The notes below the pieces were generated by a model that saw only the letters and a list, made by a program, of their open reading frames with translations, was not told the origin of the DNA and searched no databases. From Verrucomicrobiota bacterium (GTDB lineage Bacteria > Verrucomicrobiota > Verrucomicrobiia > Opitutales > Opitutaceae), in the NCBI GenBank assembly GCA_030605125.1, contig JAUWBD010000009.1, positions 1 to 49,966 of the forward strand: a stretch of 49,966 bases of DNA, written 5' to 3'. Positions 1 to 49,966 of the stretch are shown here, one piece after another (the stretch's first letter is position 1; each line of letters starts with the position of its first letter). A program made the position numbers and the translations under genes.

Positions 1-1056
1 CTTCAGCGAGGCCATGTCGATCACGAAGCGGTATTTCACGTCGCTCTTCAGCATGCGCTCGTAGGCCTCGTTGATCTGGTCCATGCGGATCAGCTCGATA
101 TCCGCCGTGATCCCGTGCTCGGCGCAGAAATCGAGCATCTCCTGCGTCTCGGGCAGGCCGCCGATCGGCGAGCCCGCGAGGCTCTTGCGGCCCATGATGA
201 GGCCAAAGGCCGGCACGGGCAGCGGTTTCTCCGGCGCGCCCACGAGGACGACCGTGCCGTCGGGCGCGAGCTGGGCGAGGTAGGCGTTGATGTCGTGGTC
301 GGCCGACACGCAGTCGAGGATGAGATCAAAGCTGCCCGCGTGCCGCGCCATCTCGTCGGGATTTTTGGAGACGACGACCTCGTGCGCGCCGAGGCGGAGG
401 GCGTCCTCGCGCTTGCCGGGCGAGGTGGTGAAGACCACGACGTGCGCGCCGAAGGCCCGGGCGAACTTCACGCCCATGTGGCCGAGGCCGCCGAGACCGA
501 CGACGCCGACCTTCTTGCCCGGGCCGGCCTTCCAGTGGCGCAGGGGCGAGTAGGTGGTGATGCCGGCGCAGAGGAGGGGCGCGGCGCCGGCGAGGTCGAG
601 GCCGGCGGGGATTCGGAGGGCGAAGTGTTGATCAACGACGATCTGCTCGGAATAGCCGCCGTAGGTCGGGAGCCCGAGGTGCTTGTCCATCGAGCCGTAG
701 GTCATGACCATGGTCGGTGAAAACTGCTCGAGGCCCTTGCGGCAGTAGGGGCAGGAGGCGAGGTCGGCGTCCACGAGGCAACCGACGCCGGCGAGGTCGC
801 CCGTCTTGAACTTGGTGACCTTCGTGCCGACCTTGGTCACGCGGCCGACGATCTCGTGACCGGGCACGGCGGGGTAGCGGGTGAAGTGCCATTCGTCGCG
901 CGCGAAGTGGAGGTCGGAGTGGCAGACGCCGCAGTAGAGGATCTCGATCTGCACGTCGCGCTCGCCGGGCTCGCGACGCGGGATGGAGGAGGCGGCGAGC
1001 GGCGCGTCGGGGGCGGGCGTGGCGTAGGCTTTGACGGAGTAGGCGCGGGGTTTCAT
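1..1056 (-). CDS. NADP-dependent zinc-type alcohol dehydrogenase (YahK/CAD-like), C-terminus cut by window edge
   Basis: The reading frame is open from ATG at 1056 to base 1 (352 codons, no stop), about the full length of the YahK/AdhC cinnamyl-alcohol-dehydrogenase group (about 350 aa), so only the last residues are missing. The catalytic zinc motif CGVCHSDLH and the following GHE are near the N-terminus, and the nucleotide-binding GLGGLGHMGVK is in the middle. Known for the family: NADPH-dependent reduction of aldehydes to alcohols in the cytosol. Odd: the structural-zinc lobe reads ASCPYCRKGLEQFS, keeping only two of the usual four cysteines. It lies 90 bp downstream of an AraC regulator on the same strand. 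Substrate unknown. Confidence 0.9.
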   Translation of the reverse strand, partial: MKPRAYSVKAYATPAPDAPLAASSIPRREPGERDVQIEILYCGVCHSDLHFARDEWHFTRYPAVPGHEIVGRVTKVGTKVTKFKTGDLAGVGCLVDADLASCPYCRKGLEQFSPTMVMTYGSMDKHLGLPTYGGYSEQIVVDQHFALRIPAGLDLAGAAPLLCAGITTYSPLRHWKAGPGKKVGVVGLGGLGHMGVKFARAFGAHVVVFTTSPGKREDALRLGAHEVVVSKNPDEMARHAGSFDLILDCVSADHDINAYLAQLAPDGTVVLVGAPEKPLPVPAFGLIMGRKSLAGSPIGGLPETQEMLDFCAEHGITADIELIRMDQINEAYERMLKSDVKYRFVIDMASLK

Positions 1057-1146
1057 GGGCGGTGGAGCGGGGGGGGCGTGGACGAGACGGAGGGCGAAAA
1101 CGAAGAGCGAAGGGGTGGGGCGGGAATTTGCAAAACGCGCCGCGGT

Positions 1147-1929
1147 TCAGCGCGAGTAGGCCTGGCGGTAGTCAGAGGCGGAGCGGCCGAAGAATTTGCG
1201 GAAGGCGCGGCAAAAGCTCTCGGCGTTGGGGTAGCCGACTTCGGTGGCCACCGCCTTGACGGATTGCTTGCTCGTGGCGAGGGCGTGCCCGGCGACACGC
1301 AGCCGTTTCTGGATCAGGTATTGGTGCGGGCTTTCCCCGAGGTGCGTGCGGAAAAGCATGTGGAGATGGGAGACGCTGAGGCCGGCGGCCCGGGCGATGT
1401 CCTCCAGGGCGAGCGGCCGGGCGTAGTTGCGGTTGATGAAATCGGCCGCGAGGCCGAGCTGCGGCGGCATGGTCTGCGAGCGGGCCAGGAGGCGCGAGCG
1501 CTCGAGCTCGAGCTCGAGGCGGGCGAGTATCAGGTTTCCCACTACGGATCGGTCGAGCGAGGTCTGGTGAAACACGTGCAGCATCTCGGCCATGAAGGCG
1601 TGCATGGACTTGCGGTCTTTCCACTGGAACACGCGCGGCCAGTCGCCCGGGAAGCGCTCGCGCCGGTGTTCGAAGCGGGCGACGTAGCAGTGGTAGTAGC
1701 TTTCCGGCGGCGAGTCCGAGACGGAGGTCTGCCCGTCGTGATGGCAAAACACCGCGCCTTCGCCGTGCAGGACGGGCCGCTCCTCGAGGCCATAGACGGA
1801 GCCCTCCTGGATGATCTCGAACAAGACCTCGCCCGGCGAGGTGCGGGCCGGGCCCCGCGAGCCGCCGAGCGGGCTCGCGTAGGTGCCGAGGCCGGTGAGG
1901 CGCGGTGCTAGGTTTCGCCAACGGTTCAT
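1147..1929 (-). CDS. AraC-family transcriptional regulator
   Basis: 260 aa from ATG 1929; a TTG four codons upstream is less likely. The C-terminal 100 residues form the double helix-turn-helix of AraC/XylS proteins: an ADFINRNYARPLALEDIA segment, then LSVSHLHMLFRTHLGESP and a second helix pair ending in ESFCRAFRKFFGRSASDYR. The N-terminal half resembles a cupin-type sensor (GEVLFEIIQEGSVYG). It is divergent from the sugar isomerase/oxidoreductase pair across 97 bp and upstream of the alcohol dehydrogenase. Inference: it controls one or both, probably in response to a sugar-derived ligand. Confidence 0.9.
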   Translation of the reverse strand: MNRWRNLAPRLTGLGTYASPLGGSRGPARTSPGEVLFEIIQEGSVYGLEERPVLHGEGAVFCHHDGQTSVSDSPPESYYHCYVARFEHRRERFPGDWPRVFQWKDRKSMHAFMAEMLHVFHQTSLDRSVVGNLILARLELELERSRLLARSQTMPPQLGLAADFINRNYARPLALEDIARAAGLSVSHLHMLFRTHLGESPHQYLIQKRLRVAGHALATSKQSVKAVATEVGYPNAESFCRAFRKFFGRSASDYRQAYSR

Positions 1930-1995
1930 AGGTTTTGTCAATTCGCTTGGGAAAGCGCGTCTGGTAGAGTGGGGGCGAATAACCCTTCACGTAGC

Positions 1996-2014
1996 TTTTG
2001 ACAAGCCACCCGCC
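1996..2014 (+). promoter_or_regulatory. TTTTGACAAGCC(A/T)CCCGCC motif, copy 1
   Basis: This 19-base string starts 31 bp before the ATG of the sugar isomerase and contains a consensus-like -35 hexamer TTGACA. It recurs with one change at 43875-43893 ahead of mrpA. No clear -10 box follows at 16-18 bp. It may be part of a promoter; the function is inference from the repetition and the TTGACA core. Confidence 0.35.
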
Positions 2015-2026
2015 CCGTCACCTCCC

Positions 2027-2842
2027 ATGATCCCGCAAATCACCGTTCAGCTCTACAGCGTCCGCGACCTCGCGAAGCAGGACTACGTCGGCACGATCCG
2101 CGCCATCGCCGAGACCGGTTTCGGCAATGTCGAACCGGCCGGATATCCCGGCAGCTCCGCGCAGGAGGCGGCCAAGCTTTTCCAAGACCTCGGCCTGAAG
2201 GCGCCGAGCGCCCACGTCGGCCTGCCGATCGGCGACCGCAAAAACGCGATCATCGACGAGGCCCTGCTGATGGGCCACAAATACCTGATCACCGGCTGCC
2301 CCCCGAAGTTCCGGGAGCACTACAGCTCCCTCGACAACGTGAAGGCCATGGCGGAGCTCTACTGCGAGGCCGCGGCCAACCTCGCCCCGCACGGTTTGCG
2401 GATCGGCTATCACAACCACGACTGGGACCTCACCATCGTGGACGGCCGCCGCGCCCACGAGGTGTTTCTCGAAAACACGCCCGACACCGTGCTCTACGAG
2501 GCCGACGTGTTCTGGGTGGCCCGCGCCGGACTTGATCCGGCGGCCTTCATCCGCGAGATCGGCGCGCGCGGCAAGGTGCTCCACTTCAAGGACGGCATCG
2601 TCTCCAACCAGGCCGCCTTCAAGGAGGCCGAGACCGAGAGCGGCAAGATCATGGTCAGCGATGCCATCCCCTTCCGCCCGGCGGGCCGGGGCCAGGTGGA
2701 CCTCGTGGCGGCTTCAAAGGCCCTCGCGCATGCCGAGTATCTCGCGGTCGAACTCGACAGCTATGAGGGCGACATGATGCAGGCCATCCGCGAGAGCTAT
2801 CGCTACCTCACGGCCAACCAGATCGCGCGCGGCACCAAGTAA
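2027..2842 (+). CDS. Sugar phosphate isomerase/epimerase family TIM-barrel protein
   Basis: 271 aa from ATG 2027, which starts MIPQITVQLYSVRDL; upstream in-frame codons run through the AraC promoter region and are rejected. The family signature is visible: VQLYSVRDL at strand 1, GLRIGYHNHDWDL near the metal site, and VLHFKDG and VAVELDSYEGD-like ends (here LAVELDSYEGD). These proteins (xylose isomerase-like, PF01261) isomerise or epimerise sugars or inositols using a divalent metal. It is followed by a Gfo/Idh/MocA oxidoreductase, a pairing typical of sugar or polyol catabolism. The specific substrate cannot be told. Confidence 0.9.
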   Translation: MIPQITVQLYSVRDLAKQDYVGTIRAIAETGFGNVEPAGYPGSSAQEAAKLFQDLGLKAPSAHVGLPIGDRKNAIIDEALLMGHKYLITGCPPKFREHYSSLDNVKAMAELYCEAAANLAPHGLRIGYHNHDWDLTIVDGRRAHEVFLENTPDTVLYEADVFWVARAGLDPAAFIREIGARGKVLHFKDGIVSNQAAFKEAETESGKIMVSDAIPFRPAGRGQVDLVAASKALAHAEYLAVELDSYEGDMMQAIRESYRYLTANQIARGTK

Positions 2843-2871
2843 GGCGAGAAAGCACAAACGAAACACCGGAA

Positions 2872-2985
2872 TTTTAGCGCGAAGACGCAAAGAACGAGCC
2901 GAAGACCGCGAAGGGAAAAAGCGGAGACGACAGGGAGCCGGCACTTGGCGATCTTGGTTCGAACCTTCGCGTCTTGGCGTTAAAA
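2872..2985. repeat. Inverted repeat built from CGCGAAGA-type units (copy 1)
   Basis: The 169-bp gap between the isomerase and the oxidoreductase carries a left arm (2872-2914) of CGCGAAGACGCAAAG-like units spaced about 8 bp. The right arm (2944-2985) has the same units in reverse (CCTTCGCGTCTTGGCG), and both arms end in TTTTA/TAAAA. Read on one strand, the arms match at most positions over about 40 bp, so a long stem is possible. A second member lies at 20322-20440. No ORF is present. Function unknown. Confidence 0.75.
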
Positions 2986-3011
2986 CCACACAACCCTTCA
3001 CCCTTTACATC

Positions 3012-4115
3012 ATGTCCCAAAAAATCGGCATCGGAATCATCGGCTGCGGCAACATCTCGCAGGCCTACTTCAACGGCGCGAAGCTCTTCGAGGTCCTCAA
3101 GGTCGTGGCTTGCGCGGATATCAACACCGCGCTCGCCGAGGCGAAGGCCGCGGAAAACGGCTGCAAGGCCCAGACCGTGGACGAGCTGCTCGCCAACCCC
3201 GAGGTGCAGCTCGTCATCAACCTCACCATTCCCGCGGTCCACGCGCAGGTGAGCCTCGCCGCGCTCGCCGCCGGCAAGCACGTGCACAGCGAGAAGCCCC
3301 TCGCGGTTTCGCTCGAGGACGGCAAGAAGGTCATCGACACCGCCGCGGCCAAGGGGCTGCTCGTCGGCTGCGCGCCCGACACCTTCCTGGGCGGCGGCTT
3401 TCAGACCTGCCGCAAGCTGATCGACGATGGCTGGCTGGGCCGGGTGGTCGGCGGCACGGCCTTCATGATGAGCCGCGGCCCCGAGAGCTGGCACCCGAAT
3501 CCCGCCTTCTTCTACGAAAACGGCGCCGGCCCGATGTTTGACATGGGGCCCTACTACGTCACCGCGCTCGTGCATCTGCTCGGTCCGGTGAAGCGCGTGA
3601 GCGCGATCACGAGCAAGGCCTTCGAGCAGCGCATCGCCACCTGCAAGGAGCAGTTCGGCCGCGTGCTTCCGGTGCAGATTCCCACGCACTACTCGGGCTC
3701 GCTCGAGTTCCACTCCGGCGCGGTGATCACCGCGACCATTTCCTTCGACGTGTATAAGCACGGCCACAGCCCGATCGAGATCTACGGCACGGAGGGCTCG
3801 ATGAAGGCGCCCGATCCGAACACCTTCGGCGGCCCGATCGAGCTCTGGACGCCCGCGACGAAAGAGTGGCAGACGCAGGCCATGAGCCATCGCTACCTGA
3901 TGAACTCGCGCAGCATCGGCGCGGCCGATCTCGCCTACGCGATCCTGAGCGGCGGCAAGCGCAAGCACCGTGCGAGCGGCGCGCTGGCCTACCACGCGCT
4001 CGAGGTCATGCACTCGTTCGAAAAGTCGTCCAAGACCGGCGCGAGCATCGAGATCGTCTCCCGCCCCGAGCAGCCCGAGGCGTTGCCGCTCGGCCTGATC
4101 GAAGGACGGCTCTGA
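3012..4115 (+). CDS. Gfo/Idh/MocA family NAD(P)-dependent oxidoreductase
   Basis: 367 aa, ATG 3012. The N-terminal Rossmann fold begins GIGIIGCGNISQAYF, and the family EKP catalytic motif follows at about residues 95-97 (HVHSEKPLAVS). The C-terminal alpha/beta domain carries GPMFDMGPYYVTALVHLLGP, the usual DxGxYxxxxxxxLxG region. Members oxidise or reduce sugar and inositol derivatives. It follows the isomerase across a repeat-bearing 169-bp gap and is closed by a terminator at 4137-4192. The two genes probably act in one sugar pathway; the substrate is unknown. Confidence 0.93.
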   Translation: MSQKIGIGIIGCGNISQAYFNGAKLFEVLKVVACADINTALAEAKAAENGCKAQTVDELLANPEVQLVINLTIPAVHAQVSLAALAAGKHVHSEKPLAVSLEDGKKVIDTAAAKGLLVGCAPDTFLGGGFQTCRKLIDDGWLGRVVGGTAFMMSRGPESWHPNPAFFYENGAGPMFDMGPYYVTALVHLLGPVKRVSAITSKAFEQRIATCKEQFGRVLPVQIPTHYSGSLEFHSGAVITATISFDVYKHGHSPIEIYGTEGSMKAPDPNTFGGPIELWTPATKEWQTQAMSHRYLMNSRSIGAADLAYAILSGGKRKHRASGALAYHALEVMHSFEKSSKTGASIEIVSRPEQPEALPLGLIEGRL

Positions 4116-4136
4116 CGGAGTGTGGTCAAAAAAAGC

Positions 4137-4192
4137 CCGGCCCGGGCCTCACCCGGGCCGGCGCGAGCCGCCGGCTGGCGGGCGGCTTTTTT
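4137..4192 (+). terminator. Composite rho-independent terminator after the oxidoreductase
   Basis: Two hairpins in series lie 21 bp after the stop. The first is a perfect 10-bp stem CCGGCCCGGG with loop CCTCA (4137-4161). The second is a GCCGCC/GGGCGGC stem (4166-4187) directly followed by six T. The remaining gap to the histidine kinase (4193-4370) shows nothing I recognise. Confidence 0.8.
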
Positions 4193-4370
4193 ACGGAGAA
4201 TCCCCGGTGCCAGAACGAGGGATTCCCCGGAAAGATATCTCTGGCGAGGGTGCGGGTTCCGGCCGATTTTGCCACGATGTTGATCGGAGCGGACGTGGGG
4301 ATCGGGAAAAAATGGGTGCGGAGGGCGTCTCACCCGGGCCGCACGTTCAAGCCGGGTTGACGAAAAACCA

Positions 4371-6134
4371 ATGCCCGTTCGCGCCCACAGTGATCTCTAT
4401 GTCCCCGGTTGCCCGCTCGACGCGGTGCTCATCACGCACCTGCTCGAAGCCCGGCCTACGCGTCCCCCGCGCTTCGCCGAGGAAAACGCGGCCCTCATCG
4501 AGCTCGCGACGGCGCTGGCCGACGCGCCGGACCAAGTGCTGCAAAGCGTCTCCGATCTCGCCTGCCGGCTGTGCGAGGCGGAGTCGGCGGGCATCAGTTT
4601 GCAGGAGGTGGAGAACGGGCGGGAGGTTTTCCGCTGGCGCGCCACCAGTGGCCGCATGCGGCCTTACCTGAACGGCGTCATGCCGCGTGATTTCAGCCCC
4701 TGCGGCCTGGTGCTGGACCGACGCGGGACGCAGTTGATGGCCGATCCGGTGCGGCACTACCCCTACATCTCGCAGCTCGGGGTGCCCTTGCGCGAGGTGT
4801 TGCTCACGCCTTTCTACAGGCGCGGCGTCCCGATCGGCACGGTGTGGGTGGCGAATCATGGCCCGGGTCGCGACTTTGACCGGGAGGATTTGCGGGTTGT
4901 GCAAAACCTCGCCCGCTTCGCCTCGCTCGCCTCGGAGATGTGGTCGAGCTCGCGGCAGGTCGAGGGGCTCGGGCGTCAGCTCGCGGTCGTGGGATCGCAG
5001 ATGGAGCGCGCCTTGGAGGCGGCAAGCATCGGCACTTGGAACTGGGATCCTGTGAACGACCGCATGTTTGCCGACGCCAAGACGGCGCGGCTCTTCGGTG
5101 TGACGGCGGAGGAGGCGAACGGCGGGCCGGTGAAGGTGTTTCTCGAAAAACTGCATCCCGAGGACCGGGCGCGGGTCACGGTCGCCCTCGAGGAGGCCTT
5201 GGCGCACGGCGGCGCCTACGCGGTGGAGTTTCGCCTGCCGCAACCGAATGGGTCTTGCTTTTGGCTGCGTTCGCATGGCCGCACGCACTCGTGCGCGTCG
5301 GGCAAGGCGGTGCGCATGCCCGGCGTGGTGGTGGACATCACCGAGCAGCGCGAGACGGAGGAGTCTCTGCGGCGCTCCGAGGCGCTACTCGCGGAACAAA
5401 ACCGCCGCCTCGAGGAAAACGTGGCCGCGCGCACGGCGGAGCTCGACGAAAAGGTGCGGGAGCTGGAGGCCTTTTCCTACACCGTCTCGCACGATCTGCG
5501 CGCACCCCTGCGCGCGATGCGGAGCTACGCGGAGTTGCTCGAGGCGGAGCATGCCGAGGGGGCCAGCGCGCAGGCGCGGGAGTATGCGCGCCGGATCATG
5601 CGCGGAGCGGAGCGGCTGGATCGGCTCACCCAGGATCTGCTGCTGGTGGGCCGGCTGTCCAGGCAGGCGCTGCCGCTGGAGGTGGTGGATCTCGGCGATT
5701 TTCTGGCGCAAATGCTGGAATCGTATCCGGACCTTTCGTCCGACCATGCGGACATCGTGGTGCGCCCGCCCTTGCATCCGGTGTTGGCCAATTCCGCCGC
5801 GCTCACGCAGTGCGTCTCGAACCTGCTCTCCAACGCCGTCAAATTCGTCGTGCCCGGCCTGCGTCCGCGGATCGAACTCTGGACGGAGCGGCAGGGCGGC
5901 CGGGTGAGCCTCTTCGTGCGCGACAACGGCATCGGCATCGACGAGCGGCACCGCGCACGGATCTTCGACATCTTCTACCAGATCGCGCCCAACTCCCGCA
6001 GCACGGGGATCGGGCTCGCGGTGGTGCGGCGGGCGGTGGAGCGCATGGGCGGCGGCGTGAGCGTGGAATCCGCGCCCGGCCGCGGGAGCACCTTTCGGCT
6101 CGAGCTGGCGCATCCGGCGGGGCCGGGCGCGTAG
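4371..6134 (+). CDS. Sensor histidine kinase with GAF and PAS domains
   Basis: 587 aa. Approximate domains: GAF 45-190; PAS 210-330 with a PAC-like end (GVVVDITEQ); a coiled linker (QNRRLEENVAARTAELDE); HisKA with H-box FSYTVSHDLRAPLRAM (His374); and HATPase with N-box SNLLSNAVKF, G1 DNGIGI (about 518) and G2 STGIGL (about 544). The H-box is of the bacteriophytochrome-like HWE-unrelated type. No membrane segment is seen, so it should be cytoplasmic and sense through GAF/PAS. No response regulator is adjacent, so it is an orphan kinase and its signal is unknown. Confidence 0.95.
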   Translation: MPVRAHSDLYVPGCPLDAVLITHLLEARPTRPPRFAEENAALIELATALADAPDQVLQSVSDLACRLCEAESAGISLQEVENGREVFRWRATSGRMRPYLNGVMPRDFSPCGLVLDRRGTQLMADPVRHYPYISQLGVPLREVLLTPFYRRGVPIGTVWVANHGPGRDFDREDLRVVQNLARFASLASEMWSSSRQVEGLGRQLAVVGSQMERALEAASIGTWNWDPVNDRMFADAKTARLFGVTAEEANGGPVKVFLEKLHPEDRARVTVALEEALAHGGAYAVEFRLPQPNGSCFWLRSHGRTHSCASGKAVRMPGVVVDITEQRETEESLRRSEALLAEQNRRLEENVAARTAELDEKVRELEAFSYTVSHDLRAPLRAMRSYAELLEAEHAEGASAQAREYARRIMRGAERLDRLTQDLLLVGRLSRQALPLEVVDLGDFLAQMLESYPDLSSDHADIVVRPPLHPVLANSAALTQCVSNLLSNAVKFVVPGLRPRIELWTERQGGRVSLFVRDNGIGIDERHRARIFDIFYQIAPNSRSTGIGLAVVRRAVERMGGGVSVESAPGRGSTFRLELAHPAGPGA

Positions 6135-6248
6135 TCCTCGGCCGCGGGGCGCCGGGCGTCGGGCGGAGGGCGGTTTTTGGCGAAGGGTGGGCGCGGGTTG
6201 GCGGGGGCTGGACGGGCGCGGGCGGGGCGTGGATGCAGGAGTCCTCCT

Positions 6249-6890
6249 ATGGCCGAGAACTCCGCCTCCTCTCCCAAGCTCTGCAATCCCGCCGTGGTCG
6301 GCCTCGCCGGCTTCGGCCTCACGACGCTTGTGCTCCAGTTGCACAACCTCGGCCTCGTCGGCCTGGGGCCGGTGATCTGGCTCGGGCTCGTCTTCGGCGG
6401 CGGCGCGCAGTTCCTCGCCGGCCTGCAGGAGATGAAAACCGGCAACAATTTCGGCTACTGCGCCTTCACGTCCTACGGCGCGTTCTGGATCGCCCTTTGC
6501 CTCATGTTGCTCGGCGGCCACTTCGGCCTTTGGAAGCCCACCGAGACCGACGTGGGCTGGTTCCTGGTGGCGTGGACGCTCTTCACCGTGATCCTCTGGG
6601 TGGGTTCGTTGCGCATCCATGGCGCCATGGCCACCACCTTCACCCTGCTGTTGGCGGGCTTCGTGTTGCTCGATCTCGGCCACTTCGGCTTCCCGGTGCT
6701 CAACAAGGTCGCCGCCTACGTGCTCATCGCCTGCGCCCTTTGCGCCTGGTATATGATGGCGCGCATCCTCTTGAACGAGATCTACGGGCGCGAGCTGCTG
6801 CCGGCGGGTCGTCCTTGGGTGTCGGCTCCGGCCAAGGCCGCCGCGGCGGCGCCGGCCGCGGGCGTGGTGCCCGCCCCCGCGCGCGCTTGA
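6249..6890 (+). CDS. satP: Acetate/succinate uptake transporter, SatP (YaaH/GPR1/FUN34) family
   Basis: 213 aa from ATG 6249; the longer frame upstream is proline/glycine-rich and unlikely. The family signature NPAVVGLAGFGLTT followed by LQLHNLG is at the N-terminus, and about six hydrophobic segments follow. Family knowledge: inner-membrane proton-coupled uptake of acetate and succinate. The C-terminus is an Ala/Pro tail. The gene is followed by a strong hairpin with a T run at 6938-6970, so it is probably transcribed separately from exbB. Confidence 0.92.
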   Translation: MAENSASSPKLCNPAVVGLAGFGLTTLVLQLHNLGLVGLGPVIWLGLVFGGGAQFLAGLQEMKTGNNFGYCAFTSYGAFWIALCLMLLGGHFGLWKPTETDVGWFLVAWTLFTVILWVGSLRIHGAMATTFTLLLAGFVLLDLGHFGFPVLNKVAAYVLIACALCAWYMMARILLNEIYGRELLPAGRPWVSAPAKAAAAAPAAGVVPAPARA

Positions 6891-6937
6891 GCGGGCGCCG
6901 CCGGTCTCTACGCCGGCGACAGGATTGCGGCTTGTTG

Positions 6938-6970
6938 ACGAGGCGCGGGAAACCGCGCCTCGTGCTTTTT
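6938..6970 (+). terminator. Rho-independent terminator after satP
   Basis: A perfect 11-bp stem (ACGAGGCGCGG / CCGCGCCTCGT) closed by a GAAA tetraloop is followed by GC and five T. It ends 14 bp before the exbB start, so exbB must either read through or have its promoter inside this short gap. Confidence 0.85.
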
Positions 6971-6984
6971 ACCCAACCGCCGCC

Positions 6985-7599
6985 ATGCCACTCGCCGTCA
7001 TCGACCTCATCCGGGGCGCAGACATCCTCATCTACCCGCTCGCGCTCTGCTCGCTCGTGCTGGTCTTCATTCTCTGCGAGCGGGGCTGGGCGTTGCGCCG
7101 GCCGGCCATCCTGCCCGAGGAGCTGGCCGAGGCGATCGTGGCCGGGCGGCCGGCCGAGGGGGACGAGCGCTCCGTGCTCGGCCGCATCGTGCGTTTCGCG
7201 CGCGCGCACCCGGGAGACGCGGAGGGCGTGCGCGCCTTTGCCCGCCTCGAGGTTTCGCACATGGAGCGCGGCCTGCCCTATCTCGACGTGATCTACGCGG
7301 GGGCGCCGCTCATCGGCCTCACCGGCACGGTGTGGTCGCTCGTGCGGGTGTTCTCCAGCATCAGCGGCGCCACGGGGCTGCCCGATCCGGTGAAGTTCAC
7401 CAGCGGCGTCTCGCTCGCCCTGTCCGCCACGATCATCGGCCTGAGCATCGCGATCCCGGCCTTGATCGGCGGCGGCGTGTTGCAGCGCCGGGTCGATAAA
7501 TACGCCGCGCAGCTCGACGTGCTGCTCGCGCGGCTGCTCGCCGAAAAAACCGAGGGTCGCGGCCTCGCCACGCCCGCGCCCGCCGAGACCCGCGCCTGA
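6985..7599 (+). CDS. exbB: MotA/TolQ/ExbB proton channel family protein
   Basis: 204 aa from ATG 6985. The ExbB pattern is an N-terminal membrane helix (IYPLALCSLVLVFILCERGW), a cytoplasmic loop, and two C-terminal helices with APLIGLTGTVWSLVRVF and the LALSATIIGLSIAIPAL segment. Family role: with ExbD it uses the proton gradient to energise TonB or similar envelope transport. exbD follows after 16 bp. No tonB is in the window, but a TonB-dependent receptor is at 34.4-36.7 kb. Confidence 0.92.
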   Translation: MPLAVIDLIRGADILIYPLALCSLVLVFILCERGWALRRPAILPEELAEAIVAGRPAEGDERSVLGRIVRFARAHPGDAEGVRAFARLEVSHMERGLPYLDVIYAGAPLIGLTGTVWSLVRVFSSISGATGLPDPVKFTSGVSLALSATIIGLSIAIPALIGGGVLQRRVDKYAAQLDVLLARLLAEKTEGRGLATPAPAETRA

Positions 7600-7615
7600 G
7601 CGCCGCCCCCCTCGC

Positions 7616-8029
7616 ATGAGCAGCCTGCAAACCCGCCGCCGTCGCCGGCCCGAGCTCAACCTCGTGCCCTTGATCGACGTGCTCGTGATCCTGGTCTTCT
7701 TCGCTTTCGTGACGATGCAGTTTCGCGCGCCCGGCACACTCAACATCACCCTGCCCCGGGTGGAGACCGCCGGCACCAACGCCTTCGAGGGCACGGTGAT
7801 CCTCGGCATCGGGCGCGAGGGCGAGCTGAGCTTCGCCACCGATCGCACCGCGCCGCGCACCATCTCGCGCGAGGAGCTCGAGGGCCTGCTCGCGCAGATC
7901 CGCGACGTGAACCGCGACGTGCCGGTCTTGATCCGGGCCGACGAGGAGACGCCCCTGCGCACGCTGGCCTTCGTGATGGACGCCTGCCGCAAATCGGGTC
8001 TCAACCGCTTCAGCCTGCAGAGTCGCTGA
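7616..8029 (+). CDS. exbD: ExbD/TolR family biopolymer transport protein
   Basis: 137 aa. A basic N-terminus (TRRRRRPELNLVPLIDV) leads into a single membrane helix holding the conserved Asp of the family in LVPLIDVLVILVFFAF, then a periplasmic domain ending in the usual DACRKSGLNRFSLQ-type strand. It partners ExbB, encoded 16 bp upstream, as the proton-responsive subunit. Confidence 0.93.
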   Translation: MSSLQTRRRRRPELNLVPLIDVLVILVFFAFVTMQFRAPGTLNITLPRVETAGTNAFEGTVILGIGREGELSFATDRTAPRTISREELEGLLAQIRDVNRDVPVLIRADEETPLRTLAFVMDACRKSGLNRFSLQSR

Positions 8030-8060
8030 AGTCGCCGCTTTGCGCTACGCTCCCCGTCTC

Positions 8061-8744
8061 ATGAAAAAGATCGTTCTCACCGGTTGCACCAAGGGTCTCG
8101 GCCGCGCGCTCGTGGACGAGTTTATCGCGCTCGGCCACACCGTCATCGGCTGCGGGCGCAATCCCGAGGCCATCCTCGACCTGCGCTTCTCCGCGCCCGC
8201 TCCGAGCACCTTCGACGTGGTCGATGTGACGGAGGCGAAAATGGTCGAGCTCTGGGCCGAGCGCATGCTCACCCAGCACGGCGCGCCGGATCTCGTGATC
8301 AACAACGCCGGCCTGCTCACCGCGCCCGCGCCGCTCTGGAAGCAAAACGCCGCCGAGGTCGCGAAGCTGTTTCAGGTCAACCTGGCCGGGATCGTGCACG
8401 TGGTGCAGGGCTTTGTGCCCGCGATGCTCGAGCGCGGCTCGGGCGTGGTGGTGAACCTGTCGTCGGGCTGGGGCCGCTCGGTCTCGGGCGAATTCGCGCC
8501 CTACTGCGCGAGCAAGTGGGGTGTCGAGGGCCTCACCAAGGCCCTCGCGGAGGAGTTGCCCGCGCCGCTCGCCGCGGTGCCGCTCAGCCCGGGCGTGATC
8601 GACACCGCCATGCTGCGCCAATGCTACGCCGACGGCGCCGGCGAGTATCCAAAACCGGATACGTGGGCCAAGGCCGCCGCGCCCTTTCTCCTCAAGCTCG
8701 GGCGCAAGGACAACGGCAAGAGCCTCACCGTGCCGGGCTTTTGA
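8061..8744 (+). CDS. Short-chain dehydrogenase/reductase (SDR)
   Basis: 227 aa from ATG 8061; a TTG seven codons upstream is less likely. Classical SDR features are the nucleotide-binding TGCTKGLGRALVDE (TGxxxGxG), NNAG at about residue 84, the catalytic Ser in VVNLSSGWGRS, and YCASKWGVEGLTKAL (YxxxK). C-terminal PGVIDTAML follows the usual pattern. It should be an NAD(P)(H)-dependent carbonyl/alcohol oxidoreductase; the substrate is not predictable. It converges with the HEAT protein gene. Confidence 0.92.
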   Translation: MKKIVLTGCTKGLGRALVDEFIALGHTVIGCGRNPEAILDLRFSAPAPSTFDVVDVTEAKMVELWAERMLTQHGAPDLVINNAGLLTAPAPLWKQNAAEVAKLFQVNLAGIVHVVQGFVPAMLERGSGVVVNLSSGWGRSVSGEFAPYCASKWGVEGLTKALAEELPAPLAAVPLSPGVIDTAMLRQCYADGAGEYPKPDTWAKAAAPFLLKLGRKDNGKSLTVPGF

Positions 8745-8771
8745 GCCGGCCGCCGCGTGAGCGGCTCGGCG

Positions 8772-9344
8772 TCAGGGCGTGTTGGCCGCCTGCGCTTTTT
8801 GTTGCGCGCGCAACTCGGCGCGGGTGGGCAGGGCGAGAAACTCCGCCGCCTCGAGCATCGCTTTCGCGTCCTCGGGCGTCGCGCTGCGCGCGGCCTCCTG
8901 CAGCAGGGGGATGGCGGCGCGTTCGCCGAGCTGGATGAAGCCGTCGATCGCGGCGGCGCGAATCTCCGGATCGGAGTGGCGAAGGAAACGCGCCAAGGCA
9001 GGCACCGAGGCGGCGTCGTAGGTGACGACGAGATCGTTGATCGCCTCCACGGCCGCCTCGCCGACCGGCAGCGGCGCCGCGGCGGGGGAGGGGGCGGGGG
9101 AGGAGCTTGAGTCTGCTCGCGCCGCATCGGCGCCCTGGGCTGCTCCCGAGCGGGGCGCTTCGACCGGTGCCGCGGTGGCGGAGCCGGGCGTGGCCGGCGA
9201 ACCGGGGGCGCGGACCACCGGGACGAGCGGCTGGTCGGGCCCGGGCGCGGGCTCGCGGAGGCGGAGCCAGAGCGCCCAAAGCGCGCCCAGGATCAGGACG
9301 AAGACGAAGAGCCGGACGCGGCGGCGGGAGCGTGGAGAGCGCAT
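8772..9344 (-). CDS. Membrane-anchored HEAT-repeat protein
   Basis: 190 aa from ATG 9344. A basic N-terminus and one hydrophobic helix (LFVFVLILGALWALW, about residues 11-26) look like a signal anchor. A disordered Pro/Ala/Ser linker follows (to about residue 100), then two HEAT-like repeats with the typical AVPALARFLRHSDPEIRAAAIDGF-type helices (here SVPALARFLRHSDPEIRAAA). HEAT repeats usually bind proteins, so this may be a periplasmic scaffold. No functional context; the neighbouring decarboxylase operon ends 88 bp upstream. Confidence 0.75.
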   Translation of the reverse strand: MRSPRSRRRVRLFVFVLILGALWALWLRLREPAPGPDQPLVPVVRAPGSPATPGSATAAPVEAPRSGAAQGADAARADSSSSPAPSPAAAPLPVGEAAVEAINDLVVTYDAASVPALARFLRHSDPEIRAAAIDGFIQLGERAAIPLLQEAARSATPEDAKAMLEAAEFLALPTRAELRAQQKAQAANTP

Positions 9345-9432
9345 GCGAGGAATTGGCGACTCTCCAGCGGAGGCGCCAATCACCGCGGCGCAAGGCCATA
9401 TCGGGCTCCGCGCTCGCGACGAGGGGGCGGGG

Positions 9433-10659
9433 TCACCGACCGGCCAGTGACGAGATGAAGTAGCCGGCGGCGACGGCGGTGCCGATCACGCCCGCCACGT
9501 TCGGTCCCATGGCCGGCATGAGCAGGTAGTTGCCGGGATCGGCGCGCTGGCCCTCGCTGTGCGCGACTCGCGCGGCCATGGGCACGGCGGAGACGCCGGC
9601 CGCGCCGATGAGCGGGTTGATCGGCGTGCGCGGCGAGAGCTTGTTCATGATCTTGGCCGCGATCACGCCGGCGGCGGTGGAGCAGCCGAAGGCGACCACG
9701 CCGAGCACGATGATCTTGAGGGTGGCCGGCGCGAGGAAGTTCTCCGCGCGCATCGTCAGGCCCACGCTGGTGCCGAGGAAGATCGTGAGGACGTTGATAA
9801 TCTCGTTTTGCGCGGACTTCACGAGGCGCTCGGTGACGCCGCATTCGCGCAGGAAGTTGCCGAGCATGAGCATGGCGATGAGCGCGGCCGCGTCGGGCAC
9901 GAGCAGGATGCACACGACCGTGACGCCGAGGGCGAACAGTAGTTTCTCCAGTCGCGAGACCTTGCGCAGCGAGCTCATGCGGATGCGGCGCTCCTTCTCG
10001 GTGGTCAGCGCGCGCATGATCGGCGGCTGGATGAGCGGCACGAGCGCCATGTAGCTGTAGGCGGCGACCGCGACCGCGCCGAGCAGCTCGGGCGCGAGCT
10101 TGTTGGAGATGAAGATCGCGGTGGGGCCGTCGGCGCCGCCGATGATGCCGATGGCGGCGGCCTGTTTGGAGGTGAAGCCGAGCAGCGTGGCCCCGAAGAA
10201 GGTGAGGAACAGGCCCACCTGCGCGGCCGCTCCCAAGAGTATCGTTCGAGGCAAGGCGATGAGCGGGCCGAAGTCGGTGAGGGCGCCGACGCCGAGGAAG
10301 ATGAGGGGCGGGAAAAGTTCCAGTTTCACGCCCTGCGAGATGAAGTCGTAGAGGCCGCCCTCGACCTTCTCCACGCGGAGCTGTTGGTGCGTATGTGGAG
10401 CGCTGCTCGAGGTATCGTGCACCGGCACGGCCTCGATGGTGAAGACCGCCTCCGCGGTCTCGGTGTGGGTGATCACGCCGCGGGTGGGCAGGTTGGCGAC
10501 GAGCGCGCCAAAGGCGATGGGAACGAGCAGGAGAGGCTCGAACTTTTTCGCGACGGCGAACCATAGCAGCACGCCGACCACGACCCACATGCTGAGCATG
10601 CCGAGGGTGATCTGCGAGAAGCCGGTGGTCTGGTAGAAATCGAGGAGTCCGGAGAGCAT
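9433..10659 (-). CDS. Sodium-pumping decarboxylase, beta subunit (OadB/MmdB/GcdB)
   Basis: 408 aa, ATG 10659. Strongly hydrophobic with the family's signature IIGGADGPTAIFISNKLAPEL and GVTVVCILLVPDAAALI. The conserved Asp of the GGADGPT region is in the sodium/carboxybiotin site. Family role: decarboxylates carboxybiotin and exports 1-2 Na+ across the inner membrane. It is the last gene of a BCCP - gamma/delta - beta operon. The carboxyltransferase alpha subunit is not here, so the acid substrate (methylmalonyl-CoA, oxaloacetate or glutaconyl-CoA) cannot be decided. Confidence 0.95.
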   Translation of the reverse strand: MLSGLLDFYQTTGFSQITLGMLSMWVVVGVLLWFAVAKKFEPLLLVPIAFGALVANLPTRGVITHTETAEAVFTIEAVPVHDTSSSAPHTHQQLRVEKVEGGLYDFISQGVKLELFPPLIFLGVGALTDFGPLIALPRTILLGAAAQVGLFLTFFGATLLGFTSKQAAAIGIIGGADGPTAIFISNKLAPELLGAVAVAAYSYMALVPLIQPPIMRALTTEKERRIRMSSLRKVSRLEKLLFALGVTVVCILLVPDAAALIAMLMLGNFLRECGVTERLVKSAQNEIINVLTIFLGTSVGLTMRAENFLAPATLKIIVLGVVAFGCSTAAGVIAAKIMNKLSPRTPINPLIGAAGVSAVPMAARVAHSEGQRADPGNYLLMPAMGPNVAGVIGTAVAAGYFISSLAGR

Positions 10660-10680
10660 GGCGGAGCAGGGTAGAGGGCG

Positions 10681-11112
10681 TCAGCGAACCTTGTGGGTGG
10701 CGAAGATGGCTCGGCGGCCCTCGACGGCCCAATCGCGGGCTTCGGGGCGCGGCGAGAGCGCGATGATGCGGGCGCTCGGACCGAAGGTGGCGTGGACCGC
10801 GGCGGCGATGAGCACGAGATCGGTTTCGGGGATCGTGCCCGGAGCGGCCGGAGCCGGGGCGGGAGAAGGTGCGGCGACCGCTGGGGCCGGGGCGACGGCG
10901 GGCGCGCTCGCGAGTTTCGCGGCGGCGGCCGCGGCTTCGGCGGCGGAGATGCGCCGGAAAACCGCGCCGAGCAGCTCCAGCATGCCCCAGATGAGGCCGA
11001 GGGCGGCGCCGACCACAATCAGCCCGTTGAGCTGAAAGCCGATGACTTCGCCCAGATCGGGATGAAGCGGGATCGCGGTGCCGAGGCCGGTGGAAAAGAC
11101 GACGGGCGACAT
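10681..11112 (-). CDS. OadG/MmdD-like small membrane subunit of the Na+ decarboxylase
   Basis: 143 aa from ATG 11112 (MSPVVFSTG; the frame extends four codons further but this start fits better). One membrane helix (GLIVVGAALGLIWGMLELLG, about 29-48) is followed by an Ala/Pro-rich linker and a C-terminal domain with DLVLIAAAVHATFG and a final WAVEGRRAIFATHKVR. That C-terminal pattern is typical of delta/gamma subunits that hold the pump together. It sits between the BCCP and beta genes (8 and 21 bp gaps). Confidence 0.85.
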   Translation of the reverse strand: MSPVVFSTGLGTAIPLHPDLGEVIGFQLNGLIVVGAALGLIWGMLELLGAVFRRISAAEAAAAAAKLASAPAVAPAPAVAAPSPAPAPAAPGTIPETDLVLIAAAVHATFGPSARIIALSPRPEARDWAVEGRRAIFATHKVR

Positions 11113-11120
11113 GGCTGGGA

Positions 11121-11513
11121 TCAATCGAGGCGCACCAAGGGAGCGCCTTCTTCGACGCCGTCTCCGGCCTGCACGAGCACGGCGGAGACCACGCCTTCGC
11201 GCGGGGCGTAAACGTAGGTGTTCATTTTCATCGCCTCGAGGGTCATGAGCGTGGCGCCCGCGGCGACTTTCTGGCCGGGCTTCACGTCCACGGAGACCAC
11301 CTTGCCTGCGAGCGGGCTAGGGACGTCGCCGGCCCCGGCGGCGACGGGCGCCGCGGGGCGAGGGGCGGAAGCGACCGGTGCGGAGACGGCCGCCACGGGG
11401 GCGGGCGCGGCCGGGGCGGGCGAGGGCGCGGCCACGGGGGCGGAGGGGTCGCTGATGTTTTCGACGAGGACTTCGTAGGCGCGGTTTTCGATCGTGATGC
11501 GGAGTTTTTGCAT
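11121..11513 (-). CDS. Biotin carboxyl carrier protein of the Na+ decarboxylase
   Basis: 130 aa, ATG 11513. A short N-terminal domain is followed by a flexible Ala/Pro linker (about 25-65) and a C-terminal biotinyl domain with the attachment motif LEAMKMNTYVYAPREG, the second-to-last M-K pair carrying biotin. It resembles MmdC/GcdC carriers. First gene of the three-gene operon; the 173-bp gap to divergent priA (11514-11686) must hold its promoter, but no clear boxes are seen there. Confidence 0.95.
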   Translation of the reverse strand: MQKLRITIENRAYEVLVENISDPSAPVAAPSPAPAAPAPVAAVSAPVASAPRPAAPVAAGAGDVPSPLAGKVVSVDVKPGQKVAAGATLMTLEAMKMNTYVYAPREGVVSAVLVQAGDGVEEGAPLVRLD

Positions 11514-11686
11514 GGGGCGGCGTGACTAGGATCGTGGCAGAGCGTCGGTATCGTGCGGATTTTGGCAATCCGCTTGGGCCGGGGCGCGAGTTTCGGGCAA
11601 AAAACGGCGATGCGGCCCCGTCCTGTCCTCACGTCGGAAAGAACCTCGCTTCCCTCCGGGCGCTGCGTGTGTTTCGTGCCGTGTCC

Positions 11687-13927
11687 ATGACCGTCGGCGT
11701 GCATCCCCTCGCGGGCTTCGACAAGCTCCTGCACTATAAGGTGCCGGAGTCGCTGCGCGCGCAGGTGCAGGTCGGCTCGTTGGTGCGCATCCCGATCGTC
11801 AACCGCTTCCACCTCGGGATCGTGGCGGAATTTTCCGAGCCCAAGGATTTTCCGGTCGAGCGGTGCAAGCCCCTGGCCGGGCTGGTGTATCCCTTCCCCG
11901 CGCTCCCGCCGGATCTCCTTCGGCTCGCGAAGTGGATGAGCGCCTACTACGCGGCGCCGCTCGACGGGATCATCGAGACGATGCTGCCCGCCGCGGTGCG
12001 CAAGGCCGCCTCGCTCAAGCAGGAAAAGCTGCTCGTCGTCGCCCGCCAGGCCACGCCGGAGGAGACGGCGGCGCTGGCCAAGCGCGCGCCGGCGCAGGCG
12101 CGGGTTTACGAGTTTCTGCGCGCCCAGCCCCGCCCCGTGCTCAAATCGCTCGCGCTCGACCGCCTCGGCGTATCCGCGGCGGCGATACACGGGCTCGTGA
12201 CGCGCGGCCTGCTGCGCGAGGAGTCGCGCCGGGTGGAGCGCGTGGCCTACGCCGACGACCACGCGGCGGGCGAGCACGTCGCCGCCCAGCCGCACATCCT
12301 CAACGCCGAGCAGCAGGCCGCGGTGGACGCCCTGGCGGAGGCCCTGGGGCGCGGCGGCTTCGGCGTGCAACTGCTCTTCGGCGTGACGGGCTCGGGCAAG
12401 ACGGAGGTCTATCTGCGGGCGATCCAGGAGGCGCTCGCGGCCGGCGGCGGGGTGGCCTTTCTCGTGCCCGAGGTGGCGCTCACCCCGCAGACCGTGGCGC
12501 GGCTGCGCTCGCGGCTGGAGGCCATCGCGCCGGGCCACAAGGCCGTCGTGTGGCACAGCATGCTCAGCGAGGGCGAGCGGCTCGACGGCTGGCTCGCGCT
12601 CGCCACCGGCGAGGCGCGCGTGGTCGTCGGCGCCCGCTCTGCCGTCTTCGCTCCCGTGCAGGATCTCCGGCTCATCGTGGTCGATGAGGAGCACGAGCCG
12701 GCCTACAAACAGGACGAGACCCCGCGCTACCACGGGCGCGACGTCGCGATCTACCGCGCCAAGCTCTGCGGCGCGCTTTGCCTGCTCGGCTCCGCCACGC
12801 CCTCCCTCGAGACCTGGGCCAACGCCGGCTCCGGCAAATACGGCCTGCTCACGCTCAGCCAGCGGATCGACGACCGGAAGCTGCCCTACATCGACGTGGT
12901 GGATATGCGCGTCGAGGCCATGCGCCAGCGCGGCGCCGCCACGCTTTCCCGCAAGCTGCTCGACGCGATGCACGCCCGGCTGGCGAAGAAGGAGCAGATC
13001 ATCCTCTTCATCAACCGCCGCGGCTACTCCTCGGCCATGCAGTGCCGCAAGTGCGGGCACGTGGAGGAGTGCCCGCATTGCAGCGTGAGCATGACCTACC
13101 ACCGCAGCGACGAGACGCTGCGCTGCCACCTCTGCGGCCACCAGCGCGGCGCGCCCGCGCGCTGCCCCTCCTGCGCCTCGCCCGAGATCCGCTGGCGCGG
13201 CACCGGCACCCAGCGCGTCGAGGAGGCCGTGCGGCGGCTCGTGCCCAAGGCGCGTATCGAGCGGATCGATACGGACACGATGCAAAAGAAAAACCGCTTC
13301 CGCGAGGTGCTGGCCTCCTTTCGCGCCGGGCGCATCGACATCCTCGTCGGCACGCAGATGATCGCGAAGGGCCTGGATTTCCCCAACGTCACGCTCGTGG
13401 GCCTGGTGGACGCCGACCTCTCGATGCACGTGCCGGACTTTCGCGCCAACGAGCGGACCTTCCAGCTCCTCGTCCAGGTGGCGGGCCGGGCCGGCCGCGG
13501 CGACCGCGCGGGCGAGGTGGTGGTGCAGACCTTCACGCCCGAGGCGGGCGCGATCCAGTTTTCGCGTCATGCGGACTACGTGGGCTTCGCGCAGACGGAG
13601 CTGAAGGTGCGGCGGGATTTCGGCTACCCGCCGGCCCGGCATCTGTTGCACCACCTCTTCCGCGGGCCCAACCCCGAGAAGCTGCGCTTCTTCGCCGAGC
13701 AGTGGAAAAAACGGGTCGAGGAATCGCTGGGCGAACAGGTGGCGCTGATGGGCCCGGCCGCCGCCCCGATCGAGAAGATCCAGGACGAGTATCGCTGGCA
13801 GCTCTGGTATTTCTGCAACGCGCCGGTGACGAAGATCGTCGCCGAGGTGGCCCGCCTGCGCGCGGCCTTCGAGTGGCCCGAGGACATGATCCAGGTGCTC
13901 GACGTGGACCCGGTGAACCTGTGTTGA
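11687..13927 (+). CDS. priA: Primosomal protein N' (replication restart helicase PriA)
   Basis: 746 aa from ATG 11687; the 55 codons upstream are in the promoter gap and lack family similarity. Visible: N-terminal DNA-binding domain (GVHPLAGFDKLLHYKVP), Walker A GVTGSGKT (232-239), Walker B DEEH (333-336), and eight zinc-binding cysteines at about 453, 456, 462, 465, 480, 483, 493 and 496. Helicase motifs follow, with GTQMIAKGLDFPNV and QVAGRAGRGD. It reloads the replisome at collapsed forks. Length is normal for the family (about 730 aa). Confidence 0.98.
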   Translation: MTVGVHPLAGFDKLLHYKVPESLRAQVQVGSLVRIPIVNRFHLGIVAEFSEPKDFPVERCKPLAGLVYPFPALPPDLLRLAKWMSAYYAAPLDGIIETMLPAAVRKAASLKQEKLLVVARQATPEETAALAKRAPAQARVYEFLRAQPRPVLKSLALDRLGVSAAAIHGLVTRGLLREESRRVERVAYADDHAAGEHVAAQPHILNAEQQAAVDALAEALGRGGFGVQLLFGVTGSGKTEVYLRAIQEALAAGGGVAFLVPEVALTPQTVARLRSRLEAIAPGHKAVVWHSMLSEGERLDGWLALATGEARVVVGARSAVFAPVQDLRLIVVDEEHEPAYKQDETPRYHGRDVAIYRAKLCGALCLLGSATPSLETWANAGSGKYGLLTLSQRIDDRKLPYIDVVDMRVEAMRQRGAATLSRKLLDAMHARLAKKEQIILFINRRGYSSAMQCRKCGHVEECPHCSVSMTYHRSDETLRCHLCGHQRGAPARCPSCASPEIRWRGTGTQRVEEAVRRLVPKARIERIDTDTMQKKNRFREVLASFRAGRIDILVGTQMIAKGLDFPNVTLVGLVDADLSMHVPDFRANERTFQLLVQVAGRAGRGDRAGEVVVQTFTPEAGAIQFSRHADYVGFAQTELKVRRDFGYPPARHLLHHLFRGPNPEKLRFFAEQWKKRVEESLGEQVALMGPAAAPIEKIQDEYRWQLWYFCNAPVTKIVAEVARLRAAFEWPEDMIQVLDVDPVNLC

Positions 13928-13958
13928 GCCCGGCGCCTTCGGCGGCCAATCCTCCCGC

Positions 13959-14798
13959 ATGCCCCTGGTCGATCATCACGTGCACCTCTACCCGGCGGAG
14001 CTCAACCGCGACCCCGCGGGCTGGGCGGCGGCGAGGGGCGAGGCGAAGTGGGCCGCGATGTGCGTGCGCTCGCGGCGCGACGGCTCGCCGGTGCAGGAGT
14101 TTCCCGGCGTGGACGAGTTGCTGCGCGCGATGGACGCGGCCGGCGTGGCGCGGGCGGTGTTGCTCGGCTGGTATTGGGAAAAGGCGGAGACCTGCGAGTG
14201 GCACAACCGCGCGATGGGCCGCTGGGTCGCCGCGCACCCCGACCGGCTCTCCGCCTACGCGACGATCCAGCCCGGCGCCACGGCGGCGGAGGTGCGCGCC
14301 GAGCTGCGCCGCGCGCGCGACGAGGGCCTGGGCGGCGTCGGCGAGCTCTCGCCGCACAGCGTCGGCGTCAGCATCGAGAGCGAGGGCATGCGCGCGGCGC
14401 TCGCGCTCGCCGAGGAGTGGCGCTGGGCGGTCAACCTGCACGTCACCGAGCCGCGCGCGAAGCCCTACCCGGGCATGGTGCTCACGCCGGAGGGCGACTT
14501 CCGCGCGCTGGCGCGGGCCTGGCCGCGGGTGGAGTTTGTCCTCGCGCACTGGGCCGGCGGCTTCGACGTGCGCGACCTGTCCAACGTGCGGGTGGACACC
14601 GCCGCCTCGCCGCTCGTTTACGGCGAGTCGGCCTGGGCGATGCGCGGAGTGAGCGTGCGGCCCGATCAGGTGCTCTTCGGCTCCGACTACCCGCTGCGCC
14701 TGCGCCCCGGGCAGCCGGCCGCGGAGGGTTTGAGGATTTTCGCGGAAGAGGCGCGGAAGAACGGGCTTGGCGGGGCGGACCGCGGGGCGGCAGCGTGA
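13959..14798 (+). CDS. Amidohydrolase family 2 metal-dependent hydrolase
   Basis: 279 aa, ATG 13959. Amidohydrolase_2 residues are intact: HxH in VDHHVHLYP, the strand-5 His in VNLHVTEP, His in VLAHWAGGF and the catalytic Asp in LFGSDYPLRL. The family contains decarboxylases and hydrolases acting on small cyclic substrates. It lies 31 bp after priA and 18 bp before a RidA gene, possibly co-transcribed. Substrate unknown. Confidence 0.9.
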   Translation: MPLVDHHVHLYPAELNRDPAGWAAARGEAKWAAMCVRSRRDGSPVQEFPGVDELLRAMDAAGVARAVLLGWYWEKAETCEWHNRAMGRWVAAHPDRLSAYATIQPGATAAEVRAELRRARDEGLGGVGELSPHSVGVSIESEGMRAALALAEEWRWAVNLHVTEPRAKPYPGMVLTPEGDFRALARAWPRVEFVLAHWAGGFDVRDLSNVRVDTAASPLVYGESAWAMRGVSVRPDQVLFGSDYPLRLRPGQPAAEGLRIFAEEARKNGLGGADRGAAA

Positions 14799-14816
14799 GG
14801 GCCTTTCACCTCCGCC

Positions 14817-15278
14817 ATGACTCCCGAACAAAAACTCGCCCAGCTCGGACTTGAACTGCCCGCCGTCGCCGCCGCGGCCGGAAACTATCTCCCCGTGGTG
14901 CGGAGCGGAAACCTCCTCTTCTGCGCCGGCACGCTCGCCATGCGCGACGGCCAGATGACGCACGAGGGGCAGGTGGGCCGCGAGCAGACGGTGCAGACCG
15001 GCTACGAATCCGCCCGCGTGGCGGCGCTCAACTCCCTCGCCAACATCAAGGCCCACGTCGGCGAGCTCTCGAAGGTGAAGCGCGTCGTCATGGTCAACGG
15101 CTTCGTCAACGCCGTCAGCGGCTTCGCGGACAGCCCCGCGGTGATCAACGGCGCGAGCGACCTGCTCGTGGCGGTGCTCGGCGACGCCGGGCGCCACGCG
15201 CGCGCCGCGGTGGCCGTCGCCGGGCTGCCGCGCAACTCGACCAGCGAGGTGCAGCTTGTCGTCGAGGTGGCGGACTGA
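14817..15278 (+). CDS. RidA/YjgF/YER057c family protein
   Basis: 153 aa, ATG 14817. It is the long RidA variant with an N-terminal extension (TPEQKLAQLGLELP) and the core LLFCAGTLAMRDGQ, NSLANIKAHVGELSKVKRVV and a C-terminal RAAVAVAGLPRNSTSEVQ. The catalytic Arg usual in the RARTAV segment corresponds here to RHARAAVAVAGLP. Family role: hydrolysis of reactive enamine/imine intermediates. In a run of small genes between priA and yqeY. Confidence 0.92.
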   Translation: MTPEQKLAQLGLELPAVAAAAGNYLPVVRSGNLLFCAGTLAMRDGQMTHEGQVGREQTVQTGYESARVAALNSLANIKAHVGELSKVKRVVMVNGFVNAVSGFADSPAVINGASDLLVAVLGDAGRHARAAVAVAGLPRNSTSEVQLVVEVAD

Positions 15279-15289
15279 AACAAACGCCC

Positions 15290-15739
15290 ATGCCCTCCAT
15301 CTACGAAACCCTGCGCGCCGAGATCATCGTCGCGATGAAAGCCAAGGACGGCGCCCGCGCCACCATCCTGCGCACCGCCGACGCCGCGATCCAGCGCGCG
15401 GCCATGGACCAGAACAAGCCGATCGACGACGCGCTCGCCACCGCCACGCTTCGCAAGAGCGTGAAAAACCTCCAGGACGCGATCGCCGAGTTCGAGAAGG
15501 GCGGCCGGGCCGACCTCGTCGAGGCCAACCGGGCCGAGATCGCGGTGCTGGAAAAGTTTCTCCCCGCCGGGCTCGACGCCGCCAAGCTCGAGGCCCTCGT
15601 CGCCGAGGTGATCGCCGCCACCGGTGCGACCTCGAAAAAGGAGATGGGCAAGGTGATCGGCGCGCTGAAGCAGCGCCCCGAGGCCGGCCTGATCGACTTT
15701 GGCGTGGCCAGCAAGCTGGTGCAGGCGAAGCTGCCTTGA
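15290..15739 (+). CDS. GatB/YqeY domain protein
   Basis: 149 aa, ATG 15290. It matches the YqeY family throughout: LRAEIIVAMKAKDGARATILR at the start, LRKSVKNLQDAIAEFEKGGR, LEKFLPAGL, and MGKVIGALKQRPEAGLIDFG at the end. These proteins share the tRNA-binding tail domain of amidotransferase GatB; the role of the free-standing form is not established. Its TGA stop (15737-15739) touches the first base of a 167-bp palindrome. Confidence 0.93.
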   Translation: MPSIYETLRAEIIVAMKAKDGARATILRTADAAIQRAAMDQNKPIDDALATATLRKSVKNLQDAIAEFEKGGRADLVEANRAEIAVLEKFLPAGLDAAKLEALVAEVIAATGATSKKEMGKVIGALKQRPEAGLIDFGVASKLVQAKLP

Positions 15740-15905
15740 GCCGGGATCATTCAGTTGGCCGGCGGAGCAGCGGGGCGAGGTGGCGAGCAGATTTTGGTGC
15801 GGACCGAGCGAAAGAATACCCGGAGGGTATTTCGAGACGAGGGCCCCACCAAAAGGTGCCGCCAGATCGCCTCGATGCGACCCGGACAACTGAATGATCC
15901 CGGCT
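15739..15905. repeat. 167-bp near-complete palindrome (giant hairpin, family 1)
   Basis: The ends are perfect 19-base inverted repeats AGCCGGGATCATTCAGTTG (15739-15757 and 15887-15905), extended to 24 with one mismatch. Pairing continues inwards through TTTTGGTG/CACCAAAA to AATACCC-GGA-GGGTATT at the centre (15815-15831), leaving a three-base loop. Arms are about 82 bp with scattered mismatches and a small indel. It lies between convergent yqeY and the L,D-transpeptidase and contains no ORF. It could be a MITE or a REP-type element; no transposase is nearby to link it to. Confidence 0.9.
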
Positions 15906-15958
15906 GAGCCAAAAGCCGAGCCGAGGGCGAAGGCTCGCCCTTGGCCGCAGTGGCTCAG
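15904..15958. terminator. Hairpin between convergent genes, overlapping the L,D-transpeptidase stop
   Basis: A second stem adjoins the 167-bp palindrome. The outer arms are CTGAGCCA (15904-15911) and TGGCTCAG (15951-15958); the inner arms are AGGGCGA / TCGCCCT around AGGC. It includes the TGA of the minus-strand gene. Without a T run it is not a classic terminator, but its place between convergent genes suits transcript-end formation. Confidence 0.5.
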
Positions 15959-16497
15959 TCCACGATCAGCACCTGGTCGCCGACGCGCACCTCGTCGAAG
16001 AGCGCGACCATGTCGCGGTTGGCGAGCAGCACGCACCCGGCGCTTTGCGGCTCGCCGATGCGCTCCTCGCGGTTGGTCCCGTGGATGTAAACGTAGCGCG
16101 CGTAGGTGTCCACCACGCGCCCTTCGGCGTCGTTGCCCGCGTTCACGCCCGGCTCGAGTCCGCGCAGCCAGAGGATGCGGCTGGTGATGAGGTTGCCGTC
16201 GTCCTCGTGCTCCGCGAAGTGCCGGCCGGTCGGCCGGCGGCCCTTGAAAACCATGCCGAGCGGCTGTTCGCCGCCGATGCGCTCGGCGATCTCGTGCAGG
16301 CCGCGCGGCGTGCCGAGGGAGTCCTTCAGGTTGCTCGGCGGCCGGGCCGAGGTGGAGACGGGGTAGGCGCGGACCAGCTCGCCCTTGCGGAAGAACTGGA
16401 GCGTCTGCGCGGAGATGCGCACGAGGAGGAGCCGGTCTGCGGGCTTGATGCCCAGCCTTTGGCAGGTTTTGTTCAACAACTCCCCGTTTTCATCCAT
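15955..16497 (-). CDS. L,D-transpeptidase (YkuD domain)
   Basis: 180 aa from ATG 16497 (MDENGELLNKT). The YkuD catalytic region YVYIHGTN, 10 residues on to QSAGCVLL, keeps the conserved His, Ser-x-Gly-Cys and nucleophile Cys. Family role: forms 3-3 cross-links or attaches proteins to peptidoglycan. No signal peptide or membrane helix is visible in the predicted N-terminus, which is odd for a periplasmic enzyme; a missed upstream start is blocked by asd, whose start is one base away. Confidence 0.88.
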   Translation of the reverse strand: MDENGELLNKTCQRLGIKPADRLLLVRISAQTLQFFRKGELVRAYPVSTSARPPSNLKDSLGTPRGLHEIAERIGGEQPLGMVFKGRRPTGRHFAEHEDDGNLITSRILWLRGLEPGVNAGNDAEGRVVDTYARYVYIHGTNREERIGEPQSAGCVLLANRDMVALFDEVRVGDQVLIVD

Positions 16498-16498
16498 C

Positions 16499-17545
16499 GT
16501 GAGCACGCGTAATAATGTTGTCGGAATCGTCGGCGCCACCGGCGCCGTCGGTCAAGAGCTGGTCCGGTTGCTCCACGAGCGCCGGTTCCCGATGAGCCGT
16601 CTGCGGCTCTTTGCCTCCGCCCGCTCGGCCGGCAAAACCATCACCCATGGCGGCCAGTCCTACACCATCGAGGAGGCCAAGCCCGGCGCCTTCACCGGCG
16701 TGGACCTCGCCTTTTTCGCCGCCGGCGGCTCCGTGACGCGCGCGCTCGCCGCCGACGCCATCGCCAGCGGCTGCACCGTCATCGACAAGAGCTCCGCCTA
16801 CCGCCAGCAGGCCGACGTTCCTCTCGTGGTGCCCGAGATCAACCCCGAGGGCCTCCGCGCCCACAAGGGCCTCATCGCGAACCCGAACTGCTCGACGGCC
16901 GTCATGCTCATGGGCCTCTGGCCCCTGCACCGGCTCTTCGGCCTCAAGCGCATCTTCGTCGCCACCTACCAGTCCGTCTCCGGCACCGGCGCCGAGGCGG
17001 TGAAGGAGCTGGCCGACCAGATCGCCGCGCACTCCGCCGGCCAGCCGCTCGCGCACAAGGTCTATCCCTACCAGATCGCCTTCAACTGTATCCCCCAGAT
17101 CGATACGTTCGGCGCCGACGGCTACACCGGCGAGGAAGAGAAGATGCGCCTCGAGAGCCGCAAGATCATGGGCCTGCCCGGGCTTCGCGTCTCCGCCACC
17201 TGCGTGCGCGTGCCCGTGGTCCGCGCCCACTCGATCGCGGTCAACGCCGAGTTCGAGCGCCCGGTCAACCTCGAGCAGGCCCGCGCCGCCATCGCCGCCT
17301 TCCCCGGCGCCGAGCTGGTGGACGAGCCCGCCGCGAAGAAGTATCCCACGCCGCTCGACTTCGCCGAGAAGGTGAAGTGCGGTGTCGGCCGCCTGCGTGT
17401 GGACACGGCCTTCGACAACGGCCTCTCCTTCTGGGTGAGCGGCGACAACCTCTGGAAGGGCGCCGCGCTCAACGCCGTGCAGAACGCCGAGCTCATGGTC
17501 CGCGAAGGCTGGTTGCTGCGCGACCGCGCCACGGCCGCCGCCTGA
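16499..17545 (+). CDS. asd: Aspartate-semialdehyde dehydrogenase
   Basis: 348 aa from GTG 16499 (MSTRNNVVGIVGATGAVGQE); an ATG 38 codons upstream would overlap the divergent gene and adds no family sequence. NADP-binding GATGAVG, the active-site Cys in LIANPNCSTAVML, and catalytic His in VPVVRAHS are present. It makes aspartate semialdehyde for Lys/DAP, Met and Thr synthesis. The start lies one base from the start of the divergent L,D-transpeptidase, so its promoter must lie inside that gene. Confidence 0.97.
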   Translation: MSTRNNVVGIVGATGAVGQELVRLLHERRFPMSRLRLFASARSAGKTITHGGQSYTIEEAKPGAFTGVDLAFFAAGGSVTRALAADAIASGCTVIDKSSAYRQQADVPLVVPEINPEGLRAHKGLIANPNCSTAVMLMGLWPLHRLFGLKRIFVATYQSVSGTGAEAVKELADQIAAHSAGQPLAHKVYPYQIAFNCIPQIDTFGADGYTGEEEKMRLESRKIMGLPGLRVSATCVRVPVVRAHSIAVNAEFERPVNLEQARAAIAAFPGAELVDEPAAKKYPTPLDFAEKVKCGVGRLRVDTAFDNGLSFWVSGDNLWKGAALNAVQNAELMVREGWLLRDRATAAA

Positions 17546-17550
17546 GGCGG

Positions 17551-17621
17551 GTAGGGCGGGCCCGCTGGGCCCGCCGTGATTGCCCGCTCGAACCGCGGCG
17601 GGCCCAGCGGTCCCGCCCTAC
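17551..17621. repeat. REP-like inverted repeat after asd
   Basis: Arms of 26 bp (17551-17576 and 17596-17621) with one mismatch: GTAGGGCGGG(C)CCGCTGGG and its complement, loop of 19 bases. It begins 5 bp after the asd stop. No T run follows, so it is more a repetitive extragenic palindrome than an intrinsic terminator. The rest of the gap to the tRNA (17622-17683) shows nothing recognisable. Confidence 0.8.
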
Positions 17622-17683
17622 CTTCAGCCCACAAAAACCCTTGCCGCCGCCCGCGCCCGTTGGTTTTCCTGCGCCTTTGGCTC

Positions 17684-17760
17684 GGACGCTTAGCTCAGTT
17701 GGTTAGAGCACCTCGCTTACACCGAGGGTGTCGGGGGTTCGAGTCCCTCAGCGTCCACCA
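17684..17760 (+). tRNA. tRNA-Val (anticodon UAC)
   Basis: 77 nt with an encoded CCA end. Acceptor arms GGACGCT / AGCGTCC pair fully; D-arm GCTCAGTTGGTTAGAGC; anticodon stem CCTCG / CGAGG with loop CTTACAC (anticodon TAC); variable GTGTC; T-arm GGGGG-TTCGAGT-CCCTC. It reads GUA and probably other GUN codons. No intron. Confidence 0.97.
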
Positions 17761-17798
17761 ATCCCTCAATCCCTCCTCTTTTCCTCCCAAACCTCGCA

Positions 17799-18269
17799 AT
17801 GCGCCACACGCTCTCGATCCTCGTTGAGAACAAATTCGGTGTCCTCGCCCGCGTCACCGGCCTCTTCTCCGGCCGCGGCTTCAACATCGACTCGCTCAAC
17901 GTCGCCCCCACCCACGAGTCGCACCTCTCGCGCATTACCGTCGTCCTCAAGGGCGACGACGCCGCGCTCGACCTCGCCATCAAGCAGGTCCGCAAGCTCG
18001 TGAACGTGGTTGAGGTGACCGACTTCAAGGAGGGCCAGGCCGTCCAGCGCGAGCTCGTGCTCGTCAAGGTCAAGGCCCCCGCCAAGGTGCGCTCCGAGGT
18101 CATGCAGATCTGCGAGATCTTCCGCACCAAGATCGTCAACGTGGACCACAACGAGCTCATCATCGAGCTCGTCGGCGACAGCTCCAAGGTCACCGCCTTC
18201 CTCGATCTGCTCGCCCCCTTCGGCATCCTCGAGCTCGCCCGCACCGGCACCCTCGCGCTCAAGCGCTGA
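17799..18269 (+). CDS. ilvN: Acetolactate synthase small (regulatory) subunit
   Basis: 156 aa, ATG 17799. Typical ACT domain start [27 protein letters not shown] then [13 protein letters not shown], with the second ACT-like half containing [17 protein letters not shown]. It binds the catalytic IlvB/IlvI subunit and gives valine feedback control in branched-chain amino acid synthesis. ilvC follows after 58 bp. No large subunit is in the window, which differs from the usual ilvBNC order. The symbol ilvH would be equally valid. Confidence 0.95.
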
Positions 18270-18327
18270 GACGCCGGCCCCGCCATTTCTCCCGCCCGTC
18301 ATCAACCCCGCTAACACCTCTCCCAAC

Positions 18328-19359
18328 ATGCCCGCCAAAGTATATACCGACAAGGACGCCGATCTCGGCCTCTACAAGAACAAGACCATCGCCGTTCTCG
18401 GCTACGGTTCCCAAGGCCACGCCCACGCCCTCAACCTCAAGGACTCCGGCGTGAAGGTCATCATCGGCCTCTACGAAGGCTCGAAGTCCAAGCCCGTCGC
18501 CGAGAAGCACGGCTTCAAGGTCGTCTCCACCGCCGAGGCGGTGAAGCAGGCCGACATCATCCTCGTCGGCCTCCCCGACATGAAGCAGGCCGACGTCTAT
18601 AAGCAGGACATCGAGCCCAACCTCACCAAGGGCAAGACCCTCGTCTTCTCGCACGGCCTCGCCGTCCACTTCGGCCTCATCAAGGTGCCGAAGGATATCG
18701 ACGTCATCATGGTCGCCCCCAAGGGCCCGGGCCACATGGTCCGCCGCCTCTACGTCGAGGGCAAGGGCATGCCCGCCCTCATCGCCGTCTTCCAGGACAA
18801 GTCCAAGCAGGCCAAGAAGAACGCCCTCGCCTGGGCCAAGGGCATCGGCTCCACCCGCGCCGGCGTGCTCCAGACCACCTTCAAGGAAGAGTGCGAGACC
18901 GACCTCTTCGGCGAGCAGGCCGTGCTCTGCGGCGGCGCCTCCGCGCTCGTGCAGGCGGGCTTCGAGACCCTCGTCGAGGCCGGCTACCAGCCCGAGATGG
19001 CCTACTTCGAGTGCCTCCACGAGCTGAAGCTCATCTGCGACCTCATGTATGAGAAGGGCATCTCCGGCATGCGTTTCTCCATCTCCGAGACCGCCAAGTA
19101 TGGCGACATCACCCGCGGCCCGCGCGTGATCAACGCCAAGACCAAGGCCGAGATGAAGAAGATCCTGAAGGAGATCCAGTCCGGCAAGTTCGTGAAGCAG
19201 TGGGTCGCCGAGTATAAGGGCGGTCTGAAGAACTACAACAAGCTGCTCAAGGCCGGCGAGAAGCACCAGATCGAGAAGACCGGTGAATACCTCCGCGGCA
19301 TGATGCCCTGGATGCCCAAGCGCAACATCAAGGGTGTCGCCGGCGCCTACGCGGGCTAA
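18328..19359 (+). CDS. ilvC: Ketol-acid reductoisomerase (class I)
   Basis: 343 aa, the short class I form. The Rossmann motif is [19 protein letters not shown]; the cofactor loop is GLYEGSKS, where many relatives have Arg in place of Tyr; the metal and catalytic region includes [16 protein letters not shown] and the SETAKYGD segment. It converts acetolactate to dihydroxyisovalerate (Mg2+, NADPH) for Val, Leu and Ile. Codon use in ilvN-ilvC is more uniform (GGC/AAG/CTC-rich) than neighbours, suggesting high expression. An inverted repeat follows 5 bp after the stop. Confidence 0.97.
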
Positions 19360-19364
19360 GAATT

Positions 19365-19463
19365 GAACCGCTAAGATTCGCTAAGTGGCGCTAACGGGTG
19401 AAAGCCTGCTAGCGCCATTTTAGTTTTGGGATTTAGCGGTCTTTAGCGTCCTTTAGCGGTTTT
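19365..19463. repeat. Inverted repeat of phased CGCTAA units between ilvC and hemC
   Basis: The left arm holds three CGCTAA units at 10-bp spacing (19365-19394, AACCGCTAAGATTCGCTAAG). The right arm holds TTAGCG units in reverse (19433-19463), with TAGCGCC also at 19410. Units of the two arms align one to one. The right arm ends in TTTT that overlaps the hemC TTG start codon by two bases, so folding would hide the hemC ribosome-binding region. No ORF. Function unknown. Confidence 0.8.
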
Positions 19464-20325
19464 GAAATCGAAACTCATCCTCGCCACCCGCAAGAGCCCG
19501 CTCGCGCTTGCTCAGACCGAGCAGGTCGCCGCGCACCTGCGCGCCTCGCTCGGCGTCGAAACCGAGCTGCTGAAGATCGTCACCACCGGCGACCAGCGCA
19601 CCGAGTGGTCGCTCGAAAAACAGGGCGGCAAGGGGCTCTTCACCAAAGAACTCGAAGAGGCCCTCCTCCGCGGCGAAGCCGACGTCGCGGTCCATAGTTG
19701 CAAGGATCTGCCCGGTGTCCTTCCCGAAGGTCTCGCCGTCGCCGGCTACCTGCCGCGCGAAGACCCGCGCGACATCCTTGTGCTGCGCGACGGCGTGGAG
19801 ACGCCCGCGCTCATCGCGACCTCCAGCCCGCGTCGCCGCCTCCAGCTCGCGATGCTTTTCCCCGATGCGCAATTCACCGAGATCCGCGGCAACGTGGATA
19901 CGCGCCTGCGCAAGATCGGCCAAGACAAGGTCGCCGACGCCACCGTGCTCGCCGCCGCCGGCCTGCGCCGCCTCGGCATCGGAGGCTGGCAGGGCGTGAG
20001 CTTTCACGCCCTCGGGCCCGAGCACATGGTGCCCGCCGTCGGCCAGGCCGCCATCGCGCTCCAGACCCGCACGACCGACGCCGCGCGCATCGGCGCCGTG
20101 CTCGACCAGCGCACCGCCCGCGCCGTCACCCTCGAGCGGGCTTTTCAGCGCTCGCTCGGCGCCGGTTGCCAGACGGCCTTCGCCGCGCACGTCACCGCCG
20201 ACACGCTTTGGTTTTATCACCAAGAGATCGGCCTCCGCAGCCTCCCGCTCAGCGACGCCGAGATCGACGCCCCCGAGCAAACGGCTCGCGCGATGCTCAA
20301 GCACTTCGGCTTTCAGATTGCTTAA
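19462..20325 (+). CDS. hemC: Porphobilinogen deaminase (hydroxymethylbilane synthase)
   Basis: 287 aa, slightly short for the family (about 310). The start is TTG 19462: a stop lies five codons upstream and no ATG or GTG precedes the conserved LILATRKSPLALAQTE. Other marks are VHSCKDLP with catalytic Asp82, TSSPRRRLQL, and SLGAGCQTAF with the dipyrromethane-binding Cys236. It assembles four porphobilinogens into hydroxymethylbilane for haem/sirohaem. HemD follows downstream as a CobA fusion beyond one divergent gene. The TAA stop lies inside the next repeat. Confidence 0.96.
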   Translation: MKSKLILATRKSPLALAQTEQVAAHLRASLGVETELLKIVTTGDQRTEWSLEKQGGKGLFTKELEEALLRGEADVAVHSCKDLPGVLPEGLAVAGYLPREDPRDILVLRDGVETPALIATSSPRRRLQLAMLFPDAQFTEIRGNVDTRLRKIGQDKVADATVLAAAGLRRLGIGGWQGVSFHALGPEHMVPAVGQAAIALQTRTTDAARIGAVLDQRTARAVTLERAFQRSLGAGCQTAFAAHVTADTLWFYHQEIGLRSLPLSDAEIDAPEQTARAMLKHFGFQIA

Positions 20326-20440
20326 CGCGAAGACTCGAAGGTCCGGCCCAAGATCGCGAAGGACCAAGCCTGTCCGCGCTCTTCGCTCTGCCTCTTCTTC
20401 GCGCCCTTCCGCCTGTTCTTCGCGTCTTCGCGCCAAAAAG
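20322..20440. repeat. Inverted repeat built from CGCGAAGA-type units (copy 2)
   Basis: The left arm starts TTAACGCGAAGACTCGAAGG (20322 on) and includes the hemC TAA stop. The right arm ends CTTCGCGTCTTCGCGCC (about 20416-20434). Same unit and layout as 2872-2985. It fills the whole gap between convergent hemC and the M50-type gene. No ORF, no T-run terminator. Confidence 0.75.
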
Positions 20441-20445
20441 AAAAC

Positions 20446-21279
20446 TCACTCCGCCGCCCGCGGCTCAGGCTCGCGCGAAAACCACGCGCCGATGCGGTCG
20501 ATCCGCAGCGCGAAAACCGCGTAGCACGCGCCCACGAAAATCATCGAGCCCACGCCGAGTTGGTGAAAAGCGCGGCGAATCTGCGCCATCGTCCAGCCGT
20601 GGTCGTCCATCAGCCGGTTCATGTCGCCGTTTGCGTCGTCCTCGCCGTGGATCAAGGTCCCGAAGGGAATCTCCTCGATCCCGCGATAGACCAGCTCCCA
20701 GTAGTGCCAGCTGTCGAGCAGCGTGCTCGCCGCTAGGAAAAACACGAAGTAGCGGCAGGCACCCCAGCGAAACCAGGCCGGCAGGCGCACAAAAAAGAGG
20801 CCGACGAAGAGCGCGCTCAAATAGAAGGTGCCGCCCACGCCGCCGAAGACGATCCACAGATCGTGGCGATGGTCCGACGCCTGCCAGGTCATGAAATACT
20901 GCGCCACCGCCAGCGCGACCGCGAGGACCACCGCGAAGGGCCGGCCTTGCCGCCAGCCAAACCAGGCTAGCACCCCGAGCAGGAAGAGCACGAGGTAATA
21001 GACAGTCGTCGAGGGCGCGGGCGCGATGGAGGTCCAGCCGAAGGGCAGGGGAAGGGCTTGGTAACCGCAAAGCCAGGCCGCCGAGGCATGTCCCAGCTCG
21101 TGCATCCAGACGTGAAAACCGGTAAGGAAAAACTTCAGCAGCGGCACCGAGTTTGCGCCCCAAGCCAGGGCGAAGAGCAGAGGCGGCGCGAAGACGCGGA
21201 CGCGCCAGTCGGTGAAGGAGTTCGGACCACGTTCGGCCTCGTCGGCGTAGTAGGGTTCGTCGCTGCCGAAGAGGCTCAT
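20446..21279 (-). CDS. M50-type membrane metallopeptidase-like protein
   Basis: 277 aa from ATG 21279 (MSLFGSDEPYYADE); the longer frame upstream runs through a repeat. Multiple membrane helices (about six). The zinc-protease motif HExxH is present as WMHELGHASAAW near residue 58, as in site-2-protease-like M50 enzymes, but a clear distal Asp motif is not obvious. It may be an intramembrane peptidase or an M50-derived protein of unknown role. It sits divergent from cobA-hemD and convergent with hemC; no functional link to porphyrin synthesis is evident. Confidence 0.7.
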   Translation of the reverse strand: MSLFGSDEPYYADEAERGPNSFTDWRVRVFAPPLLFALAWGANSVPLLKFFLTGFHVWMHELGHASAAWLCGYQALPLPFGWTSIAPAPSTTVYYLVLFLLGVLAWFGWRQGRPFAVVLAVALAVAQYFMTWQASDHRHDLWIVFGGVGGTFYLSALFVGLFFVRLPAWFRWGACRYFVFFLAASTLLDSWHYWELVYRGIEEIPFGTLIHGEDDANGDMNRLMDDHGWTMAQIRRAFHQLGVGSMIFVGACYAVFALRIDRIGAWFSREPEPRAAE

Positions 21280-21345
21280 GAGGTTTAAGGTAAGGCTTAG
21301 GAGGCGCTTGGCCCGTGTGTGGTCGAGCCCAAAGCCGCGGGAGTT

Positions 21346-21440
21346 GGGAGGCATGGGGCTCCTGCCCCGTGCGTTTGCCGGGCGGGTGGTCGAACGTCGG
21401 GTAACGCCGAGCCCGACGGGGCTGGAGCCCCGTCGCTCCC
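21346..21440. repeat. Nested REP-like palindrome pair
   Basis: Two small palindromes, GCATGGGGC-TCCT-GCCCCGTGC (21351-21372) and GACGGGGCT-GG-AGCCCCGTC (about 21415-21434), flank a 40-base spacer. Together with GGGAG/CTCCC ends they also form one larger inverted repeat. It lies in the 256-bp divergent gap upstream of cobA-hemD. No protein is encoded here. The rest of the gap should carry both promoters but shows no clear boxes. Confidence 0.75.
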
Positions 21441-21535
21441 TTCTGAAGCCGTGCGGCTTTTCCGAGCTTTCCCCCGGCGCATCGCTTGTGTTGGGTCTCG
21501 CCTTCGCGGACCTTCCTCGTCGCGGCACGATTCAC

Positions 21536-23080
21536 ATGTCAGCCTCCAATTCCGGTATCGTTCACCTCGTCGGCGCAGGCGCCGGCGATCTTGGTCTCTT
21601 CACCCTGCGTGCGCGCGAGCTCATCGCGGCCGCCGACGTCCTCGTCTATGACTACCTCGTCCATCCCGAGGCCGTGAAATGGACCCGGCCCGGCTGCGAG
21701 GTCGTGTATGTCGGCAAAAAAGCCGGCTGCCACACCGTGCCGCAGGAGGAGATCGAGGCGCTGCTCGTGAAGCACGCGCAGGCCGGCAAGAAGGTCGTGC
21801 GCCTCAAGGGCGGCGATCCCTACATCTTCGGCCGCGGCGGCGAAGAGGCGCGCACCCTCGCCAAGGCCGGCGTGGCTTTCGAGGTCGTGCCTGGCGTCAC
21901 CGCCGCCCTCGCCGCCGGCGCCTACGCCGGCATCCCGCTCACCTTCCGCAACGTCTCGACCTCGCTCGTGCTCCTCACCGGCCACGAGGACCCGACCAAG
22001 ACCGGCGGCACGCAGGTGGACTGGCGCGGCTTTGGCGCGCTCAAAAACACCACGCTCGCGATCTACATGGGCATGAGCCGCCTCGCCCACATCCTCGCCG
22101 AGCTCCAGGCCGGCGGCCTCGCGCCCGACACGCCCGCCGCCGTCGTGCAATGGGCCTCGCTCGGCCGCCAGCGCAGCGTGAGCGGCACCGTGGCCGATCT
22201 GCCCGCGCGCGTCGCCGAGGCGAAACTCGCCGCGCCCGCGATCATCTTCATCGGCGAGGTCGTGCGCGACCACGAGGCGATCGACTGGTTCGAGCACCTG
22301 CCGCTCTTCGGCCGCCGCGTCGCCATCACCCGCACGCGCGATCAAAACAGCGAGCTGCGCGAGAAACTCGAGACCCTCGGCGCCGAGGTGCTGGAGCTGC
22401 CGCTGATCAACATCACCAAGGACGTGGACAAGCACGGCTTCGTCGAGATCCTCGCCGAGCTCGGCAGCTACGACTGGATCGTCTTCACCAGCGCCAACGG
22501 CGTGCGCTACTTCTTCGAGGAGTTTCTCAAGGGCTTTAAGGACATCCGCGCCCTCGGCCTGCTGCGCTTCGCCTGCATCGGCCGCGCCACCGCGCGCGCG
22601 ATCGAGAGCTATCATCTTCGCGTCGAGTGCATGCCCGACACCGCGACCGGCGCCTCCCTCGCCGACGCGCTCATCGAGACCGGCAGCCTCGACAGCGCCA
22701 AGGTCATCGTCGTCACGGGCAACCTCAACCGCGACAAGCTCGTGAAGAAACTCGAGGCCGCCCGCGCCATCGTGGACCGCCTCCCGCTCTACAAGACCGA
22801 GAAGACCGACCTCTCCGCCGACCCCGTCGCCGACGATTTCCGCCAGCACGGCGCCGACGCCATCCTCTTCGCCAGCTCCTCCGCCGCCGAGAGCTACCAC
22901 GCCCAGTCGGCCTCGCTGAAGCTCGCTCCCGACGCCAAGAAGCCGCTCGTCGGCAGTATCGGCGAACAAACTACGGAGACGCTCGTCGAGCACGGCATGA
23001 AGCCGCACTTCATCGCGGCCAAACCGAGCTTGGACGCCTTGGTGTCCGCGCTGATCGAGCGCCTCCGCGCGACGGCTTAG
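21536..23080 (+). CDS. cobA-hemD: Fused uroporphyrinogen-III C-methyltransferase / uroporphyrinogen-III synthase
   Basis: 514 aa from ATG 21536. Residues 1-245 are a SUMT methylase: VHLVGAGAGDLGLFTLRA, VVRLKGGDPYIFGRGGEE, and VPGVTAALAAGAYAGIPLT. Residues about 260-510 are HemD: FGRRVAITRTRDQ, DWIVFTSANGVRYF, and SIGEQTTETL near the end. The fusion would cyclise hydroxymethylbilane to uroporphyrinogen III and dimethylate it to precorrin-2, supplying haem, sirohaem or cobalamin. Such fusions are common in several phyla. It works downstream of HemC encoded 1.2 kb upstream. Confidence 0.96.
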   Translation: MSASNSGIVHLVGAGAGDLGLFTLRARELIAAADVLVYDYLVHPEAVKWTRPGCEVVYVGKKAGCHTVPQEEIEALLVKHAQAGKKVVRLKGGDPYIFGRGGEEARTLAKAGVAFEVVPGVTAALAAGAYAGIPLTFRNVSTSLVLLTGHEDPTKTGGTQVDWRGFGALKNTTLAIYMGMSRLAHILAELQAGGLAPDTPAAVVQWASLGRQRSVSGTVADLPARVAEAKLAAPAIIFIGEVVRDHEAIDWFEHLPLFGRRVAITRTRDQNSELREKLETLGAEVLELPLINITKDVDKHGFVEILAELGSYDWIVFTSANGVRYFFEEFLKGFKDIRALGLLRFACIGRATARAIESYHLRVECMPDTATGASLADALIETGSLDSAKVIVVTGNLNRDKLVKKLEAARAIVDRLPLYKTEKTDLSADPVADDFRQHGADAILFASSSAAESYHAQSASLKLAPDAKKPLVGSIGEQTTETLVEHGMKPHFIAAKPSLDALVSALIERLRATA

Positions 23081-23480
23081 TCTCGATGTTGTTCACGTGA
23101 GGGTGAAACGCGTTGTCCCAACGCGTTGACGCGGCGTCGCCGCGCTCGAATCCGTCGCATTGCGCGAACACCGCTCCGCACTGCTCCGGAGCGGCGCGTG
23201 CCGTCGGTGGGCCTGTCCGCGCCCGGTCTGCTTTCTCGGTGTATCGCGAACCGAACGCGCGCACCTGTTCCGGCGGGGCCTGTTCGGAGCATGGACTGTA
23301 ACTGGTCTGTAATAAGTGAAATGTGGTATTTTTTGGCGGGCTATTGTCCGCGGTAGTTCTAGGTGAATCCCCCCATGGATGCTGCCGTTAGATCCGTGTT
23401 CGGGATTGAAATCCGAAATCCAGGGATTTCCGGGCAGCCGCTCCCCCCAGTGCGTTGAAGTGCCCGCTTCTTTTTCTCCG
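23081..23480. other. 400-bp noncoding gap upstream of the pseudo-M50/cNMP gene
   Basis: No convincing ORF. It holds a perfect 9-bp hairpin AACGCGTTG-TCC-CAACGCGTT (23107-23127) 27 bp after hemD, with no T run. A relatively AT-rich stretch (23290-23350) contains the direct repeat CTGTAA at 23296 and 23307 (11-bp period). A cluster of GGATTTC half-sites lies nearer the next gene (separate entry). The next gene's promoter is presumably between 23290 and 23400. Confidence 0.6.
23402..23431. promoter_or_regulatory. Tandem GGATTTC/GAAATCC palindromes (candidate operator)
   Basis: Two adjoining palindromes: GGATT-GA-AATCC (23403-23414) and GAAATCC-AG-GGATTTC (23415-23430). Four half-sites of one sequence lie in 28 bp, 51 bp before the ATG at 23481. 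The arrangement is that of an operator for a dimeric regulator. The regulator is not identified. Confidence 0.5.
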
Positions 23481-25496
23481 ATGGACCAAGAACCTCTGCT
23501 CAGCACCGAACGACTCAGGCTCAGTCGTGAGCTCCAGCGAGGGTGGGCCTCGCGCGGGGCCGTCGTCATCAAGAACGTGCCTACGCAGACCTATCTTGCG
23601 GTCAGCACGGAGCAGGCGCAGGTGCTCGAATCCTTCAAGGAGGGGGCCACCGTGCCGGAGGTGTTCACGGGACTGTTGCAGGAGCGGCGCTGCCCCCCGT
23701 TGCGCGAGTTTTATGAGTTGGTGTTGAAAGCCTTGCAGGTGGGTGTGCTGTCTGTCGGTTCCTCGCGGCGTCCCCTGCGCCCGGCGCTCAACTGGCCCGG
23801 GTGGCGTCCCGGGGCCGGGTGGCTATGGCCGCTGGCGGTTCTGAATTTAGCCGTTGTGCTTGGTCTGGCCTGGCGGGTGGAGCTGCTGGCGGCGCAGTGG
23901 ACGCCGGGCGACATTTTTGTTGGCGTCGCGCTCGCGGCCGCGGCCTTGAGCGCCGGCCAAGCCCTGGCGGCGATGGTCGTGGCCGGCGCGGGCGGCGAGG
24001 TGTATGGGCGGCGAGCCTTGGATTCGCTGCGTCTCTTGCACCTGCGTCTGGATTTGCGGGACAGCCGGCTGCTTCGGCCGGCCGAGCAGGCGTGGGTGGC
24101 GCTGGCGCGCACCCTGCCGCTGGCCTTGGTGTTGCTGCTGGCGCTGGGTTTCCTGCCGGGAGCGGTGCCACCACTGGCGGCGGCGTGGCTGCTGCTCTGG
24201 CGTCCTTGGGGCAAGGGCGTGCCGCGAGAGCTGGGCGCGTTGCTGGGCCGGTATCCACCGCTCGATACGGACTCGAACTTTATCTTTCACCTCAACCAGC
24301 GCCCGCAGCTGCATTGGCGCCCGTGGTGGAGGCGTTGGGATTGGCGGGTGTGCGCGTTGGAGCTGGTCGTCGCCGTCGCCTGGACGGCCTTGGTCGGCCG
24401 TTTCGGGCTCGGTCTTGCCGGAATTGATGTCGGGGAACTGGTGCGGGCCCGACCGGATTACTGGCTGCTCGTCGCGTTGGGTCTGGCGGCCGCGCTGCTG
24501 CTCACGATCATGGGGCGCATTTGCTTCCGTTGGCGCGCGGGGTGGCGGGAGATGCGCCGCAATCTCTGGCGGCGGTGGGATTTGGTTCGCCGGCGTCGCG
24601 GCCCCTTCGAGTTTCCCGAGACGGAGGCGGCGTTGCAGCGGATCGCGGCGGAGCACCCTCTGCTCGGTTTGCTTGGTTTGCTCAATCCCTACGACCGAGC
24701 CGAGATCGTGCGCGCTTGGCGCCCGGTGACCTTCCGGCCGCGGGAAGTGCTTGAGGTGGTCACTTCCGAGGGCGACTCGGTCGGGCTCATCCTTTCCGGG
24801 CGCGCCACGGGGACGCGGTTGACCAGCGCAGGGCGAAGGATGCGGGTGCTTGGCCTGGAGGAGGGGGACTTCTTTGGGCAGGCTGCCGGCGACCTCTTCG
24901 GCGGCACCGAGGCACGCTTCGAATGCCGCGCCGTAACTCCTGTCGCGGCCTTGGTGTTGCCCGCGGGCTTGTTCAGGCGCTGCGTGGTGGAGCAGCTCGG
25001 CGCCGGGCTGGTGCAAGACCTCACCTACAAACTTGCTTTCCTCCGCCGGCTGCCTGTCTGCGCTCATTGGGACGTGGCTTCGGTGGCTCGCTTCGCCCGC
25101 CTCACGCAGATCGTCGCTTATGCCGACGGCGAGTCGCTGGTTCGGGAGGGGCAGGAGCCCCGATGGTTCTACATCGTCTTCGACGGCACGGCCCAGGTGC
25201 GGCGCGGCGGCGAGCTGGTCTCGCTGCTCAAGGCGGGCGATTTCTTCGGCGAGATCAGTCTCCTCCAAAACAGCGCGGCCATGGCCGACGTGGTGGCCCA
25301 GGGTTCGCTCCGCTGCCTGCAGGTGGACCGCAAAGATTTCCTGCGCTTTGTGGCGCGCGATTACCGGGCTGCCCTGGCCTTGGAGCGGATCAGCTCCGCG
25401 CGCCTGGGGCGCCCGATCTTCCCCTTGCGCTCCGCTCCCATCGGCACCTCCCATCCGTTTCGCGAGAGCGTCCGGCGAGAAGCCTGCTACTCCTGA
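23481..25496 (+). CDS. Multidomain membrane protein: PqqD-like domain, degenerate M50 core, two cNMP-binding-like domains
   Basis: 671 aa from ATG 23481. Residues 20-95 resemble a PqqD-like winged helix (TYLAVSTEQAQVLESFKEGA). Residues 115-350 hold about six membrane helices. Within them L156-SAGQ-ALAAM sits where M50 proteases have HELGHALA, and GGEVYG follows as it does in M50, so zinc ligands and the catalytic Glu are absent. Residues about 400-515 and 528-640 are two cyclic-nucleotide-binding folds. The second has FFGEISLLQNSAAMADVV, with Ala where the phosphate-binding Arg is normal. Inference: a signalling or scaffold protein derived from a site-2-protease-like ancestor. Alternative: an unrelated membrane protein with CAP domains. 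Confidence 0.7.
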   Translation: MDQEPLLSTERLRLSRELQRGWASRGAVVIKNVPTQTYLAVSTEQAQVLESFKEGATVPEVFTGLLQERRCPPLREFYELVLKALQVGVLSVGSSRRPLRPALNWPGWRPGAGWLWPLAVLNLAVVLGLAWRVELLAAQWTPGDIFVGVALAAAALSAGQALAAMVVAGAGGEVYGRRALDSLRLLHLRLDLRDSRLLRPAEQAWVALARTLPLALVLLLALGFLPGAVPPLAAAWLLLWRPWGKGVPRELGALLGRYPPLDTDSNFIFHLNQRPQLHWRPWWRRWDWRVCALELVVAVAWTALVGRFGLGLAGIDVGELVRARPDYWLLVALGLAAALLLTIMGRICFRWRAGWREMRRNLWRRWDLVRRRRGPFEFPETEAALQRIAAEHPLLGLLGLLNPYDRAEIVRAWRPVTFRPREVLEVVTSEGDSVGLILSGRATGTRLTSAGRRMRVLGLEEGDFFGQAAGDLFGGTEARFECRAVTPVAALVLPAGLFRRCVVEQLGAGLVQDLTYKLAFLRRLPVCAHWDVASVARFARLTQIVAYADGESLVREGQEPRWFYIVFDGTAQVRRGGELVSLLKAGDFFGEISLLQNSAAMADVVAQGSLRCLQVDRKDFLRFVARDYRAALALERISSARLGRPIFPLRSAPIGTSHPFRESVRREACYS

Positions 25497-25576
25497 GCCC
25501 CGCGGGAGCGGCCGAGCCGCCTTCGCAAAACAGGTTTGGTTTTCGGGGCGCTTGTTGGTTGGGTGAACGTTCGTCC

Positions 25577-26674
25577 ATGAAAGTCCCTTTCCTCGACCTC
25601 TCGCTCCAGCATCGCGCGATTCGCGAACAGGCGCTCGCGGCGCTCGCCGCCACCTACGACGCCACGCGTTTCTGCCTCGGCAAGGACGTGGAGGACTTCG
25701 AGGCCGCTTTCGCCAAGACCCTCGGCTACCCGCGCGCCCTCGGCCTCAACTCCGGCACTTCGCCCCTGCACATGGCCGCCGCGCTCGCCGGCTGGGGCCC
25801 GGGCGACGAGGTGATCGCGCCGCCCTTCACCTTCATTTCGACCGTGTGGGGCATCAGCTACGTCGGCGCCACGCCGGTCTTCGTGGATATCGACGAGGCC
25901 ACCTTCCTGCTCGATCCCGCCAAGATCGAGGCGGCGATCACCCCGCGCACGAAGGGCATCGTGGCGGTGCATCTCTTCGGCCTGCCCGCGCCGATGGAGG
26001 CCATCCTCGCCATCGCGAAAAAGCACGGACTCTTCGTCGTCGAAGACTGCGCCCAAGCGGTCGGCGCCACCTGCGGCGGCACGCCCGTCGGCCTGCTCGG
26101 CGACTGCGGCACCTTTAGTTTCTACCCCACGAAAAACCTCGGCGGCTGCGGCGAGGGCGGTGCCTTCGTCTCGCGCCGCGAGGAGATTTTCGAGAAGGCG
26201 AAGCTCCTCCGCGTGCACGGTTCGGGGCGTCGCTATTACCACGACCATGTCGGCTTCAATTTCCGCATGGATGGCTTTCAGGGCGCGCTGCTCGGCGTGA
26301 AGTTGCCGCACCTCGCGGGCTGGACGGCGCGCCGGCGCGAAATCGCGAATCGCTACCTGGCCGGCATCAAGCATCCGGATGTTCGCCTGCCCGTCGGCCA
26401 GACCACCGACGGCGAGAGCGTGTGGCACCAGTTCACGATCCGCCACCCGCGGCGCGACGCGTTGCGCGAGCACCTCGCGAAGCACGATGTCGGCACCGAT
26501 CTCATCTATCCGGTGCCGCTGCACCGCCAGGCCTGCTACGCCTCGCTCGGCTACGCGGAAGGCTCGATGCCCGTCGCCGAGCGCGCCTGCGCCACGGTGC
26601 TCAGCCTGCCGATTTTCCCCGAGCTGACGGACGCTCAGGTCGAGCACGTGATCGCCTCGGTCAACGCGTTTTGA
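25577..26674 (+). CDS. DegT/DnrJ/EryC1/StrS family PLP-dependent aminotransferase
   Basis: 365 aa from ATG 25577 (MKVPFLDLSLQHRAIREQ). Family landmarks: GLNSGTSPLHMAAALAGWGPGDEVI, VEDCAQAVGA, and the PLP lysine in FSFYPTKNLGGCGEGG; C-terminal VWHQFTIR and YPVPLHRQACY. These enzymes add an amino group to keto-sugars for polysaccharide or antibiotic sugars. No sugar-nucleotide genes are adjacent, so its pathway is not shown by context. The gene before it ends 80 bp upstream. Confidence 0.95.
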   Translation: MKVPFLDLSLQHRAIREQALAALAATYDATRFCLGKDVEDFEAAFAKTLGYPRALGLNSGTSPLHMAAALAGWGPGDEVIAPPFTFISTVWGISYVGATPVFVDIDEATFLLDPAKIEAAITPRTKGIVAVHLFGLPAPMEAILAIAKKHGLFVVEDCAQAVGATCGGTPVGLLGDCGTFSFYPTKNLGGCGEGGAFVSRREEIFEKAKLLRVHGSGRRYYHDHVGFNFRMDGFQGALLGVKLPHLAGWTARRREIANRYLAGIKHPDVRLPVGQTTDGESVWHQFTIRHPRRDALREHLAKHDVGTDLIYPVPLHRQACYASLGYAEGSMPVAERACATVLSLPIFPELTDAQVEHVIASVNAF

Positions 26675-26681
26675 TTTTTTG

Positions 26682-26753
26682 AACCACTAATCGGCACTAA
26701 TGGTCACTAATCTGCTCTGCTGCATTAGTGACCATCAGTGAACATTAGTGGTT
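26682..26753. repeat. Inverted repeat of phased CACTAAT units between aminotransferase and trpF
   Basis: The left arm (26682-26711) is three CACTAA units at exact 10-bp spacing. The right arm (26724-26753) is its complement with ATTAGTG units. About 26 of 30 positions pair, with a 12-base loop CTGCTCTGCTGC-like. It starts 7 bp after the aminotransferase stop and ends 11 bp before the trpF ATG, thus filling the gap. Same architecture as 19365-19463 with a different unit. Confidence 0.85.
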
Positions 26754-26764
26754 AACTCTGCGTC

Positions 26765-27427
26765 ATGATCGGCGACATTCACTTTAAGGTCTGCGGGATT
26801 CGGCGCGCGGAGGATGCGCGGCTGGCGGCGGAGCTGGGGGCGGATTTTCTCGGTTTCATCCTCTACCCGAAATCGCCGCGCTATCTCGCGCTCGGCGATT
26901 ACTCCGGGCTCGATCCGGCTCTACCGCGGGGGCCCAAGCGCGTGGCGGTGATGGTCGAGCCCTCCCTTGACGACCTCGATTGGGCGCAGGAGGCGGGCTT
27001 CGATTTTTTCCAGATCCACGCGCGTCACGACACGGGCGAGGCGACGGTGCGGGCGTGGAGCGAAGCGGTGGGGCCGGCGCGGCTCTGGCTCGCGCCCAAG
27101 CTGCCTCCGGGCGCGGCGTTTCCCGAGGCGTGGCTGCCCTTGGCCGACACCTTCCTCGTGGACACCTTTCACGCCGAGGGCTTCGGCGGCTCGGGGCGCA
27201 CGGGCGACTGGGCGGGCTTTGCCGCCTTGGGCGCGCGGCATCCCGCGAAGCGCTGGATTCTCGCGGGCGGGCTCTCGCCCGAGAATGTCGGCGCCGCGCT
27301 GGCCGCGACACGGGCGCGGCTGGTGGACGTGAACAGCGGCGTGGAGACCGCGCCGGGCGTGAAGTCCTCCGAGAAACTCCGCGCCTTGGCGACCGCGCTC
27401 AGTTCGGCATCGGCCGTGCGCGGTTGA
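26765..27427 (+). CDS. trpF: Phosphoribosylanthranilate isomerase
   Basis: 220 aa, ATG 26765. The catalytic Cys is in FKVCGIRRAEDA and the catalytic Asp in the LVDTFH-type strand (here FLVDTFHAEGFGGSG); the phosphate-binding LAGGLSPENVG and VDVNSGVE close the barrel. It catalyses the third step of tryptophan synthesis. It stands alone without other trp genes. Its last 29 bases overlap the 3' end of a convergent membrane-protein gene. Confidence 0.96.
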   Translation: MIGDIHFKVCGIRRAEDARLAAELGADFLGFILYPKSPRYLALGDYSGLDPALPRGPKRVAVMVEPSLDDLDWAQEAGFDFFQIHARHDTGEATVRAWSEAVGPARLWLAPKLPPGAAFPEAWLPLADTFLVDTFHAEGFGGSGRTGDWAGFAALGARHPAKRWILAGGLSPENVGAALAATRARLVDVNSGVETAPGVKSSEKLRALATALSSASAVRG

Positions 27428-27932
27428 GGAAGCGCAGCAACAGGTAGAGCGTGCCGGCGGCGGGCGCGACCAGGTAGGCGGAGAGGTTGATCGTCTGCGT
27501 GACCACGATGCCGGGCGTGAGGTCCGGGTAGGCCGCCGTTGGATACAGCGGAGGCAGCCCGGCCGCGAGGCGGGCGCGAGCGAGCGCGCCGAACGCAAGC
27601 AGGAGGACTTCGATCGCGATCAGCAGGAGCGCGAAGCCGCCGAGGGCGGACGAGAGAGGGACGGGGGCGCGCGCTCCGGCGCGGCAGGCGAGCCAGGCGA
27701 GAAACCCGAAGGCGAGGCCGGGACCGAGGGTGGCGACCGAGGCGTATTGCAGGGCGAGCAAGCCGTGGCGCTCGAGCGGCAGCAGCGGGCGGTGGTATTC
27801 CGTGAAATGGCGGGGCTCGACGCCGATCAGGTAGAGGTCGTGCAGAAACGCCCAGGCCAGGATCAGGCTCGCGAAGGCGAGCATGAAGCGCGCGAGCGGG
27901 CGGCGTTCTTGCTCGGGGATGGGGAGGCGCAT
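27399..27932 (-). CDS. Four-helix membrane protein of unknown function
   Basis: 177 aa, ATG 27932. Four hydrophobic segments (about 15-32, 58-82, 92-118 and 142-170), a short cytoplasmic-looking N-terminus (MRLPIPEQERRPLARF), no recognised motif. It lies 22 bp downstream of the peptide-binding lipoprotein on the same strand and is probably co-transcribed. It does not look like an ABC permease (no EAA loop). The 3' end overlaps trpF by 29 bp in convergent orientation. Confidence 0.75.
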   Translation of the reverse strand: MRLPIPEQERRPLARFMLAFASLILAWAFLHDLYLIGVEPRHFTEYHRPLLPLERHGLLALQYASVATLGPGLAFGFLAWLACRAGARAPVPLSSALGGFALLLIAIEVLLLAFGALARARLAAGLPPLYPTAAYPDLTPGIVVTQTINLSAYLVAPAAGTLYLLLRFLNRARPMPN

Positions 27933-27954
27933 GGGCGGCGCGTCGCGGCGGCGA

Positions 27955-29592
27955 TCAGGGCTCGAGGCTCACGTGCTTGAGCGGGTGGCGGTCGAGGAGG
28001 GTGGGGTGCCAGCCGCGCACGGCGGGGTGCAGGAGATAGACGTGGGTGTTGAAGTAGAGGGGGAGAATCGGCGAGGCCTCGAGGAGGCGCGTCTCGGCGG
28101 CGCGGTAGAGCGCGTGGCGGCGCTCCGGATCGAGCGTGCGAGTCGCCTCGTAAATCGCGCGGTCGTAGGCGGGGTCGCTCCAGCCGGTGAAGTTTTGCGC
28201 GCTGTCCTTGGTGAAGAGGGCGAGAAAACTGAGCGGATCGTTGTAGTCGGCCACCCAGCCGGAGCGGAGGAGCTGGAAATCACCCGTGCGGCGGGCGTCG
28301 AGGAGGGTGGAGAACTCCTGGTTCACGAGGCGCGTCTGGATGCCGATGGCGCGCCACTGTTGCTGGAGCACCTCGGCGATGCGGCGGTGGTTTTCGGAGG
28401 TGTTGTAGAGCAGGTCAAAGACCGGCAGGCCGCGGCCCTCGGGGTGGCCGGCCTCGGCGAGGAGGGCGCGCGCGGCGTCGGGATCATGGCGGAGGAGCGA
28501 GGGGGGCTCGTAGCCGCCGGTGCCCGGGGGCACGAAGCCGGTGGCTGGGCGTTGGCCGCCGCGGAGGAGGGCGGAGACGAGCGCCTCGCGGTCGAGGGCG
28601 AGGGAAAGGGCGCGGCGCACGCGGACGTCGTTGAGGAAGGGGCGGGCGGTGTTGATACGGTAGAAGTAGATGTCGAGAAACGGATCGGCGCGGAGCTGGG
28701 CGGGGGCGGAGGCGCGCCAGGCCTCGACGCGGCCGGGCGGCAGGGTGTCGATGACGTGGAGCTGGCCGGCGCGGTAGGCGCGCTCGGCGGCCTCGACGCT
28801 GTCGAAGGGGTGGAAATGCACGGCGCGGAGGCGGACCGTGGCGGCATCCCAGTAGGCGGGGTTGGCCGCGGCGACGATCACTTGGCCGCGGCGCCAGTCG
28901 CGGAGGAGGAAGGGGCCGCTGCCGACGAAGGTGGCGGGCGTGGACGCCCAGCGGTTGCCGCGGGTATCCGGCGCGCCCGCCGCGGCGATGGCGTGGAGCG
29001 GCACGGGGAACCAGACCGGATGGGAGAGCAGGGAGAGGAAGTGCGAGGCGGGGTATTCGAGGGCGACGCGGACGACGTGCGTATCCGGCGTGCTGATACC
29101 GACAGCGGAGAAGTCGGCGAGGCGCCCCTTGTGGTAGGCCTCGGCGTTGAGCACGGGGTAGAGCAGCTCGGCGTTGGGCGCGCCGAGGGAGGGCGAGAGC
29201 GCGCGGCGGAAGGAGGCGACGACGTCCTCGGCGGCGATGGGGCGGCCGTCGGACCAGCGTGCGTCCGGGCGAAGGTGGAAGGTGTAGGCGAGGCCGTCCG
29301 CGGGGACCTCCCAGCGGGCGGCGAGGCCCGGCACGGGCGCGAGCGTTTCGGGGTGCTCGCCGACGAGGCCCTCGAAGAGGGCGGAGATCACGTGGATGTC
29401 GTTGAGCGAGGAGGCGAGGTGGGGGTCGAGGTCGGAAGGCTCGGGGCCGATGCCTCGGTGGAGCGTCTGGGTGCGGAGGCCCTCCTCGACGAGCGTGGTG
29501 CGCGGGGAGCAGGCGGCGAGGAGGAGGCCCGCGATACACGCGAAAACGCACGAGAGGGGGCGAAGGAGAGAGGCGGGCGGGAGGACGGGCAT
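27955..29592 (-). CDS. Peptide ABC transporter substrate-binding lipoprotein (SBP family 5, OppA/DppA-like)
   Basis: 545 aa, ATG 29592. Lipoprotein signal with lipobox LLLAAC near residue 27. The family 5 pattern follows: PSDLDPHLASSLNDIHVI, SDGRPIAAEDVVASFRRALSP, the domain-hinge region VGSGPFLLRDWRRG, and NDVRVRRALSLALDRE. Family role: binds oligopeptides outside the inner membrane and feeds OppBCDF-type permeases. No permease or ATPase genes adjoin; it pairs only with a small membrane protein downstream. Confidence 0.95.
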   Translation of the reverse strand: MPVLPPASLLRPLSCVFACIAGLLLAACSPRTTLVEEGLRTQTLHRGIGPEPSDLDPHLASSLNDIHVISALFEGLVGEHPETLAPVPGLAARWEVPADGLAYTFHLRPDARWSDGRPIAAEDVVASFRRALSPSLGAPNAELLYPVLNAEAYHKGRLADFSAVGISTPDTHVVRVALEYPASHFLSLLSHPVWFPVPLHAIAAAGAPDTRGNRWASTPATFVGSGPFLLRDWRRGQVIVAAANPAYWDAATVRLRAVHFHPFDSVEAAERAYRAGQLHVIDTLPPGRVEAWRASAPAQLRADPFLDIYFYRINTARPFLNDVRVRRALSLALDREALVSALLRGGQRPATGFVPPGTGGYEPPSLLRHDPDAARALLAEAGHPEGRGLPVFDLLYNTSENHRRIAEVLQQQWRAIGIQTRLVNQEFSTLLDARRTGDFQLLRSGWVADYNDPLSFLALFTKDSAQNFTGWSDPAYDRAIYEATRTLDPERRHALYRAAETRLLEASPILPLYFNTHVYLLHPAVRGWHPTLLDRHPLKHVSLEP

Positions 29593-29672
29593 GGGCGAGC
29601 GGGGAGCTTCGCGAGCGCGGCGCCCGGCCGCCAGCGGTTTTCGCCTGCCCGTGTTGTGTCGGTGGCCGAGAT

Positions 29673-30434
29673 TTAACCGGTTCCCGCAAGCTGCTTGGCC
29701 ACCATCAGGCCAATGCAGAGCGCGAGGCCGCCGGAGAGGAGAGTGCCGATGAGCACGTATTCGGCGAACGCGCGATCATCCAAAGCCTTTGAGCGTGCGA
29801 AGGCCTTTGCGGCGAGGATGAAGCCGATGGCGCCATACTGCCCTTGCAGAATGAAGCCATAGAGGAGGGCGCGTTCGAGCAGGCCGATGACGCGCCCCCG
29901 GTTGAACTCGCCGATGTCCACGGTCTCCGTTCCCGTCGCCTGTGCGCGTGGCTTGAGGTTTAGCCGGTCGAATACGGCGCGGATCGCAAGGTTGGCTTCG
30001 TTGGCTGAAAGCAGCAATCCGAGCAGGATCAACTGCGAGCCATGGCTAAATAGTCCCATGAGCAGCGGGGACAGGGTGCTCCATTCCGCCAGGCGCCAAC
30101 CCAGTTCCTGCCAGACGGGGCGAAACAGGACGCCGGCGCCCGAAGAGAAGCAGATGCTCAGGCCTGCCAGTTCAAGCAGGCCGATGAGCAGGCGGCGGGA
30201 GTTGCGCCGCTTGAGGCGATTTTCCGCGGCGAAGCCGGCGAGGTTGGCGGTCGCCACCAAGATGAACGCCCCAACGAGCGGTCCTCCGAATTCGAAGCAG
30301 GCGGACAACGCCCCGATCTCGATAATCGTTTTTCCGGCTCATGCTCGTCGAGGCATGGGATCGTCGCGGAAGTAGCAAAAGAGCCGTGTGGTCAGCACGA
30401 GGTTGGCGGCGACCAAGAAAGAAAGCGGGATCAT
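29673..30434 (-). CDS. SatD-partner membrane protein, interrupted by one in-frame TGA (codon 32)
   Basis: The frame starts at ATG 30434, overlapping the satD stop as ATGA, and encodes MIPLSFLVAANLVLTTRLF, then stops at TGA 30341-30339. The same frame stays open at once beyond it (AGKTIIEIGALSACFEFGGP) to 29673. Read through, the product has 253 aa and several membrane helices. Its C-terminal part (GRVIGLLERALLYGFI, AIGFILAAKAFARSK, EYVLIGTLLS) resembles the end of DUF3307-type proteins often paired with SatD. Changing TGA to TGG (one transition) would restore it. Otherwise a 211-aa product from TTG 30308 remains possible. Confidence 0.65.
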
Positions 30435-31060
30435 CGTCCGAGCGCGGTGTTCAAGGATCGGGTCAATTCAAGAAGGACGCGCCGCCATTCGTCCAGATCG
30501 GCGGCGCGGATGTTCTTGTTTACCGCCCGGGGCGTGATTTGGGCCGCCTTGGCCAGCGAGACGCTGTCGGCGCCGTCCAACAGCCCGGCCATCAGGCGCA
30601 GCCGTGTATCCCGCCATGGCTCGATGATCCCGGAAAAAATCGCGAGCACGGGTTTGGCGAGACGGGAAGCCTCCGGATCCAGGCCGCCCAGCCCGAGAAG
30701 GCGGCCGTCCTTCTTCAGGCCGTTCATGATTTCGCGCGCTTCGTGGAAAGCGGGGCCGTCCATCCCGATCGCTTGTCGTTTGTTTATCGGAGTGTCGATC
30801 TTGCCGACGGACAGGGCGAAGCGGACACGGATCGGCGCCAGCGCGTGCAAAAGGAAAAAAACATCGCCGAACGTGGTGTCCGCGTCCCGGTAGATAGCCT
30901 GAAACTCGTCGCCCAGCGTGATGGTGAAAGGGGATCGCAGGCCGGCCTCGCGACGGCGGTTCAGGGATTGAACCGCTTTTTGCAGACGTCGCTGCAAAGA
31001 TGTCCGATCAGTGGCATGGCGAGAGGCCACGAGATCGCCGATCAGCACGAGATGGTTCAT
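30431..31060 (-). CDS. satD: SatD family protein
   Basis: 209 aa, ATG 31060. Start NHLVLIGDLVASRHATDRTSLQRRL and the segment SPFTITLGDEFQAIYRD are typical of the SatD family (PF16264), named from the streptococcal sat operon; the function is not established. The C-terminal 50 residues (VSLAKAAQITPRAVNKNIRA) look like a helix-turn-helix, so DNA binding is plausible. It overlaps the membrane-protein gene by 4 bp, and its own promoter carries repeated AAGAACC palindromes, which fits autoregulation (inference). Confidence 0.85.
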   Translation of the reverse strand: MNHLVLIGDLVASRHATDRTSLQRRLQKAVQSLNRRREAGLRSPFTITLGDEFQAIYRDADTTFGDVFFLLHALAPIRVRFALSVGKIDTPINKRQAIGMDGPAFHEAREIMNGLKKDGRLLGLGGLDPEASRLAKPVLAIFSGIIEPWRDTRLRLMAGLLDGADSVSLAKAAQITPRAVNKNIRAADLDEWRRVLLELTRSLNTALGR

Positions 31061-31068
31061 CGGATCAT

Positions 31069-31132
31069 AAAGAACCCAAATGGTTCTTTTATCAATAAGG
31101 AACCAATTTGGTTCTTTTGGTTAAAAAGAACC
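31069..31132 (-). promoter_or_regulatory. satD promoter with two and a half AAGAACC palindromes
   Basis: Site 1: AAAGAACC-CAAAT-GGTTCTTT (31069-31089). Site 2: GAACCAA-T-TTGGTTC (31100-31114). A half-site AAAGAACC lies at 31125-31132. Centres are 28 bp apart. On the minus strand a TATGAT -10-like box sits 5-10 bp before the ATG and TTGATA lies between the two sites, so site 1 would be within the core promoter. This is the most AT-rich stretch of the neighbourhood. Candidate repressor operators; the binder may be SatD itself. Confidence 0.7.
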
Positions 31133-31140
31133 TCTGGAGG

Positions 31141-31944
31141 CTAAGCTCTGGGCGGACCGGGCGGGGGCGCGGGCGGCGGGGCGGGCGGATCCGCGCGCTC
31201 GGCGCGGAGGGAGGCGAGTTCCTGCTGGAGCGCTTCGAGGCGGGCGAGCATCTCGGCCTGGGCGCGGCGCGAGGCGGGCTCGTCTTTTTCCCCTCCCAGA
31301 AAAAACGATGCCGCCACGCCGCTGAGCGTGCCGAAGAGGCCGATGCCGGAGACCATGAGACACACGGCGATCATCCGGCCGGCGTCGGTGACGGGGAAAC
31401 GGTCGCCGTAACCGACGGTCGTGACGGTCGTCATGCTCCACCAAAGCGCCTCCTCGGCGGTGTGGATGTTGGCCTCGGGATGGTCGCTCTCGACCACGAG
31501 CACACCGGCGGAGCCAAAGGCGACGACCAGGAAGGTGATGGTGACGACCGAGGCGACGCCGGCGTGGGCCTTGCTGTCGGCGAGCAGGCGGACGAGCCGG
31601 CGGAAGGTGCCGACCGCGCGGATGAGCCGGATGATCCGGATGATCCGGAACAGGCGGGCCCAGCGGAAAATCTCGACGGACGGGACGGCCGCGAGGAGGT
31701 CGAGCCAGCCCCATTTGAGGAAGCGGAGCTTGGACGGGGCGGCGCGGAGACGAATGAGGAAATCGAGAAAGAAGACCGCGCACACCGCCGTGTCGATGTA
31801 GGTGAGGAGACGGCTGACCTCGCGGGGAAGGTCGAGAACCCAGTCGGCGGCGAGAGCGGCGAGCAGGATGAGCGCGAGGACGAGGAGGGCGAACTGGAAG
31901 GGGGTAAAGTCTTCTCGCGGAGTTGCGGTCACGCCGTCGGCCAT
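31141..31944 (-). CDS. Voltage-gated potassium channel (Kv type)
   Basis: 267 aa, ATG 31944. Six membrane segments. S4 is arginine-rich with regular spacing (RWARLFRIIRIIRLIRAVG), and the pore loop is WWSMTTVTTVGYGDRFPV with the K+ filter TVGYGD. The C-terminus is a helical, probably coiled-coil tail (AEMLARLEALQQELASLRAE) ending in a proline-rich end. It should form a tetramer in the inner membrane. No regulatory RCK domain. Its stop is adjacent to the satD promoter. Confidence 0.95.
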   Translation of the reverse strand: MADGVTATPREDFTPFQFALLVLALILLAALAADWVLDLPREVSRLLTYIDTAVCAVFFLDFLIRLRAAPSKLRFLKWGWLDLLAAVPSVEIFRWARLFRIIRIIRLIRAVGTFRRLVRLLADSKAHAGVASVVTITFLVVAFGSAGVLVVESDHPEANIHTAEEALWWSMTTVTTVGYGDRFPVTDAGRMIAVCLMVSGIGLFGTLSGVAASFFLGGEKDEPASRRAQAEMLARLEALQQELASLRAERADPPAPPPAPPPGPPRA

Positions 31945-31989
31945 GTGGACGAGGGAAACGGAGACGTGCGGAAGGGCAAGCCGCGGAGG

Positions 31990-32159
31990 CTAGCCCGCAT
32001 ACTTCACACGAGAGGCGGAGGACCGCGCCGAGCTACGAGGGGAAATGTGGCGCGGCCGAGCAAAGGCGTGCTCTGGCAGCACGTCGCGCGAGGCCTCGCT
32101 GCATTTCCCCCCGTAGATCGGCGTGGGCCGACCCGAGTCGTGTGAAATATGCGGGCTAG
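31990..32159. repeat. 170-bp near-complete palindrome (giant hairpin, family 2)
   Basis: The ends are CTAGCCCGCATA.TTCACACGA (31990-32011 and complement 32138-32159), 21 of 22 matching. Pairing resumes inside over CGCCGA.CTACG.GGGGAAATG and closes at CGTGCT-CTGGC-AGCACG (about 32067-32083). Arms of about 83 bp with mismatched patches. The terminal CTAG supplies the TAG stop of ispF (32156-32158). Same length and design as 15739-15905 but unrelated sequence. No ORF inside. Confidence 0.9.
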
Positions 32160-32638
32160 GCGCGGCGGATGAGGGCGACGGCGTGGGCGGCGATGGCGAG
32201 GCCGCGGCCGATGTCGTCGCTGCCTTCGTTGGTCGTGGCCTTGAGGCCGAGCTGGTCGAGGGCGAGGCCGGCGCTGGCGGCGAGGCGGGCGCGCATCTCC
32301 TGGAGACGCGGGGCGATCTTGGGGCGCTCGGCGATGAGCGAGGCGTCGATGTTCACGATCTCGTAGCCGCGGCCGCGAAGGGCGGCGCAGGTGCGCTGGA
32401 GGAGGACCTGCGAGTCGATGTTTTTGTAGGCCGGATCGGTGTTGGGGAAAAAGTGGCCGATATCGGGCAGGGCGGCGGCGCCGAGCAGGGCGTCGCAGAT
32501 GGCGTGGGTGAGCGCGTCGGCGTCGGAGTGGCCGTCGAGGCCGACGGGGCACTCCGCAAAATGCACGCCGCCGAGGACCATGGGGCGGCCGGCGATCGTG
32601 CGGTGGATGTCGTAGCCGTGGCCGATGCGGAGGCTCAT
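32156..32638 (-). CDS. ispF: 2-C-methyl-D-erythritol 2,4-cyclodiphosphate synthase
   Basis: 160 aa, ATG 32638. Family motifs: RIGHGYDIHR with the metal-binding Asp-x-His, GLDGHSDADALTHAICDALLGAAA, DIGHFFPNTDP and KATTNEGSDDIGRG. It forms the cyclodiphosphate of the MEP isoprenoid pathway. It follows ispD across 61 bp of 9-bp repeats; pyrF-ispD-ispF form a probable operon. The stop codon is provided by the terminal CTAG of the giant palindrome. Confidence 0.98.
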   Translation of the reverse strand: MSLRIGHGYDIHRTIAGRPMVLGGVHFAECPVGLDGHSDADALTHAICDALLGAAALPDIGHFFPNTDPAYKNIDSQVLLQRTCAALRGRGYEIVNIDASLIAERPKIAPRLQEMRARLAASAGLALDQLGLKATTNEGSDDIGRGLAIAAHAVALIRRA

Positions 32639-32653
32639 GGGAACTGAAGGATG

Positions 32654-32689
32654 GGACTTATAGGACCTATGGGACCTATAGGACCTAGG
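32654..32689. repeat. Four 9-bp tandem repeats, GGACCTATA type, between ispD and ispF
   Basis: Units GGACTTATA, GGACCTATG, GGACCTATA and GGACCTAGG follow without spacing. Each junction is also a small palindrome (CCTATAGG, CCTAGG). They occupy most of the 61-bp gap inside the ispD-ispF operon. No coding potential and no ribosome-binding site for ispF within them. Confidence 0.85.
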
Positions 32690-32699
32690 ATCGGCGAGG

Positions 32700-33389
32700 T
32701 CAGGCGCCGTCGGTGGTGGCGCGGCCGAGGAGAAACTCGACGTAGGCGAGGTCGGCGGGGGTGGTGATCTTGGGGTTGGGGTGGGTGTTCTCCAAGAGGG
32801 CGACCGGGTGCTTGAGGAGTTCGACGGCGGCGGCGTCGTCGGTGACGCGAAGCTTTTTCTTGGCGACCTTGGCGTAGGCCTCGGTGACGAGGTCGCGGGC
32901 GAAGACCTGCGGGGTCTCCATGGCCCAGAGGCGGTCGCGCTCGAGGGTCTTGAGGTGGCCGGTGTCGGAGTGTTTTTTGATCGTGTCAGCGACGCGGTGG
33001 GCGAGCACGACGGCGTTTTCCTTGCGCACGATCTTGAGGAGGGCGACGAGCTGTTCGACGCGGACCAGCGGACGGGCGCAGTCGTGGATGAAGACGTATT
33101 CGATGTCGGCCGGGAGGACGGCGAGGGCGTTTTGCACGGAGTCCTGCCGCTCCTTGCCGCCGAGGACGAACTGCGCGGGGGTGGGGGCGTAGGCGGAGAG
33201 GGCGATGGACTGGGCCTGGTCGCGCACGACGATGACGTAGTAGTCGGCGACGTTGCTCTCGAGGAAGGCGGCGACGCTGTGGGCGAAAACGGGCCGGTCG
33301 GCGAGGGGGGCGAGGATCTTGTCGGCGACGGCGCCCTGCATGCGGCGGCCGCTTCCGGCGGCGAGTAGGATGGCGGCGGTGCGGCTCAT
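32700..33389 (-). CDS. ispD: 2-C-methyl-D-erythritol 4-phosphate cytidylyltransferase
   Basis: 229 aa, ATG 33389. The nucleotide-binding start AAILLAAGSGRRMQG, then VFIHDCARPLV with the catalytic Asp, VVLAHRVADTIKK, and the C-terminal ITTPADLAYVEFLL typical of IspD. It makes CDP-methylerythritol in the MEP pathway, two steps before IspF encoded just downstream. Upstream pyrF ends 37 bp away, with a short ACTTAA-rich gap (33390-33426). Confidence 0.97.
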   Translation of the reverse strand: MSRTAAILLAAGSGRRMQGAVADKILAPLADRPVFAHSVAAFLESNVADYYVIVVRDQAQSIALSAYAPTPAQFVLGGKERQDSVQNALAVLPADIEYVFIHDCARPLVRVEQLVALLKIVRKENAVVLAHRVADTIKKHSDTGHLKTLERDRLWAMETPQVFARDLVTEAYAKVAKKKLRVTDDAAAVELLKHPVALLENTHPNPKITTPADLAYVEFLLGRATTDGA

Positions 33390-33426
33390 GACGGGGTAGA
33401 TTAAGTCGGAAGTTTAAGTTTAAGGG

Positions 33427-34125
33427 TTAGGCGCTGGCGAGGTCGGCGAGGATGGCGCGGGCGGCGGCGGCGGGATCGGCGGCCTTGAGGATGGGGCGGC
33501 CGACGACGATGTAGCTGGAGCCGGCGCGGGCGGCGTCGGCGGGGGAGAGCACGCGTTTCTGGTCGTCGCCACCGGCCTCGCCGGCGGGGCGGATGCCGGG
33601 CGTGACGAGTTGCACGTCGGCCGGAAGCATGCGGCGGAGGAGCTGCACCTCGAGGGGGGAGCAGACGAGGCCCTTCATGCCGGCGGCGGCGGCGAGGGAG
33701 CCGAGGCGGGCGACCTGCATCTCGGGCGTGCCGCCGACGCCGATGTTGGCGAGCTCGGTGCCGTCCATGGAGGTGAGCACGGTGACGCCGAGGAGGAGGA
33801 GATCGGGCCGGGTGGCCTGCTGGGCCTTGAGGGCGGCCTGCATCATCTCGCGGCCGCCGCCGGTATGGAGCGTGAGCATGCCGATGGGGAGCGGGGCGAG
33901 GGATTCGACGGCTTTGGCGACGGTGTTGGGGATGTCGTGCAGCTTGAGGTCGAGGAAGATGTTGAAACCTTCGTCGGCGACGGCGCGCACGTAGTCGGGG
34001 CCGTAGGCGGTGAACATCTGGAGGCCGATCTTCACCCAGCGGAGCTGGCCGCGGAGCTGGCGGAGGAGGGGGGCGGCTTCTTCTCGGGTAGGGACGTCGA
34101 GGGCGAGGATAAGGTCGCAGGGCAT
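33427..34125 (-). CDS. pyrF: Orotidine 5'-phosphate decarboxylase
   Basis: 232 aa from ATG 34125 (MPCDLILALDVPT); the 48 codons upstream are low-complexity and rejected. Catalytic array FLDLKLHDIPNTV (Asp-x-Lys-x-x-Asp) is intact, and LLLGVTVLTSM, LVTPGIRPAG and SYIVVGRPI follow. It produces UMP in pyrimidine synthesis. First gene of a probable pyrF-ispD-ispF operon. The 241-bp region upstream holds hairpins at 34253-34336. Confidence 0.97.
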   Translation of the reverse strand: MPCDLILALDVPTREEAAPLLRQLRGQLRWVKIGLQMFTAYGPDYVRAVADEGFNIFLDLKLHDIPNTVAKAVESLAPLPIGMLTLHTGGGREMMQAALKAQQATRPDLLLLGVTVLTSMDGTELANIGVGGTPEMQVARLGSLAAAAGMKGLVCSPLEVQLLRRMLPADVQLVTPGIRPAGEAGGDDQKRVLSPADAARAGSSYIVVGRPILKAADPAAAARAILADLASA

Positions 34126-34252
34126 GTCGTTGGACCGCAGAGTGTCGGAGGCCGGGGGCGTGAGCGGAAGGAAAAAGCGGCGGGGCGACCGGCGGGGATC
34201 GGGAGGGGGCGGGGATGGGGGAAGAGGCGGAGAAGAGCTTGGGACGCGAAAA

Positions 34253-34286
34253 GGCCGCGCGGCGACCAAACCGCGCGGCCTCTTTT
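34253..34286. terminator. Bidirectional-type intrinsic terminator in the gap between the TonB receptor and pyrF
   Basis: Perfect 10-bp stem GGCCGCGCGG / CCGCGCGGCC with loop CGACCAAA, preceded by GAAAA and followed by TCTTTT. On the minus strand it would end the TonB-receptor transcript 80 bp after its stop and shield pyrF. Confidence 0.75.
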
Positions 34287-34306
34287 GACTTTAACTTTCC
34301 TGACAC

Positions 34307-34336
34307 ACGCGGCGCGGCGACCAAACCGCGGCGCGT
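34307..34336. repeat. Second hairpin sharing the loop of the terminator
   Basis: Stem ACGCGGCGCGG / CCGCGGCGCGT (10 of 11 pairs) around the same loop CGACCAAA as 34253-34280, so GCGGCGACCAAACCGCG occurs twice within 70 bp. It lies 31 bp beyond the TonB-receptor stop. Likely a duplicated stem-loop acting with the terminator. Confidence 0.65.
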
Positions 34337-34366
34337 AAGGGATGGGCGGATACGGCTCGTCTCGGC

Positions 34367-36703
34367 TCAGAAACGCACCTCGGCGCCGGCGAAGACGAAG
34401 CGCGGGGCGTTGGCGCGCGGGCCGAGCGGGGCGCGGCTGGTGATGCCGCGCTCGTCGAAGACGTTTTGCACGCCGCCGACGAGCCGCACGTTTTGCGTGA
34501 GATCGTAGTGGCCGGTGAGGTCCACGAGGAAGAGCGAGTCGATGCGACCGTCCACGGAGGTGGGCAGGGCGACGGTGCCGTTGTCGTTGAGGCGGGTGTC
34601 GTCGTTGTAGCCGGTGCCCCAGGTCTTGGTGATGTAGGAGGTGTCCACGCGGACGGTCCACTTCTCGGCGACGTAGGCGGCGCCGGCGCCGAGCTTCCAC
34701 TCGGGGACGTAGGGGATCTCGTTGCCGTTGCGAGCGCCGGCGAAGAGGCCGGAGCCGTTGCCGAGGCGGGTGGGGATGCCGGTGAACTGGGCGTCGGTCC
34801 AGGTGGCGCTCACGTAAACGGGGAGGCCGTGGCCGAGCTGGTGGGCGCGGCCGAAGTCGTATTCGAGGAGGGATTCGACGCCGCGGGCCACGGCGGAGCC
34901 GCCGTTTTGGGTGGGGGCGAGGCCACCGCCGCCAACCGCGATCTGCGGGGCGAGGAGGTCCTCGAAGCGAGTGTGGAAGAGGGCGATCTCACCGCGCCAG
35001 GCCTCGCGGCGGTGGCGGAGGCCGACTTCGAAGGCGACGCTGGTCTCCTCGAAGGCGCCGGCGGAGTAGCTGGCGGGGTTGGGCACGGAGGCGCCCTGGT
35101 GCACGCCGCCGAAGAGGGTGTTGTGCTCGTCGAGGGCGTAGGTGAGGCCGACGCCGCCGGTGGCGAAGGACTCGTCGCCGCGGGTGCGGGTGATGGAGGT
35201 GGGCGTGGTGGAGGTGGCGCCGGCGTAGGCGTAGGCGGTGTTGGTCCAGTCGAGGAACTCGACGCGGGCGCCGGGGGTGACGGTGAGCTTGCCGAGGGTC
35301 ATCGCGTGCTGGGCGAAGATCGCGGTGGCGGTGACCTTCTGCGGGCCGGCGATCTGCACGGGGTCCTCGGGGAGCTGGGTGAAGGTGCCATCGCCGTTGG
35401 ACGAGTAGAGCTTGCGCTGGTTGGTGCCCTCGGCGCTGTCCTCGTGCAGGCGGACGCCGACGTCGAGGCGGTGGCCGACCGAGCCGGCGTCGAACTCGTA
35501 GGTGAGCTGCGACTGCACACCGGTGGCGACGTGTTCGCGGTAGGCCTCGCGGGTGAAGATGTTGCCCGTGCCGGTGCCTTGGAGGACGGCGAGGCTGGGG
35601 GCGTGGAGGAGGGCCTGGGCGACGTTGGTGCGGAGGCCGGCGCCGGCGAGGCCGTCGAGCTTGTCCCAGGTGCGCTCGAAGCGGTTGTGATACACGGCGG
35701 TCTCGACGCGGAGATCGTCCGTGGGGTGCATGATGTGCTTCAGGTAGCTGCGCCAGTGCTCGGCCTCCATGTTGTCGAAGCGGGAGGCGGCGTAGCGGCG
35801 GTCGGGATCGGCGCGGAGGTCGGCGACGGTGATGCCGGCGTAGGACTCGTTGGCGTCGAAGTTGGTGTAGCCGAACTTCGCCTCGAAGCGCTGGCGGAGG
35901 GCGGTGCCGGGCTCGAGGAAGACCTTCACCATGGGCTCGACGAGGGTGAAGCCGGTGTCGCGCGAGGTGCCGTCGATCTTGCGGTAGCCGTCGCTGCGCT
36001 GGGCGTGGAGTTCGACGAGGTAGCCGACGGTGCCGCCGTCGGTGGTCTCGGCGACATCGCCGTAGGTGGTGTGGTTGAAGAGGGTGCTGTCGGTGCCGAC
36101 GGTGGTGCGCGAGTAGAAGGCGCGCGAGGCGGGCACGGGGGTGGAGAGGAAGTTGACCACGCCGCCGGTGGTGTGCGGGCCGTAGGCGATCTGGCTGGAG
36201 CCCTTGAGAATCTCGATGCCGGACATGCGGCCGAGCTTGGGCGAGTAGTAGGCGGCGGGGGCGGAGTAGGGGGAGGGGGCGGTGAGGATGCCGTCCTCCA
36301 TGAGGGTGACCTTGTTGCTGCGGCTGCCGTCCACGCCGCGGATGGAGACGTTGATGAAGTTGCCGTAGCCGTCCTCCTCGCGCACATAGACGCCGGGCAC
36401 GCGGGCGGTAATGCGGTTGAAGGTGATGTTGCCGGTCTCGCGGAATTCGCCGGCGTCGATGAAGGCGCCGGAGCCGGGGAGGCTCTCGAGGTTCTCGCGG
36501 GAACCGACGACGGTGAGGGGCTCGAGCTGCACGGTATCCGAACCGGCGGCGGCGGCCGCGGCGCTTTGGTCGGTGCTGGCGGCGTCGGTGGCTTGGGCGA
36601 AGGCGCCGGAGGCCGAGACGCTCGCGAGCGAGGCGAGGGCGAGGCCAAGGCGCCAAGCGGCGCGACGGAAGGAGGGCGAGTGGCGGTCGAGGCTGCTATG
36701 CAT
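34367..36703 (-). CDS. TonB-dependent outer-membrane receptor (FecA-like)
   Basis: 778 aa, ATG 36703. Signal peptide (RLGLALASLASVSASGAFAQA). Plug domain with ESLPGSGAFIDAGEF, VSIRGVDGSRSNKVTLMEDG and GIEILKGSSQIAYGPHTTGG. A 22-strand barrel follows and ends in the aromatic FVFAGAEVRF. Family role: energised uptake of ferric siderophores or other large ligands. The ferric-citrate-like plug and the operators upstream favour iron, but the ligand is not provable. No other transport genes adjoin. ExbB/ExbD are encoded at 7-8 kb. Confidence 0.95.
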   Translation of the reverse strand: MHSSLDRHSPSFRRAAWRLGLALASLASVSASGAFAQATDAASTDQSAAAAAAGSDTVQLEPLTVVGSRENLESLPGSGAFIDAGEFRETGNITFNRITARVPGVYVREEDGYGNFINVSIRGVDGSRSNKVTLMEDGILTAPSPYSAPAAYYSPKLGRMSGIEILKGSSQIAYGPHTTGGVVNFLSTPVPASRAFYSRTTVGTDSTLFNHTTYGDVAETTDGGTVGYLVELHAQRSDGYRKIDGTSRDTGFTLVEPMVKVFLEPGTALRQRFEAKFGYTNFDANESYAGITVADLRADPDRRYAASRFDNMEAEHWRSYLKHIMHPTDDLRVETAVYHNRFERTWDKLDGLAGAGLRTNVAQALLHAPSLAVLQGTGTGNIFTREAYREHVATGVQSQLTYEFDAGSVGHRLDVGVRLHEDSAEGTNQRKLYSSNGDGTFTQLPEDPVQIAGPQKVTATAIFAQHAMTLGKLTVTPGARVEFLDWTNTAYAYAGATSTTPTSITRTRGDESFATGGVGLTYALDEHNTLFGGVHQGASVPNPASYSAGAFEETSVAFEVGLRHRREAWRGEIALFHTRFEDLLAPQIAVGGGGLAPTQNGGSAVARGVESLLEYDFGRAHQLGHGLPVYVSATWTDAQFTGIPTRLGNGSGLFAGARNGNEIPYVPEWKLGAGAAYVAEKWTVRVDTSYITKTWGTGYNDDTRLNDNGTVALPTSVDGRIDSLFLVDLTGHYDLTQNVRLVGGVQNVFDERGITSRAPLGPRANAPRFVFAGAEVRF

Positions 36704-36726
36704 GGGAACTTTGGACGGCGGTTAGG

Positions 36727-36783
36727 TGAGACTGAGACCGAGTCACAACACAAGTAGTTTTTCGCGACGCGGTCTCAGTCTCA
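36727..36783. promoter_or_regulatory. 14-bp inverted repeat TGAGACTGAGACCG ... CGGTCTCAGTCTCA
   Basis: Perfect arms at 36727-36740 and 36770-36783, 29 bp apart, ending 24 bp before the receptor ATG. Each arm itself repeats GAGAC. The TGAGACT half-site also occurs in the next site, so the three places share one motif and may bind a common regulator. The 7-1-7 layout of the third site resembles Fur-family boxes (inference). Confidence 0.6.
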
Positions 36784-36847
36784 ATAAGAGGGAGGGGCTG
36801 GGAAATGTGTAAGCGCCTATTTTTATGATAGTTATGTGTTTTGTTTT

Positions 36848-36865
36848 GATGAGACTGTGTCTCGA
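36848..36865. promoter_or_regulatory. Palindrome TGAGACTGTGTCTCGA, candidate Fur-type box
   Basis: GAGAC-TGT-GTCTC (36851-36863) with flanking T and A gives TGAGACT-G-TGTCTCG, close to a 7-1-7 inverted repeat. It lies 147 bp upstream of the receptor ATG and shares GAGACT with the inverted repeat nearer the gene. Confidence 0.5.
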
Positions 36866-37020
36866 TGAATTTCGCGGGGCTAATTTAACCCACCCGTGCA
36901 TCGAGCGCTCTTGGCGTGGCTGGGTGAGGGGGCGTGAGGGAGGCGCCCGGGCGGAGTCTGGTCGGGGGCGGTGCGTCGTGCATTGACCGCGCCGCGCCGA
37001 GGCTTCTCTAGTGGCGCCCG

Positions 37021-38106
37021 ATGCACACCACCCTCCGCGTCAATCTGGGCGAACGTAGCTACGACCTGTTTTTCGGCTCGGGTCTCCACGCCGCGGTGCG
37101 AGCGCGGATCGAGGAGGCGCGGGCCGCGGGGCGGAAGGTCGCGGTCGTGACCGACGCCAACCTGGCGGCGGCGCAGGGAGCCGCGCTCGACGCGATGACG
37201 GGTGACGCGCCGCGCTTGGTCTTGCCGGCCGGCGAGAGCACGAAGTGCCTGGGGGAACTGGGCCGCGTGTGGGACTTTCTCGCGGTGAACCGGCTGGATC
37301 GGTCCTCGTTGCTCGTGGCGGCGGGCGGCGGCGTGATCGGCGACCTGGCGGGCTTTGCGGCGGCGAGCTACCTGCGCGGCATCCCGTTCATCCAGGTGCC
37401 CACGACCTTGCTCGCGATGGTGGACAGCTCGGTGGGCGGCAAAACCGGGATCAATCTTTCCTCGGGCAAAAATCTGGTCGGCGCCTTCCACCAGCCGCAC
37501 GCGGTCTATATCGACATCGCGCTGCTAGGCACGCTGCCGCCGCGCGAGTTCGCCGCGGGCATGGCGGAGGTGATCAAATACGGCCTGCTCGGCGACGCGG
37601 AGCTTTTTGCCCGCCTCGAGCGCGAGCCGCTCACGCCGGCGAGCGGGGATCTGGCCGAGGTGGTGCGGCGCTGCTGCGCGACGAAGGCCCGCATCGTCGA
37701 GGCCGACGAGCGCGAGACGGCCGCGGAGGGAGGGCGCGCCCTGCTCAATCTCGGCCACACCTTCGGTCATGCGATCGAGCAGGTGACCGGCTACGGCGCC
37801 TACCTGCACGGCGAGGCGGTGGCGGCGGGGCTCTGCGCGGCGGCGCGTCTGTCGCAGAAACTTGGATACATCGGTGCGGCCGAGGTGGCGCGGGTGGAGG
37901 CGGTCGTCGCGGCGCACGCGCTGCCGACGCGCCTGCGCTCGCCGCTGGCCCTGCCCGCGCTGGTGGCGGCGATGGGGCGCGACAAGAAGGTGCGGGCCGG
38001 CGGCCTGCGCTTCGTGGTGCTGCGCGCGCTGGGCGATTCGGCGACGCAGGGCGGCGTCGATCCGGCGCTGGCCGAGGCGGCGTTTCGCGAAGTGGGCGCG
38101 GAGTAG
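37021..38106 (+). CDS. aroB: 3-dehydroquinate synthase
   Basis: 361 aa, ATG 37021. NAD-binding AAGGGVIGDLAGFAAASYLRG, then PTTLLAMVDSSVGGKTGIN and FHQPHAVYIDIALLGTLPPREF; zinc ligands in EVIKYGLL, NLGHTFGHAIEQ and HGEAVAAGL. It forms dehydroquinate in the shikimate pathway. A gene of unknown function starts 44 bp downstream. Confidence 0.98.
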   Translation: MHTTLRVNLGERSYDLFFGSGLHAAVRARIEEARAAGRKVAVVTDANLAAAQGAALDAMTGDAPRLVLPAGESTKCLGELGRVWDFLAVNRLDRSSLLVAAGGGVIGDLAGFAAASYLRGIPFIQVPTTLLAMVDSSVGGKTGINLSSGKNLVGAFHQPHAVYIDIALLGTLPPREFAAGMAEVIKYGLLGDAELFARLEREPLTPASGDLAEVVRRCCATKARIVEADERETAAEGGRALLNLGHTFGHAIEQVTGYGAYLHGEAVAAGLCAAARLSQKLGYIGAAEVARVEAVVAAHALPTRLRSPLALPALVAAMGRDKKVRAGGLRFVVLRALGDSATQGGVDPALAEAAFREVGAE

Positions 38107-38149
38107 TTCGGGTTTGGCCTTTTCACCCCGAAACGCTTGAACAACCGCC

Positions 38150-38770
38150 GTGGCCGCCATCGACGAAGGCATCGTTCGCGAGTATTTTGAGCAAAACGGC
38201 TTTTTCGTGCGCCAGGTGCGCAAGCATGCGGTGCAGGCGCGCAAGAAGACGACCGACGAGGAGATCGACCTCGTGGTCTATAACCCGGCCTGGGTGCGCG
38301 AGGGGCGGAAACCGGATTTCTTCCTTTTTGCCACCGAGCTGCCCTATCTGCATCGCGCGGTGGTCTCGGTGAAGCCCTGGCACACCGACGTGTTCACGCC
38401 CGGCATGCTGAAGAGCTCGCCCGAGATTTTCCGCTTTCTGGAAGACGAGGTGCAGCGCAAGGCGACGCGTTTTTTCCCCGTCGAGGAGGGCGAGGGGGCG
38501 GGCAAGCCGGAGGATTTCGCGAAGGTGCTCGTGTTGCCCGCGCTGCCGACGCAGGAGCCGTTTCGCAGCCAGAGCGTGGAGCTGCTCAAGGAGCGCGGCG
38601 TGGACGGCATCATCTCCTTTCGCGCCATCCTCGCCGACCTCATCGAGAAGGTGGAGGTGAACCGCAGCTATCGCAAAAGCGACACGCTCGAGGTGCTGCG
38701 CATCCTGAAAAACTACGATCTGCTGCGCGACCCGCAGCTCGATCTCCTGGCGCCGCGCCCCTCGCGTTGA
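38150..38770 (+). CDS. Conserved-looking protein of unknown function, possibly restriction-endonuclease-like fold
   Basis: 206 aa from GTG 38150. The N-terminus VREYFEQNGFFVRQVRK, an acidic strand EEIDLVVYNP (Asp40), and VVSVKPWHTD (Lys75) are laid out like the D...(E)xK core of PD-(D/E)xK nucleases, although Glu of ExK is Ser here. The middle reads FTPGMLKSSPEIFRFLE. No other motif. It follows aroB by 44 bp and may share its transcript. I do not recognise a named family; the nuclease idea is only a fold guess. Confidence 0.75.
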   Translation: MAAIDEGIVREYFEQNGFFVRQVRKHAVQARKKTTDEEIDLVVYNPAWVREGRKPDFFLFATELPYLHRAVVSVKPWHTDVFTPGMLKSSPEIFRFLEDEVQRKATRFFPVEEGEGAGKPEDFAKVLVLPALPTQEPFRSQSVELLKERGVDGIISFRAILADLIEKVEVNRSYRKSDTLEVLRILKNYDLLRDPQLDLLAPRPSR

Positions 38771-38789
38771 GGGGCGCCTCGCGCTGACA

Positions 38790-39269
38790 TCAGGCCGCGC
38801 GGCGGAAGCGCTCGCGCAGGTCGCTCGTCGGCTGGTTGACGAGGTCCTTGGGCAGGGAGGAGCGCAGGCGGGCGCGCACCGGCGGGCTGAGGCGCTCGAG
38901 GATGGCGTTGTGCGAGGTGGGGCCGGCGGCGAAATCCCACGAGGCGTCGGGGCGGAGGTTGAGGAAGCTCTCGATCTCGCGGGCGACCTCGGAGACGTGG
39001 CGCCGGTCGCTCTCACGTTGGAGCGGGAGGCGCTCGTCGATGGACATGCCGCTGCGGGCGCCGGGCGCGCCGGCCGATTTCATCTGGTGTTTCGAGTATT
39101 GGAAGCGGCCGGCCATGTCGGACTCGTTGTCGGTGTAGCTCTGGCGGCCCTCGGGGAAATCCATGGCGAAGACCTCCTCGAGCGTGGGCGTGCTTTGGCC
39201 GGTTTCGGCGCGTTCTGTGAAAATGCGGAGGTGGGCGTGGTCGGCGAGGATGGTGTAGTGGGAATTCAT
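38790..39269 (-). CDS. Host attachment protein-like (baeRF family) protein
   Basis: 159 aa, ATG 39269. The layout matches the family: an N-terminal strand naming the residue set ILADHAHLRIFTERA, an EGRQSYTDNESDMAGRFQ middle, FAREIESFL-like helix (VAREIESFLNLRP), and the tail LPKDLVNQPTSDLRERF. These proteins have a release-factor-like fold; the cellular role is not established despite the Agrobacterium-derived name. Converges with the preceding gene, 19 bp between stops. Confidence 0.7.
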   Translation of the reverse strand: MNSHYTILADHAHLRIFTERAETGQSTPTLEEVFAMDFPEGRQSYTDNESDMAGRFQYSKHQMKSAGAPGARSGMSIDERLPLQRESDRRHVSEVAREIESFLNLRPDASWDFAAGPTSHNAILERLSPPVRARLRSSLPKDLVNQPTSDLRERFRRAA

Positions 39270-39451
39270 GACAGGGTTGCGGAGGATGAACGAGTGGGCG
39301 AAAACACGCCGCCGGGCCGCGACGGGAGAGGGGCCGGGGGCGGCGCGATTATCGCCAAACTACTCGCGGACGGCGCGCGCGTCATTCCGCCCCGGGCCGC
39401 AAGCGGGCGTGGGAGAAACGCCGTGAGGAATTCGCGCCGGTCGGCCGCCGC

Positions 39452-39889
39452 TCATCTCCAGCCGGGCGGACGGTAGCGCTGGAGCGAGGTCTCGGCGTCG
39501 TCCGGGCCGGGGTGGTCGCGCACGTGCGCGTCGATCTCGTGCTGCACGGCGAGCAGGGCCCAGGGATCGAAGTCGGGAGTGCCGCGCAGTCGCTCGATGG
39601 CGCCGCGTTTCTCGATCAGGCGGCCGAGTTGGGGATCGTCGGCATCGTCGAGCCCGAAGGTGGCGAAGCTGTCGCGGCAGCGCTCGAACCAGCCCGTGCG
39701 CCGCAATATCGCGCGCAGGCTCGCCCCGATCAGGAGCAGCAGCGCGGCGAGCAGCAGCGCTCCGGCGTCGCGGTGCAGCGCGCCTCCGACGGCCTGCACG
39801 AGCCCGGTGAGCAGGGCGCCGAGGTGCAGCAGGTAGGCGAGGCGCGCGGCGATGCAGGCGGGGGAGTTGAATGCAGGCGGGAGGCGCAT
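39452..39889 (-). CDS. Small membrane protein of unknown function
   Basis: 145 aa from ATG 39889 (MRLPPAFNSPAC); a much longer frame upstream overlaps two other genes and is rejected. Two hydrophobic helices (about 14-34 and 42-62) precede a soluble C-terminal part (RRTGWFERCRDSFATFG) rich in Asp and Arg. No known motif. The 182-bp gap downstream (39270-39451) shows no feature. Confidence 0.55.
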   Translation of the reverse strand: MRLPPAFNSPACIAARLAYLLHLGALLTGLVQAVGGALHRDAGALLLAALLLLIGASLRAILRRTGWFERCRDSFATFGLDDADDPQLGRLIEKRGAIERLRGTPDFDPWALLAVQHEIDAHVRDHPGPDDAETSLQRYRPPGWR

Positions 39890-40032
39890 CGGCGTCGGGG
39901 TGGGGTGTGGGCAACGAAAACGCGGGCGGCCGGGGCGCAAGGCGGCGGGGTGCCGGGAAAGCGCCGGTTCGCGACCGTGGAGAGGCGCCGCATGTTTGGG
40001 CGATTCGCGCGGATGCGCGGGCTTGGCATGAA

Positions 40033-40356
40033 TCAGAAAAATTGCGCGGCCCCGCCTTCCTCGATCATCACCGACTCCTGGCCGAGCAGAGTCTTCAGTC
40101 GCGCGGCGCAGCGTTCGAGGCAGGCGGCGGCGGTCTCGTCGGTGCGGCGCACGCCGCGGGTCGTGACGATGATGACGAGGGTTTCCTCGCCTTGCCCGCG
40201 CCAGCGGCCGAGGGCCTTGGCGGTCGTCCAGCCGAGGAAGTGCTGGTCGAGGATCGCCTCGACGGCCGCGAGATCCTCCGGGCTGAAGGCGTGGCGGGCG
40301 TTGTTGCGCGCGCCGAGGTAGAGGCGATAGGCGAGGTTGACGCGCTCGTTTCCCAT
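40033..40356 (-). CDS. Small protein of unknown function, weakly DUF3574-like
   Basis: 107 aa from ATG 40356. The pattern NLAYRLYLGARNN, FLGWTTAKALGRWRGQGEETLVIIV recalls the ferredoxin-like DUF3574 proteins (strand, helix, G-x-W-R, strand), but the match is weak. No signal peptide. Divergent from the next gene across 106 bp. Confidence 0.55.
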   Translation of the reverse strand: MGNERVNLAYRLYLGARNNARHAFSPEDLAAVEAILDQHFLGWTTAKALGRWRGQGEETLVIIVTTRGVRRTDETAAACLERCAARLKTLLGQESVMIEEGGAAQFF

Positions 40357-40462
40357 GGTCTGTCCGACCGGCGGAGCGGGCGTGGGTTCTGCGGCCGAAC
40401 GGTCGGAAAATCGGGCCGCCGAATGCAACGAACCTCTTGGGGGAACGTGGGTCCAAGTGCGC

Positions 40463-40846
40463 ATGAATCCCGCCCGCATCCGTCCTCGCGTGGCCGCCAA
40501 TGGTCGCGTGTCCGTGCGTCTCAGCCCTTCGCAGCGCGACTTGTTCACCCGCGCCGCCACCGTCCCGCGCGACCTCGCGTTTGCCTTGCGCAATGCGCCG
40601 GTGCGCGAGGGCAAGCTCTCGGTGAGGGTGCGGCGGGCCGAGCTGGAAGCGATGACGGCGGCCGCGGTGGCCGCCTCCGCCGCCGACCGGCGCCAGGAGC
40701 GCGAGCTCGCGAGCTTGGTGCGCTACCTCGAAGGGCTGGAGGATTCTTTTGCCGAGCCGCGGGAGGCGGCGGACGGGGCCGAGGATGTCGCGGTCCACGC
40801 GCGGGAGCATGAGGAGCACCGCCGCGCGGGGATGTCGGAAGACTGA
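40463..40846 (+). CDS. Small protein of unknown function
   Basis: 127 aa from ATG 40463. A basic N-terminus (MNPARIRPRVAANGRVSVRLS) is followed by a helical, Arg/Glu-rich body (AADRRQERELASLVRYLEGLED) and an acidic tail. No recognised domain and no membrane segment. It converges with the PfpI gene (13 bp between stops). Coding bias (G/C at third positions) supports a real gene. Confidence 0.6.
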   Translation: MNPARIRPRVAANGRVSVRLSPSQRDLFTRAATVPRDLAFALRNAPVREGKLSVRVRRAELEAMTAAAVAASAADRRQERELASLVRYLEGLEDSFAEPREAADGAEDVAVHAREHEEHRRAGMSED

Positions 40847-40859
40847 GCCGCGGGCTGCT

Positions 40860-41435
40860 TCAGGCGCGCCGGCCGGCGTGCACGCCCTCGGCGATCTCCT
40901 CGATCATCTTGCGGTTGAACGCGGGGATGTCCGAGGGGCGGCGGCTGGTCACGAGGCCCTGGTCGCACACGACCTCCTCGTCCACCCAGTGGGCGCCGGC
41001 GTTGATCAAGTCGCGCTTGATGGAGGGGTAGGAGGTGAGGCGGCGGCCGGAGAGCACTTGCGCGTCGATGAGGGTTTGCGGGCCGTGGCAGATCGCGGCG
41101 ACGGGTTTGCCGGCCTCGAAGAAGGCGCGGACAAACTCGATGGCCGCGCGCTCCATGCGGAGGTGGTCGGGGTTGAGGGTGCCGCCGGGCAGGAGCAGCG
41201 CGTCGAAGTCGTCGGCGTTGGCCGAGTCGAGCGGCATGTCCACCGGCACCGCCTGGCCGAAACCCTCGCCGGTCCAGCTCTTCACGGAACCGGATTTGGG
41301 CGAGATCAGGATGGTTTTGGCGCCGGCCTGCTCGAGGGCGGCCCGTGGTTTGAGCAGCTCGCTTTCCTCGAAGCCGTCGGTGCAGAGGATGGCGACTTTT
41401 TTGCCGGAGAGGTTGTGGGAATCGGAAGAGTTCAT
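40860..41435 (-). CDS. DJ-1/PfpI family protein (PfpI/YhbO type)
   Basis: 191 aa, ATG 41435. Marks: KKVAILCTDGFEESELLKP with the conserved Glu, DALLLPGGTLNPDHLR, and the nucleophile Cys in VAAICHGPQTLID followed by GRRLTSYPSIK. Members act as glyoxalases/deglycases or chaperone-like stress proteins; protease activity is reported only for some. A stand-alone gene. The 206-bp gap to the SGNH gene shows no distinct site. Confidence 0.95.
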   Translation of the reverse strand: MNSSDSHNLSGKKVAILCTDGFEESELLKPRAALEQAGAKTILISPKSGSVKSWTGEGFGQAVPVDMPLDSANADDFDALLLPGGTLNPDHLRMERAAIEFVRAFFEAGKPVAAICHGPQTLIDAQVLSGRRLTSYPSIKRDLINAGAHWVDEEVVCDQGLVTSRRPSDIPAFNRKMIEEIAEGVHAGRRA

Positions 41436-41641
41436 GGTTTGGGTGTGTGGTGGTCGGTGAGGGCGCGAGGTCCGCGGGATCGTGGATCCGACGGAGCGCC
41501 CGCCGCCTCAGCGAAAGCCGCGGGCGCGACACGCAAGCGCCGGCGGGCCAAACCGGCGCGGCTCCGTGGACGCGGGGCGGGAAAACCCCCGTTCCGAGCG
41601 TCCCGCACGGCGGATAGGCTGGGGGCAAGCTTCTGCCACTC

Positions 41642-43057
41642 ATGCGCCTTCCGCACCCGATCCCCCTGCGTTCGCTCCGCGAATCAGCCCGTCTCGCCCT
41701 CCTCGGCGCGGGCTTTTGGCTGGCCTTTGTCGCCACCTCTCCGGTCCACGGCCAGGTGCGCGTCTTCAACAACGGCGACAGCATCACCTTCGGCATCGGC
41801 GCCTCCGATCCCGCGACGCGATCCTACTCGCCGGTGCTGGCCGGTCTTCTCGGCAACGGTTACACCGTGCAACGCGATGGCACGGGCGGCGCCACTTTGC
41901 TGCGGCGCGGGCAGCCCTCGTTTTTCGACACCCAGGGCATCAACAACACCCTCCAGGCCAACCCCGACGTCATCACGATCTTTCTCGGCACCAACGACTC
42001 CAAGCCGGGCAACTGGACCTACCGCGACGAGTTTGTCGGCGACTACGTGTCCTTGATCGACACCTTCCGCGCGCTGCCGGCCGGCCCGCGCATCTTTCTT
42101 TGTCTGCCCCCTCCGGCCGCCGCGCCGAGCCAAAATGACGTGCGTGGCTCGGTCGTCGCCAACGAGATCTTGCCGCGCATCCTCGAGGTGGCGCGCGTGC
42201 GCGACGTGGCGGTGATCGACATGCACACGCCCTTTCTCGACACCTTTCGCACGCGCCTCGTGGACGGCATCCATCCCGGCGACGAGGGTCATCGCGTGAT
42301 CGCCGAGCAGATGCGCGACGCGATCACGCAGGGGCGCCACCTGCGCTCGGTGCCGGGCCTGTGGCAACGCTCCGCGGTCGGTGGCTCGGGCGCCTTCCCG
42401 GGCGCGGATGCCGCCGAGGCGCCCGGCGGAGCGCTCGTGCTCTACGCCGGCGGCGCCTCGTTGGTGGGCGGGGCCGACGGCTTTCGCTTCCTGCACCAGA
42501 CGGTCAATGGCGACGCGGAGGTGGTGGCGCGGGTGACCGCGCTGCGGGCGGCCGATCCCGCGACCGACACCCGCGCCGAGGCGGTCGCCGGCGTGACGCT
42601 GCGCGAGGGCCTGTCGCCCGATGCGCGCCACTTCTCGGCGGTCGTCGCCCCGGGCGGCGTCTCCATCCGCTGGCGCGAAGGCGCGGGCGCCAACACCGGC
42701 AGCATCACCGTCGCGGGCGTGCGCCCACCCGTCTGGCTGCGCGTGCGCCGCACCGGCAACGATTTCGCCGGCGCCTATTCGACCAATGGCAGCACGTGGC
42801 GGGCGATAACTGGCTCGCGCAGTCTCTCGCTGGCCGCCGCCGCGCAGGCCGGCGTGGTCGCCGCGAGCGGGCACAACGAGTCGCTGGCCCGCGCCCGCTT
42901 CGAGCAGGTGGAGGTGAAAGACCTGAGCAACACCCCGTCACCGCCGCCCATCTACGACGACGGACTGGTGGGGCGCCCGCTCGGGGCGCGCAGCCCCTGG
43001 GCCTTCAACGCGAGCGGGCCGGGATACCGGGCCGACCGCGAGGCCACGGCGCGTTGA
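41642..43057 (+). CDS. Secreted SGNH/GDSL hydrolase with C-terminal beta-sandwich domain
   Basis: 471 aa, ATG 41642. Signal peptide (LALLGAGFWLAFVATSPVHGQ). SGNH blocks: NNGDSITFG (Ser), GTGGATLL (Gly), FLGTNDSK (Asn) and DGIHPGDEGHR (Asp/His). Residues about 240-430 look like a DUF1349/LamG-type sandwich (GFRFLHQTVNGDAEVVARV, WLRVRRTGNDFAGAYS), often carbohydrate-binding. Likely an exported carbohydrate esterase; the substrate is unknown. Confidence 0.9.
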   Translation: MRLPHPIPLRSLRESARLALLGAGFWLAFVATSPVHGQVRVFNNGDSITFGIGASDPATRSYSPVLAGLLGNGYTVQRDGTGGATLLRRGQPSFFDTQGINNTLQANPDVITIFLGTNDSKPGNWTYRDEFVGDYVSLIDTFRALPAGPRIFLCLPPPAAAPSQNDVRGSVVANEILPRILEVARVRDVAVIDMHTPFLDTFRTRLVDGIHPGDEGHRVIAEQMRDAITQGRHLRSVPGLWQRSAVGGSGAFPGADAAEAPGGALVLYAGGASLVGGADGFRFLHQTVNGDAEVVARVTALRAADPATDTRAEAVAGVTLREGLSPDARHFSAVVAPGGVSIRWREGAGANTGSITVAGVRPPVWLRVRRTGNDFAGAYSTNGSTWRAITGSRSLSLAAAAQAGVVAASGHNESLARARFEQVEVKDLSNTPSPPPIYDDGLVGRPLGARSPWAFNASGPGYRADREATAR

Positions 43058-43177
43058 GCGGCCGCGGCGCGAGCGCCCGCGCCGGGCGGGTGATCCCACG
43101 GCGGCCTGCGGGCGTGCGAATCCCCCGCCGCAAAGGCTTGCATGGCGGGCGCGGAGGCGGAGACGTTCGCCCTTCTT

Positions 43178-43825
43178 ATGCCGACCGCGCCCAAGCTTAT
43201 CCTCTTCGACTGCGACAGCACGCTCTCCGCCATCGAGGGCATCGACGAGCTCGGCCGCGCCGGCGGTCCGGAAATGTTCGCCCGTGTCGAACAGATGACG
43301 AACGACGCGATGAACGGCAAAATCTCCGTCGAATCCGTCTTTGGCAAACGACTTGAATTCATCCGCCCCACCGCCGCGCACGTCGCCGTCGTGGGCCGCC
43401 ACTACGTCGAGACCGTCGAGCCCACCGCCCTCGCCACGCTCGCCCGCCTCCGCGCCGACGGCTGGACGCCGATCATCCTCAGCGGCGGCTTCCGCAACGC
43501 CATCCGCCCGCTGGCCGATTTCCTCGGCATTGAGCGCGTCGAGGCGGTGGATCTCTACTTCGACGCCGAGGGCAACTACGCCGGCTACGATACCGGCTAC
43601 CCCACGACCCGCTCCGGCGGCAAACCCGAGGTGGTTCGCGCCCTCAAGCGCGAGCTCGCCCCGGCGCGAGTCGTCATGGTGGGCGACGGCGTGAGCGACC
43701 TCGAGACCAAGACCGAGGTGGACCTCTTCATCGGCTTCGGCCGCTACGCCGCGCGTGAAAAGGTGCGGGCCGGCGCGGCGCACTTCGTGCTCTCGCTCGA
43801 CGCGATCCCGCCGCTGCTCGGCTGA
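43178..43825 (+). CDS. SerB-like HAD phosphatase (phosphoserine phosphatase family)
   Basis: 215 aa from ATG 43178; a start 12 codons upstream is less likely. HAD motif I ILFDCDSTLSAIEGIDEL, motif II ILSGGF, and motif III/IV GGKPEVVRALK and VMVGDGVSDLET. Close to SerB, which forms serine from phosphoserine; related MtnX-type phosphatases are an alternative. No ACT domain. Followed by the Mrp operon after 145 bp. Confidence 0.9.
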   Translation: MPTAPKLILFDCDSTLSAIEGIDELGRAGGPEMFARVEQMTNDAMNGKISVESVFGKRLEFIRPTAAHVAVVGRHYVETVEPTALATLARLRADGWTPIILSGGFRNAIRPLADFLGIERVEAVDLYFDAEGNYAGYDTGYPTTRSGGKPEVVRALKRELAPARVVMVGDGVSDLETKTEVDLFIGFGRYAAREKVRAGAAHFVLSLDAIPPLLG

Positions 43826-43844
43826 TCGCGTCCGCCGGGACTGG

Positions 43845-43878
43845 AAAAAACGGCCGCGCTTTCCGGCCGGTCGGTTTT
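43845..43878 (+). terminator. Weak terminator-like hairpin after the SerB-like gene
   Basis: An AAAAAA-CGGCCG stem (43845-43856) pairs with CGGCCG at 43864-43869, followed by GTCGGTTTT. The stem is short (6 bp, extendable with a bulge), so it is a weak candidate. Its T run merges with the shared TTTTGACAAGCC motif. Confidence 0.35.
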
Positions 43879-43893
43879 GACAAGCCTCCCGCC
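43875..43893 (+). promoter_or_regulatory. TTTTGACAAGCC(A/T)CCCGCC motif, copy 2
   Basis: 18 of 19 bases match 1996-2014. It contains TTGACA and lies 77 bp ahead of the mrpA ATG, at a place where an operon promoter is needed. The -10 region is not evident. Confidence 0.4.
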
Positions 43894-43970
43894 GTCCCTT
43901 CGCTCCGCGCAACCCGCCCGCCCGCCGCCACCTTCGCCTTTCCCTTCGCAACCTCTCCCGACCGCCCTCC

Positions 43971-46901
43971 ATGGAATTTCTGCTCGCCCTGCTTTTGCTC
44001 GCGCCCTTCGCCCTCGCGCCCTTCCTGCCGGCGCTCGGCGCGCGCCTGGGCCAGAAGACGGGCTGGGTGGCGCTGCTCGCGCCGCTCACCAGTTTCCTCG
44101 CGGCGTTGCAGCTCTGGCGCCTGCCCGCCGGCGAGCGCGCGGCCGGCCTGCACCTGGAGTGGGCGCCGCAGCTCGGCGTAAACCTGAGCCTGCTGCCCGA
44201 CGGCCTCGGCCTGCTCTACGCCCTGATCGTAAGCGGCGTGGGTATTCTGGTCGTGCTCTACGCGGCCTTCTATCTCGACGACCACTACCGCGACCACGGC
44301 AAGTTCTACTGCTACCTGCTGCTCTTCATGGGTGCGATGTTCGCCACCGTGCTCTCGAGCAACCTCATGGTGCTCTTCGTGGCGTGGGAGATGACCGGGC
44401 TCACCTCCTTCCTGCTGATCGGGTTTCTGCATGAAAAACACGAGTCGCAGCGCGGCGCGCGCATGGCCTTGCTCACCACCGGCATCACCGGCCTGGCGCT
44501 CATGGTCGGCGTGGTGCTGCTGCGCGTCGTTTACGGCACCTACGAGCTGACCGAGATTCTCGCCGCCGAGGGGCCGCGGCCCGGCACCGAGGGCCTGCTC
44601 GCGATCGCGTTTTTCTGCTGCTTCATCGGCATCGCGGGCAAGTCGGCGCAGTTCCCCTTCCACTACTGGTTGCCCAACGCCATGGCCGCGCCCACGCCGG
44701 TCTCGGCCTACCTGCACTCGGCCACGATGGTGAAGCTCGGCGTCTTCCTCTCGGCGCGCCTGCTGCCGGTCTTCCACGGCCTCGAGAGCTGGACTCCGCT
44801 GCTCACCACCGTGGGCTTCGGCACCTTCCTGCTCGGCGCGGTCTTCGCGCTGCTCTCGCAGGACCTGAAAGGCGTGCTGGCCAACACCACCGTGGCGCAG
44901 CTCGGCCTGCTCATCGGCTTCTACGGCCTGCATGCCCGCGGCGCCTCGCTCGCCTGGGACGCGCTGCACATCCTCAACCACGTTTTCTACAAGGCCTGCC
45001 TCTTCATGGTGGTCGGCATCATCGACCACTGCGCCGGCACGCGCGACCTGCGGCGCCTCGGCGGCCTCGCGAAGCTCATGCCGATCACGGCCGTCGCCGC
45101 GGTGATCGGCCTCGCGGCCTTCGCCGGCCTGCCGCCGACCACCGGGTTCCTGAGCAAGGAGATGCTGCTCGCGCGTCTGCTCGAGTTTTGGCGCGAGGGC
45201 GGGGGAGGCGTGGCGATCTGGTCGCTCTTTTGCGTGCTCGCGGGCTCGGCGCTCAACATGGCGGTGGCCATCGGCGTGTGGCGGCGCGCCTTCCGCGGCG
45301 AGCCGAGCGCGGAGCTGAAGGCGCACTACCACGCGCCTTCGCTCGGGCTCCAGTTGCCCCCGCTGCTCCTCGCGCTCTGCGCGCTCGGCGGCGGCCTTAT
45401 GGCGCACGGTTTTGGAGTATTTGTCTCCAGCTTCTCGGTCGTCGGCACGCACGCCGAGGCCTGGGGCGACCTGTATCTCTGGCACGGCGTCACCACCGAG
45501 CTGACGATCAGCGCGGGCGTGATCGCGCTCGGCCTCGCGCTCTACTTTGCCGTCGGCGACCGCCGCTGGGGCAAGGCCGAGATCCCGGGCTTCCTGCGCT
45601 TCGACGCGCGTTTCGACCCGGTGGTCGAGGGCGTGCCCTACTTTGGCAAGGCGCTCAACAAGCGTCTCGGCTTCGAAAAGCCCTACCTGTTCCTCTTCAT
45701 CGCGGGCACGGCCTGCGTCGGTCTGTTCGTCGCGGTGCTCGCGCCGCATTTCGGGCGTCTCGTCGAGGTGGCGCGCGGCTGGTCGCCGCTGCCGGCGACC
45801 CCCGAGGGCTGGTGGCGCTGGGCCTTGGTGGCGGTCACCGGCGCGGCCGGCCTGCTCGCCGCGGCTTGGAAGCAGCCCGTGCGGCAGATCTGCGCGCTCT
45901 CCGTCATGGGCCTCGGCGTGACCGGCTTTTTCGTGCTCTACAGCGCGCCCGACCTCGCGCTCACGCAGATCCTGGTCGAGACGGCCACGCTGCTGCTCGT
46001 GCTCGTGGTCACCCTGCGCTTGAAGCGCAACGACGCCGACCGCCAGCCGCTGCCGCCCCATCCCCGCGGGGCGCGGAGCTTCCGCGTCGCGCTCTCCGCC
46101 GCCTTCGGCCTCATGCTGGGCGGCGGCGCCCTGATTTTCCAGGCGCCCTCCGACGTGGAGCGCGCGGGCGAGTTTTACCTCGAGCACACGGTGCCGCTCG
46201 CCAAGGGCTCCAACACGGTCAACACGGTCCTCGTGGACTTCCGCGGCTTCGACACGCTGCTTGAGATCGCGGTGCTCGTGATCGCCGCGCTCGGCTGCCT
46301 CGGCCTGCTCTACCGCGCGCACAGCGGGCGTGATCCGCGCAAGGTGCTGCCCCCCGTGCCGCGGCCGGATTTCCACCCGGTGCCGCGCGATTTGATCCTG
46401 CGCTTCGTGGCGGTCGGCGGCTTCATCCCGCTCAATCTCTACGCGGCCTTTCTCTTCCTGCGCGGCCACCAGGCGCCGGGCGGCGGCTTCATCGCCGGTC
46501 TCGTGACCGCCCTGTCGTTTCTCATCCTCGTCTTCGTGCTCGGCGTGGGCGGCGTGAGGCGCCTGCTGCGGTTCAACCCGCTCTCGCTCGCGGCCTTTGG
46601 CGTGACCTTGAGCGTGCTGGTGGCGCTGAGCCCCACGCTCCTCGGCAAGCCGCTCTTCTACCACTACCACGGCTACGTGCTGGGCTTCTACATCGGCACG
46701 CCCTTCTGGTTCGACCTCGGCGTGTATCTCGCGGTCGTCGGCGTCGTTCTCAAATTGATGCTTCCCCTGATGAAATCGGTCCACGGCCTGCCGGCCTTCG
46801 TGCTGGAGGAGGCCGGTCGCTTCGCCGAGCGCGACAGCGAGCCCATCGACCTCGCGCCGCCGCCGGCCGACGCGCCCGCCGCGAAGGAGGCCGCACGATG
46901 A
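43971..46901 (+). CDS. mrpA: Mrp-type Na+/H+ antiporter, fused MrpA-MrpB subunit
   Basis: 976 aa, ATG 43971. Residues 1 to about 760 are MrpA: NuoL-like helices with WEMTGLTSFLLIGFLH, KSAQFPFHYWLPNAMAAPTPVSA and FAGLPPTTGFLSKE, then the MrpA-specific tail with APDLALTQILVETATLLL. Residues about 800-940 are an MrpB domain (GGFIPLNLYAAFLFLRGHQ, PGGGFIAGL, DLGVYLAVVGVVLKLM). The operon has no separate mrpB. Family role: secondary antiport of Na+ for H+ in the inner membrane. mrpC overlaps by 4 bp. Confidence 0.97.
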   Translation: MEFLLALLLLAPFALAPFLPALGARLGQKTGWVALLAPLTSFLAALQLWRLPAGERAAGLHLEWAPQLGVNLSLLPDGLGLLYALIVSGVGILVVLYAAFYLDDHYRDHGKFYCYLLLFMGAMFATVLSSNLMVLFVAWEMTGLTSFLLIGFLHEKHESQRGARMALLTTGITGLALMVGVVLLRVVYGTYELTEILAAEGPRPGTEGLLAIAFFCCFIGIAGKSAQFPFHYWLPNAMAAPTPVSAYLHSATMVKLGVFLSARLLPVFHGLESWTPLLTTVGFGTFLLGAVFALLSQDLKGVLANTTVAQLGLLIGFYGLHARGASLAWDALHILNHVFYKACLFMVVGIIDHCAGTRDLRRLGGLAKLMPITAVAAVIGLAAFAGLPPTTGFLSKEMLLARLLEFWREGGGGVAIWSLFCVLAGSALNMAVAIGVWRRAFRGEPSAELKAHYHAPSLGLQLPPLLLALCALGGGLMAHGFGVFVSSFSVVGTHAEAWGDLYLWHGVTTELTISAGVIALGLALYFAVGDRRWGKAEIPGFLRFDARFDPVVEGVPYFGKALNKRLGFEKPYLFLFIAGTACVGLFVAVLAPHFGRLVEVARGWSPLPATPEGWWRWALVAVTGAAGLLAAAWKQPVRQICALSVMGLGVTGFFVLYSAPDLALTQILVETATLLLVLVVTLRLKRNDADRQPLPPHPRGARSFRVALSAAFGLMLGGGALIFQAPSDVERAGEFYLEHTVPLAKGSNTVNTVLVDFRGFDTLLEIAVLVIAALGCLGLLYRAHSGRDPRKVLPPVPRPDFHPVPRDLILRFVAVGGFIPLNLYAAFLFLRGHQAPGGGFIAGLVTALSFLILVFVLGVGGVRRLLRFNPLSLAAFGVTLSVLVALSPTLLGKPLFYHYHGYVLGFYIGTPFWFDLGVYLAVVGVVLKLMLPLMKSVHGLPAFVLEEAGRFAERDSEPIDLAPPPADAPAAKEAAR

Positions 46902-47458
46902 ACAACCAGCTCGATGTCGCCGTGCTCGTGGCCCTGCTCGCCGGCAGCGGCTTCTACCTGTGCACCTCGCGCCGCCTGCTGCGCGTGCTCTTCGGCGTGC
47001 TGCTGCTCTCCAACGCCGCCAACCTCGTGCTACTCTCCGCCTCGGGCGATCCGAGCGGCAAGGCCTCGCCGGTGATCGAGGGCGCGCCCGGGATCATGGG
47101 TCGCGCCGATCCGCTGCCGCAGGCGCTGATCCTCACCGCGATCGTGATCGGCTTCGCCGTCACGGCCTACTTCGCCGTGCTCATCTACCGCATCTACGCC
47201 GACCGCCGCCGCGCCACCGTGCCCACGCTCTTCGAGGAGGATCCGCACCCCGAGTCGCCCGCCGCGCTCGATCTCGCCGACGACGCCGCCCGGCTCCACC
47301 GCGAGCACAAGGCCGCCGAGGCCCGCGAGGCCGCCCGCCGGGCCGCCGCCGCGCATGGCCACGATCACGCTCACGACGTGCATCCCGGCGCGCACGGGGA
47401 GGGCCTTGGCCACGGCCACGATGCCGACCATGGCCGCGGCAAGGAGGGCCACGCATGA
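46898..47458 (+). CDS. mrpC: Mrp antiporter subunit C (NuoK-like) with His-rich tail
   Basis: 186 aa; start overlaps the mrpA stop (ATGA). NuoK-like core of three helices, FGVLLLSNAANLVLLSASG and DPLPQALILTAIVIGFAVTA with the conserved Pro-Gln-Ala-Leu region. After about residue 125 there is a charged helix (LHREHKAAEAREAARR) and a tail with 10 His in 34 residues (HGHDHAHDVHPGAHG), not found in typical MrpC of about 115 aa. The tail might bind metal ions (inference). Confidence 0.95.
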   Translation: MNNQLDVAVLVALLAGSGFYLCTSRRLLRVLFGVLLLSNAANLVLLSASGDPSGKASPVIEGAPGIMGRADPLPQALILTAIVIGFAVTAYFAVLIYRIYADRRRATVPTLFEEDPHPESPAALDLADDAARLHREHKAAEAREAARRAAAAHGHDHAHDVHPGAHGEGLGHGHDADHGRGKEGHA

Positions 47459-48969
47459 GCGCCAACCTGCTCGCCTTCCCCGTGCTCGCGCCCCTCTTCG
47501 CGGGCCTGATCTGCCTGCTCGTGCCGCGGCCTTCGCGCCTGCGCCGCGCCGTGATCGGCGCGCTGCTCGCCTGCCTCGTCGGCTTCGGCGTGCTGCTCGT
47601 CGGCCGCGTGCTCGAGGAAGGCATGCTCGTGCTGCGCATCGGCGGCTGGGCGGTGCCCTACGGCATCGTGCTCGTCGGCGACACGCTCGCCACGATCCTC
47701 GTCACGCTCTCCGCCTTCACCGCGCTCGCCTGCGTGCTCTACGGCTTCGCCGAGCAGGGGCGCGAGGAGGAGCATCCGCTGCGCCTGCCGCTGATCCTGT
47801 TCCTGCTCACGGGCGTGAATCTCTCCTTCCTCACCGGCGATTTGTTCAACCTCTTCGTCGCCTTCGAGGTCATGCTGCTCGCGTCCTACGCGCTGCTCAC
47901 GCTCGAGGCGCGGGCGGAGAATTCGCGCCAGGCCTGGCCCTACCTCGTGCTCAACCTGCTCGGCAGCGCGCTCTTCGTCGCGGCCTGCGGCTACGCCTAC
48001 AGCCTTTTCGGCACGATGAACTTCGCCGAGATGAGCCTGCGCGCCAACGCGCTCGAGGGCGATTTCCGCCTCACGCTGCTCGGGGCGATGTTCCTGCTGG
48101 TCTTTGGCGCCAAGGCCGGCCTCTTCCCGCTCTACTACTGGCTGCCGCGCGCCTACCCGATGTTGCCCGCCGCCACCGGCGCCTTCTTCGGCGGCATGCT
48201 GACCAAGGTCGGCGTGTATGTGCTGCTCCGGATCTACGGCACGGTGTTGCCGCCGGGGCTGGAGCTGCTGCACCAGATCATCGCCTGGGTGGGCGCGGCC
48301 ACGATGTTCATCGGCGTGCTCGGCGCGGTGAGCCGCTACCGGGTGAGCGAGATCCTCACCTACCACATCGCGAGCCAGATCGGCTACATGGGCCTCGCGC
48401 TCGGCCTCTTCACCAAGGCCTCCTTCGCGGCGACGATCGTCTTTCTCGCGCACAACATCCTCGTGAAGTCCTCGCTCTTCCTCGTGGGCGGCGTGATCAC
48501 CCGCGCCAACGGCACCGACGAGCTGGCGCGGACCGGCGGCCTGTGGCGCGCGGGGCCCTGGCTCGGGGTCGCGTTTTTCCTGCTCGCCGCCTCGCTGGCG
48601 GGCATGCCCCCGATGAGCGGCTTCTGGGGCAAGCTCTACATCGTGCAGGCCGGCTTCGAGTCGAGCCGCTGGGTGCTGGGCACGATGGCCGCCTTTGCCG
48701 GCGTGCTCACGCTGATGAGCATGCTCAAGATCCTCCTCGCCTGCTTCTGGCGCGAGGAGCCCGCCACGCCGGTGCGCTGGGATGGCGGCGCGCGCCGCAT
48801 GACGCTCGTGTGCCTGGTCGCCGCCGCGCTCTCGCTCGGCGTGGGCTTCGCCGCCGGCCCCGTCACCCGGCTCGCCTCGCACGCGGCCGACGAGGTCCTG
48901 GATCGCGCCGGCTACGCCGCGAACGTGCTCGGCGCCAACGCAACCCTCCACCCCGACAAACTCCCATGA
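47455..48969 (+). CDS. mrpD: Mrp antiporter subunit D (NuoN-like)
   Basis: 504 aa; start overlaps the mrpC stop (ATGA at 47455). Proton-antiporter family features: NLFVAFEVMLLASYALLTLE with the conserved Glu, KAGLFPLYYWLPRAYP with the Lys, SEILTYHIASQIGYMG, and AGMPPMSGFWGKL. With MrpA it forms the ion-translocating part of the complex. Normal length. Confidence 0.97.
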   Translation: MSANLLAFPVLAPLFAGLICLLVPRPSRLRRAVIGALLACLVGFGVLLVGRVLEEGMLVLRIGGWAVPYGIVLVGDTLATILVTLSAFTALACVLYGFAEQGREEEHPLRLPLILFLLTGVNLSFLTGDLFNLFVAFEVMLLASYALLTLEARAENSRQAWPYLVLNLLGSALFVAACGYAYSLFGTMNFAEMSLRANALEGDFRLTLLGAMFLLVFGAKAGLFPLYYWLPRAYPMLPAATGAFFGGMLTKVGVYVLLRIYGTVLPPGLELLHQIIAWVGAATMFIGVLGAVSRYRVSEILTYHIASQIGYMGLALGLFTKASFAATIVFLAHNILVKSSLFLVGGVITRANGTDELARTGGLWRAGPWLGVAFFLLAASLAGMPPMSGFWGKLYIVQAGFESSRWVLGTMAAFAGVLTLMSMLKILLACFWREEPATPVRWDGGARRMTLVCLVAAALSLGVGFAAGPVTRLASHAADEVLDRAGYAANVLGANATLHPDKLP

Positions 48970-49379
48970 GCGCCTCCGCCCCCGTCACCGTGCCCGATTC
49001 CGTCGTGGCCGAGCTGCGCGCCGGCCGCGACGCTCGCCGGCGCTCCCTGCCGCGCCGGCTGGTCCACGTGCCGTATTTCCTGCTGCGCTTCGTGCGCGAG
49101 CTCGTGTTGGCCAACATCACGATGGCGAAGATCGTGCTGCTGCAAAAACGCGAGGACCTCGCGCCCGACTTCGTGGTGTATGACCTCACGGGGCTCACGC
49201 CGCTGGAGGTCTTCGTGCTCACGCACACGATCACGCTCACGCCCGGCACGACCAGCGTGGAGCTGGACGACGAGGCCACGCGGGTGATCGTGCACGCGCT
49301 CGACGCGCGCGATCCCGCCGGCGTGTGCCTCGGCATCAAGAACTCCCTCGAGCGCCCGCTGCTGGGCTGGACCCGCTGA
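48966..49379 (+). CDS. mrpE: Mrp antiporter subunit E
   Basis: 137 aa; start overlaps the mrpD stop by 4 bp. A short membrane region (VPYFLLRFVRELVLANITMAK) and the family's soluble end: LEVFVLTHTITLTPGTTSVE, which is the TPGT signature, then IVHALDARDP. Slightly shorter at the N-terminus than typical MrpE, so it has fewer membrane segments. Confidence 0.95.
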   Translation: MSASAPVTVPDSVVAELRAGRDARRRSLPRRLVHVPYFLLRFVRELVLANITMAKIVLLQKREDLAPDFVVYDLTGLTPLEVFVLTHTITLTPGTTSVELDDEATRVIVHALDARDPAGVCLGIKNSLERPLLGWTR

Positions 49380-49394
49380 CCGACCCCGACCGAC

Positions 49395-49712
49395 ATGAAC
49401 GCGATTTTCGACTACGTGCTTTTTCCGCTCGGCTGGCTGGTGGCCTTGCTGCTCGCCGGCGTGGGTCTCTGGCGCATCACGCGCGGGCCGACCACGCTGG
49501 ATCGGGTGGTCGGTCTCGACTCCGCCACGGTCTCGATCGTCACCGCGGTGGCGATGTTTTCCCTGCAATCCGAGGCGGTGGGTTTTCTGGAGATGATCAT
49601 CATCGTGACGGCGCTGGGCTTCCTCACCACCGTCGCGTTTTTCTACTACCTGGCGCAGCCGAAGGGCCGCGCGGGCGAGGATTTCAACGTCGAGCAGGAG
49701 GGCCAGGAATGA
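49395..49712 (+). CDS. mrpF: Mrp antiporter subunit F
   Basis: 105 aa, ATG 49395. Three helices with RITRGPTTLDRVVGLD, the family's GPT-x-x-DRV-x-x-LD signature, and LEMIIIVTALGFLTTVAF. Spaced 15 bp after mrpE. Its stop overlaps the mrpG start. Confidence 0.96.
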   Translation: MNAIFDYVLFPLGWLVALLLAGVGLWRITRGPTTLDRVVGLDSATVSIVTAVAMFSLQSEAVGFLEMIIIVTALGFLTTVAFFYYLAQPKGRAGEDFNVEQEGQE

Positions 49713-49966
49713 GCGCGTGGTCGGATATCGTCGGCGCCGTCGTGTTGCTCGGCGGCCTGTTTTTCCTCGTGGTCGCGGCGGTGGGCGTCTTTCGCCTGCC
49801 GGACGTGTATTGCCGGGCGCACGCGCTGGGCAAGGCGCTCACGCTGGGCGTCATCCTGCTGCTCGTGTCCCTGGGTTTCCTGATCGAGGACGTGCCTTGG
49901 TGGAAGATCGTCGTGGCGATCTCGTTCCAGCTCGTGACGATCCCGGTGGCCAGCCACCTGCTTTGC
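49709..49966 (+). CDS. mrpG: Mrp antiporter subunit G, cut by window edge
   Basis: Open from ATG 49709 (ATGA overlap with mrpF) to the last base, 86 codons. GLFFLVVAAVGVFRLPDVYCRAHALGKA is the MrpG start, the GxxR-x-PD-x-Y-x-R-x-H-A signature, followed by two more helices. It completes the A(B)CDEFG set in the canonical order; the C-terminus is beyond the window. Confidence 0.95.
   Translation, partial: MSAWSDIVGAVVLLGGLFFLVVAAVGVFRLPDVYCRAHALGKALTLGVILLLVSLGFLIEDVPWWKIVVAISFQLVTIPVASHLLC

Follow-up and report, generated by a model that had tools for sequence, protein, structure and literature searches.

SatD as a probable ladder-binding autoregulator beside an interrupted membrane-protein gene in a Verrucomicrobiota genome

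Introduction

In streptococci, the sat operon has the gene order ylxM-ffh-sat. SatD has been named a secretion/acid tolerance protein (PMC10326533, PMC5786311), and the passages of these papers that concern it mention it at the level of annotation, without a helix-turn-helix (HTH), an operator, or a cyclase-like fold. A third paper (PMC4886424) deals, in its relevant passages, with DUF2652 and not with SatD. A description of SatD as an HTH regulator or as a relative of cyclases was not found in the openly licensed literature, nor was a tested function for the SatD or DUF3307 families in the literature searched.

Several described systems stand close to SatD in predicted structure or gene context. 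Class III nucleotide cyclases (Rv1900c, Ma1120) share the predicted fold and both aligned aspartates, whereas SatD has Ile47 in place of a lysine that we take to be purine-specifying and is predicted to carry an attached HTH. The palms of Cas10/Cmr2 and GGDEF proteins belong to the same fold class (9l7d_B, Z 10.5, 3.2 Å over 130 residues), but these proteins have an architecture other than that of SatD. BAD_0249 (3onq) and Rv2242 (9f80), presumably GGDEF-like plus HTH regulators, are built on a related plan and appear at Foldseek ranks 26, 30, and 48 (E 7e-4 to 2.5e-3, 199-248 columns), although they are longer proteins and superpose poorly (TM 0.23-0.35, rmsd 14.5-16.3 Å). The Pycsar pair (PycC and PycTM) likewise places a cyclase-like protein beside a membrane protein, and the cUMP synthase 7r65 is Foldseek rank 25 for SatD; unlike Pycsar, SatD carries an HTH and an operator. 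Finally, DUF3307 proteins (PF11750) adjoin SatD or SatD-like genes, as does the membrane protein described below, but the N-terminal PF11750 domain is missing from the latter.

Here, we describe a satD locus in a stretch of 49,966 nucleotides of contig JAUWBD010000009.1 (the window).

The satD locus

The locus consists of satD and a downstream membrane-protein gene (the partner), which is interrupted in the window:

31060-30431, minus strand: satD, 209 amino acids, ATG start and TGA stop; predicted cyclase-like palm domain at about residues 1-125, linker helices, and C-terminal HTH at 166-186
30339-30434, minus strand: 5' part of the partner gene, with its ATG at 30434 within the overlap with the satD stop, 31 sense codons, and an in-frame TGA at 30341-30339
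29673-30338, minus strand: remainder of the partner gene, 221 open codons plus TAA at 29675-29673, with the C-terminal part shared with DUF3307 proteins

By its Pfam match the window protein is a clear member of the SatD family PF16264 (E=3.7e-26, 92.5 bits vs a cut-off of 29), covering profile positions 2-163 of 211. The initial annotation had satD overlapping a membrane-protein frame through ATGA, and this overlap is indeed present at 30434-30431, where it joins the satD stop to the partner start. The gene order of the streptococcal sat operon was not encountered; in the window, satD is flanked by genes of ion-channel and peptide-binding families (Pfam). A 597-amino-acid open frame (27883-29676, plus strand) runs opposite the peptide-binding protein gene and is probably a by-product of G+C-rich codon use.

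The operator ladder

The region before satD contains a series of operator sites and half-sites in a common register:

31128-31132: upstream half-site GGTTC at -72, in the 28-bp register
31098-31116: operator site with AACC at -53, reading AAGAACC-N5-GGTTCCT on the minus strand
31090-31095, minus strand: TTGATA, where L005, L045, L046, and L047 have TTGACA/TTGACT; a resemblance only
31070-31088: operator site with AACC at -25, reading AAGAACC-N5-GGTTCTT, between the TTGATA hexamer and the start codon
31054-31058: downstream half-site GAACC at +2, over the satD start codon, in the 28-bp register

The two AAGAACC palindromes and single half-site reported earlier for this promoter were thus recovered (AGAACC-N5-GGTTC[CT] at -53 and -25, GGTTC at -72), and the operator is richer than that report stated, as it has the extra in-register half-site GAACC at +2. 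Altogether, six half-sites follow each other in 28-bp steps counted from the satD start (GAACC at -54, -26, and +2; GGTTC at -72, -44, and -16), where the chance expectation for such words is 0.2 in 165 bp of window. When up to three mismatches are allowed, the palindrome has three matches in the window, a count that was also reached by 4 of 100 shuffles; the significance therefore comes from the repeat at fixed spacing and from conservation, and not from one palindrome alone. The exact pattern RGAACC-N5-GGTTCY occurs at three places in the genome, two of them before the window satD. A wider regulon was not seen genome-wide, where the operator with one mismatch occurs at 15 places and a reversed control pattern at 37. 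The TTGATA hexamer stands 29 bases before the satD ATG, and a promoter scan of 30950-31300 returned no sigma-70-like site.

The same ladder precedes satD genes of many phyla. In a set of 88 satD promoters, at least one AACC-N5-GGTT site (at least 7 of 8 positions matching) was found in 71 and at least two in 53, compared with means of 5.8 and 0.28 (maxima 13 and 2) in 100 dinucleotide shuffles; the other 17 promoters have no such site. The set omits L063, L071, and L073 (same records as L004, L007, and L008), L002 (identical to L047), L009, and L013. Successive sites (n=93) are spaced by 29 bp in 45 cases, 28 bp in 41, and another distance in seven, so that 86 of 93 fall at 28 or 29 bp. When a finder was given no more than the gap and the 28/29-bp period, it recovered the same half-sites in most loci, together with variants such as TGAAGC and TGAACA; for the window itself it picked a shifted register of the ladder.

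As a control, 22 promoters of partner and DUF3307 genes were searched, and the N5 pattern was found once in two of them and twice in none. This control comprises six partner genes without satD and 16 DUF3307 genes, 15 of which have a SatD-like gene upstream; in L033, L034, and L042 the start is placed inside the gene, and the N5 pattern is blind to N6 ladders present in some of the same loci. Such ladders are seen in L029, L030, L035, and L038, where the interval from the SatD-like gene to the DUF3307 gene contains GCAAC(C/T)-N6 palindromes with a spacing of 29 bp. In the six partner promoters without satD (L020-L024, L026), the N5 operator pattern is absent from five and occurs singly in L026.

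Covariation of residue 178 with the operator base

Among 208 SatD alignment columns scored against the base 5' of AACC, residue 178 ranked first (z=16.1), and the next column reached 6.9. For this comparison, 55 loci were labelled by a majority base of at least 60%, of which 53 were scored (L051 and L074 are too short). Loci with G have Arg178 in 14 of 15 cases (the exception, L006, has Ser), and loci with A have Gln in 10 of 13 (Val in two, Ile in one). Where the base is T (n=10), the residue is Val in six, Pro in three, and Thr in one; where it is C (n=15), Lys was found in eight, Gln in three, and Ala and Ser in two each. Contacts of arginine with guanine and of glutamine with adenine are familiar in protein-DNA recognition. 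The window SatD has Arg178 in its recognition helix. Outside the set from which this code was drawn, eight of eight remote SatD-like genes (seven from one genus) have AAACC ladders with steps of 29 and 29 bp, and all eight proteins have Gln at the place matching residue 178, as positioned by eye.

The covariation holds among 25 representatives with less than 45% identity. Independent pairs were taken from a tree of the N-terminal domain. Of 14 pairs whose bases differ, 12 also have different residues at 178 (L062/L064 and L088/L094 being the two failing contrasts), as do 4 of 24 pairs that share the base. The latter pairs are on average less distant (0.86 vs 1.31); among those at least 0.58 apart (mean 1.10), 3 of 18 have different residues at 178. 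Column 178 is top-ranked among the 208 whether all or only the distant same-base pairs are used. Two further links appeared in a multi-base scan of 60 loci with a score of at least 40 (minus the window, L074, L051, L072, and L010-L012), the same 60 loci that, together with the window, served for the tree-pair tests. Residue 182 tracks base 5 (z 13.8, with only four loci having G) and residue 181 tracks base 1 (z 7.9, a value that some columns beyond the HTH equal or exceed). Kinship is not taken into account by shuffle z-scores, and values up to 8.7 occur in columns that are not part of the HTH, so these weaker links are not secure. In the AlphaFold2 model, residues 178, 181, and 182 all belong to the second HTH helix (177-186).

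As the operator base covaries with a residue of the recognition helix, SatD itself very probably binds the ladder and autoregulates the pair. An autoregulated two-gene module, as proposed in the initial annotation, is therefore supported by an operator that recurs across phyla and covaries with a SatD helix, and by a partner that is intact downstream in most of the loci surveyed below.

Predicted fold of SatD

The AlphaFold2 model of SatD has a mean pLDDT of 97.2 and places the HTH helices at 166-173 and 177-186; the HTH-like C terminus noted earlier thus agrees with the model as well as with HTH profiles, which match homologues. HTH_23 matches 50 of 76 SatD homologues at E<=5, while the window protein itself has only a sub-threshold Spo0A_C match. 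Searched against the PDB, the full-length SatD profile found six weak chains (E 0.03 to 0.58), all matching in the HTH region; five are known HTH proteins by name and one is an uncharacterized protein.

Residues 1-125 are predicted to adopt a class III nucleotide-cyclase/palm fold. Foldseek returned 31 PDB matches at E<=0.001, of which ranks 1-25 are all cyclases (best 1ybu, E 1.8e-5, TM 0.43/0.53) and two of those below rank 25 are the regulator 3onq. A second structural aligner gave Z 9.5 for the best cyclase, 8.5-8.8 for GGDEF proteins, and 10.5 for Cas10/Cmr2 palms. Cyclases are also found by sequence when a profile of the N-terminal domain is used (Ma1120 at E 0.007; cyclases in 6 of 10 listed chains); this profile was needed, as a single remote SatD used as query found none. 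In the profile alignment, D9 and D51 of SatD align with aspartates of Ma1120 that we take to be metal-binding. Both are invariant in 12 of 12 relatives from a whole-protein search and in 18 of 18 sequences of another alignment; D9 is also invariant in 76 of 76 homologues, in which D51 was required beforehand by the scan pattern. The alignment with Ma1120 ends before the transition-state Asn/Arg. Catalysis by SatD appears doubtful, as Ile47 aligns with the presumed purine-specifying lysine of Ma1120.

Invariant among the 76 homologues are D9, S13, R19, Q23, R80, G86, T90, D101, G102, A108, and R109; residues 48-54 are so too, but were required by the scan pattern. This alignment omits L051, L071, L073, L074, and L111 of 80 loci. 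The pattern of conservation suggests a pocket under strong selection, which makes a nucleotide ligand probable. PADLOC assigned no family to the window SatD or to the SatD of L102 (no match to a PycC model).

Distribution and gene neighbourhood

Among 200 genomes of the same taxonomic family, SatD was matched in 14 and the C-terminal part of the partner in 34. Within the genus, satD was found in one of 15 genomes, the present one, and in none of the 14 congeneric genomes. A scan of named genomes, which required the pattern [LIV]TLGDEFQ and is no census, yielded at least 548 loci. Of the best 80 of these 548, which come from many phyla, 62 have an intact partner downstream, and in eight the partner is broken or reduced beside an open satD (L067, L076, L093, L099, L101, L111, L113, L120). 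It was not found in four (L051, L061, L102, L119), and a contig end cuts it in six (L060, L073, L074, L088, L096, L109). As the loci were sampled by satD, the frequency of a broken partner with an intact satD is not comparable with the reverse. In the isolate genome L076, the partner contains an in-frame TAG. Most often, the satD stop and the partner start share four bases (24 of 70).

SatD was also found in eight plasmid records, three of them haloarchaeal. Three of the eight were inspected. The haloarchaeal plasmid L143 carries a SatD-DUF3307 pair (2971-4388) with a four-base overlap, and apparent inverted repeats with other half-sites occur there in 29-bp steps. In the Sphingomonas and Agrobacterium plasmids, a short gene containing the C-terminal part lies downstream of satD. 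In the Agrobacterium pAt plasmid (L145:3810-4082), the gene after satD is annotated as a hypothetical protein of 90 residues whose first residue already falls within the conserved C-terminal part, and a misplaced start is therefore possible. A comparison of the window SatD with phage records gave no match at E 0.01.

In six loci of another genus (L020-L024, L026), the partner was seen with no adjacent satD. Of the DUF3307 genes of the taxonomic family (L028-L035, L037-L044), 15 of 16 have a remote SatD-like gene upstream, 14 recognized by profile and L035 by eye. In one case, a Chloroflexi MAG (L102:975-1529), the usual partner after satD is replaced by a gene resembling PycTM/2TM effectors (Pfam PycTM E 8e-8; PADLOC 2TM effector 4e-31 and PycTM 1e-19). 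The neighbours of satD are otherwise diverse: pdxJ and DUF2400 (Pfam) each account for 5 of 87 proteins, the 87 being drawn from 151 listed neighbour proteins. A reading of these loci as defence islands is unsupported, with 11 PADLOC families each present in one or two of the 87.

The partner and its interruption

The partner had been called a DUF3307-type protein, and this description stands in part. Its C-terminal 123 columns are homologous to DUF3307 proteins (hhalign 99.8%, E 6e-30), and the shortest partners retain just this shared part. No Pfam family, and hence no PF11750, was assigned to the C-terminal part or to the 31-residue N-terminal part of the window partner. PF11750 is likewise absent from the 25 families shown, out of 30, for 59 partner homologues, the families being ordered by count and then by E to 0.69. 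Membership in Pfam DUF3307 was therefore rejected for want of the PF11750 N-terminal domain, and common ancestry of the C-terminal part is kept. The partner homologue of L045 is predicted to be all-helical (pLDDT 93.5). It matched no PADLOC family (no PycTM), and a clear structural relative was not found (best Foldseek E 0.69, best VIA Z 7.1); such weak matches do not show a new fold.

The partner frame halts after 31 codons at the TGA, as had been described; the 222 further open codons given for it are 221 sense codons and the stop. In 12 of 12 relatives from the family, six of them from one genus, both halves lie within a single open frame and codon 32 aligns with tryptophan, the residue whose presence the initial annotation had proposed to check. 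Two separate genes for the two halves, in different frames, do not fit these relatives and were not seen. In the model of the intact relative L045, helices span residues 3-20 and 28-45, and the matching tryptophan, assigned by eye, is residue 31, at the start of the second helix. At most, only about the first membrane helix would thus be made from the truncated gene in the window, while satD and its operator look intact.

TGA ends 7 of 11 window genes whose stops were checked, satD among them (Pfam identified SatD, the channel, and the peptide-binding protein, and the remaining names were assigned by eye). It is thus an ordinary stop in window genes, and the partner is interrupted by a nonsense codon, either a true mutation or a base error, in line with the earlier proposal of an inactivated second gene or a sequencing/assembly error. 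On the reading that TGA encodes an amino acid here, whether in this gene alone or genome-wide, the tryptophan of the 12 family relatives is what TGA=Trp would give. This stop usage, however, rules against recoding, and the position does not demand tryptophan, which occupies it in only 11 of a wider set of 59 partners (Leu in 23); readthrough is exceedingly improbable. That the TGA is a base-calling or assembly error in an intact gene is quite possible: apart from this codon the frame stays open, for 221 codons, and can be aligned with relatives along its length, and the genome is split into 271 contigs. Against this, the broken or reduced partners in 8 of 80 other loci, with L076 and L099 being named isolate genomes, indicate that real lesions seem to occur.

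Proposed mechanism and alternative explanations

Taken together, satD and its partner probably form a self-contained module in which SatD is a one-component regulator that binds the ladder and most likely represses the pair. SatD combines an HTH with a conserved operator at its own promoter, as expected of a one-component autoregulator (operator binding is predicted). The gene pair, the ladder, the residue-base covariation, and the predicted fold come from computation; we infer in addition that SatD contacts the DNA directly, that it represses the pair and does not activate it, that its ligand is a nucleotide, and what the partner might do. SatD would consist of an N-terminal class III cyclase-fold domain joined to a C-terminal HTH, and would bind NAACC-N5-GGTTN palindromes every 28/29 bp over its own promoter. 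Bound to the ladder, it would repress satD and the partner; if the palm domain bound or made a nucleotide, the DNA binding of SatD would change, and the membrane partner could then be made.

Promoter geometry bears on the direction of control. In L005, L045, L046, and L047, the last operator site is preceded at 8-9 bases by a TTGACA-like hexamer, which is itself followed by the start codon 28-31 bases further on. In these loci the last site would fall in the -35/-10 spacer, which favours repression and a very short leader or none, and argues against SatD activating the pair. Activation seems unlikely, although the window sites also extend further upstream (-53 and -72), no good sigma-70 promoter was found in the window, and promoter elements have no constant place over 63 loci. 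In these 63 aligned promoters, the hexamer is 8-9 bases before the last site in only 12 and most commonly, in 17, inside the last site. Because of this varying position and the negative window scan, repression is put forward as an inference. The ladder might also belong to another regulator merely encoded near satD, as its link to SatD is drawn from sequence and as, in L029, L030, L035, and L038, it lies between the SatD-like and the DUF3307 gene and not before the SatD-like gene. Yet a SatD-like protein is encoded next to the ladder in all four of these loci, and no other SatD column follows the operator base as closely as residue 178; binding by an unrelated regulator only, the outcome that would have spoken against the initial annotation, was not seen and is very improbable.

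Implications

What is out of the ordinary at this locus is the regulator, and not the stop codon that drew attention to it. Through the residue-base covariation, SatD acquires a testable role as a putative DNA-binding autoregulator with a simple recognition code, and the code between residue 178 and the operator base predicts SatD operators in other genomes. As to the signal, the predicted fold suggests a nucleotide. It is conceivable, though doubtful, that SatD is the core of an unrecognized nucleotide-signalling system in bacteria and haloarchaea, a self-regulating cousin of Pycsar in which the palm makes or senses a messenger, the HTH acts through the 28/29-bp ladder to keep the module off, and the partner serves as effector or transporter. 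If so, nucleotide-signalling SatD could even pair with a PycTM-type effector, as in L102. The covariation also makes the role of an uncharacterized group of membrane proteins directly testable.
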